38,902 nucleotides of DNA. It comes from Deltaproteobacteria bacterium TMED58 (GTDB lineage: Bacteria > Desulfobacterota_D > UBA1144). Numbering within the stretch: position 1 is the first letter of the stretch; every line of letters begins with the position of its first letter. This document shows, one piece after another, positions 1 through 38,902 of this stretch. The notes beneath the pieces are model-generated. The model was not told the DNA's origin. It saw nothing but the letters and a program-made list of their open reading frames with translations, and did no database searches. The DNA is taken from NCBI GenBank assembly GCA_002167555.2, contig NHDL02000002.1, positions 1 to 38,902 on the forward strand, in the 5' to 3' direction. The position numbers were made by a program, and so were the translations under genes.

Positions 1-446
1 TCGCATACATCCAGGGAAAGTTTCTTGTCACCTCTAATAAATGCTTTAATTGATTGATTAACCATTTTCGATGCACCGTATCCCATTTTGGTTAATTCAG
101 ATAAATCATTTATTGGAGGATGATCTAAAAGAGTAATGGACTTTTTAGCTATATTAACTGCATGATCACCAATTCTTTCAAGATCTTTAGTTATATGCAT
201 TGCCATTGTAATAAATCTTAAGTCTTCAGTGAGAGGTTGAAATAGGGCAAGAATTTCAATTGCTTTATCATCCAATTGAATTTCACAGTTATTAACTTCT
301 TCTTCATTAATCAAAACTGTTTTAGCTATATCAGCATCTCTTTCTTGTAGCGATTTAATAGCTAAGTTCACGTTCTCTTCAGCAAGGGTGGCCATTTTGA
401 CCAAATTATTTCTTAAAAGCTCAAGTTCTGATATTAATTCTGACAT
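1..446 (-). CDS. phoU: PhoU, phosphate-transport regulator (3' end cut by window edge)
   Basis: The reading frame starts at ATG 444-446 behind a strong AAGGAGG site at about 453-459 and runs off the left edge after 148 codons. The family is usually about 215-240 residues, so the C-terminal third is missing. The translation begins MSELISELELLRNNLV and contains the PhoU-type helical stretch ITKDLERIGDHAVNIA, whose acidic/aromatic pattern is the metal-binding signature of the first three-helix bundle. PhoU links the Pst transporter to the PhoR kinase and represses the Pho regulon when phosphate is plentiful. It is the last gene of the pst operon here, 20 bases after pstB. Function is assigned from family motifs and operon position. 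Confidence 0.93.
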   Translation of the reverse strand, partial: MSELISELELLRNNLVKMATLAEENVNLAIKSLQERDADIAKTVLINEEEVNNCEIQLDDKAIEILALFQPLTEDLRFITMAMHITKDLERIGDHAVNIAKKSITLLDHPPINDLSELTKMGYGASKMVNQSIKAFIRGDKKLSLDVC

Positions 447-466
447 TTTAATTCCTCCTTGTAATT

Positions 467-1222
467 TTAACCGAATCTTCCACTTATGTAATCATTTGTT
501 TGTTGCTTACCTGGATTCAAAAAAATCTTTTTTGTTTCGTCATACTCTATTAGGTCTCCTAAAAAAAGGAACGCAGTATAATCTGAAACTCTCGAAGCTT
601 GTTGCATATTATGGGTTACGATTACAATAGTAAAATCATCTTTTAGGGTTGTTATAAGCTCTTCAATTTTTGCTGTAGCAACAGGATCTAAAGCAGAACA
701 TGGCTCATCCATAAGTAAAACAGTAGGTTCTATTGCAATAGCTCGAGCAATACATAGTCTTTGTTGTTGTCCGCCGGAGAGTCCAAAAGCAGAATCATTA
801 AGTCTATTTTTAACTTCTTCCCATAAAGCTGCCTGTTTCAAACTTTCTTCAACGACATGGTCAATCTTACCTTTATTTTTTTCTCCACCAATTTTGAGTC
901 CATAAGCAATATTTTCATAAATACTCATTGGAAAAGGATTAGATTTTTGAAAAACCATTCCAACATTTCGTCTTAATGTCGTTACATCATATCCAGTGGA
1001 GTTAATATCAATTCCATCTATCTTAATTTCTCCATCCATTGTAACAGAATCAATTAGATCGTTTAGTCTGTTAATGCACCTTAATAAAGTTGATTTTCCG
1101 CACCCTGAAGGCCCTATAAATGCAGTAACTTGTTTCTCTTTAATATCTAAAGAAATATCATTTAAAGCCTTAGAGTTACCATAAGATAAATTTAGGTTTC
1201 TGATTTCTATTCCTTTGCTCAT
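467..1222 (-). CDS. pstB: PstB, phosphate ABC transporter ATPase
   Basis: This 251-residue cytoplasmic ATPase energises phosphate import through PstC/PstA. All ABC motifs are present: Walker [10 protein letters not shown] (37-45), Q-loop Q92, signature LSGGQQQR (148-155), Walker B VLLMDEP (168-174, catalytic Glu173) and switch His204. The segment [16 protein letters not shown] around 94-109 is typical of PstB rather than other ABC ATPases. Length matches the family (about 250-260). It lies 10 bases downstream of pstA and 20 upstream of phoU in the pstSCAB-phoU operon, so it is expected to be under PhoB control from the pstS promoter. Confidence 0.97.
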
Positions 1223-1232
1223 TTTATATCCC

Positions 1233-2816
1233 CTATCCTTTATGTTTTAATTTTAGTCTGTTTCTAATAAGAATAGCACTAGAATTCAATACTATGACGA
1301 TTAATATTAATAAAAGTGCCGTTGAAAATACCATAGGTAATGCAGCTTCGGAGTTAGGAGATTGAAATCCAACATCATAAATATGAAATCCCAGATGCAT
1401 AAATTTTCTTTCTAAATGTAAATATGGAAAGTACCCATCTAAAGGCATAGAGGGAGCTAGCTTGACAACTCCTGTTATCATTAATGGGGCAACTTCACCT
1501 GTGGCTCTAGATATTGCTAAAATAAGCCCTGTTAGTATTCCAGGTAAAGATGTTGGTATTATAATATTTCTTAATGTTTCCCACTTAGTCGCACCTAATG
1601 CTAGCGAACCATCTCTTATGCCTTTTGAAACTGCATTTAAACTTTCTTCTGTTGCAACTATAACAACTGGGACAGTAAGAAGTGCAAGAGTTAAAGATGC
1701 CCATAATATTCCACCTGTTCCATAAGTTGGTGATGGAAGATTGTCTTGATAAAATAAGGTATCAATCGATCCACCTATCCCATAGATAAAAAATCCTAAG
1801 CCAAATACCCCGAATACAATAGAAGGAACCCCAGCAAGGTTATTTACACATATTCTAATTAAAGCAACAGTTTTTCCTTGTTTTGCATATTCATTTAAAT
1901 ATACTGCAGCGATAACCCCTAAGGGCAGTACAGCAATACTCATTATTAAAACCATCAAGATGGTTCCAAAAATCGCAGGGAACACCCCACCTTCAGTATT
2001 TGATTCTCTTGGTTTGTCTGATAAAAATTCCCATATTTTGGATAGATAAAGACTTATTTTGCCCCTAAGTGTCAGTTCATTTGGTAGATTAAATCTTATA
2101 ATATTTACCAAAGTTAAAAGTTTAGTTGCTCCTTCTATATCACTAACAACAAGCTTGGTCGAGTTAAGAATTTGAATATTTTCAAAAAGTTTTTTTTCTT
2201 CAATTTTATAACTGTTTAATAATTTAAGTTTCTTTTCATCAAGTTTAGTGATTTTATTTTCATTCAAATTCACTCTCGATAAAACTCTCTTTTCTTTTTC
2301 TAACTCACTAAGTTTGAAATTTATTTCACCTATTTTTTTATTAATTACATTAATTTTTTTTGCTATACTGCTCTTATCTTTTAAGGACGAGTTGATAAGA
2401 TTATAAAATTCATTTTTATTGTTTTTATTATATGTAATTTTTTTATCTTTATGTTCAAAGGACTTAGGATATCCATAAAAGGAACCCCATTCGTCTCTTT
2501 CTATATGAAGAATTTCTTTATCATAACTAATACTTTGAATTTCAGAATCTTTTATCCATCTAAAATCAACACCATAAAAATCTCTATTACCTGTTTTTAG
2601 TTGAACAGTTAAATCATTATTAAAGTTTATTTCCTTCTTCTTGATTTCTCCTATAATATAAGAATTATTTTTTAGTTGAACTAAGGCGACATCTTTTTGC
2701 CAAAAAGTTGCAAACCCATAGTACATAACTAGCCCAATAAGCCCTGAAACAAGAAGTACACTTAAGGCCATCATGCAACCTGTTAACCAAATATAAAAAG
2801 AACCGTTTTTTTTCAT
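1233..2816 (-). CDS. pstA: PstA, phosphate ABC transporter permease, long form
   Basis: The C-terminal half (about residues 275-525) is a standard PstA permease, with several membrane spans and the EAA-type loop [19 protein letters not shown] that contacts PstB. The N-terminal half is an extra module: a first membrane span at about 11-35, then about 230 mostly polar residues, with a Lys/Glu-rich predicted coiled coil at about 150-225. Short PstA proteins are about 280-300 residues; this one is 527. Long PstA forms with such an N-terminal region are known in gammaproteobacteria such as Pseudomonas and Vibrio, so this is a family variant, not a fusion artefact. The extra region is probably periplasmic (inference). 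The gene follows pstC after 3 bases. Confidence 0.93.
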
Positions 2817-2819
2817 AAT

Positions 2820-5048
2820 TTATAACTCAGCATACTTTTTCTTTAAGCGAATTCTAATAACTTCTGCAATAGAGTTTATAATGAATGTGAAGCAGAATAA
2901 TATGAAGGATGATAAAAATAATGTTCTGTATAGAGTACCGCCTACAGGTGCCTCTGGTATTTCAACGGCAATATTTGCAGATAAGGTTCTAAACCCATTA
3001 AAAATACTAAAATCCATAATAGGGGTATTTCCAGCAGCCATTAATACAATCATTGTTTCTCCTACCGCTCTTCCAATACCAATCATAACTGCACTAAAAA
3101 TTCCTGGGCTTGCACTAGGAAATACAATTTTTAATGCTGTCTGCCATTTTGTTGCTCCCAATGCTAGAGATCCCGAAATTAAATGTTCTGGTACATTTGA
3201 TAATGCATCTTCGGATATTGTAAAAATAATTGGAATTACTGCAAAACCCATTGCAATTCCTATTATTAAAGCATTTCTTTGATCGTATTGTATTTGGAAC
3301 GATTCATACATCCAGGCGTTAAAATCGGAATTAAAGAATATTGATTCAAGAGAGTTTCCTATAAAAAGTGAAAGTATAAAGACAATTATAATTAAAGGTG
3401 CTCCAATAATAAGGTAGTTCATTCCCTCTTTCTTAAAATTCACAAAATGTTTAACTCTTTCCCATATTTTCGGCATATAAATAGTCAATATTATCAGTAG
3501 AATCGGAAAGCAAGCGATTGGTAAAAGTAATTTATCAATTTTTGGTGCTAACCATAAGCCAGCAAGGAAACCAAGTACAACACTTGGTAGGGCAGCCATT
3601 ACCTCTATTATTGGCTTAATTACTCCTTTAAGCTTTGGATGCATAAATTGTGATACACATATTGCTGCTAGTATTGCTATCGGAATTGCAAAAATTATTG
3701 CATAAAATGCACCTTTTAAAGTACCAAAGATAAGTGGAATAAGGCTAAGTTTTGGTTCAAATTCATCTGAACCTGAAGAGGATTGCCAAATATATTCAGG
3801 TCTATCAAATCCTTCATACCATACTTTTGAAAATATAGTTTCAAAAGTTGTCTCCGGGTGCTTAATATCAAAGTTAAATCTATTTATTTTATTTTTATCC
3901 AATGTTAAAAGTGCTCGGTCTTTAGTTGCAAATGCAGTTTTTAAAAACCCATCATTGATTTTAAAACTTAACAATTCTTTTGATGACGTAGTTGAGTGGA
4001 TAAGGACATTCCCAGATTCATCTATGCTTGTTATCATTTTTTTAAGGTTTGCTTTATATAGTTTTACAATCTTGTTTGAATGCCCGATTAGCGGCCGTAC
4101 TTTAACTATATTATTTTGTGAATAGAATAAGACACTAAGAGAGCCATCTTCACCCCCAGCTACAATTGCTTGTCTACCGTTTAGCATTTCAATCTTAGTG
4201 ATAGGAGCATTTATTATTCTTCTCGAGTCTAAATAATCAATTTCATTTGCTATATCCCAATAGTGAATTCTTCCCTTATTTGATGATACAAAAATAATTT
4301 CTCCGTTGTAATAAATCCCTATGTCTGTTGGTATTGAATTTCCAAGATCAGATGTTATATCATATAATTTTGCAACTGCATTCTCGTCTTGATTGGAAGA
4401 AAATAGTTCATCTTCTTCATTACTGCTTGCTATTTTAAGCACTCTAATCCTTTTCCTTAAATCAATGGCAACAAAGGTTTGAGCCTCATCATTAGATATA
4501 AAATCAATATGTTTTACTGGACTATCACTTATTTGATAAGATTCAGAAAAAGTAATCTTTGGCTCTGTTATTCTATCTAGTTCATCAGTATATGAAGTCT
4601 TGTATAAAATTGTGCCAATAAATACTCTTCCTGTCGAGGTTCCAAAAATATATTTTTTTCCATTTTCCTTGGAAACAACTGAGGTTATTTCCTCATTATC
4701 TATAAGATTTAATTTAGCTTTTGAAATGAGTTTCTTGAAATTTATGTCATAGAAAACAATCTCACCATTTGATTGTATTATCGATAGTACATTATTGTAT
4801 TCATCACCAAAAAACTCAACAGTTTTTGATAATTCTATATCTTCAATTTTTTCATTATCTTTTGATATCAAAGAGTATTTTTTAATTAAGGGTAAAGCTT
4901 CTTTACCGATAAAAAAAATGATTAAAATAATTGAAAGAATAATAAAAAAGCCGCCGAGTTTGAAAACATACTCAGCGGCTTTATCTTTTATTTTTCTTTT
5001 ATTGAATGCAGTGTTTTCATTTAAACTTAAATTTTTTTTTTCGTTCAC
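2820..5048 (-). CDS. pstC: PstC, phosphate ABC transporter permease with large N-terminal domain
   Basis: The 742-residue protein has a first membrane span at about 30-50, an inserted region to about residue 415 made of repeating short beta-strand-like segments (WD40/beta-propeller-like, for example VFIGTILYK and IHYWDIANE), and then a PstC permease domain with the EAA-type loop [20 protein letters not shown]. Short PstC proteins are about 300 residues; long forms of this type occur in Pseudomonas and relatives. The insert most likely sits in the periplasm (inference). The start is GTG at 5046-5048, 18 bases after the pstS stop, with no good ribosome binding site. Codons about 23-34 form a terminator-like hairpin, listed separately. 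Annotation as PstC is secure from the permease half and the operon. Confidence 0.93.
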   Translation of the reverse strand: MNEKKNLSLNENTAFNKRKIKDKAAEYVFKLGGFFIILSIILIIFFIGKEALPLIKKYSLISKDNEKIEDIELSKTVEFFGDEYNNVLSIIQSNGEIVFYDINFKKLISKAKLNLIDNEEITSVVSKENGKKYIFGTSTGRVFIGTILYKTSYTDELDRITEPKITFSESYQISDSPVKHIDFISNDEAQTFVAIDLRKRIRVLKIASSNEEDELFSSNQDENAVAKLYDITSDLGNSIPTDIGIYYNGEIIFVSSNKGRIHYWDIANEIDYLDSRRIINAPITKIEMLNGRQAIVAGGEDGSLSVLFYSQNNIVKVRPLIGHSNKIVKLYKANLKKMITSIDESGNVLIHSTTSSKELLSFKINDGFLKTAFATKDRALLTLDKNKINRFNFDIKHPETTFETIFSKVWYEGFDRPEYIWQSSSGSDEFEPKLSLIPLIFGTLKGAFYAIIFAIPIAILAAICVSQFMHPKLKGVIKPIIEVMAALPSVVLGFLAGLWLAPKIDKLLLPIACFPILLIILTIYMPKIWERVKHFVNFKKEGMNYLIIGAPLIIIVFILSLFIGNSLESIFFNSDFNAWMYESFQIQYDQRNALIIGIAMGFAVIPIIFTISEDALSNVPEHLISGSLALGATKWQTALKIVFPSASPGIFSAVMIGIGRAVGETMIVLMAAGNTPIMDFSIFNGFRTLSANIAVEIPEAPVGGTLYRTLFLSSFILFCFTFIINSIAEVIRIRLKKKYAEL
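4944..4982 (-). terminator. Terminator-like hairpin inside the start of pstC (candidate attenuator)
   Basis: In the minus-strand transcript, 4982-4970 pairs with 4959-4947 in a 13-bp stem around a 10-base loop. The core is GCCGCTGAGT against ACTCGGCGGC with one G-U wobble. The run of six T (4949-4944) follows directly, as in an intrinsic terminator. The element is GC-rich in very AT-rich surroundings and lies at codons 23-34 of pstC, just after pstS. It would let pstS be made in excess of pstCAB, a role usually filled by an intergenic hairpin. Structure is seen; function is inferred. Confidence 0.65.
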
Positions 5049-5066
5049 TGCATAATTTCATAAACC

Positions 5067-6026
5067 CTAATTAAGTTGGCTTAATACACCATCAACTTGT
5101 GCTTTAGACAAGGGAATATATCCATCCTTTATAACAATTTCTTGACCTTCTTTGCTTAATGCAAAGTTGATAAATTCCTTGATTAATGGCTCAAGTTCAG
5201 TTCCTGGTTTTTGGTTAACATAAAACTGAAGAAATCTAGCTAAAGGATATTTTCCTTTATCGATTTGTGATGGAGTTGGATCTGAACAACCTTTTCCTTT
5301 CTTGTCTAAGGCAATAGCTTTAACACCAGATGTTAAATATCCAATACCACTATAACCAATAGCAGATATATCGTTGGCAATACCTTGAACAACAGCAGAT
5401 GAACCTGGCTGTTCTTTTACGGAATCCTTATAGTCTCCTTTACATAGAGCTTTCTTCTTAAAATAACCATATGTACCAGATGCGGAATTACGTCCGTATA
5501 CACTAAGCGGTTTGTATCTTAAATTCCCCTTAGCTCCTAATTGTCCCCAAACAACAATATCCTCTGGGCCTCCACATTTTCGTTTTTTTGAGAAAACTGC
5601 ATCTACTTGTTTAATTGACATACATTCTACTGGATTGTCTTTATTAACAAAAACAGCAAGAGCATCAACAGATGTTTTTATTCTTACTGGCTTGTAGCCA
5701 AAGGCGTCAACAAACTTTTTAAGCTCCTTTTCTTTCATTGCCCTGGACATTGGGCCAATATTACTAGTCCCTGAGATTAAGGCTGGTGGAGCAGTTCCAG
5801 ACCCTTTACCTTCAATTTGGCATTTTACGCTTGGGTATACTTTAGTAAAACCCTCGCACCATAATGCCATCATGTTATTCATAGTATCAGAACCAACACT
5901 TGAAATTTGACCACTTACTCCGCTAACTTTCTTATAGCTAGGGATTTTTGAATCCACTGATAAAGAAAATGCAGAAGCAGTGAAAAGAACAAAGAAAAGT
6001 ATGGTTCCTAAAAATTTATTTTGCAT
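5067..6026 (-). CDS. pstS: PstS, periplasmic phosphate-binding protein
   Basis: I start the gene at ATG 6024-6026, which has an AAGGAGG site just upstream (about 6034-6040) and opens directly with a signal peptide (MQNKFLGTILFFVLFTASAFS). The frame stays open for 37 more codons upstream, but those would run through the promoter. The 319-residue product is a phosphate-binding protein of the PBP-II type, with SSVGSDTMNNMM and GKGSGTAPPAL near the N-terminus, SASGTYGYF in the middle and AIGYSGIGYL later; these Ser/Thr/Gly loops bind phosphate. The mature part has six cysteines, which could form disulfides. It captures phosphate for PstCAB and is first in the operon, behind a Pho box. Confidence 0.95.
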   Translation of the reverse strand: MQNKFLGTILFFVLFTASAFSLSVDSKIPSYKKVSGVSGQISSVGSDTMNNMMALWCEGFTKVYPSVKCQIEGKGSGTAPPALISGTSNIGPMSRAMKEKELKKFVDAFGYKPVRIKTSVDALAVFVNKDNPVECMSIKQVDAVFSKKRKCGGPEDIVVWGQLGAKGNLRYKPLSVYGRNSASGTYGYFKKKALCKGDYKDSVKEQPGSSAVVQGIANDISAIGYSGIGYLTSGVKAIALDKKGKGCSDPTPSQIDKGKYPLARFLQFYVNQKPGTELEPLIKEFINFALSKEGQEIVIKDGYIPLSKAQVDGVLSQLN

Positions 6027-6068
6027 TGAATTGCCTCCTTTTAGTATGAGGTAAGTAAGAACGAGTTT

Positions 6069-6108
6069 TGTTAAGAAATTGTTAAGAAGATATAAAGCAT
6101 TAGTTAAT
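6069..6108 (-). promoter_or_regulatory. Pho box upstream of pstS
   Basis: On the minus strand, repeats start every 11 bases: ATTAAC (6108-6103), a weak CTTTAT (6097-6092), CTTAAC (6086-6081) and CTTAAC (6075-6070). The last two are perfect 7-base copies (CTTAACA) with a 4-base spacer, the classic geometry of PhoB sites. The array ends 43 bases before the pstS start and overlaps the phoR stop codon. A weak -10 (CTTACT, 6059-6054) sits 9 bases after the last repeat, the same distance as in the porin promoter at 8220. Confidence 0.75.
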
Positions 6109-7461
6109 TTGTGGAATTGTAACTCTAAATGTTGCACCTTTTGTTGTATCTATTAGTTCTACTTTACCAGAATGAAGATTTGCTGCATGTTTTACTATGC
6201 TTAATCCTAAGCCTGTTCCACCTAATGATGAGTACGATCGGTTTTTATCCGCTGTGTAAAATCTATTAAAAATATATTCTTTATCAATTGTATTAACTCC
6301 AGGCCCATTATCTATAATTTCAATTATTAAGTTGGAACTTTCTTTAGTAATTTTGATAATAATTTCGTCATTTTCCGGGGAATAATTAATAGCATTTTGC
6401 AGCAAATTGATAAATATTTTTTCTATTTCACTAGAAAGGCATTTGATTGAAATCTCGTCGCTACTAAAATTCGTCTTAATCCTTATTTTTTTCTTTTCAG
6501 AGTGTATTTTGAGTATTTCTATAGAGTATTTTGCAATTTCTATAATATTTGAATATGCATATTCCCTCTCTAGGTCTAACTTTTCTTTTTCTTCCAGCTC
6601 TGCCAAAGCTAGCAAGTCATTAGTTATATTGCTTAATCTCCTCGAATTTCTTTCTATAATATCTATCATTGATAAAATTTCTTCATTATTATCACTGCCA
6701 TGCTCTTGAATGAATTGTGTGGCGCCTATAATTCCACTAAGTGGTGTTCTAATTTCATGTGAAACACTCGCAACTAAGTCTTCTTTAATCTTGTCTAGTT
6801 TCTTAAATTCGGTTATATCAGCAAGAGTTATTAAGATTTTAGATTTTTCATTATTTATGTAACCAGCTCTTATTATAAAAGATGAATCGATCTCACTTAG
6901 AAATTTTATTTCTTTTTTAATATAGTCTCTGTTATTTTTTAACTCATTTATTACTTCAAAGAAGTTTTTATTTTGGACTATATCAACAATTTTTTTATTT
7001 TCATATTCTATTTCTAGAGGAGCTTTAATAATTTTTTTAAATTCTTTATTAGCAAAAATAATAGTATCCTCAGTATCTATTAATATTAATCCAAATGTAA
7101 TATTTGAAACAACAGATGATAATTCACTATTTTTTAAATTTTGATTCTTAAGCTTTGAGCTAAGTGAATTTATTATTTCATATGTGGCTCTATCATATGT
7201 TTCTCTAAGTTCAATCATATTCATCTCAGAATAATCAAACTTATCATCGATAATTTCCTTTGAAATTTTTTTTATTTTATTATGAGAGTCTAAAATTTTT
7301 CTTAGGAAGAAAAAGCTAAAAATATACAGTGCTGTTATGATATAAAAATAAGTATTAAAAAAAACCCGACCTTCTTGCCCTTTTTGACTTAATAAATAAA
7401 AAATATAAATTAATGAAATTATTACAAAAAGAAATCTTCGTTTTCTAAAAATATTTCTCAT
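6100..7461 (-). CDS. phoR: PhoR-type sensor histidine kinase
   Basis: The 453-residue protein has two N-terminal membrane spans (about 9-25 and 37-55), a PAS-like domain (about 115-215), a dimerisation domain with the phosphorylated His235 in SVSHEIRTPLSG, and an ATPase domain with N box NLLQNAINYSPEN, G1 box DNGPGV and G2 box GGTGLGLSIVKH. The very short loop between the spans means there is no sizeable periplasmic sensor, as in PhoR proteins that read phosphate through PstSCAB and PhoU. The start codon directly abuts the phoB stop codon. The gene end overlaps the pstS Pho box. It is assigned as PhoR because it lies between phoB and pstS. Confidence 0.92.
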   Translation of the reverse strand: MRNIFRKRRFLFVIISLIYIFYLLSQKGQEGRVFFNTYFYIITALYIFSFFFLRKILDSHNKIKKISKEIIDDKFDYSEMNMIELRETYDRATYEIINSLSSKLKNQNLKNSELSSVVSNITFGLILIDTEDTIIFANKEFKKIIKAPLEIEYENKKIVDIVQNKNFFEVINELKNNRDYIKKEIKFLSEIDSSFIIRAGYINNEKSKILITLADITEFKKLDKIKEDLVASVSHEIRTPLSGIIGATQFIQEHGSDNNEEILSMIDIIERNSRRLSNITNDLLALAELEEKEKLDLEREYAYSNIIEIAKYSIEILKIHSEKKKIRIKTNFSSDEISIKCLSSEIEKIFINLLQNAINYSPENDEIIIKITKESSNLIIEIIDNGPGVNTIDKEYIFNRFYTADKNRSYSSLGGTGLGLSIVKHAANLHSGKVELIDTTKGATFRVTIPQIN

Positions 7462-8172
7462 TTATTCATCACTATCCATTTTATATCCAACACCCCGTAC
7501 ACTTTTTATTAATGTTGCTTTTATACCGATTTTTTCCCTTAAATTTCCGATATGAACATCAATTGTCCTATCATATATGATTTTATCATCACCCCATATT
7601 CTCTTTCTTTTTATTAGCTGATCCCTCGAAAGAACTCTGCCTTTATTTTTAATGAAAGTTTCAAGTAATAAAAATTCTGTAGTAGTTAAGGAAATTTTTT
7701 GGTCATCGATTAGGACATTATAACTTTCAAGATTCATAGTAATTCCTTCAAAGTCTAAAACTTCGTCTTGTTCATTTTTTTTAAAATTTAAAAATCTTCT
7801 AACCTTTGAAAGTAAGATATTATTATTGAAGGGTTTGACAAGATAATCGTTACCACCTATTTCGTGACCAACAACTATATCTGACTCAGTTGATTTAGCA
7901 GTTAAAAAAATAATAGGTGTATCTTCATATCTTGAATCATTTCTTAAGATTTTACAGGTTTCAATTCCATCACAAATTGGCATCATTATATCAAGTAAAA
8001 TTAAATCAGGCTTTATAGATTTAGAAAAGTTTATTAGCTCTCTTCCATTAGTAAAAGATTTTGTCTTATAACCGTTCGAATTAAGATTAGATACAAGAAT
8101 TTGTGATATGTCTTGATCATCTTCTGCAATCGCTATTAAATGACTCATGGATACATTATTTAATAATTTCAT
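7462..8172 (-). CDS. phoB: PhoB-type response regulator
   Basis: This is an OmpR/PhoB-family regulator of 236 residues. The receiver domain has acidic residues E17, D18 and D19, phosphoacceptor D61 in LILLDIMMP, T91 and K113 in LVKPF. The C-terminal winged helix ends with RTIDVHIGNLREKIG and SVRGVGYKM. Family alignment would favour the ninth residue (ATG 8146-8148, reading MSHLIAIAEDD) as the true start; neither start has a clear ribosome binding site. It should activate pstS and the divergent porin gene through the CTTAAC repeats. A TATAAT at 8192-8197 lies upstream on the same strand. Confidence 0.94.
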   Translation of the reverse strand: MKLLNNVSMSHLIAIAEDDQDISQILVSNLNSNGYKTKSFTNGRELINFSKSIKPDLILLDIMMPICDGIETCKILRNDSRYEDTPIIFLTAKSTESDIVVGHEIGGNDYLVKPFNNNILLSKVRRFLNFKKNEQDEVLDFEGITMNLESYNVLIDDQKISLTTTEFLLLETFIKNKGRVLSRDQLIKRKRIWGDDKIIYDRTIDVHIGNLREKIGIKATLIKSVRGVGYKMDSDE

Positions 8173-8191
8173 TCTAACTACAATCTTTTTG

Positions 8192-8197
8192 ATTATA
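8192..8197 (-). promoter_or_regulatory. Candidate -10 box for phoBR
   Basis: A perfect TATAAT reads on the minus strand 19 bases before the first phoB ATG. The matching -35 position (about 8215-8220) is poor (GTTTTT) and borders the Pho box array at 8220-8259, so PhoB bound there could also control its own gene. Confidence 0.5.
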
Positions 8198-8219
8198 AAA
8201 AGAAGAGGATTTTTAAAAA

Positions 8220-8274
8220 CTTAACTATTTCTTAACTTTTGTTTAACACCTAGTTAACTTTTGAAAAACATAAT
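8220..8274 (+). promoter_or_regulatory. Four-repeat Pho box and -10 of the porin gene
   Basis: Repeats begin at 8220 (CTTAAC), 8231 (CTTAAC), 8242 (TTTAAC) and 8253 (GTTAAC), an exact 11-base period over four units, each followed by A or T. Nine bases after the last 7-mer comes a -10 box CATAAT (8269-8274), with no -35 box. This is the layout of a PhoB-activated promoter in which the Pho box replaces the -35. The sequence resembles the TTAAC-type Pho boxes described for cyanobacteria and the TTAACA repeats of Bacillus PhoP more than the E. coli CTGTCAT form. Confidence 0.82.
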
Positions 8275-8309
8275 AACAAAGAAAAAAAAGATACTCACAG
8301 GAGGTAAAA

Positions 8310-9665
8310 ATGAGAAAATTTTTAGTATTATTCTTTTTATTTGCATCTTTACTAATTGTTCCAGAATCATTTAGTAAAGAGGTTGCATCATCAAATATAG
8401 ATGGCGATTCAACCACCCAGAAACTTACTAATACATTTGGTACTGACTTAACAAAGAAGTCCAAAGATATTAAATTAAAGTATAAAGCTGGGAAAGGATT
8501 AGAGTTTAAAGGCGGAGACGCTTTTAAATTAAAAATTGGCGGTAGAATGCAGTTCAGATTTGATAGCGCTGATAAGAACCAAGAAAAAAGAGGTTCTACA
8601 AGTTCTGATGGTTCTGAGGGTGTAAGTCATGACTTTCAAACAAGAAGATTTCAGTTAGCTTTTTCAGGTTATGCATATAGCCCAAATATCTTTTATAAAT
8701 ATGTAATTTGTTCAGATAAAAACGGTACAGGATGTGCTGGTGCAGATGGCATAGGTATTGAAGATGCATATTTCGGATATAAAGCTGGAAAGGTTTTAAA
8801 AGTTACAGTTGGACAAATGAAGATTCCTCATACTTTAGAAGAGCAAACTTCATCAAGTAGCTTAACTTTTGTTGATAGATCTTCAAAGCATTTAACATTT
8901 GAAAGAGATCACGGTATCAAGTTGGAAGCAACAATGCCAAATAAGAAATTTAAAGTTATAGGTTTCTTAGGTGCTGGTCTAGGTGGTAATAATGCAAGAG
9001 GTTCTTCTCATGCTGATGTTTGGGATAAAATCTATGTAACAAGAGTTGAATTAACACCATTTGGTAAAATGAAATATGGTCAAGCTGATCTTAAGAAATC
9101 AGATAATATGAAACTTAGATTGGGTGCTTCTCAACTATGGTGGAACGGATTAAACGTTAATTATACTGGTTCTGCTTTTAAAGAAGAAGATGGTTCAACT
9201 GCTTTAGATCATGCTGGTAAGCTTGATGATAGAATTAAAGACATTGCTACAGCTTATAGTAAAAACGGAAAAACTCAGCTTACAGGTGTTACATATTTAG
9301 ATGTTACATCAAGAACTTATGATGCTGGATTTAAGTATAAAGGTCTTTCAGGTGAGTTTGAACATACAACATTAACTGGTGATGAATCAATCCTAGGTAA
9401 TGGTAAAGAAAGTTTAGACTGGACTAGAATCCAAGGTAACTATCATATAACTAATGGATGGGTTGCAGGATATAGATACGGTGTAAGAGATAATTCAGAC
9501 CAAACTAAAGACAAAATATTTGAGCATACATATCAAGTTTCTAAATATTTTGTTGGACACAATTTAAAAATAAATGCTGATTATGGCCACATCAATGAAG
9601 AACAGACAACAGGCGATGATAAGCAAACAAGAACATTTAGAATTCAAGCGCAGCTTAAATTCTAA
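8310..9665 (+). CDS. OprP/OprO-type phosphate-selective porin
   Basis: The 451-residue protein starts at ATG 8310, eight bases after a strong AGGAGG. It has a signal peptide (hydrophobic to about residue 19, likely cut near residue 22). The mature part reads as a beta-barrel of the Porin_O_P family: KIGGRMQFRFD, the segment DFQTRRFQLAFSGYAY, then VGQMKIPHTLEEQTSSSSLTFVDRS, and a last strand ending in Phe (RIQAQLKF), as outer-membrane insertion requires. Mature length is near that of Pseudomonas OprP. The upstream Pho box and the divergent phoBR genes strongly suggest a role in phosphate or polyphosphate uptake. Ion selectivity cannot be read from the sequence. Confidence 0.88.
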   Translation: MRKFLVLFFLFASLLIVPESFSKEVASSNIDGDSTTQKLTNTFGTDLTKKSKDIKLKYKAGKGLEFKGGDAFKLKIGGRMQFRFDSADKNQEKRGSTSSDGSEGVSHDFQTRRFQLAFSGYAYSPNIFYKYVICSDKNGTGCAGADGIGIEDAYFGYKAGKVLKVTVGQMKIPHTLEEQTSSSSLTFVDRSSKHLTFERDHGIKLEATMPNKKFKVIGFLGAGLGGNNARGSSHADVWDKIYVTRVELTPFGKMKYGQADLKKSDNMKLRLGASQLWWNGLNVNYTGSAFKEEDGSTALDHAGKLDDRIKDIATAYSKNGKTQLTGVTYLDVTSRTYDAGFKYKGLSGEFEHTTLTGDESILGNGKESLDWTRIQGNYHITNGWVAGYRYGVRDNSDQTKDKIFEHTYQVSKYFVGHNLKINADYGHINEEQTTGDDKQTRTFRIQAQLKF

Positions 9666-9699
9666 ATAATTAAATACGCTAAACACACCTTCCTCAATA

Positions 9700-9733
9700 A
9701 AGAGCAAGTCTTAAAAACTTGCTCTTTTTTTTT
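9700..9733 (+). terminator. Intrinsic terminator after the porin gene
   Basis: A perfect 10-bp stem (AAGAGCAAGT at 9700-9709 with its complement at 9717-9726) closes a 7-base loop and runs into a nine-T tract. It ends the porin transcript 34 bases past the stop codon. Confidence 0.9.
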
Positions 9734-9769
9734 AGCGATTTAATATACTTAATAAAATTGGAGGCTATT

Positions 9770-9901
9770 TTGAAAAAATTTCTTAAAGTTTTTATTTTGT
9801 CACTTTTTCTACTTTCATCTATTCAAAGTTGTTCATGGTTAGGCAAGACCTGGGATAAAAGACCTTCTTGGATGGGCGGAGAAGAAGAAGTAAAAGAGTA
9901 A
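9770..9901 (+). CDS. Small predicted lipoprotein, 43 residues
   Basis: I place the start at TTG 9770-9772 because GGAGG lies at 9760-9764 and the product then begins KKFLKVFILSLFLLSS, a lipoprotein-type signal peptide, followed by the lipobox IQSC. The frame also opens further upstream at 9719, but that start lies inside the terminator hairpin. The mature lipoprotein would be only about 25 residues, rich in Trp and charge (SWLGKTWDKRPSWMGGEEE). I do not recognise a family. It sits between the porin terminator and a flavoprotein gene, so it may have its own promoter in 9734-9759. Small entericidin-like or envelope lipoproteins are possible comparisons, without evidence for either. Confidence 0.6.
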   Translation: MKKFLKVFILSLFLLSSIQSCSWLGKTWDKRPSWMGGEEEVKE

Positions 9902-9926
9902 TAAACATTTATTTTTTTTTACAGTT

Positions 9927-9932
9927 TATAAT
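9927..9932 (+). promoter_or_regulatory. Candidate -10 box for the GlcD-like gene (leaderless)
   Basis: A perfect TATAAT ends 8 bases before the ATG at 9941. There is no ribosome binding site and no clear -35. Transcription would start at or next to the A of the start codon. Confidence 0.5.
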
Positions 9933-9940
9933 TACTATCT

Positions 9941-11308
9941 ATGAATAATCTTTTTATAGATAAGATTACCGCTTTGCTTGGCGATAGGTTTTCTACTGCT
10001 GAGAGCGTAAGAGCGAACTATTCTAAGGGCGAAGATATATTTGATTCAATATTACCTTCAGGTGTAGCCTTCCCAAATACAACAGAAGAAGTCTCAGAAA
10101 TTCTTAAAATTTGTAATAACTATAAAGTTCCTATCGTTCCATTTGGTGCAGGGACATCACTTGAAGGACAAGTCGTCGGGATTAAAGACGGAATATCAAT
10201 TAGTTTAGAAAACTTAAACAAAATTATTGAAGTAAATAAAGATGATTTTGATTGCAGAGTCCAGGCGTATGTAACTAGAATTCAACTGAATAATTACTTA
10301 AAGGATCAAGGTGTTTTTTTTCCAATAGATCCTGGTGCAGATGCGACAATAGGTGGGATGTGTGCTACTTCGGCCTCAGGAACTATGGCTGTTCGTTATG
10401 GAACTATGAGAACGAATGTTTTGGGTTTTACAGTCGTTTTACCTAATGGTGATATTATTAAAACAGGTGGTAGATCTAAAAAAACATCTTCTGGTTATAA
10501 TTTGACTGGTTTATTTATTGGCTCTGAAGGTACTTTGGGAATAATCACTGAAATACAATTAAAATTGAATCCTATTCCAGAAAGTATAATTAGCGGCATA
10601 TGTCATTTTAATAATCTTGATGATGCTGTAAATTCTGTAAAAGAGATAATTCAGTTTGGCGTACCAGTAGCTAGAATTGAACTACTTAATGCTGATCAAA
10701 TGGAAATAAGTATTAATTTTTCTAAACTTAGTGATTTAGAAATAAAGCCGACACTTTTTTTTGAATTTCATGGAACTGAAAATGGAAATATTGAATCTAT
10801 CGAAGTTTGCAAAGAAATATCCGAAGGCAATAATGGTTTCAACTTTAAATGGTCTAAAGATTTTGAAGAAAGAAATAAGTTATGGAAAGCAAGGCACGAT
10901 GTTTATTGGTCGGTTAAGGCTTTAAAACCTAATGCACGAGTTTACGCAACTGATGCTTGTGTACCTATAACAGAATTAGCTGAATGTATTAAGTTTGCAG
11001 AGAAAGAAATTCAAGATTTAAGCCTAAAGGCACCAATAGTAGGGCATGTCGGTGATGGAAATTTCCATGTTACCGTTTTATATGATCCAGAAAATAAGGA
11101 TGATTTTGAAATTATTAGAAATTTCAGCAATAAATTGGTAAGAAAAACACTAGAATTAGGTGGAACTTCAACTGGTGAGCATGGAATCGGATTAAACAAG
11201 AAAGCATACCTTTTACAAGAACATCCTTCATCGATAAATTTAATGAAATCAATTAAAAAAACTATTGATCCTAACAATATTATGAATCCGGGTAAAATCT
11301 TTGATTAA
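9941..11308 (+). CDS. FAD-binding oxidoreductase, GlcD / D-lactate dehydrogenase type
   Basis: This 455-residue flavoprotein has the two domains of the family: an N-terminal FAD-binding_4 domain with PFGAGTSLEGQV (about 66-77) and PGADATIGGMCATSASG (about 130-146), and a C-terminal FAD-oxidase domain with GHVGDGNFHV and GTSTGEHGIGLNKK near the end. Members oxidise D-2-hydroxy acids such as D-lactate, glycolate or D-2-hydroxyglutarate and pass electrons to quinone or cytochrome c. The exact substrate cannot be told. No glcE or glcF partner lies beside it, which favours a stand-alone D-lactate dehydrogenase-like enzyme. It lacks a signal peptide. A TATAAT directly upstream implies a leaderless transcript. 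Confidence 0.85.
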   Translation: MNNLFIDKITALLGDRFSTAESVRANYSKGEDIFDSILPSGVAFPNTTEEVSEILKICNNYKVPIVPFGAGTSLEGQVVGIKDGISISLENLNKIIEVNKDDFDCRVQAYVTRIQLNNYLKDQGVFFPIDPGADATIGGMCATSASGTMAVRYGTMRTNVLGFTVVLPNGDIIKTGGRSKKTSSGYNLTGLFIGSEGTLGIITEIQLKLNPIPESIISGICHFNNLDDAVNSVKEIIQFGVPVARIELLNADQMEISINFSKLSDLEIKPTLFFEFHGTENGNIESIEVCKEISEGNNGFNFKWSKDFEERNKLWKARHDVYWSVKALKPNARVYATDACVPITELAECIKFAEKEIQDLSLKAPIVGHVGDGNFHVTVLYDPENKDDFEIIRNFSNKLVRKTLELGGTSTGEHGIGLNKKAYLLQEHPSSINLMKSIKKTIDPNNIMNPGKIFD

Positions 11309-11414
11309 TGCTGATTTTAAAGGGTTTTATGGGATTATCCTTTCAAGTATTTTTGGCTATTCTTTTTAGCATACAAAAAAGTTAAAAAAACTGCATAAAA
11401 ACTTGCTAAAATCG

Positions 11415-11444
11415 TTGACTTATACCCCTAAAAAATGTTAGATT
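11415..11444 (+). promoter_or_regulatory. Candidate promoter of the 11475 outer-membrane protein gene
   Basis: TTGACT (11415-11420) is a good -35. Eighteen bases later TAGATT (11439-11444) is preceded by TG at the extended -10 position (11436-11437). The 166-base gap 11309-11474 otherwise shows only weak short inverted repeats and no convincing terminator for the preceding gene. Confidence 0.5.
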
Positions 11445-11474
11445 TGGTTAACTTTACATAGGAGGTAAAGGTTT

Positions 11475-13106
11475 ATGCGTATTATGAAATATGTACTTGC
11501 TTTGGTATTTGCTTTGGGCATGGCTATTCCGTCTTTTGCGGTTGAGCTAAGTCTTGGCGGATTCCCAAGTTTTATGCGTTTTAGATGGAGAACACTCCAT
11601 AACGCTACTTATCATAATATCTTGACACCAGGCGAACTTGCAGGAATTGCTGGTTTAGATGGAGATGCTACAGGCGAACACATTCACTTCGCTGACATGA
11701 CTCTTCGTCTTACTCCACAACTTGTTTTAAGTGACGCAGTTACAATTAGAGCATCTATTGATGTTTTAAGTAACGCTCTTGCTGGTGGTGCTACTGCTGG
11801 ACTTTTTGGTGAAGATTCCGATGGTTCAGAATCTGGTGGTGTTGTTCAAGATGATTTAAGATATACTGATAGATTTAACGGTACTTTACTATGGGGCGAT
11901 GATTCTATATCAGCAAACTATGGTTCTTTCTCTGTTAAATATCTTCATGCAGATATTAACTTAGGTGATAAGGGATTCGTAAGAATCGGAAGACAGCCAT
12001 TTGATTTTGCTATGGGACTGTACGCTAATGGCGGACACGATCCATATTCAGATGCTGGTTTTAACATTGATCGTTTATTATGGCTAAAAGGGTATGCAAC
12101 ACCACTTGGTGCAACTACTTTAGTCTTAGTTTCTGATTATATCGGTGGTGGTTCTGACACTTATGGTGGTGCAGCAACTACTCAATCAGATAATTTTGCT
12201 ATCTTTGATGGTAACGGACAGACAGTTGATTATTTAGCTGCTGCTGTAATTATCAATAATGGCGCTTTAACATATGGTGCTTATTTATTCCCATATATTG
12301 AGCAAAATAACATGAATATCGGTGGAACAAGTAATAACATCGATATGGCTTTACAGTTATACAGTGCGTATGCTGAGTACAAAACATCAAGCTATAGATT
12401 CATTACTGAGTACACTGGTGCTTATGGTGAACTAGATGCTGGTTATGGTACTGACCAACTAACTGTTACAAGGAACAACTATGTTGCAGCTGCAAAACTA
12501 GAGCTGTTTAACGCTGCTCCTTTCACAAAAGTTGCGTTTGAAGCTGGTATTTCCCCTGGTGATGAGAATAACGCTCAGGCAGGAAATAATGACTATGAAG
12601 GTTCTATCGTAAGAGGTAATGGAGCTTATCAACTAGATAACCTATTATTCAAACATGTTATCCCTACTCTATATCAGAGATCAGGTGGTATCATCAATGC
12701 TAAATATTTAAAAGCAGATGTAGATTATGCTGTTAATAATGGCGATAATTTAAATCTTGCTGTTCTAATGGCATGGGTAGAAAACAAAAAACCTGCAGAC
12801 CAAGGTATTGGTGCTAACGCAGGTGGTTCCGACGGCGTTGCTGGTGAAATCAGTGGATACTACGGAACAGAATATGAAGCTACATACTCAATGAATTTAG
12901 TTGACGGTGTTGAGCTATCTTTAATTGGTTCATACATTGACGCTGGTTCAGGTCTTAAGGATGCGTTAATTGCGCAAGCATATAACAACACCACTGGTAT
13001 GAGAGCTGCATCATTATTAGATACAGAAGATTCTATTTGGGGCTTCCAGTCTAGATTATTGATTTTCATCGATGATTTCTTTAAAGCTCCTGCTGCTTCT
13101 AAGTAG
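11475..13106 (+). CDS. Predicted outer-membrane beta-barrel (porin-like) protein
   Basis: The 543-residue product has a clear signal peptide (MRIMKYVLALVFALGMAIPSFA, cut before VELSLGG). The rest is rich in Gly, Ala, Asn, Tyr and alternating polar/hydrophobic stretches typical of a beta-barrel, with early FMRFRWRTLHN and RIGRQPFDFAMGLY resembling porins that carry sugars or anionic polymers. I do not recognise a named family with certainty; an alginate-export-like or general porin is the best guess. GGAGG at 11461-11465 and an extended -10 promoter upstream, plus a strong terminator downstream, suggest a highly expressed single-gene unit. Its codon use, with many GGT/GCT codons, also fits high expression. 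Confidence 0.7.
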   Translation: MRIMKYVLALVFALGMAIPSFAVELSLGGFPSFMRFRWRTLHNATYHNILTPGELAGIAGLDGDATGEHIHFADMTLRLTPQLVLSDAVTIRASIDVLSNALAGGATAGLFGEDSDGSESGGVVQDDLRYTDRFNGTLLWGDDSISANYGSFSVKYLHADINLGDKGFVRIGRQPFDFAMGLYANGGHDPYSDAGFNIDRLLWLKGYATPLGATTLVLVSDYIGGGSDTYGGAATTQSDNFAIFDGNGQTVDYLAAAVIINNGALTYGAYLFPYIEQNNMNIGGTSNNIDMALQLYSAYAEYKTSSYRFITEYTGAYGELDAGYGTDQLTVTRNNYVAAAKLELFNAAPFTKVAFEAGISPGDENNAQAGNNDYEGSIVRGNGAYQLDNLLFKHVIPTLYQRSGGIINAKYLKADVDYAVNNGDNLNLAVLMAWVENKKPADQGIGANAGGSDGVAGEISGYYGTEYEATYSMNLVDGVELSLIGSYIDAGSGLKDALIAQAYNNTTGMRAASLLDTEDSIWGFQSRLLIFIDDFFKAPAASK

Positions 13107-13125
13107 TATATAGATGACTAATCTT

Positions 13126-13162
13126 GGGAGTCCTAGTGAAAATTAGGACTCCCTTTTTTTTT
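13126..13162 (+). terminator. Intrinsic terminator after the beta-barrel gene
   Basis: A perfect 10-bp stem (GGGAGTCCTA at 13126-13135 and its complement at 13144-13153) closes an 8-base loop and is followed by nine T. It is the strongest terminator in the window. Confidence 0.93.
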
Positions 13163-13167
13163 ATAAT
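13162..13167 (+). promoter_or_regulatory. Possible -10 box for the TolC-like gene
   Basis: TATAAT directly follows the terminator T-tract and ends 17 bases before ATG 13185. No -35 is visible because the position falls in the terminator stem. The element is plausible but weakly supported. Confidence 0.35.
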
Positions 13168-13184
13168 CTGCTAAATTAATAATA

Positions 13185-14696
13185 ATGTTTCTAAAAACTC
13201 TTTCTTTATTTGCATTTCTAACATTTACTTCTTGGTCAATTTCTTTGGACCAAGCTATACAAGTTGGTCTTCAAAATAACAAAAAAATATTAATTCAAGA
13301 AGCCGAACTAGATTCTAGTTTAAGCTTAATTAAGGAGATGGAGGGGATCTTTGATGTTTATTTAAATACTGAGATTAGTTTTGAAGATTCTGTTTTACCC
13401 TCAACTTCCGCTTTTGCAAAAAATAATACTTTAAATAGAAAATCCACACTATACAGTGCTAGCTTAGATGGATACCTTCCTACAGGAACTAGCTATAGTT
13501 TTTTTGATTTTAATCTAGAAAAAAGAGAAACTGATCTTGGGACAGATGCAATGAGTCCTTCGTGGATATCAAATCTTTCATTCAAAGTAAAGCAAAACCT
13601 TCTTAAGGACTTTGGAGTAAGTGCTAATAATACTAAAATACTTGTCGCTAAAGGTAATGCTAAAATATCAAAGATTGAGCTTGAGAAAACAATTTCTTCT
13701 TTAATAGTTGAAATTGAAACAAAATATTGGGATTCAGTCTATGCCAAAAATAATTTGGAGCTTGCTTATTCTTCTTTAAATCTTGCTCAAGAAATTGTTA
13801 ATCAAAATACTGTCGAGGTTGAAGTTGGCACTCTTCCTCGTATTTCTTTATTGCAGGCCCAGGCTGAGGCCGCTTACCGTCAAGTTGAAATAACCTTAGC
13901 AGAGAATAGGTATAATGATTCATTAGATTTATTGAAAAATGTTTTAGGCTTATCTTTAAATGTTGATTTAAACGTTGATAATTTAATTTCAATCAAAGAG
14001 TTAGAAAAAATTGATCCTGATGAAATTGAATACATTGCAATTAATAACCGTCCAGAGGTTAAGCAAGAGTCGATTATGTTAAATAATTCTCAAGAACTAT
14101 TAGATTTTTATTCTAATCAAATCTTGCCTGATTTAGACATAGAGGCTTTATTTAGTTATTCCGGCCTTGGTGGTAGCAAGAATAGTGATTACTCTTCAGC
14201 TATCCTGGGTACGCCTAGAATAGCATCAGATTATAATGATGGCTTTTCTGATTCAATAGGAACGCTTAGATCAATGGATAATTTTTCTTGGGCTATAGGT
14301 GCCAAGCTTAGCATTCCATTAAATAATAATGTTGCTGAAAGTAAGCTTGAGGTTGCAAATGCTCAAAAAAGAAAAAGGTTAATTATCTTAAATCAAGTTT
14401 TAGATTCTATTCATTTAGAAGCTAGAAAGTCCTACCGTGATGTAATTTCCAATTTAGATAATATTGAAGCTTCCAGAAAGAATTTAGAATTGCATCAAGA
14501 AATTCTTGATAATGAGGAAGAAAGGTTTGAAGTTGGTGTATCAAAAACTAAAGATTTATTAGAGGCGCAGAGAGATTTAATTAAAGCTCAAATTTTTTAT
14601 AATAAGTCATTAACTGACTATAATGTTTCTATAACAAACTTAGATCATAATCTAGGAATTTTAATAAATAAAAATAAAATTATAATTGATAATTAA
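13185..14696 (+). CDS. TolC-family outer-membrane efflux protein
   Basis: The 503-residue protein has a signal peptide (MFLKTLSLFAFLTFTSWSIS) and then the TolC opening pattern SLDQAIQVGLQNNKKILIQEAELDSS. Two OEP-type halves follow, each with long helices; VGTLPRISLLQAQAEAAYRQ and VGVSKTKDLLEAQRDLIKAQ are the equivalent repeat motifs. It has no cysteine near the N-terminus, so it is not a lipoprotein of the OprM type. TolC trimers form outer-membrane exit ducts for RND, MFS or type I exporters, but no inner-membrane partner lies beside it, so the exported substrate is unknown. The stop codon overlaps the purH stop codon within one TTAA. Confidence 0.88.
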   Translation: MFLKTLSLFAFLTFTSWSISLDQAIQVGLQNNKKILIQEAELDSSLSLIKEMEGIFDVYLNTEISFEDSVLPSTSAFAKNNTLNRKSTLYSASLDGYLPTGTSYSFFDFNLEKRETDLGTDAMSPSWISNLSFKVKQNLLKDFGVSANNTKILVAKGNAKISKIELEKTISSLIVEIETKYWDSVYAKNNLELAYSSLNLAQEIVNQNTVEVEVGTLPRISLLQAQAEAAYRQVEITLAENRYNDSLDLLKNVLGLSLNVDLNVDNLISIKELEKIDPDEIEYIAINNRPEVKQESIMLNNSQELLDFYSNQILPDLDIEALFSYSGLGGSKNSDYSSAILGTPRIASDYNDGFSDSIGTLRSMDNFSWAIGAKLSIPLNNNVAESKLEVANAQKRKRLIILNQVLDSIHLEARKSYRDVISNLDNIEASRKNLELHQEILDNEEERFEVGVSKTKDLLEAQRDLIKAQIFYNKSLTDYNVSITNLDHNLGILINKNKIIIDN

Positions 14697-16261
14697 TGTT
14701 TAAAGTGTCTTACGCCAACAAAAATCATAGCAATATTATTCTCATCTGCCGCTTGAATAACCTCTTCGTCTCTTATTGATCCACCAGGCTGAACAATAGC
14801 TGTTACACCTGCTTTTGCTGCTTCATCAATTCCATCTCTAAAGGGAAAGAAAGCATCTGAAGCTAAGGCTGATCCATCAGTGCCGTAATGCTCTTTTGAT
14901 TTAATTTGAGCTAATTGGACGGAATTTACTCTGTTCATCTGACCGGCACCTATTCCTACTGTTTTATTGCCTCTTGCAAGCACTATAGCGTTAGACTTTA
15001 CATTCTTACAGACTTTCCAAGCTAAAAGAAGTGTCTTGATTTCTTCATCACTCGGCTTTCTTTTGGTAGCGACTTTATAGTCTATAAAGTCTTCATCTGA
15101 GGTTCTATCAGCATCTTGATACAGAATTCCACCAACAACTTTTTTTATGTCCATAAGATCTGACTCTTTAATTTTTAAATCAGGAGTCTTTAGTACTCTA
15201 AGATTAGGTTTAGACTTAAATATTTCTAATGACTCATCCGAATAATCTGGTGCGACTAAAACTTCAATAAAAGTTTTTACTATTTCCTCAGCAACATCTT
15301 TTTCAACTTTGTTATTAAATGCTACTATGCCACCGAATGCACTTACCGGATCGCAGTCTCTAGCATCTATATAAGCTTGTAGTAAACTTTCATGTTCTGC
15401 AACACCGCAAGGATTATTATGTTTTACAATTACACATGCATTACTTTTAAATTCCTTTACTGTCTCTAAACATGAATCAGCATCGTAAATATTATTTAAA
15501 GAAAGTTCTTTTCCTTGTATTTGCTTTGAATTTGAAATAGAGGGCTCTTCTTGATTTTCTTGAATGAAGAATGAACCTTCTTGATGTGGATTTTCTCCAT
15601 ATCTCAAATTGAAACTCTTTTTATAATGAAGTGTTAAAGTATCAGGAATTTTTTTCTTACTGTTATCGGTATTTAATATTCCAAGATGATTTGATATTGC
15701 AGCATCATATTTTGAAACATAAGCGTATGCTTTTTTACAAAGCTCATAATTAAATTCTTTATCAACACTTAGTTTATTATCTGATATTTTTTCTATTAAT
15801 TTTTTATAGTCCGATATATCTACTATTACTGAAACATCTTGGAAATTTTTTGCTGCCGCCCGTACAATTGTAGGGCCACCAATATCAATATTTTCGATTA
15901 CTTCCTGAAAAGCAATATTTTCAGATTTAATTACTTGTTCAAAAGGATAAAAATTTACTATTATTAAATCTATTGGGCTTATATTCCCGGACTTCAAGGC
16001 ATCCATATGATCTTTGTTCGATCTAATTGCTAGTAGTCCACCATGTATTTTAGGATGCAAAGTTTTCACTCTTCCATCTAACATTTCAGGAAATTCAGTT
16101 ATCTCTGATACATCTTTTACATCAATCCCTTTTTCCCTTAAGAACCTGGCAGTCCCACCGCTGGAAATTATTTCCACGCCAATAGAATCCAAATGTTTAG
16201 CTAAAACATCGACATCTGTCTTATCCCAGACACTTATTAGTGCTCTTTTGATATTGCTCAT
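14693..16261 (-). CDS. purH: PurH, bifunctional AICAR transformylase / IMP cyclohydrolase
   Basis: The product catalyses the last two steps of IMP synthesis. I start it at ATG 16259-16261 (MSNIKRALISVWDKT), the typical N-terminus; the frame stays open 22 codons further upstream without support. The resulting 522 residues match the family (about 510-530). The N-terminal MGS-like cyclohydrolase domain shows ISSGGTARFLREKGI and MLDGRVKTLHPKIHGG. The C-terminal transformylase domain has the catalytic KHNNPCG and DPVSAFGGIVAFN. It is a single-gene unit, divergent from the muropeptide operon and convergent with the tolC-like gene. Confidence 0.96.
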   Translation of the reverse strand: MSNIKRALISVWDKTDVDVLAKHLDSIGVEIISSGGTARFLREKGIDVKDVSEITEFPEMLDGRVKTLHPKIHGGLLAIRSNKDHMDALKSGNISPIDLIIVNFYPFEQVIKSENIAFQEVIENIDIGGPTIVRAAAKNFQDVSVIVDISDYKKLIEKISDNKLSVDKEFNYELCKKAYAYVSKYDAAISNHLGILNTDNSKKKIPDTLTLHYKKSFNLRYGENPHQEGSFFIQENQEEPSISNSKQIQGKELSLNNIYDADSCLETVKEFKSNACVIVKHNNPCGVAEHESLLQAYIDARDCDPVSAFGGIVAFNNKVEKDVAEEIVKTFIEVLVAPDYSDESLEIFKSKPNLRVLKTPDLKIKESDLMDIKKVVGGILYQDADRTSDEDFIDYKVATKRKPSDEEIKTLLLAWKVCKNVKSNAIVLARGNKTVGIGAGQMNRVNSVQLAQIKSKEHYGTDGSALASDAFFPFRDGIDEAAKAGVTAIVQPGGSIRDEEVIQAADENNIAMIFVGVRHFKH

Positions 16262-16332
16262 TGGATTATGATATTTTATATCCAAATGGTTAGGATTGGA
16301 AGTAAAAATTAATTTTTTTGTAAACATTTTGT

Positions 16333-16338
16333 TATAAT
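16333..16338 (+). promoter_or_regulatory. Candidate -10 box of the murQ operon
   Basis: TATAAT ends 16 bases before ATG 16355, leaving a leader of about 9 bases with a weak AAGG. No convincing -35 is visible upstream in the 93-base gap shared with purH. Confidence 0.5.
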
Positions 16339-16354
16339 TAAAAAAAGGTTTTTT

Positions 16355-17239
16355 ATGAAAGATAATTTCAATGATTTAGCAACAGAAAAGATAAATTCAC
16401 GTATTAAAAAAAAATCTGATACAAATGAACATCTAATAGTTGATTTTATTGATGAATATCAAGATGTTAGTTCGATATTAAAAAAGAATAAAAAGAAAAT
16501 TTCTGAAGCTGTAAACCTTTTTACAAAAACATTTACTAAAAATGGATCAATTTATTTTATTGGAGCCGGTACAAGTGGACGTTTAGGAGTTCTAGAGGCA
16601 GCTGAATGCCCTCCAACTTTCGGAACAAAGCCTGATAGAATTGTTGGTATAATGGCAGGAGGTAGATCTGCAGTATTTAAATCTAAAGAGGGAGCAGAGG
16701 ATTCTTCAACTGATTCTATTAGAGATTTAAAAGCTAAAAATTTTAATAAAAATGATTTGTTGATTGGTATTTCGGCAAGCGGTAAATCCACTTATGTTTT
16801 ATCAGCTATTAAATATGCAAAAGGTTTAAAGGCCAAAACTATTCTTATTTGCTGTAATAAATTAAAAAAAAGTGTCAGTTATTTAGATATAGTTTTAGAT
16901 GTTGGGCCCGAGTTCGTAGCTGGTTCAACTAGGCTAAAATCAGGCACTTTAACCAAAAATACTTTAAATATTATTACTAAAATTTCAATGATAAAGCTTG
17001 AAAAAGTTTACAATAATATGATGATTGATATATTGCCAACCACAAAAAAATTAAAAGCTCGTTGTGTGAGAAATCTATCAAACATTTTAAGTTTGAATGA
17101 GAAAGATTCTTTAAAGTTATTAGAAAAAAGTAAGTGGAATATTAGAATTGCTATTATAATTTACAAAATGGATATATCTTTTAGTAAAGCAAAAGCTTTA
17201 TATAAAAAAGTTTCTATAATCGAGATTTTAGATGGGTAA
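16355..17239 (+). CDS. murQ: MurQ, N-acetylmuramic acid 6-phosphate etherase
   Basis: MurQ removes D-lactate from MurNAc-6-phosphate to give GlcNAc-6-phosphate in the cytoplasm. The 294-residue protein has the SIS-domain motif FIGAGTSGRLGVLEAAECPP (about 68-87), with E84 matching the catalytic glutamate of the family, and a second key acid E115 in EGAEDSS. The segment PEFVAGSTRLKSGT is the family sugar-phosphate loop. Length is typical (about 298). It is the first gene of a four-gene operon and overlaps anmK by 8 bases. With AnmK and NagZ it completes recovery of anhydro-muropeptide sugars. Confidence 0.95.
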   Translation: MKDNFNDLATEKINSRIKKKSDTNEHLIVDFIDEYQDVSSILKKNKKKISEAVNLFTKTFTKNGSIYFIGAGTSGRLGVLEAAECPPTFGTKPDRIVGIMAGGRSAVFKSKEGAEDSSTDSIRDLKAKNFNKNDLLIGISASGKSTYVLSAIKYAKGLKAKTILICCNKLKKSVSYLDIVLDVGPEFVAGSTRLKSGTLTKNTLNIITKISMIKLEKVYNNMMIDILPTTKKLKARCVRNLSNILSLNEKDSLKLLEKSKWNIRIAIIIYKMDISFSKAKALYKKVSIIEILDG

Positions 17240-18365
17240 CAAAAAATTTTATAGCATTATAGGTATAAATTCAGGAACCTCCGCAGACTCATTGGACATT
17301 GGACTAGTAAAGTTAAATAGTGGAAGCATTTCTTTGTCTTATTCAGCCTCATATGATTTCCCCGAAGCATTAAGAAGAGAGATTTTAGCTTCAGGACCAA
17401 AATCAACTATTTATGATATCGAGCTTCTAAGTTTAAAATTAGGGGACTTTGTAGCAAGAAAAGTAAATCAATTTATATCAAGCAATAAAATTAATCGCTC
17501 TAAGGTTGATTGTATTGGCATGCATGGGCAAACAATTCATCATTCACAAGAAATAAATCAAACTATCTCAATACAAATATCTGAGGCTGATGTAGTTTCA
17601 AGCAAAACTAAATTAAGGACTGTCTATGATTTTAGAAAAAAAGATATTGCATTAGGGGGCGCAGGAGCACCTTTAGTTCCTATTTTAGATTTTTATTTAT
17701 TTCCTGAGATCAAAAGGCCTTTCATATGTCAAAATTTGGGCGGAATCGCAAATTCAACATTAGTAGAAAAGAATTTTTTAAAATGTTTAGGCTATGATTC
17801 AGGGCCAGCCAATTGTTTAATTGATAGAGCAATTCAAATTAAAAACAAGAATAAAGTCTTTTTTGATAAAGATGGTTCCATCGCAAAAAAAGGAAAAGTA
17901 ATAGTCCCTCTTTTGAACAAGATTCTTAGGAACTCTTATTTTTCTTTAATGCCACCAAAATCAACTGGAAATAAAGAGTTTGGCACTGAATATATAAATA
18001 ATCTTATTCGGTACTCCATACAAAAGGGCATAAGATTTAATGATTTAGTTGCAACTCTTTCCACTGCAACTATTGAGTCAGTGGCTGATTCATATGAAAA
18101 ATTTATATTCCCAATATCAAACCCAACGAAGGTTATTGTGTCAGGAGGTGGAGTTAAGAATAAGTTCATAATGGATGGATTAAAAAATAGGCTTCCTGGT
18201 CTTGAATTTATTCAATCAGACAAGCTTGGTATCCCTTCAAAGTATAAAGAGGTTATATTGTTTGCACTGTTAGCATATTTAAGATTAATAAATAAAAGTT
18301 TTAATTTAAAAAATATTACAGGCTCCACAGAAAAAGCTTTATTAGGAAAAATCTCGAGCCCGTGA
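17232..18365 (+). CDS. anmK: AnmK, anhydro-N-acetylmuramic acid kinase
   Basis: AnmK uses ATP to open and phosphorylate 1,6-anhydroMurNAc to MurNAc-6-phosphate, the MurQ substrate. The 377-residue protein carries the ATP-binding opening IGINSGTSADSLDI (about 10-23; most relatives read GTSxDGxD, so the Gly after the Asp is Ser here), then DCIGMHGQTIHH, GGAGAPLVPILDFYLF, QNLGGIANST and YDSGPANCLID. Length agrees with the family (about 370). It overlaps murQ by 8 bases and ends one base before the next gene, so the three are translationally coupled. Confidence 0.95.
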   Translation: MGNKKFYSIIGINSGTSADSLDIGLVKLNSGSISLSYSASYDFPEALRREILASGPKSTIYDIELLSLKLGDFVARKVNQFISSNKINRSKVDCIGMHGQTIHHSQEINQTISIQISEADVVSSKTKLRTVYDFRKKDIALGGAGAPLVPILDFYLFPEIKRPFICQNLGGIANSTLVEKNFLKCLGYDSGPANCLIDRAIQIKNKNKVFFDKDGSIAKKGKVIVPLLNKILRNSYFSLMPPKSTGNKEFGTEYINNLIRYSIQKGIRFNDLVATLSTATIESVADSYEKFIFPISNPTKVIVSGGGVKNKFIMDGLKNRLPGLEFIQSDKLGIPSKYKEVILFALLAYLRLINKSFNLKNITGSTEKALLGKISSP

Positions 18366-18366
18366 T

Positions 18367-19353
18367 ATGCAAAATATTTTTTCTAATTTAATTATCCCAA
18401 GAATAAATTTAAATTCAGAGGAATCTTTGGTAAGTGCCGTATCACTTATTCGAGACTATGGTTTTGATTCTTTCATATTATTTGCAACAGACAAAGTTAC
18501 TTTCGGTGAGAGGGAAAGATTTACATTAAATCGTTTATCAGAAACAAGAAAAATTTTGGATTCTGTGTCAGAAAAAAAGGTTTTATTTTTTTTGGATGCG
18601 GAGAATGGGCTAGGTAGGCGTTGTATAGATGGAAATGAATATAATTACGAGGATATTGATTCTTTAAATCATGAATCTATCATAAATATTTTTGACTCTA
18701 TAAATAAAGAGTTACATCTTAATCAGATTTCTTTTAATCTTGGTCCAGTTTTAGATTTAAAAAGAGATGATTCAAAAGTATTGGAGGGTAGGTGTTTTTC
18801 AGATAAGCCTAATGAGATAATTAGGATAGGGGGTCTTTTCTTAGAGTCATGTAGAAAAAATAATATAATTTCTTGCGTTAAACACTTTCCTGGACATGGT
18901 GCCGTCGCAACAGATACACATGAAACACTTCCCAAATCTTCAATTTCTGAATTTGATTTAAAATCTAAACATATTAAACCTTTTGCAGAATTAGTACAAA
19001 ATACTGATTTAGTTATGATGAATCACATAAACTACTCCTCTATTGATTCATCCTTTATACCAGCATCAATGTCGAAAAATATAATGATAAATATATTGAT
19101 TAAAGAACTTCATTTTGATGGCATTATAATCAGTGATTCAATCCGAATGAAGTCCGTAACCGAGAACTTTAATGAATTTGATACTGTTCAAGGGGTTTTG
19201 GTTAATGGTGGAGATTTAGTTTTGGATCCACTAGATCCTATAATTTGTATGGAAGCTATAACTGATTTATATTGTAAGTATGGCAAAGAAATTGATAAAA
19301 AGCTTGAAAAGATTGTAAAGATTAAAGATATGGCGAGGAGTTCAATAGTATAA
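18367..19353 (+). CDS. nagZ: NagZ-like beta-N-acetylglucosaminidase (GH3)
   Basis: The 328-residue protein is a glycoside hydrolase family 3 enzyme of the short, NagZ type. It shows SFNLGPVLDLKRDD, KHFPGHG (172-178), the Asp-His dyad D183/H185 in ATDTHETLP, and the nucleophile D257 in IIISDSIRM. It has no signal peptide, so it acts in the cytoplasm, where NagZ cuts GlcNAc from anhydroMurNAc. That role fits exactly between an importer and AnmK/MurQ. It starts one base after the anmK stop and its own stop overlaps the next start (TAATG). I am sure of GH3 and fairly sure of NagZ. Confidence 0.87.
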   Translation: MQNIFSNLIIPRINLNSEESLVSAVSLIRDYGFDSFILFATDKVTFGERERFTLNRLSETRKILDSVSEKKVLFFLDAENGLGRRCIDGNEYNYEDIDSLNHESIINIFDSINKELHLNQISFNLGPVLDLKRDDSKVLEGRCFSDKPNEIIRIGGLFLESCRKNNIISCVKHFPGHGAVATDTHETLPKSSISEFDLKSKHIKPFAELVQNTDLVMMNHINYSSIDSSFIPASMSKNIMINILIKELHFDGIIISDSIRMKSVTENFNEFDTVQGVLVNGGDLVLDPLDPIICMEAITDLYCKYGKEIDKKLEKIVKIKDMARSSIV

Positions 19354-21065
19354 TGGACTACTTTCTTTTCTTAGATTTTTTGTCAGCCACAGATCTTTTA
19401 ATAATTTCTTTATATTTAGCTTTAAGTATTTCGATAGGCATCTATTTTAAGACTAAAAGTCAAAATAGTATTAGCTCCTATTTTGTCTCGGAAAGAAATT
19501 TACCATGGTGGCTACTAGGAACATCTATGGTAGCAACCACTTTATCTATTGATACTCCTATTGTAGTAATTTCATGGATTCGTGATCCTGGAATTTGGAA
19601 GAATTGGTTTTGGTGGTCATTTTTGTTTACTCATTGTATTGTCATTTTCTTTTTTTCTAGATATTGGAGAAGAGCTAATGTGATAACAGATAATCAGTTA
19701 ATTGAAATTAGGTATTCTGGAGCTCCTGCAAAGTATCTTAGAGTTTTTAAGGCTTTTTATTTTTCAACTTTTTTTAATCTAATAATATCTGCATGGATTA
19801 TTAGTGCATTCCTTAAAATATTTAATGTAATATTAGGATTTGATAGTACTGTTCTACTAATTATTGTTACATTGGTAGCACTTTTTTATACTGCTTCCTC
19901 TGGTTTGAAGGGTATCGTTATTAATGACTTTGTTCAATATTTTGTAGCCTTTGCAGGCTCTATAATTTTAGTTGTATTTCTAATTAATTCACCACAGATT
20001 GGGGGATTAGATAACTACTTTATTTTAGTAAAGGAGATATCTCCTGAAAAATTATTAATGATTCCTTCAATATTTAATACTGAAGATTTCATGTTGTTTC
20101 TGAGCTACTCAACTATTGTATGGTGGTCTTCTCATAATTCTGATGGCGGAGGTTATATAATACAAAGACTTTGTTCTGCTAAGTCTGAGAAGGATGGAGT
20201 TTTAGGAACCATTTGGTTTGTTCTTAATCACTATGTATTAAGGTTCGCACCTTGGATTGTTATCGGCCTTTGCGCTTTAATACTTTATCCTACGGAAACT
20301 ACTATTCTAAATGATAGTGAGGAAATTTATCCAATCCTAATTAGAGATTATGTTTCAGATGGATTTAAAGGCTTTCTAATTGTAACTCTTTTAGCGGCTT
20401 ATATGTCCACGATAAGTACTCAGATAAATTGGGGCTCCTCTTATTTGGTAAATGATTTATATAAAAGGTTTTATGCGAATAATAAAAGCGAAAAACATTA
20501 TGTCCTAATATCCAAAATATTCACCGTTGTTTTCTTGCTTCTGGCTTTGGTCGTAGGACTGGGAATTAAAAATATTGGATCTGCATGGATATTTCTATGG
20601 TCTGTAAGTTCCGGGCTAGGGTTCTTCTTGATTGCTAGATGGTTTTGGTGGAGAATAAATTCTTGGTCAGAAATATCAGCGTTAATTTGTTCAGTGTTTC
20701 TAAGCATAGTATTTTATTTCTTAGACTATTTACAAATTTTAGAGCTAGACTTTAAATTAAAATTAATCATTATCCCCATATCGATATTGGTGGGCTTGTT
20801 AGTTACTTTTCTGACTAAGCCTGAAAATGACAAGGTATTAGAAAAATTCTATAATCAGATTAGACCAAGTGGTTTCTGGAGACAACAAGATTCTCAAGAT
20901 AAAGACATAACATCTTTATTGAAAGCTTTTCAACTCGCGCTATCTATTTTAATTCTCATATTTGCTTTTATACAACTAGCTATTGGTAATTTCTACTTAT
21001 CCATTGGTTCAATGTTTATTGGGATAACGATTTTAATTTATATAGTTAGGGAAATTGAAAGTTAG
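19353..21065 (+). CDS. Sodium:solute symporter (SSS family), candidate muropeptide-sugar importer
   Basis: The 570-residue protein has about 13-14 predicted membrane spans and the SSS-family pattern: a first span, then SSYFVSERNLPWWLLGTSMVATTLSIDTP (split here: the ERNLPWW part precedes span 2), and GFKGFLIVTLLAAYMST later. It overlaps the nagZ-like stop codon by one base, so it belongs to the murQ-anmK-nagZ operon. The substrate is not readable from the sequence. The operon makes anhydroMurNAc, GlcNAc-anhydroMurNAc or a related sugar the likely cargo, in place of AmpG or a PTS permease. Its stop codon overlaps that of the convergent Fe-S carrier gene. Confidence 0.88.
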   Translation: MDYFLFLDFLSATDLLIISLYLALSISIGIYFKTKSQNSISSYFVSERNLPWWLLGTSMVATTLSIDTPIVVISWIRDPGIWKNWFWWSFLFTHCIVIFFFSRYWRRANVITDNQLIEIRYSGAPAKYLRVFKAFYFSTFFNLIISAWIISAFLKIFNVILGFDSTVLLIIVTLVALFYTASSGLKGIVINDFVQYFVAFAGSIILVVFLINSPQIGGLDNYFILVKEISPEKLLMIPSIFNTEDFMLFLSYSTIVWWSSHNSDGGGYIIQRLCSAKSEKDGVLGTIWFVLNHYVLRFAPWIVIGLCALILYPTETTILNDSEEIYPILIRDYVSDGFKGFLIVTLLAAYMSTISTQINWGSSYLVNDLYKRFYANNKSEKHYVLISKIFTVVFLLLALVVGLGIKNIGSAWIFLWSVSSGLGFFLIARWFWWRINSWSEISALICSVFLSIVFYFLDYLQILELDFKLKLIIIPISILVGLLVTFLTKPENDKVLEKFYNQIRPSGFWRQQDSQDKDITSLLKAFQLALSILILIFAFIQLAIGNFYLSIGSMFIGITILIYIVREIES

Positions 21066-21385
21066 ACTGTAAAGGATGAACCACATCCACAAGAAGCTTT
21101 TGCGTTGGGATTTTCAATACCAAAACCAGTACCATTTAGCCCATCAGAGAAATTTAAAGTTCCACCTTCTAAATGGGTAAAGCTAAATTTATCAATCACT
21201 ACTTTTACATTTGAATTTTCGAATACTTGATCAGAGTCATCTATTGCATCATCAAATCCCATTTCATAGGAAAATCCAGAGCATCCACCTGGAACAACTT
21301 TAATTCTTAAAAAAGAATCAGAAGAATCTTCATCACTTAAAAGTCTATTAATTTCATCAACAGCTTTTTCACTTATATTAAACAT
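21062..21385 (-). CDS. A-type iron-sulfur carrier (IscA/ErpA/HesB family)
   Basis: I start at ATG 21383-21385 (MFNISEKAVDEINRLL), giving 107 residues, the family norm; the frame opens 12 codons earlier without support. The three cluster-binding cysteines are present: C35 in GGCSGFSYEM and C99/C101 in SCGCGSSF. A-type carriers deliver Fe-S clusters to apo-enzymes; LipA and IspH, both Fe-S enzymes, are encoded nearby. Whether it is IscA, ErpA or SufA cannot be told. A TATAAT lies 4 bases before the ATG with no ribosome binding site, suggesting a leaderless transcript. Confidence 0.93.
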   Translation of the reverse strand: MFNISEKAVDEINRLLSDEDSSDSFLRIKVVPGGCSGFSYEMGFDDAIDDSDQVFENSNVKVVIDKFSFTHLEGGTLNFSDGLNGTGFGIENPNAKASCGCGSSFTV

Positions 21386-21447
21386 ATGTATTATAATAAA
21401 TAATATGACTAATATTTGCAATATTTTTGTTTATATAGTTAATACTG

Positions 21448-21453
21448 TATATT
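21448..21453 (+). promoter_or_regulatory. Candidate -10 box of the M24 peptidase gene (leaderless)
   Basis: TATATT ends 7 bases before ATG 21461 and no ribosome binding site is present. The 75-base divergent gap 21386-21460 also holds the -10 of the Fe-S carrier gene on the other strand (about 21390-21395). Confidence 0.4.
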
Positions 21454-21460
21454 AAGTTTC

Positions 21461-22570
21461 ATGAAGAAAATGACTTTAATATATGACAGTACAAAAAATT
21501 CATCTGACCTACTATATAAGACAAAATTCAAAGCACCTGACCCAATAATATTTTTTGAAATTAGAAAAAAGACCCATCTTGTTCTAAATGATTTAGAGCT
21601 AGAAAGAGGTAAGAAGCAGGCGAAAGTTGATGAGATTTTATCACTTCGAGAAATTCTAAACTATGCCAAAGGGAATAAAATTGAGAATATTATATTTGCT
21701 TTAATTAAAAAATATAAAGTGGATGAAGTACTTGTCCCTTATACTTTTCCATCATATTTATTCAACAAACTTGTAAAATTAAAAGTTAAACTTAAGGCTT
21801 CAGATAGTTCAATTTTTTATGAATCTAGATTAATAAAAGACAAAGCTGAGATAAAAAATATAAGGAAAACTATGAAGTTAACCGAGTCAGTAATGGCAAA
21901 AATAATTGATAAAATTAAATATTCAAAAGTTAAAAATAAATTACTATATTCGGATGGAAAGATTTTAACATCCGAAATTCTTAGAAGTTTTTGTCAAAAT
22001 GAGCTTTCTCTAAAAGGACTAGAATGCCCAGACTGTATTATTTCATCTGGCAGGCATTCATCTCTACCCCATCATGAGGGCTCTGGTCCAATTAAAGAAT
22101 CTTCGCCAATAATAATGGATATATTCCCACGCAATATAGATAATGGTTATTATGCTGATATAACTAGGACTATAGTAAAAGGGAAGCCATCAAAGATTTT
22201 AAAAGATATGTTTAAAGTTGTTAAAAATGGTCAAAGTTTAGGGGTAAAATTAGTTAAAGCAGGGATGGATTCCAGGATTATCCATAATAAAATTAAAAAC
22301 TTCTTTGATGAATCAGGTTTTTTAACTGATTTCGAAAAAAAGAACCCCGATGGCTTTATTCATTCAACAGGCCATGGTCTGGGCTTAGAGATTCATGAGC
22401 CACCTAGAGTCTCTTCACTGAAAGAGATACTTAAGGCTAATCAAGTTATTACCATTGAGCCAGGTTTATATTATTCAAATATTGGTGGAGTTAGAATTGA
22501 GGATACTGTGGTTGTAACAAAAGAGGGATGTAAGAGCTTAAGCAAATTTCCGAAATTTTTTGAGATATAA
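21461..22570 (+). CDS. M24-family metallopeptidase (Xaa-Pro aminopeptidase/dipeptidase type)
   Basis: The 369-residue protein has an N-terminal creatinase-like domain (to about residue 130) and a C-terminal pita-bread catalytic domain. All five metal ligands can be seen: Asp in IIMDIFPRN, Asp in YADITRT, His in STGHGLGLEIHEPP, Glu in TIEPGLYY and Glu in RIEDTVVV. The fold and length match Xaa-Pro peptidases (PepP/PepQ type), which cut peptides at proline. It has no signal peptide and is cytoplasmic. mazG overlaps its 3' end by 11 bases if the TTG start is right. Confidence 0.88.
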   Translation: MKKMTLIYDSTKNSSDLLYKTKFKAPDPIIFFEIRKKTHLVLNDLELERGKKQAKVDEILSLREILNYAKGNKIENIIFALIKKYKVDEVLVPYTFPSYLFNKLVKLKVKLKASDSSIFYESRLIKDKAEIKNIRKTMKLTESVMAKIIDKIKYSKVKNKLLYSDGKILTSEILRSFCQNELSLKGLECPDCIISSGRHSSLPHHEGSGPIKESSPIIMDIFPRNIDNGYYADITRTIVKGKPSKILKDMFKVVKNGQSLGVKLVKAGMDSRIIHNKIKNFFDESGFLTDFEKKNPDGFIHSTGHGLGLEIHEPPRVSSLKEILKANQVITIEPGLYYSNIGGVRIEDTVVVTKEGCKSLSKFPKFFEI

Positions 22571-23330
22571 ATTGAAAAGTCCAGAAGAAAGAATTAGAGA
22601 ATTGATTAACTTAACAAAAGCTCTTCGTGCTGAAGGTGGCTGTCCATGGGATAGAAAGCAAACTCTTTTAAGTCTACGTAATTATATTATTGAAGAAGCA
22701 TATGAAGTAGTAGATGCAATAAGTAGAAATGATATTGGTAATTTAAAGGAAGAAGTAGGAGATTTACTTTTACAAGTTTTGTTTATTGCAAATATTGCAG
22801 AAGAAGAAACTATGTTCACTTTTGAAGATGTCATTCTAGAGCTATCAGATAAATTAATACGAAGGCACCCGCATGTTTTTGGGGATGAAAGTGCAAAAGA
22901 TGAAAATGAAGCATTAAAAATTTGGGAAGAACAAAAAGCCTTGGAGAATAATGGTGAAAATAAAGATTTTCCAAAAACTCTTCCATCATTAAAGCGGGCA
23001 GTAAAAATTTCCAAATTTTTTTCAAAAGACGGCTTAGATTTTAAATCAATTAAGGAGGTTCATAGCAAGCTTGAATCAGAGATCTTAGAGTTTGATGAAG
23101 CCTATAAAAGAAATTCTAAGTCGGATATAGAGGAAGAGCTAGGTGATATTTTATTTACAGTTGCTAATCTTTGTCGACTTAACAAGATTGACCCCGAAAT
23201 AGCCTTAAACCAGAGTAGTGATAAGTTTTTAGAACGTGCAAAAATCTTTTTAGCTATAAAAACTAACTATTTAAATGACGAAGATGCTTGGGAAGAAGCT
23301 AAATTAACTTTGAAAAAAAGAAAAAAGTAA
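22560..23330 (+). CDS. mazG: MazG, nucleoside triphosphate pyrophosphohydrolase
   Basis: MazG hydrolyses (d)NTPs to NMP and pyrophosphate, cleaning the nucleotide pool. The 256-residue protein contains two MazG helical units: GCPWDRKQTLLSLRNYIIEE with EEAYEVVDAI and EEVGDLLLQVLFIA in the first half, and EEELGDILFTVANLCR in the second. These glutamates and aspartates bind magnesium. Length fits E. coli MazG (263). The start is TTG at 22560, inside the end of the peptidase gene; TTG 22572 (reading MKSPEERI) is an alternative. Its 3' end overlaps the convergent apgM gene by 27 bases. Confidence 0.93.
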   Translation: MRYKLKSPEERIRELINLTKALRAEGGCPWDRKQTLLSLRNYIIEEAYEVVDAISRNDIGNLKEEVGDLLLQVLFIANIAEEETMFTFEDVILELSDKLIRRHPHVFGDESAKDENEALKIWEEQKALENNGENKDFPKTLPSLKRAVKISKFFSKDGLDFKSIKEVHSKLESEILEFDEAYKRNSKSDIEEELGDILFTVANLCRLNKIDPEIALNQSSDKFLERAKIFLAIKTNYLNDEDAWEEAKLTLKKRKK

Positions 23331-24503
23331 CTCGTGACCAGAATGTTCAACTATGCCTGATTCATTCGCAGCTTTTTCAGTGAAAACTTCCTTTCCATGA
23401 TTATTATTGTTTAATCTGGAATCAAAAATTAAGAAAGGTACATATTCATAACTGTGAGTTCTCAGTTCGCAAGGGGTTGGATGGTCAGAGACAACGCAGA
23501 TTTTATATTCATCATATTTATTTTCCATTAAATCAATTATCGGGCCTACCACTTTATTATCTAGATCATTTATAGCTTGTATCTTCTTTTTATAATCACC
23601 TTCATGGCCCGTTTCATCAGGGGCCTCTATATGAATCATACAAAAATCATCATTTTCTAGACTTTTAATTGCCGCTTCAACTTTTCCTTTATAGTTTGTA
23701 TCAAGGTATCCGGTCGCTCCATCAACCTCTAAAACATTTAAGCCAGCAAGCTTGCCTATACCTTTTACTAAGTCTACAGCTGAAATAATTGACCCACCGA
23801 TTTTATGGATTGATTTAAATTTAGGTAACTTAGGCTTTTTACCTTGACCCCACAACCAAACATCGCTACAATCAGATGACTTTAATTCGGGAACTTCATT
23901 TTTAAGCTTTTTTATAGCTACTTTTGCCTGTCTCATTAAGTCTCTTAATCTCACTGAGCCTGGGCCTGAGGGTAAATATTGAATTATATTTTTGTCTAAA
24001 ATATCATGGGGTGCTGTTGTTTCTATTTCAGTCATACCATTTTTCCATACCAATATATGTCTATAGCTTACACCCTCATAAATTTTAAACTCATCATTTT
24101 CAATATTTTCTCTTAGAGCCTCGATAATTTGTTTTGATATTGTATTTTTAATATGACCAGCTGAATGGTCTTCCATGATTTCTTTTCCATTTTTATTTTT
24201 GATTGTTACCAAGTTGCACCTGTAACATATATCGTTAGGCTCAAGATTAATACCTATACTTTCAGCTTCAATGGGGGATCTACCTGTAAAAAATTTTTCA
24301 GGATTATATCCTAAAATACTAAGGTTGCCTACATCGCTCCCTGACTTCATACCCTTAGGTATATGATTAACAATTCCCATTTTAGATAATTTTATTAACT
24401 TATCTAAATTTGGTGTATTTGCGGCTTCAAGTGGGGTTCTGTTGCCAAGTTCTTTTATTGGCCTATCAGGCATTCCATCTGCTTGAATCAAAAGAAATTT
24501 CAA
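23304..24503 (-). CDS. apgM: ApgM-type 2,3-bisphosphoglycerate-independent phosphoglycerate mutase
   Basis: The enzyme interconverts 3- and 2-phosphoglycerate in glycolysis and gluconeogenesis. The 399-residue protein belongs to the archaeal-type iPGM family of the alkaline phosphatase superfamily: ADGMPDRPIKELGNRTPLEAA at the start (metal ligand D9), SGSDVGNLSILGYNP with the phosphorylated Ser62, HIEAPDETGHEGDYKKK and VSDHPTPCELRTHS supplying metal ligands. Length matches ApgM (about 400), not GpmI (about 510). It is the last gene of the aroA-to-apgM operon, overlapping the lipA stop by 4 bases (ATGA) and mazG by 27 bases tail to tail. Confidence 0.93.
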   Translation of the reverse strand: MKFLLIQADGMPDRPIKELGNRTPLEAANTPNLDKLIKLSKMGIVNHIPKGMKSGSDVGNLSILGYNPEKFFTGRSPIEAESIGINLEPNDICYRCNLVTIKNKNGKEIMEDHSAGHIKNTISKQIIEALRENIENDEFKIYEGVSYRHILVWKNGMTEIETTAPHDILDKNIIQYLPSGPGSVRLRDLMRQAKVAIKKLKNEVPELKSSDCSDVWLWGQGKKPKLPKFKSIHKIGGSIISAVDLVKGIGKLAGLNVLEVDGATGYLDTNYKGKVEAAIKSLENDDFCMIHIEAPDETGHEGDYKKKIQAINDLDNKVVGPIIDLMENKYDEYKICVVSDHPTPCELRTHSYEYVPFLIFDSRLNNNNHGKEVFTEKAANESGIVEHSGHELLFSFFQS

Positions 24504-25426
24504 CTTATAACTCTCTTTTTTAAACTTTGTTTTGCATTTTCAAGTTGTTTCTCTGCATGATATGAACTTCTAACCATAGGACCACATTCTGCAGTAATTA
24601 TATTTTCTTTCTCTTCACAATATTTCTTAATCCCATCAAACTCCTTAAGAGTATAATATTTAGATACATTTATAAAATCCTTTGAAGGCTGAAGATATTG
24701 TCCAACTGTAACAATTTCACATCCAACATTATTTAAATCATCTATGCATTCTAGGATTTCTTCTGTTGTTTCACTTAGCCCAATCATGATACCAGACTTA
24801 GATATAATTTTTTTTGACGAAGAAAAAAAATTAAGTAAACCCAAAGATCTTTTGTAGAAGGCCTGAGGTCTGACAGCTCTCTTTACAGAAGTACCCGTAT
24901 TTTGTTTTAATTTATAAAGTCTTTTTACAGTTTCAATATTATGATTAACTACATCAGGTTGTGCATCTAAAATTAACTCATAACATTTAGTATCCCCTAA
25001 AAAGTCAGGAATTAAGACCTCAACTTTAATACCAAGGTCAAGATTTTTTATCTCTTTAATAGAATTTGCAAATATTTCTGCACTTTGATAGTTTTTATCA
25101 TCTCTATTTACGGAAGTGAGGACAATGTGATCTATCAGCTTGTTATTTCTCTTTATATCTAAAATTCCTCTCGCTAATCTTTTAGGCTCTAAATAATCTA
25201 TATTTAGCCCTTTCCCTGTTTTTACAGCGCAAAATCCACAACTTCTTGTGCAAGTATCACCAAGTATCATAAAAGTCAGTGTTCCCGCACTCCAGCATTC
25301 ACCAAGATTGGGACATTTTGCCTCTACACAAACTGTATTAAGCATATTTTTTGATACTATAGATTTTAATTCAGTAAAGTTATTTCCTGTAGGAATCTTA
25401 GATTTAATCCATCTCGGCTTTCTCAC
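24500..25426 (-). CDS. lipA: LipA, lipoyl synthase
   Basis: LipA is a radical-SAM enzyme that inserts two sulfurs into octanoyl groups on lipoyl-dependent enzymes. The 308-residue protein has both cluster sites: the auxiliary cluster cysteines C33, C38 and C44 (TVCVEAKCPNLGECW) and the radical-SAM CX3CX2C motif C59, C63, C66. The C-terminal RSSYHAE supplies the serine that ligates the auxiliary cluster. Length is typical (about 300-320). The start is GTG, overlapping the lapA-like stop by one base (TAGTG), and the 3' end overlaps apgM by 4 bases. No lipB is visible in the window. Confidence 0.96.
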   Translation of the reverse strand: MRKPRWIKSKIPTGNNFTELKSIVSKNMLNTVCVEAKCPNLGECWSAGTLTFMILGDTCTRSCGFCAVKTGKGLNIDYLEPKRLARGILDIKRNNKLIDHIVLTSVNRDDKNYQSAEIFANSIKEIKNLDLGIKVEVLIPDFLGDTKCYELILDAQPDVVNHNIETVKRLYKLKQNTGTSVKRAVRPQAFYKRSLGLLNFFSSSKKIISKSGIMIGLSETTEEILECIDDLNNVGCEIVTVGQYLQPSKDFINVSKYYTLKEFDGIKKYCEEKENIITAECGPMVRSSYHAEKQLENAKQSLKKRVIS

Positions 25427-25722
25427 TATCCATTACCCCCCTTTAAACTCTGATTGTTTTCAATTGCAATAATCTTCTTTTTTAATTCATTATTTTTGAT
25501 ACTTTTCTTGTATAAATTGGAACCTATCAGAACCAGAGAAATTAAGGCTCCGAGAATAAAAGATGAAATCATAAGAATTGAATTGTTTATAGGAATATCA
25601 TTAATTTTAAATAATTTCAGGTCATAATTAATTGAGAAACTATGAATAAAAATGGACTGATTCTGGAAGATAAAAGTTAGTGTTACTATAAAGATTAATA
25701 TTATTAAAATAGTTTTTAGCAT
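25426..25722 (-). CDS. LapA-like small membrane protein (DUF1049)
   Basis: The 98-residue protein has two membrane spans, at about 2-20 and 47-68, and a charged C-terminal tail rich in Lys and Asn. This layout, with FIFQNQS after the first span, matches LapA/DUF1049 proteins. In E. coli LapA works with LapB in regulating LPS synthesis; here no lapB is adjacent, so the role is unproven. The gene lies 19 bases after sppA and overlaps lipA by one base. The family call rests on topology and the NQS motif. Confidence 0.65.
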   Translation of the reverse strand: MLKTILIILIFIVTLTFIFQNQSIFIHSFSINYDLKLFKINDIPINNSILMISSFILGALISLVLIGSNLYKKSIKNNELKKKIIAIENNQSLKGGNG

Positions 25723-25741
25723 AAACTAGAGTTTAACATAT

Positions 25742-26611
25742 TTAGAATTTTGGTGAATAAAGGTAGTAAAGTTTTTTATTCAACATATTTAGTAGTGATG
25801 AGTTATCAATTGCAGGGATTATGCCATCTAGTAGCTTCTCCTCTTTTTTAGGAAAATACTCTAAATCAAGATTTGGTAACTGTATAATTCCTTCAATATA
25901 GATAATAGCCTCTTCAAGACCACCAATTTTATCGATTAATTTCATTTCCAATGCTTGATTACCTGAAAAAATTCTCCCATCAGATACTTCATTGATTTCT
26001 TCATCGGTTAGCCCTCTTGTTTTACTAACACTTAATTTGAATTGATTATGTATATCTTTTACCAAAGAATTTAAAAGACGCTTTTCTTCATTTGTTAAAG
26101 CTTTTGAGGAATCACCAATGTCTTTCATTTGCCCAGATTTAATAGTCTCAATATCAAACTTTAGGAACTTAATAAGTTTGGAAAAATTATAATATTGGCT
26201 TATTACCCCGATGCTACCAGTAATGGAACCAGAATTGGCAAAAATTTGACTAGTACCACATGCAATAAGGTATCCACCAGAAGCTCCGATATCAACAATA
26301 CTTGCGACCGTTGGTATTTTATTTGAAATTTTTATAAGTGATTCATGAATTTCCTGTGAAGAACCGACAGTGCCACCTGGGGAATCGATTCTTACAATTA
26401 AACCTTTTATAGAGTCATCCTCAGATATGTCTCTCATACTTTCTAAATATTGTTTTGGATTTTTAATCACCCCTTCAATTTCTAAGATTGCAATTTTGTC
26501 ATTACTAGAAAGAGAAAATAAAGCACTGAAAACAAATAAGATGATTACCAGTATTATGAGTACTTTTTTTATTTCAATATTCTTAAATTTATTTATCATG
26601 AAGTACACCAT
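25742..26611 (-). CDS. sppA: SppA-type signal peptide peptidase (short form)
   Basis: SppA degrades cleaved signal peptides in the membrane. The 289-residue protein has one N-terminal membrane span (about 14-34) and one S49 protease domain, like Bacillus SppA and unlike the double-domain E. coli enzyme. The nucleophile is probably S111 in DIGASGGYLIACG and the general base K163 in GQMKDIG. RIDSPGGTVGSSQEIHE forms the oxyanion region. The start lies within the ispH end: ATG 26611 overlaps by 23 bases and ATG 26599 (MINKFKNIE) by 11; neither has a ribosome binding site, so either may be used. Confidence 0.9.
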   Translation of the reverse strand: MVYFMINKFKNIEIKKVLIILVIILFVFSALFSLSSNDKIAILEIEGVIKNPKQYLESMRDISEDDSIKGLIVRIDSPGGTVGSSQEIHESLIKISNKIPTVASIVDIGASGGYLIACGTSQIFANSGSITGSIGVISQYYNFSKLIKFLKFDIETIKSGQMKDIGDSSKALTNEEKRLLNSLVKDIHNQFKLSVSKTRGLTDEEINEVSDGRIFSGNQALEMKLIDKIGGLEEAIIYIEGIIQLPNLDLEYFPKKEEKLLDGIIPAIDNSSLLNMLNKKLYYLYSPKF

Positions 26612-27446
26612 CGATAGTTTGTTTTATTAGCCATGGTGGGGTTGAAGCTCCAGCTGTTATACCAATGATTTTATCTTCAAGATTCATATTGAGTTCTTTG
26701 ATTTCCTTAAATGTTTCTATTTGATAAGTATTTTTATTTACATTTTTACATATATCAGCAATTTCTTTAGTATTTGAGCTATTTTTTCCTCCGATAACAA
26801 ACATAATATCAACATCTTTTGCTATCTCTTTTGACTCAATTTGTTTATTATTTATATCATCACACAAAGTATCAATCGCTTTTATATCATAATCATTTTG
26901 TGTTTCAAATATTTCAACTACATCCCAAAAAAGCTCTTTAGGAATAGTAGTTTGAGCTACAACACCAATTTTCTTTGATTTTAAAACACTTGTATCTAGT
27001 TCGTTCTTATCTTTTATAACCATTACATTCCCTTCTTTTGCGTAACTTTTGGCCCCGATAACTTCTGGGTGCTTTTTGTTCCCAACAATTACAACAAAAA
27101 AATTATTATCAGATAGATATTTGACGGCAAACTGTAATTTTTTAACTATTGGACATGTCATATCAATAACATTAACCTCGGAGTCCTCTAAGTTTTTTTC
27201 TTGATAATTCGGTATTCCATGGGCTCTAATAATTATCGTTCCCTTCTCATTCTTATCAATTTTATCTACGACAGAAAGCCCTTTATTCTTCAATATATCT
27301 ACTACTTGTGGGTTATGAATTAAGGGTCCAAATGATTTTACATTTTTATTAGAGTTTTGGCTCAAGACTTCTTCAGCAGTAGTAACTGCCTTTTCAACCC
27401 CAAAACAAACACCTGCACTATCAGAAATTATTAATTTTCTAGGCAT
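26589..27446 (-). CDS. ispH: IspH, 4-hydroxy-3-methylbut-2-enyl diphosphate reductase
   Basis: IspH makes IPP and DMAPP in the last step of the MEP isoprenoid pathway. The 285-residue protein has the three Fe-S cysteines C14 (GVCFGVEKA), C98 (DMTCPIVKK) and C195 (DTLCDDINNKQ), and the substrate-binding histidines H43 (LIHNPQVV), H76 (RAHGIPN) and H126 (KKHPEVIG). GGKNSSNT near residue 220 is the usual diphosphate loop. Length is typical. It overlaps cmk by 8 bases at its start and sppA at its end, placing it firmly in the aroA-cmk operon. Confidence 0.96.
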   Translation of the reverse strand: MPRKLIISDSAGVCFGVEKAVTTAEEVLSQNSNKNVKSFGPLIHNPQVVDILKNKGLSVVDKIDKNEKGTIIIRAHGIPNYQEKNLEDSEVNVIDMTCPIVKKLQFAVKYLSDNNFFVVIVGNKKHPEVIGAKSYAKEGNVMVIKDKNELDTSVLKSKKIGVVAQTTIPKELFWDVVEIFETQNDYDIKAIDTLCDDINNKQIESKEIAKDVDIMFVIGGKNSSNTKEIADICKNVNKNTYQIETFKEIKELNMNLEDKIIGITAGASTPPWLIKQTIDGVLHDK

Positions 27447-28098
27447 TATCTATTACCGTTTTAATTTTTAAAACTACTTCATCAATAGTCATATTACTTG
27501 TATCTATTATAACAGCATCAGCGGCTGGGTGTAATGGGCATGATTCCCTAGTCATATCCAAATTATCTCTATTGCTGATTTCTTTGGCTACATTTTCTTC
27601 ATTCATATTAATACCTAAAATTTCTTTTAATTGATTCGCTCTTCTTTTAGCTCTTATTTTTAGATCTGCATCTAAATAAAATTTGTATTCAGCATCTGGA
27701 AAAACATAGGTTCCCATGTCCCTCCCTTCTGCAATGAAATCCTTATCTTTAATCATCCTTCTTTGCATCTCTCTTAAAATTTTTCTCACGATATCATTTG
27801 CTGCAAATTTGGATGCTAGCGTTGAAATTTCATTTGTTCTAATATCCTCAGTTACATCATCAGTATTAAGAAGGACTCTTTCCCCCTCTTTATCATCTAT
27901 AAACTGGATATGTAAATCTATTAAAATTTTTTTTAATCTATCAGAATCGTTATCCGATACGCCATTTAAATTAGCAAAAAGTGCCAATGCACGATACATC
28001 GCTCCAGAATCAAGATATTTGAAACCTAATGATTTAGATATAATTTTTGCAATAGTACCTTTTCCTACGCCAGCCGGGCCATCAATTGTTATTATCAT
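27439..28098 (-). CDS. cmk: Cmk, cytidylate kinase
   Basis: Cmk phosphorylates CMP and dCMP. The 219-residue protein has the P-loop IDGPAGVGKGTIAK near its start, the YRALAL and SGAMYR segment of the CMP site, and EGRDMGTYVFPDAEYKFYLDA, the family motif that carries an arginine-aspartate pair. RAKRRANQL is the lid region and RDNLDMTRESCPLHPA the conserved C-terminal segment. Length fits (about 220-230). The gene starts 5 bases after the aroA stop and overlaps ispH by 8 bases. The aroA-cmk and cmk-ispH neighbourhoods are both common in bacteria. Confidence 0.96.
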   Translation of the reverse strand: MIITIDGPAGVGKGTIAKIISKSLGFKYLDSGAMYRALALFANLNGVSDNDSDRLKKILIDLHIQFIDDKEGERVLLNTDDVTEDIRTNEISTLASKFAANDIVRKILREMQRRMIKDKDFIAEGRDMGTYVFPDAEYKFYLDADLKIRAKRRANQLKEILGINMNEENVAKEISNRDNLDMTRESCPLHPAADAVIIDTSNMTIDEVVLKIKTVIDNA

Positions 28099-28103
28099 AA
28101 GCC

Positions 28104-29408
28104 TTACTTCCTGAAATTATCCAAAGCTTTGAAGAAATTTGGAAAAGAGATAGATACACAGTCAGGATTATTTATTATTGTTTCTCCATTAGCAATTGTG
28201 CCAGCAACTGCTAACATCATAGCTATTCTATGGTCTTGATGACTATCACAATCTCCTCCATTGAGTGAGCTTTTGCCGTTAATAATTATTCCATTTTCAA
28301 TTTCTGTTATACCGCTACCAAGTTTAGATAGTTCACTAACTGTAGTTTTAATTCTATCAGATTCCTTAAATCTTAATTCTCCAGCATCAAGTATTTTTGA
28401 TTCACCTTCTGCTAATGAGCAAGCTAAGCAAAGTATTGGTATTTCATCTATTAATAATGGAATTGAGTCTCCTTCAATCTGAACAGATTTTAAATCACTT
28501 GTTTTAACATTTATATCTCCAGTGGGCTCTCCAGAACTTTCTACTATATTTGAAATTTCTATTTTAGCACCCATTTTCCTTAGAATTTCTATAAAGTAGA
28601 TTCTAGTTTTGTTAAGGCAAAGGTTTTTTATAGTTAGATTACTATCTTTATTTAGTAGGGCCGCAACTATAAAAAAAGCAGCCGATGATGGATCACCGGG
28701 GATATTAAAACTTTCAACTTTTACAACCGGATCTGGTTTAATAGTAATTTCGTTTTCTACAATCTTAATATTATCAGTACAACTCATAAGCATTATTTCA
28801 GTGTGATCTCTAGATTTTTTAATTTCTTTTAACTTCGTCTCTCCATCAGCACATAGTGCAGCAAATATTATTGCAGATTTTACTTGCGCTGAACCTAAAC
28901 TTAAATTAAAGTTGCCACCCTTTAGATTGCCTGGAGAGATTGTGATTGGTAGTTGATTATTTTCTGATGAAATATTCGCACCCATCTCACTAAGAGGTTC
29001 TATAACCCTCGCCATTGGTCTATTTTTTAATGAATTATCACCATTTAATTTTGATTCAAATCTTTGACCACTAAGAAGCCCCATTATCAGTCGGGTAGTA
29101 GTTCCAGAGTTACCACAGTCCAATATTCCTTCTGATTGAATAAAATCTTTAATACCCCTACCTCTTACAAATACATTGCCTTTAATTTCCGCAAATTGGA
29201 CTCCTATATCTGCAAGACATTTAATAGTAGATTGTATATCATTTGATATTGTTCGAACATCTTCAGAAAAAGCTAAGTTAGATATTTTTGTCATCTCTTT
29301 ATTTAGAGATGCAATTAATAGGGCTCTGTGTGCAATAGATTTATCAGCAGGGACCCTTAGCTCACCGCTAAAGGTATGGCTAGAACTTTTAATTTCGATT
29401 TTATCCAT
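28104..29408 (-). CDS. aroA: AroA, 3-phosphoshikimate 1-carboxyvinyltransferase (EPSP synthase), class II-like
   Basis: AroA joins shikimate-3-phosphate with PEP in aromatic amino acid synthesis. The 434-residue protein shows VPADKSIAHRALLIASL at the PEP/S3P site, CGNSGTTTRLIMGLLSG, LNGDNSLKNRPMARVIEPL, SAQVKSAIIFAALCA and a late DHRIAMMLAVAG. The RPMxRV and SAQVK signatures resemble class II enzymes such as that of Agrobacterium CP4, but GNSGT keeps the Gly where CP4 has Ala. It is the first gene of the seven-gene minus-strand operon ending with apgM. Its promoter probably shares the AT-rich symmetrical element at about 29420-29432 with the divergent DUF1152 gene. Confidence 0.95.
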   Translation of the reverse strand: MDKIEIKSSSHTFSGELRVPADKSIAHRALLIASLNKEMTKISNLAFSEDVRTISNDIQSTIKCLADIGVQFAEIKGNVFVRGRGIKDFIQSEGILDCGNSGTTTRLIMGLLSGQRFESKLNGDNSLKNRPMARVIEPLSEMGANISSENNQLPITISPGNLKGGNFNLSLGSAQVKSAIIFAALCADGETKLKEIKKSRDHTEIMLMSCTDNIKIVENEITIKPDPVVKVESFNIPGDPSSAAFFIVAALLNKDSNLTIKNLCLNKTRIYFIEILRKMGAKIEISNIVESSGEPTGDINVKTSDLKSVQIEGDSIPLLIDEIPILCLACSLAEGESKILDAGELRFKESDRIKTTVSELSKLGSGITEIENGIIINGKSSLNGGDCDSHQDHRIAMMLAVAGTIANGETIINNPDCVSISFPNFFKALDNFRK

Positions 29409-29421
29409 TTTTTTCTCGTTA

Positions 29422-29432
29422 CGTTATAATAC
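29422..29432. promoter_or_regulatory. Symmetrical -10 region shared by aroA (minus) and the DUF1152 gene (plus)
   Basis: TATAAT (29425-29430) on the plus strand ends 14 bases before ATG 29445. Read on the minus strand the overlapping bases give TATTAT, 5 of 6 matches to a -10, at a suitable distance for aroA at 29408. Only 36 bases separate the two start codons. Confidence 0.45.
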
Positions 29433-29444
29433 CTAATAAATCTT

Positions 29445-30392
29445 ATGCTGAAATCTTTTTCAAATTATAAAAAAGCTTTATTAATCGGAATAGGAGGTGG
29501 TGCTGATATAATTGGTACCATACCAACAAAATTATTCTTAGAATCATATGGGATTAAATGTATTTTGGGCGGTTTACCATGGGAGAGATACTCTATTGAC
29601 CCTTTCCCTGGACCTAGACCTTTTTCCCAGATTATTAATAACGACATAATTAATGATAGTTTGTGTTGGGCCAAGCAGGATACGAAAACGCTTGACGGAT
29701 TATTCTTTAGTGAGTCCAAGGCTTCAAAGGTATTAAAAGAGAAGATTTTGCTAGTTAATATTTTTAATAGCTCTGCTGAAATTTCAAAAGATTTAATTTC
29801 TTTTTGCAAAAAAAACAAAGTTGATTTAATCGTTGGAGTCGATGTAGGGGGTGATGTGATAGCAATTGGAGATGAAAATGGTCTTTCAAGTCCCTTGGCA
29901 GACTCAATAATGTTATCCGCCTTGAAGAGAGTTGGGAGAACTATTGAAACTAAGATTGGTGTTTTAGGTTATGGAAGTGATGGGGAGCTAAAGCATTCTG
30001 AGTTGAATAATTCACTTTCACTGATTTCTAAAAAGAAGGGTTTAATTGGAATGCAAGGAATAACAAATGACTCTAGTAAATTAATGAGAAAACTTATTTC
30101 AAAAATTGAAACAGATGCTAGCAGAATCCCAATCACTGCATTTGATGGAAACTATGAACCGGCAAAAATTCGAAGAGGGAGATTAACCATTGACGTTCAT
30201 CCTTTTTCTCAAGTTACTTTCTTTGTTAAAACTTCTATAGTTTTTAAACATGTATCTTTGTCTGCAAAGCTTATTCATAAGTCCTCCAATATATGGGAGT
30301 CAAATAGTATCCTTTTGAATAATGGTTTTAAAACAGAACTTGACTTCGAAATTAAAAAACATCTTATTTCATTAGAAGATACAAAACTATAG
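29445..30392 (+). CDS. DUF1152-family protein of unknown function
   Basis: The 315-residue protein matches what I know of DUF1152, a family mainly described from archaea. Diagnostic stretches are LLIGIGGGADIIGTIPT near the start, CILGGLPWERYSIDPFPGPR at about 40-59, then GVDVGGDVIAIGDENGLSSPLADS near 145-168 and VLGYGSDGEL. The glycine-rich loops and the Asp-rich GVDVGGD segment look like a nucleotide- or metal-binding alpha/beta fold, but no reaction is known to me. It has no signal peptide. It is divergent from aroA by 36 bases and convergent with the AEC permease gene, which it overlaps by 29 bases. Confidence 0.8.
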   Translation: MLKSFSNYKKALLIGIGGGADIIGTIPTKLFLESYGIKCILGGLPWERYSIDPFPGPRPFSQIINNDIINDSLCWAKQDTKTLDGLFFSESKASKVLKEKILLVNIFNSSAEISKDLISFCKKNKVDLIVGVDVGGDVIAIGDENGLSSPLADSIMLSALKRVGRTIETKIGVLGYGSDGELKHSELNNSLSLISKKKGLIGMQGITNDSSKLMRKLISKIETDASRIPITAFDGNYEPAKIRRGRLTIDVHPFSQVTFFVKTSIVFKHVSLSAKLIHKSSNIWESNSILLNNGFKTELDFEIKKHLISLEDTKL

Positions 30393-31245
30393 GAACAAAT
30401 ATAATTGATAAGACTGTAGAGACAAAAACAAGTGAGGCAACTTTCTCAGGCGATTTATTATATCTGTCTGATAAAATAAAGTTAAAGACTGCTGATGGCA
30501 TAGAAAATTGCAGAATCATAACTTTAGCAATTAGCCCCTGAACTCCAAGAATTTTACAAACACTATATCCAAGAAGAGAACCAATGAGTAGGCGAAAAGA
30601 GCTTAAAAGTAAATTCTCATTTAGATCAACAATTTTAGTTTCTGAAAGCTTATGCCCTAGGCTAAACATCATTAAGGGAATACTAGTCGTACCCAAAAGA
30701 TTAATAGCATTGTTTAAACCTATATGAATATTAATTTCATTATTATTTAAAATAAGTGCTAAAGAAACTGCATAGATTAACGGGGTTTTAAATACTTCTG
30801 TAATTTTATCACGTCCATTTAATATAAAAATACCTATAGAGCAATGATAAAAGAAGACAATTGTGGTAAAAATTATTGCGTATTCAAAAGCTTCATTTCC
30901 AAACGCATAAAGAGCAATCGGGAGTGCCATATTTGCTGTATTTGGAAACACCAATGGGTTTAAAAAAGTGACTATATTTTTTTTTAGTATTTTCAATATA
31001 GCTGAAAAAAGGCCAATCCCTACAAAAATCATTATGCTACCTGCTACAATTATTTGATAAGCCGCATCCATAGTAATCTTTCCATCCATAAGGGAAGAAA
31101 AAATCAGACAGGGTGTCGAAATATAAAGTAGAAGGAGATTTACGGGTTTTAAATTAACATTTGTAACTTTTCCAAAGCAGAATCCTGTTAAAATAACTAT
31201 TATTACAGGTAATATTACTTCAAAAACTTTAATCCATAATTCCAT
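30364..31245 (-). CDS. AEC-family permease (auxin efflux carrier-like)
   Basis: The 293-residue protein is almost wholly hydrophobic, with about 10 predicted membrane spans in two halves. The AEC pattern is visible: an opening span with VILPVIIVILTGFCFGKV, LLLYISTPCLIF, then NTANMALPIALYAFGNEA (Asn/Pro-rich crossover) and, in the second half, STTSIPLMMFSLGHKLSETK and QFSMPSAVFNFILSDRYN. Bacterial relatives transport malate, malonate or other small carboxylates by facilitated diffusion; the cargo here is unknown. Its 3' end overlaps the DUF1152 gene by 29 bases tail to tail. A short palindrome at 31254-31268 precedes the start. Confidence 0.87.
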   Translation of the reverse strand: MELWIKVFEVILPVIIVILTGFCFGKVTNVNLKPVNLLLLYISTPCLIFSSLMDGKITMDAAYQIIVAGSIMIFVGIGLFSAILKILKKNIVTFLNPLVFPNTANMALPIALYAFGNEAFEYAIIFTTIVFFYHCSIGIFILNGRDKITEVFKTPLIYAVSLALILNNNEINIHIGLNNAINLLGTTSIPLMMFSLGHKLSETKIVDLNENLLLSSFRLLIGSLLGYSVCKILGVQGLIAKVMILQFSMPSAVFNFILSDRYNKSPEKVASLVFVSTVLSIIFVPIVLYLLMK

Positions 31246-31253
31246 TAAAATAG

Positions 31254-31268
31254 TTTACACAATGTAAA
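31254..31268. promoter_or_regulatory. Small palindrome between the AEC permease and DoxX-like genes
   Basis: TTTACA, a CAA spacer and TGTAAA form a perfect 6-bp inverted repeat 8 bases before the permease start codon. It lies just before the -35 of the DoxX-like gene. It may be an operator for either gene; no regulator is known. Confidence 0.3.
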
Positions 31269-31296
31269 TTGATATATAGTTTTTCTTTGTTATAAT
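31269..31296 (+). promoter_or_regulatory. Promoter of the DoxX-like gene (leaderless)
   Basis: TTGATA (31269-31274), a 16-base spacer and TATAAT (31291-31296) form a near-consensus sigma-70 promoter. The ATG at 31304 is 7 bases past the -10 and there is no ribosome binding site, so the message should begin at the start codon. Confidence 0.7.
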
Positions 31297-31303
31297 TTTG
31301 CTA

Positions 31304-31699
31304 ATGTGGTTGCTTAAAACAAATCCGACGTGGGCATCTTTGCTTCCAAGACTAATTTTAGCTATTACTTTCATACCTGCTGGTTGGTATAAACTATCAG
31401 ATTTTCAATCTAAATCTTTAGCTTGGAGTGTAAATTTTGGTTTTCCGGTATGGGCAACTGGAGTAGCTGTTTTTGTTGAATTTTTTGGTGGGATTGCATT
31501 AGCATTGGGCTTACTTACTAGATTAGCCGCCTTTGGTATCGTTATTGTGATGTCTGTTGGAATATGGGTGGCACATCTTAATGATGGTTTTATGCCAACC
31601 TATGATACATACGGTTATCAACTATGTTTAATTGGACTTGCTTATACTTTGTTATTTATCGGTGGGGGGAAGCTATCCCTAGATAATAAATTTTTTTAA
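31304..31699 (+). CDS. DoxX-family small membrane protein
   Basis: I start at ATG 31304-31306 rather than the TTG six bases earlier, because the promoter is placed for a leaderless start there. The 131-residue product has four predicted membrane spans. It carries the DoxX pattern LLPRLILAITFIPAGWYKLSDF, then GFPVWATGVAVFVEFFGGIALALGLLTR (read in two parts), and a final span ILFIGGGKLSLDN-like end, LLFIGGGKLSLDNKFF. DoxX proteins are linked to oxidative stress and respiration in some bacteria, but their biochemical role is poorly known. The gene ends 3 bases from the convergent pgi stop. Confidence 0.85.
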   Translation: MWLLKTNPTWASLLPRLILAITFIPAGWYKLSDFQSKSLAWSVNFGFPVWATGVAVFVEFFGGIALALGLLTRLAAFGIVIVMSVGIWVAHLNDGFMPTYDTYGYQLCLIGLAYTLLFIGGGKLSLDNKFF

Positions 31700-31702
31700 A
31701 TT

Positions 31703-32878
31703 TTAAAGATTTTTCTTAATTAATTCAACTGCAGGCTGGTCAAAAGGATTAATTTTCATTTTTTTGGCTAAGATTATAGTGGTCAACTCAAAAATTAAAA
31801 AAAGTTCGCCCAGTACTTTTTCATCTAAGAAGTCAATTTCAAGTTCAATATATGGCACTTTTTTTTCCTTTAGCGCTGATAGTGTTGCATTTTTTTCTTT
31901 TAATGCAGACCTGTGGAGGAATTTATTACCTGATATGGATTTTTTAATTGATATAAATGTAATAGTTTTATCTTTTGGTCCATCCAAGATAAGTTGTAGT
32001 TGGGAGTGCTGATCCTTGGGACCCAAATAGCGTGAAGGAGTAAGACCCATTTCTAATCCGTCATCCCGTATTTTTCCTAAGCTTTCTCCCCATAGTTGCA
32101 TGAACCATTCTCCAAATGAATCAAGATTATTTTTGTATGAAATTAAACCAGTATTTGTTTTATTTTTCCCTAGATGCTTGTAATAAAAATTACTTAAATA
32201 ATTAATCTCTTTAAAGCCATTTAAATAGAGCTTTTTATAAGCGGACATAGCACCAATAATAATTTTTTTCCAATTAACATCCATCATCTCACAAGCTATT
32301 AGAGAAGATTTGCTTAATACTGAAAATCTACCCCCAATATTGGGATTAATATGAAAAGTTTCAACATTATTCTTTTTTCCAAACGTATTAAGGTAGCCAC
32401 TATTATTTTCAGTTATAAAATACAAACATGAGCTAATTTCAATTTTTTTTTCTTTAATCTTTTTTAGAGTCTCAGTTAATAAATTTTTTATCTCGAAAGT
32501 TTGACCTGATTTACTAATAAAAATGAAATTTGTTGATTTAATGTTAATTTTGCTAAATATCTTTCCAAAATATTCCCCATCTACATTATCAATTATATAA
32601 ATGGAATTTTTAAAAATATCTTCATGATTTAAGCTTTCGACTATTGTCTTTATACCTAGACTAGAACCACCAAGCCCAAAAAATATTAAATCTTTATTTT
32701 TAAATTTTTTTTTATTCAAAAGAGAATTAATTTTATTTAGTCCTTTGATTTCTTTTATTATTTCTAGTCTATTAATTTCTTCAATAGTTTTTTTTGAACA
32801 TTTTATATCTTTTACAAAAGATTTATTATCTGTATTTAGTTTTATTTTATTAAAATTGAATAAGCTTATATTTACCAT
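31703..32878 (-). CDS. pgi: Glucose-6-phosphate isomerase, short form
   Basis: Pgi interconverts glucose-6-phosphate and fructose-6-phosphate. I start at ATG 32876-32878 (MVNISLFNF), overlapping the fabH stop by 7 bases (ATGGTAA). The 391 residues are shorter than most bacterial enzymes (about 450-550), but the active-site parts remain: SKSGQTFEI in the first SIS domain, NIGGRFSVLSKSS (family signature 1), catalytic Glu in QLWGESLGK, His in GPKDQHSQLQLILDGP and a final Lys region DQPAVELIKKNL. The reduction is mostly at the N-terminus. No other isomerase gene is seen in the window. Confidence 0.9.
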   Translation of the reverse strand: MVNISLFNFNKIKLNTDNKSFVKDIKCSKKTIEEINRLEIIKEIKGLNKINSLLNKKKFKNKDLIFFGLGGSSLGIKTIVESLNHEDIFKNSIYIIDNVDGEYFGKIFSKINIKSTNFIFISKSGQTFEIKNLLTETLKKIKEKKIEISSCLYFITENNSGYLNTFGKKNNVETFHINPNIGGRFSVLSKSSLIACEMMDVNWKKIIIGAMSAYKKLYLNGFKEINYLSNFYYKHLGKNKTNTGLISYKNNLDSFGEWFMQLWGESLGKIRDDGLEMGLTPSRYLGPKDQHSQLQLILDGPKDKTITFISIKKSISGNKFLHRSALKEKNATLSALKEKKVPYIELEIDFLDEKVLGELFLIFELTTIILAKKMKINPFDQPAVELIKKNL

Positions 32879-33828
32879 TTTAAAACCGCTGAACCCCAAG
32901 CAAAGCCAGCACCGAATACAGAAAATAAAATATTATCACCTTTTTTAATTTTAGATTCCTCTAATGCTTCATGCAATGCAAGCAGTACAGATGCTGAAGA
33001 AGTATTCCCATATTTTTCAATATTAACAAAACATTTTTCAATTGGTAGATCTAATCTTTCTCTAGCTGCTTCAATAATTCTCATATTTGCTTGGTGTGGT
33101 ATAAATAAATCTATATCACTTGGTTTGATATTTGCAGCTTCTATTGCTTCCAGGGAGTTGGATTGAATTACTTTTACCGCTTCTTTGAAAACCTCTTTTC
33201 CATGCATTACAAGAAATCTTGAACCATTAGGGTCTTTCGATCCCCCGCCTGGCGTATAAAGTAGCTCAGCTTCCTTGCCACTGGAACCCAAACATACAGA
33301 CATAATTCCAGGTGAATCACTCTCTTCTATCACAACAGCGCCAGCACCATCACCAAAGAGAATACAAGTACCCCTATCAGTATAATCAACAATCTTAGAT
33401 AAATTTTCAGCTCCAGCAATAAGTAGCTTCTTTGTTTGCCCATTTTCAATCATTGCTTTTGCGATATTTAGACAGTAAATAAATCCTGAGCATCCTGCTG
33501 AAACATCAAACGCAAAAATCTTTCTTGTTTTAAGCCTGTCTTGAAGTAGACATGCAACAGAAGGTGTCATATAGTCAGGTGAAATTGTTGCAACAATAAT
33601 TCCATCAATTTCATCTGGGCTCGTAGAAGAGTTCTCTAATGCTTGAAGACATGCTTCATAGCACATATCTGAAGTAGCTTTATCTTCATCTAAAATTCTT
33701 CTTTCGGAAATACCGGTCCTTGCTTTTATCCATTCGTCAGACGTATCAACAAGCGACTCTAAATCTTTATTAGAAAGTATTTTTTCTGGAATGTAGACCC
33801 CAGTACCTGTAATCTTTGCAAAACCCAT
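32872..33828 (-). CDS. fabH: FabH, beta-ketoacyl-ACP synthase III
   Basis: FabH condenses acetyl-CoA with malonyl-ACP to start fatty acid synthesis. The 318-residue protein has the full catalytic triad: C113 in SAGCSGFIYC, H245 in PHQANMRII and N275 in KYGNTSSAS. The CoA-binding segment DEWIKARTGISERR lies at 31-44 and the final GAGFAWGSAVLKW matches the family C-terminus. Length is typical (about 317). It follows a 153-codon unknown gene after 13 bases and its stop codon overlaps the pgi start. Usual partners plsX and fabD are absent. Confidence 0.96.
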   Translation of the reverse strand: MGFAKITGTGVYIPEKILSNKDLESLVDTSDEWIKARTGISERRILDEDKATSDMCYEACLQALENSSTSPDEIDGIIVATISPDYMTPSVACLLQDRLKTRKIFAFDVSAGCSGFIYCLNIAKAMIENGQTKKLLIAGAENLSKIVDYTDRGTCILFGDGAGAVVIEESDSPGIMSVCLGSSGKEAELLYTPGGGSKDPNGSRFLVMHGKEVFKEAVKVIQSNSLEAIEAANIKPSDIDLFIPHQANMRIIEAARERLDLPIEKCFVNIEKYGNTSSASVLLALHEALEESKIKKGDNILFSVFGAGFAWGSAVLKW

Positions 33829-33841
33829 TTGAATTTAATCC

Positions 33842-34303
33842 TTAACTCTTAGTATTTTTTATTATATCTTTAATGTCAATTTTGAAATATTCTAGATTCA
33901 AAGCTAATTCGTTTTTATAATCATTTTCTAACTCATATAACTGAAGAGATTTATTCTTTTTATTAAATATTCCTATATGAAAAAGTTCATGTGAAAAAAG
34001 ATGGCAAATATTTTTCAAATCCTTCACATCTTGAACCGACATTAAATAAGATATATCATCGAATTTGATTTTATTTTTATAAAAATTGATTTTGAGCTCT
34101 AGAGTAGGGAATTCTCCTTGCATTATTGGATTAAAAAAAAGCTTAAAATCTAAATTTTCTTCAAAATTTTCAATTGAACTTAGTTCTTTACAGCTAATAA
34201 GAAAAAAAATATTATCATTTTTGATTATTATTGAACCTTCTTGAATGAAATTAAATTTTTCGTAAATTATTGAAATAGGTATATTCTTAGTTGATTTTTT
34301 CAT
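33842..34303 (-). CDS. Hypothetical protein, 153 residues, upstream of fabH
   Basis: I start at ATG 34301-34303 (MKKSTKNIPISIIYEKF); the frame is open 12 codons further back without support. I do not recognise a family. The product is cytoplasmic by appearance, with no signal peptide or membrane span, and is rich in Ile, Lys, Asn and Phe. The N-terminal part looks mostly beta (SIIIKNDNIFFLISC), the C-terminal part mostly helical, with SHELFHIG containing an isolated HExxH pattern. It is probably co-transcribed with fabH and pgi. Coding status is supported by its length, its tight 13-base spacing to fabH and lack of a competing frame. Confidence 0.75.
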   Translation of the reverse strand: MKKSTKNIPISIIYEKFNFIQEGSIIIKNDNIFFLISCKELSSIENFEENLDFKLFFNPIMQGEFPTLELKINFYKNKIKFDDISYLMSVQDVKDLKNICHLFSHELFHIGIFNKKNKSLQLYELENDYKNELALNLEYFKIDIKDIIKNTKS

Positions 34304-34313
34304 CACAATTAGA

Positions 34314-34323
34314 GTACAATTGT
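34314..34323. promoter_or_regulatory. TACAATTGTA palindrome between two divergent genes
   Basis: This perfect palindrome gives the -10-like hexamer TACAAT on both strands. It lies 10 bases before the start of the unknown gene (34303, minus) and 36 bases before the small membrane protein gene (34360, plus). A second -10-like GATAAT lies at 34340-34345, close to the ribosome binding site. Promoter use is inferred. Confidence 0.35.
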
Positions 34324-34359
34324 AATGTTTACACTGCAAGATAATAGGAGGGAGTGTTC

Positions 34360-34560
34360 ATGACAGGTATTGCTATAGCTTTAAGCTTTATTGCACTTTT
34401 TTGGATTGCGTATACAAACTTTGGAGAAAATGAAGGTGCCGCTGATGGTGCTCCAGGTGAGACTCAGAGACCTGCTTCAGATTCTTTAACAGACGGTACG
34501 CCGCCAACTGCTAATGAAGGTATAACAGACGGTTCAGAATTCGCTGCTCCTAAAAGTTAA
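34360..34560 (+). CDS. Small single-span membrane protein, 66 residues
   Basis: The start is ATG 34360, 8 bases after AGGAGG (34346-34351); a GTG six bases earlier is too close to that site. The product has one hydrophobic N-terminal segment (about 3-19, TGIAIALSFIALFWIAY) and then an acidic, Pro/Thr/Gly-rich tail of about 45 residues with three short echoes (ADGAPGE, TDGTPP, TDGSEF). No cysteine or lipobox is present, and I recognise no family. The hydrophobic segment could be a membrane anchor with an exposed flexible tail. The strong ribosome binding site argues that it is expressed. Confidence 0.7.
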   Translation: MTGIAIALSFIALFWIAYTNFGENEGAADGAPGETQRPASDSLTDGTPPTANEGITDGSEFAAPKS

Positions 34561-34576
34561 TCCCTTTAACTTTTAG
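34550..34576. terminator. Perfect inverted repeat spanning two convergent stop codons
   Basis: An 11-bp arm (34550-34560, CTAAAAGTTAA) is repeated inverted at 34566-34576 around a 5-base loop. It contains the stop codon of the small membrane protein (34558-34560) and that of the BtuF-like gene (34573-34575). It could end both transcripts, although it is AT-rich and lacks a long T-tract on either strand. Confidence 0.5.
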
Positions 34577-35517
34577 CCTGCAAAGAACTCAAAATGCATG
34601 TAATTTTGTAGGTTTAGAATTGCGTCTGGTTCAGGATTATATTTATAATTTTTTCCATTAATTGTTCGTGCAATAATTTTTATGCCTTCGAGTATTCTAT
34701 GAGAAGGTTTAGAAAAATAAGAATATGCATCGACTATATAGACCTGACCATTATTAAATGCTGGTATTTTATTTAATTCTGGATTCTCTAGTAATATATT
34801 TATTTCATTCAGAGTCCTTTCGATGTTGTATCCACACGGCATAATGAAAATAAAATGCGGTGCAAATTCTAATAGTTGTTCGAAAGAGATCTTCTGTGAA
34901 TTTACATCATGACCCTCATTCATATTTAATCCACCTGCAATTGTGACCATTTCAGGAACCCAGTGCCCAGCTGAATAAATTGGGTCGAGCCAGTCCATAC
35001 AGAAAACTCTGGGTTTATCAATATTATCTTTAGTAATCGAAGTTATAGTCTTAATATCTGAGTTGATTTTGTCTACTATTCTTTCTCCTATTTTATTGAC
35101 ACCCAATATTTGAGATATATTGATTATTGAATCATTTATTCCTTTGATAGAAGTAGGTGAAGTCTCAATTATCTGAGGTTTACAAGTTAATTTGCCCAAT
35201 AGCTCATTTATTTCCTTGGAAGAAACTGCACATACTTCACATAAATCTTGAGTAACTATAAAGTCTGGCCGAATTTCTTCTATTTTATTAATATCTAAGG
35301 AAAAAATAGGTTTATTAGTATTTATACTTTCGTTAATTATCTTATCAATTTCAATACTATTAAGTTCATCAAAATTAACCTCTGTGCTTAGCACCTTTTC
35401 TTTTAGATTTATAGAACTTGGATATTTACATTCATTTGTAACACCAAATATATTATCTTCAAGACCAAGTTCACAGAGTATCTCTGTAGCACCTGGTAAA
35501 AGAGAAATTATCCTCAT
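34573..35517 (-). CDS. BtuF-like cobalamin-binding protein without signal peptide
   Basis: The 314-residue protein has the helical-backbone binding fold of BtuF/FhuD (Peripla_BP_2): MRIISLLPGATEILCELGL at the start, VTNECKYP, RPDFIVTQDLCEVCAVS (C93 and C96), DWLDPIYSAGHWVPEMVTIAGG and a long linker helix near 125-150. It starts directly in the first beta-strand with no signal peptide, so export is not obvious. Such signal-less relatives with the CEVC motif are annotated as cobalamin-binding in other bacteria. It lies 48 bases after the btuB-like gene under the cobalamin riboswitch, which supports a B12 role. No BtuC or BtuD is visible. It may be a cytoplasmic binder or need another export route. 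Confidence 0.8.
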   Translation of the reverse strand: MRIISLLPGATEILCELGLEDNIFGVTNECKYPSSINLKEKVLSTEVNFDELNSIEIDKIINESINTNKPIFSLDINKIEEIRPDFIVTQDLCEVCAVSSKEINELLGKLTCKPQIIETSPTSIKGINDSIINISQILGVNKIGERIVDKINSDIKTITSITKDNIDKPRVFCMDWLDPIYSAGHWVPEMVTIAGGLNMNEGHDVNSQKISFEQLLEFAPHFIFIMPCGYNIERTLNEINILLENPELNKIPAFNNGQVYIVDAYSYFSKPSHRILEGIKIIARTINGKNYKYNPEPDAILNLQNYMHFEFFAG

Positions 35518-35565
35518 AAAGATATATTAATGTTTTTTCTTATTAGGGCAAAATAAAATAATTAT

Positions 35566-37569
35566 TTATATTTCACCTTTTATTCCAATCATAGTAGTTC
35601 TTCCAGGAGAGTCAAAGTTTAAAATTTCCTGTCTTTCATCATCCAGAATATTTTTAACTTTCACAAATGGTTTTAAACTATAATTAATATAAGAATTACT
35701 CAGACTATATTCTGCATAAAGGTCAAAATTCCAAAATGGTTTATTCCACAACCTAACATTTGATGATTCATAATCCCATCTTCCGCCTGTATATGATCCA
35801 TCTAGTGATAGATTATAAAATTCATTTGATTTACTTAGTGAGAACCCACCACTTTTTCTAGGTCTTCTTAACAGATCTTTATTATCTGGCCAATTTGCAT
35901 CGCCCCCAAAGTTTCCATTTTTATCAACATTTGTTTTTAGATGTGTATACCAAAGCTTGGCCCTTAGGTTTTTTGGTAAAATTATTAACGTAGATAATTC
36001 TATTCCTTCGGTAGATGCTTCTTGAATATTTTTATACACTGCACCAGACTGAGTTCCAGTAACCCACCCAGTATAAGTTATTAAATCATATATTTTAGTA
36101 TCAAAATATGTGGCACTTATTATTATATTTCTCTTAATGTTTTGATCTAAACCTATTTCATAAGATTTTTGTCTCTCTGGCCTTAGCATATAGCTTTGGC
36201 TGTAAGATTCATAAGTATTTGGGTATTTAATTCCTTTACTAAACCCACCTCTAATTCTAGTAGATGATTCAGAGAAATTTTTAGATAGGAAGACTGAAGG
36301 TAGTGTATAGCCTCCATGAGTTTCATGATGAATCTTTCTCATTCCGGGATTAATAGATATTTCATGTGGTAATTTAAAATTTATGTTTCCATAATATTGA
36401 TTTATATCATCTTCGTGTGCATAGTAGGTCCCACCAAAAGTATTATAATCACTGCTTTCGGTCACTGAGTCATATCCTAATAGGGTATCAATAGTAACTA
36501 TATTGAAATCCTTAGAATGCCTTGCATAGTAGTCAAATCCCTCTCTTTTTTCCCAAAAGTTTGTATCGCTATTTGTTTCGGCACCATTCCAGGCTTGATA
36601 TCCAGATTCAACCCATTTGTGCATATACCAATACTTGTAAGTGGTTCCTAGAGTAATTAAATTAGCAATTTTATATTCTAAATTTATCGACCTAGTAGTT
36701 ATATGTCTCCTATCCTTTTGTGTGTTAAGAAAAGGAGTTCCTTCTGTTTTACCTGTACTATTAGTTGGATAACGATATCTAACTTTCTTCTTACCAAAAC
36801 TGGCATTTACTTTCAATTTCTCATCTGCTGTAAAAAGGCTAAGGCCACCATTCAAATCGGCTTTGTCATGGTTGTTATTTTTAAGCATATGACCGTTATC
36901 ATCAATTCTCTTAAAGCCAACAGAATATCCAAATCTGAGATAATCATCATTTTTATTAATCGAAATAGGACCAGAAATATTAATACCTTGTTCATTAATA
37001 AAGTAAGTCCCACCATTACTTTGTAAACCTCTTGAAGGCGACTCTCCTAGGCCAAGAGCTGTACTAAAGGTGATAGTATTTTTTTTATTATATTTTTTGG
37101 TTCTAATGCTTATTACGGAGCCCATTGCACCCGGACCGTAGAGTGCGGCTTGGGGTCCTCTTAGAACTTCAATTTGCTCTATGTTGTTAATGCTTAATCG
37201 AGAAAAATCATAGTAGCCCCCGATTTCATTTATCTTTACACCGTCAATGATAACCAAATTATGATCACTTTCACTTCCTCGGGAAAAGATACTTACTACT
37301 CCTCCCCGTCCTCCTGATTGTTTGATTGAGAGCCCAGGCACCTTTCTTAATAATTCTTGCACATCGCTGGCACCAGATTTTTTTATATCATATTCTGTTA
37401 TCACTGTTGCAGATCCACCAAATTGAGAGAACAAAATATCAGAATTAGAAACTTTAGGATTGGAAAAATTTAATTCATTAGATACCTCACTAACCGCTGC
37501 TTCTTCTTTACTGTGAACGTTGGTTGCAAAGTAGAAAATTAAAATAATAAACAGAAAAGAGATTCTCAT
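35566..37569 (-). CDS. btuB: TonB-dependent outer-membrane receptor, BtuB-like
   Basis: The 667-residue protein has a signal peptide (MRISFLFIILIFYFATNVHS), a plug domain at about 45-165 (GGSATVITEYDIKKSGA, LLRKVPGLSIKQSGG, SDHNLVIIDGVKINE, IEQIEVLRGPQAALYGPGAMG) and a 22-strand-type barrel. BtuB-like size (about 614-670), the cobalamin riboswitch upstream and the downstream BtuF-like gene point to vitamin B12 uptake through energy from TonB-ExbBD. A typical C-terminal aromatic (ends GIKGEI here) is not present, but the preceding TTMIGIKGEI has the usual beta-strand pattern. AGGAG lies about 6 bases before the ATG. Cargo is inferred from the riboswitch. Confidence 0.92.
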   Translation of the reverse strand: MRISFLFIILIFYFATNVHSKEEAAVSEVSNELNFSNPKVSNSDILFSQFGGSATVITEYDIKKSGASDVQELLRKVPGLSIKQSGGRGGVVSIFSRGSESDHNLVIIDGVKINEIGGYYDFSRLSINNIEQIEVLRGPQAALYGPGAMGSVISIRTKKYNKKNTITFSTALGLGESPSRGLQSNGGTYFINEQGINISGPISINKNDDYLRFGYSVGFKRIDDNGHMLKNNNHDKADLNGGLSLFTADEKLKVNASFGKKKVRYRYPTNSTGKTEGTPFLNTQKDRRHITTRSINLEYKIANLITLGTTYKYWYMHKWVESGYQAWNGAETNSDTNFWEKREGFDYYARHSKDFNIVTIDTLLGYDSVTESSDYNTFGGTYYAHEDDINQYYGNINFKLPHEISINPGMRKIHHETHGGYTLPSVFLSKNFSESSTRIRGGFSKGIKYPNTYESYSQSYMLRPERQKSYEIGLDQNIKRNIIISATYFDTKIYDLITYTGWVTGTQSGAVYKNIQEASTEGIELSTLIILPKNLRAKLWYTHLKTNVDKNGNFGGDANWPDNKDLLRRPRKSGGFSLSKSNEFYNLSLDGSYTGGRWDYESSNVRLWNKPFWNFDLYAEYSLSNSYINYSLKPFVKVKNILDDERQEILNFDSPGRTTMIGIKGEI

Positions 37570-37654
37570 TACATGCTCCTTTCTTCAAGTAATTTATAAA
37601 AAATAAGTTTAAGCTCATTTTTCCTTTAACCTCGAAGAAAAATAAAATTTTTAT

Positions 37655-37800
37655 TGGCAGGTCTTCTGACTTAAAGCACTCTTAGTTGTCTTCCCATTTT
37701 TCAACAGTGACTTATTAACTAAAAGTATTAGCTTATTACAGCAGCGGGTCTGTGTTGGACTTACACCAACTTCCCTTTTAAGCTTTCGCAAACACCAATC
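37655..37800 (-). promoter_or_regulatory. Cobalamin riboswitch upstream of btuB
   Basis: Read on the minus strand from about 37800, the segment has the class layout: GGTGTTTGCGAAAGC, then TTAAAAGGGAAGTTGGTG, the hairpin GTTGG..CCAAC, the CCGCTGCTGTAA core, the B12 box AGTCACTG, and the closing GGGAAGAC and GTCAGAAGACCTGCC. It ends about 85 bases before the btuB start. It should lower btuB and BtuF-like expression when cobalamin is bound, probably at translation, since no clear terminator lies between it and the gene. Confidence 0.92.
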
Positions 37801-37843
37801 ATGTAACAATATAAAATTAGTTATAAAAAGTCAATTTTCTTTG

Positions 37844-37849
37844 TATTAT
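37844..37849 (+). promoter_or_regulatory. Candidate -10 box of cofD (leaderless)
   Basis: TATTAT ends 6 bases before the cofD ATG at 37856. No ribosome binding site is present. Confidence 0.4.
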
Positions 37850-37855
37850 TTATAT

Positions 37856-38782
37856 ATGATTACTACTTTTGGTGGCGGTGTTGGCGCAGGTAAATTCTTG
37901 GAAGGTCTTTACTCGCAAATATCTAATAAGGAATTAAACATAATCGTTAATACAGCTGATGATATAGATATATATGATGTACGTGTTAGTCCCGATGTTG
38001 ATTCAGTTTTTTATTGGTTGTCAGGGATGGTTAATAGGCAAAAAGGCTGGGGTATAAAAAATGATACTTTTAATCATTTAAAAAATAGAGAAATTAATGA
38101 TTCATGGTTTAATCTCGGAGATAGTGATTTTATTGAAAATAAAAAGAAAAAAAAACTATTAGATAAAGGAATTTTATTACAGGAGATTATAAACAGGCAG
38201 AAAAAAAAGTTTGGAATTAATAAGGCAAATATCTTCCCTATGACAAACACAAATGTTGAAACTTTTATAACATCCAAAAGAAAAAAAATACACTTTCAAG
38301 AATATTTAATTAAATACAAAATGAAACCCAAAATAGATAAAATTACTTTCAAAAATATAAGAAAGTCTAAACCAGCTAAGGGAATTTTAAACAAGATAAG
38401 TCAATCTGAACTTATTATTTTTTGTCCCAGCAACCCTATAATTAGCATTGAGCCAATATTATCCGTTCCTGGTATTAGAAAAGAAGTTAAAAAGTCTAAG
38501 GCGATTAAGGTTGCAATTAGTCCCATTGTCGGAAAAAAAGCATTTAAAGGACCTGTACTCGATTTCATGAAAGCAAAAGGTCTTCCGCCTTCAGTCTTTG
38601 GTGTTGCTTGCTTTTACAAAGATTTGGTAAATTATTTAATGGTTGACATAGAAGACAAATCATACGAAAAAAAGATTAGGTCGTTAGGTATTTGTCCAAT
38701 CTATAGAGATATAAAAATGATCAAAAAAACTATATCAATTAATATGGCTAAATCTATATTGAGGTTATTACCAAGTGAATAA
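37856..38782 (+). CDS. cofD: CofD, 2-phospho-L-lactate (or PEP) transferase of F420 synthesis
   Basis: CofD joins the activated phospho-lactyl or phosphoenolpyruvyl group to Fo, giving (dehydro-)F420-0. I start at ATG 37856 (MITTFGGGVGAGKFLEGL), a typical N-terminus; the 308-residue length matches the family (about 300-330). Diagnostic stretches are FGGGVGAGKFLEGL, VNTADDIDIYDVRVSPDVDS, WFNLGDSDF, IIFCPSNPIISIEPILSVPGI and ISPIVGKKAFKGPV. It overlaps the downstream cofE start by 8 bases, so the pair is coupled. The Fo synthase genes (cofG/cofH or fbiC) are not in the window. Confidence 0.93.
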   Translation: MITTFGGGVGAGKFLEGLYSQISNKELNIIVNTADDIDIYDVRVSPDVDSVFYWLSGMVNRQKGWGIKNDTFNHLKNREINDSWFNLGDSDFIENKKKKKLLDKGILLQEIINRQKKKFGINKANIFPMTNTNVETFITSKRKKIHFQEYLIKYKMKPKIDKITFKNIRKSKPAKGILNKISQSELIIFCPSNPIISIEPILSVPGIRKEVKKSKAIKVAISPIVGKKAFKGPVLDFMKAKGLPPSVFGVACFYKDLVNYLMVDIEDKSYEKKIRSLGICPIYRDIKMIKKTISINMAKSILRLLPSE

Positions 38783-38902
38783 TATAAACTTAATTCCATT
38801 AACTGGTATACCAAAAGTAAAAGTAGGAGATGAAATTTCCACACTTATAATAAAATCAATTAAAAGAAAAAAGATTAAAATTTCTAAAAATGATTTAATT
38901 GT
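38775..38902 (+). CDS. cofE: CofE, F420-0:gamma-glutamyl ligase (5' part; runs off the window)
   Basis: From GTG 38775, inside the end of cofD, the frame reads NNINLIPLTGIPKVKVGDE and continues to the window edge (42 codons). The motif IPLTGIPxVKxGD near the N-terminus is the typical CofE opening. CofE adds glutamates to F420-0. The full protein would be about 245-260 residues, or longer if fused to a reductase domain as in FbiB. It is not listed as an open frame with a standard start but the overlap with cofD and the motif make it convincing. Confidence 0.85.
   Translation, partial: MNNINLIPLTGIPKVKVGDEISTLIIKSIKRKKIKISKNDLI

Follow-up and report, generated by a model that had tools for sequence, protein, structure and literature searches.

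The window analysed here, the whole 38,902-nucleotide stretch of DNA, carries on its minus strand an operon with the gene order phoB-like, phoR-like, pstS, pstC, pstA and pstB. The gene for the phosphate-binding protein, pstS, occupies 5067..6026 (Pfam PBP_like_2, E 3.6e-27) and is followed by pstC at 2820..5048 (BPD_transp_1, E 1.6e-15), whose annotated GTG start is uncertain, by the second permease gene pstA at 1233..2816 (BPD_transp_1, E 1.6e-13) and by the ATPase gene pstB at 467..1222 (ABC_tran, E 6.2e-34). The gap between the end of pstS (5067) and the GTG of pstC (5048) is 18 nt. The source assembly comprises 6 contigs and 1,011,758 bases (1.01 Mb) with 31% GC. Its 16S sequence shares about 78% identity with that of Escherichia coli across 65% of the segment compared, and a single scan of a genome collection yielded one distant hit.

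At 742 aa the product of pstC is of unusual length, and its residues ~212-364 resemble a WD40 beta-propeller at a level under the Pfam cut-offs. Upstream of pstS, at about 6090-6055, lies CTTAACAATTTCTTAACAAAAC, which we take to resemble the direct repeats bound by PhoB/PhoP-type regulators. A phosphate-selective porin gene (8310-9665) is found in divergent orientation beyond phoB.

Within pstC, 66-102 nt into the gene, the minus strand from 4982 to 4947 forms a stem-loop, AAAGCCGCTGAGT-ATGTTTTCAA-ACTCGGCGGCTTT, with 13 bp including one G-U pair and a folding energy of -22.3 kcal/mol. The arms are GCCGCTGAG/CTCGGCGGC, and directly 3' of the GC-rich stem the second arm continues into TTTTTT at 4949-4944 (codons 34-35, TTT TTT, Phe-Phe). 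The original prediction of a 13-bp GC-rich minus-strand hairpin at 4944-4982, at codons 23-34 of pstC, was right. On its own, the segment folds to -28.8 kcal/mol, compared to a mean of -9.0 for dinucleotide shuffles (z = -8.2). The six U said to follow it directly are present as well, but three of these T also sit in outer A-U pairs with AAA, and the structure can be read as 13 bp followed by U3 or as 10 bp followed by U6.

To place this hairpin in its genome, both strands of the whole assembly were scanned for local hairpins with a T-rich tail. The pstC hairpin is the most stable of the 803 candidates, ahead of those at gene ends, and its D-score of 37.6, computed with a d'Aubenton-Carafa-type formula, ranks third among them; the other copies in its family, f1, score 41.6, 32.6 and 10.4. 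It is also the most stable start-of-gene hairpin (first 135 nt) among 829 genes. A mobile palindromic repeat was considered and rejected: the genome contains no second copy, even at 8 mismatches, and there is no insertion compared to the relatives.

We then held the protein fixed and drew codons according to genome usage, ignoring relatedness. Not one of 4000 synonymous recodings matches the hairpin of the window, and in the relatives the counts are 0/4000 (G009), 3/4000 (G006) and 20/4000 (G011, with its one N set to T). The arms of the stem use rare codons, namely GCC (11% of Ala), GGC twice (13% of Gly) and CTC (4% of Leu). The U-run, on the other hand, argues only weakly that termination has been selected for, because it encodes Phe-Phe in a genome where TTT accounts for 81% of Phe codons.

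Fourteen genomes of family f1 were examined for pstC. A pstC of the hairpin type is present in four of them, the window's genome, G006, G009 (two nearly identical copies) and G011, and the covariation sample consists of these five copies only; the three relatives belong to two other genera of the family. In the four genus-mates of the window's genome (G001-G004) neither pstS nor pstC has a recognisable copy; the distribution of the Pst system in this genus is thus uneven. All copies place the hairpin at identical codons with differing sequence, the arms being ACCGCCAAA/TTTGGCGGT in G009 and G011 and GCCGCTAAG/TTTGGCGGT in G006, and a T6-7 run abuts the stem in every copy (T6 followed by C in G011). 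Four of 15 pairs have changed on both sides, and 96% of the cells are paired compared to 39-61% with slid partners. The matched changes include amino-acid-altering ones (GAG/CTC to AAA/TTT). The compensatory change beyond the requirements of the protein that was proposed as a check is thus found, in these pairs and in the recoding result. Measured from the pstS stop, the end of the strongest hairpin lies 108-115 nt downstream in the relatives and 120 nt downstream in the window. Taken together, the recoding null, the hairpin at the same codons and the changes on both arms indicate that the element is an RNA structure under selection rather than a by-product of the Ala-Ala/Gly-Gly motif.

The GTG of pstC has no Shine-Dalgarno sequence, as had been noted from the window. 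The start call itself is uncertain, because it depends on the length of an A10 run just downstream of the GTG; with nine A instead of ten, pstC would share its frame with an ATG at ~5061. As it stands, this ATG (ATGAAATTATGCAGTGAACG, then A10) is out of frame and opens a 14-codon frame at 5061-5018, just past pstS. Homopolymers in this assembly vary in length or are of uncertain length, as an overlap of two contigs shows: positions 1-4385 of the window, the start of contig C3, match the end of contig C1 (55187-59572) over 4386 bases at 99.6% identity, the two differing by 16 substitutions and at a single T7/T8 run. Because of this overlap, C1 appears to hold a second, broken pstC; we rejected it as a pseudogene duplicate, and it stops short of the hairpin. 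All four pstC copies of G006, G009 and G011 start with ATG behind AAGGA or AAGG, a plausible Shine-Dalgarno sequence, and weak initiation is therefore not the conserved part of the arrangement.

A possible second, weaker stem lies over the start (5005..5053, minus strand), pairing ATGCAGTG (5053-5046, containing the GTG at 5048-5046) with CACTGCAT (codons 12-15, ~5012-5005). In the window the GTG falls inside this stem; in the relatives the stem lies directly next to the ATG, and its sequence differs in each. In the window 128 of 2000 synonymous recodings equal it; a start-proximal stem is present in all f1 copies, and since 3-6% of recodings do equally well, a marginal result, we regard it as suggestive only.

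The comparison was widened to 58 genomes of eight families, a set in which the class equals the phylum; extending the search to the whole phylum brought in no lineage from outside the class. In family f4, a stem of 12-15 bp (CTTCCTCCGG...CGGAGGAAG) is located at pstC codons ~10-26 in all 13 genomes examined (L005-L008, L010, L011, L015-L017, L019 and L021-L023), imperfectly in L010. Five of its 16 pairs have changes on both sides (12 such cells compared to 3.9 in shuffles), its synonymous z ranges from -2.7 to -7.0, and the strongest hairpin ends 91-131 nt past the pstS stop. The f4 stems have no proper U-run and obtain terminator scores of -16 to -48: a AUUUUAUU-like sequence follows in most of genus g10, and genera g9, g11 and g21 have no U-run. 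The f1 and f4 stems occupy neighbouring but different codons, which rules out their homology; what they share is position, not sequence.

In the f4 stem, CTTCCTCC, which resembles an anti-Shine-Dalgarno sequence, pairs with the Shine-Dalgarno-like GGAGGAAG, which encodes an Arg-Arg-Lys motif. Such pairing is present in f4 only and was discarded as a general explanation. In genus g9 an extra helix, ATACGGTC/GACCGTAT, links the intergenic region to codons past the stem.

A hairpin after pstS is present in most of the phylum. Family f5 has similar, weaker stems at a comparable site, clearest in L014. Where the pstS-pstC gap is short, the strongest hairpin is nearly always within pstC. Where it is at least 93 nt (f2, f6 and one f5 genome), the strongest hairpin is intergenic, mostly 49-69 nt past the pstS stop, in agreement with the original prediction that a signal normally found between the genes is hidden within pstC here. 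One f3 genome (L113) has it just past pstS, and in the f7 genome the strongest hairpin is in pstC despite a gap of 75 nt. By the recoding test, L030, L009, L018 and L013 have no clearly selected hairpin. Across lineages, which are related and not independent counts, the hairpin is mostly ~50-150 nt past the pstS stop. In Escherichia coli K-12, a hairpin lies in the 86 nt that separate pstS from pstC.

Since the position of the hairpin tracks the end of pstS rather than a fixed residue of PstC, and two families build it from different codons, its function appears to be directed towards pstS. We consider it probable, judging from sequence comparison, that the hairpin bounds the pstS message at its 3' end, that it is terminator-like in family f1 and that it lowers pstCAB output. 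This boundary would be set within the first codons of pstC because only 18 nt separate the two genes. The f1 stem, running into U6-7, would have the character of an intrinsic terminator, and some RNA polymerases would halt at ~4940-4946, releasing a message of pstS alone whose stable terminal stem would withstand 3'-5' exonucleases. The remaining polymerases would read through to pstC, pstA and pstB, and a single promoter would yield more PstS than permease. A ribosome already in pstC would open the stem and promote read-through; translation of pstC could in this way modulate the PstS:permease ratio. That transcription terminates here, that the stem protects the mRNA and that translation has an influence are inferences.

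This reading has to be weighed against three others. The hairpin could be a by-product of the protein, that is, of a DKAA...GGFF pattern written in self-complementary codons that end in TTT TTT. The DKxA...GG pattern is recognisable across much of the class, the codons for Ala-Ala and Gly-Gly are partly complementary, and the motif supplies some of the pairing 'without charge'; even so, the explanation is extremely improbable, as no recoding of the window reaches the observed stem, the stem is built from rare codons, and a change in one arm has its counterpart in the opposite arm even where the amino acid is altered. It is somewhat unlikely that the hairpin is protective only, in which case a full pstSCAB mRNA would be made, its pstCAB part would decay first, the stem would block 3'-5' exonucleases and the U-run would be incidental. 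The hairpin is indeed stable, selected and placed just past the end of pstS within the coding sequence of pstC, as a protective hairpin is; g9, g11 and g21 of f4 have the same kind of element with no U-run, the published E. coli cases lack U-runs at equal depth in the downstream gene, and TTT TTT for Phe-Phe is expected from codon usage. Against this, the f1 stem uses other codons than that of f4, abuts T6-7 in every copy, and obtains terminator scores among the best of the genome.

In a translation-gated attenuator, pstCAB transcription would be coupled to the initiation rate of pstC, assisted by the second stem over the start. Ribosomes block intrinsic terminators (PMC5021804), the terminator is 66-102 nt into the gene, and the second stem contains the GTG of the window and abuts the ATG of relatives despite differing sequences. 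The reading is nevertheless quite improbable: the start of the relatives is good, the start-codon stem is marginal against the synonymous nulls, and no signal or sensing element was identified.

Returning to the 3' boundary of pstS, termination cannot be the function common to both families, since the f4 hairpin has no proper U-run. For the same reason, the ancestral role was more likely the definition or protection of the pstS mRNA 3' end than the sensing of translation. In f1, where U6-7 abuts the stem while published protective hairpins have no U-runs, partial intrinsic termination would be an added, family-specific step. Gating by pstC translation is possible, in that leading ribosomes prevent intrinsic termination (PMC5021804) and translation of pstC could thereby tune read-through. 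A bolder version, in which the f1 terminator evolved within the pstC frame under dual coding from a protective hairpin of the sister-family type, made pstCAB transcription conditional on pstC initiation and became an attenuator tuning the PstS:permease ratio, seems rather unlikely to us.

These observations suggest that in small genomes with scant intergenic space a control hairpin shifts into the next gene, at the cost of rare codons. That different families build such a hairpin from different pstC codons at a similar distance from the pstS stop points to a general need for a 3' boundary of pstS and offers a natural comparison of protective hairpins, which lack a U-run, and terminator-like ones, which have it.

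Previous work in E. coli has demonstrated that, in operons with a stabilised first gene, 76% of stable 3' ends follow a hairpin, that 17 of 26 such hairpins lie 107 +/- 56 nt into the coding sequence of the downstream gene, and that every ABC operon found has the gene for its substrate-binding subunit stabilised; these protective hairpins have no U-runs, and pst is not mentioned (Dar & Sorek 2018, PMC5927463). The pstC hairpin resembles these cases in lying ~100 nt into the downstream gene, behind an ABC substrate-binding subunit, and in being conserved in relatives. The f4 genera g9, g11 and g21 share with them the lack of a U-run, whereas the f1 stem leads into U6-7 and has the score of an intrinsic terminator. 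As in the REP-type hairpins of malE-malF and E. coli pstS-pstC, which are thought to favour the binding protein, the element comes just past the gene for the binding protein, ahead of the permease; those are intergenic, while here the hairpin occupies codons 23-34 of the permease gene and encodes protein as well. It also resembles the terminators within reading frames that are relieved by ribosomes (PMC5021804; E. coli 3'-end maps, PMC7815308), in which a hairpin with a U-run likewise lies in a translated frame or upstream of one; in all f1 copies a GC-rich stem runs directly into the U-run. In those systems a close ribosome prevents termination, and both termination and its dependence on translation have been measured, whereas for the pstC hairpin both are only inferred. 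By its sequence features, then, the pstC element belongs to a known kind, the hairpins that mark the 3' end of a binding-protein gene from within the next coding sequence, and differs from them in its terminator character.
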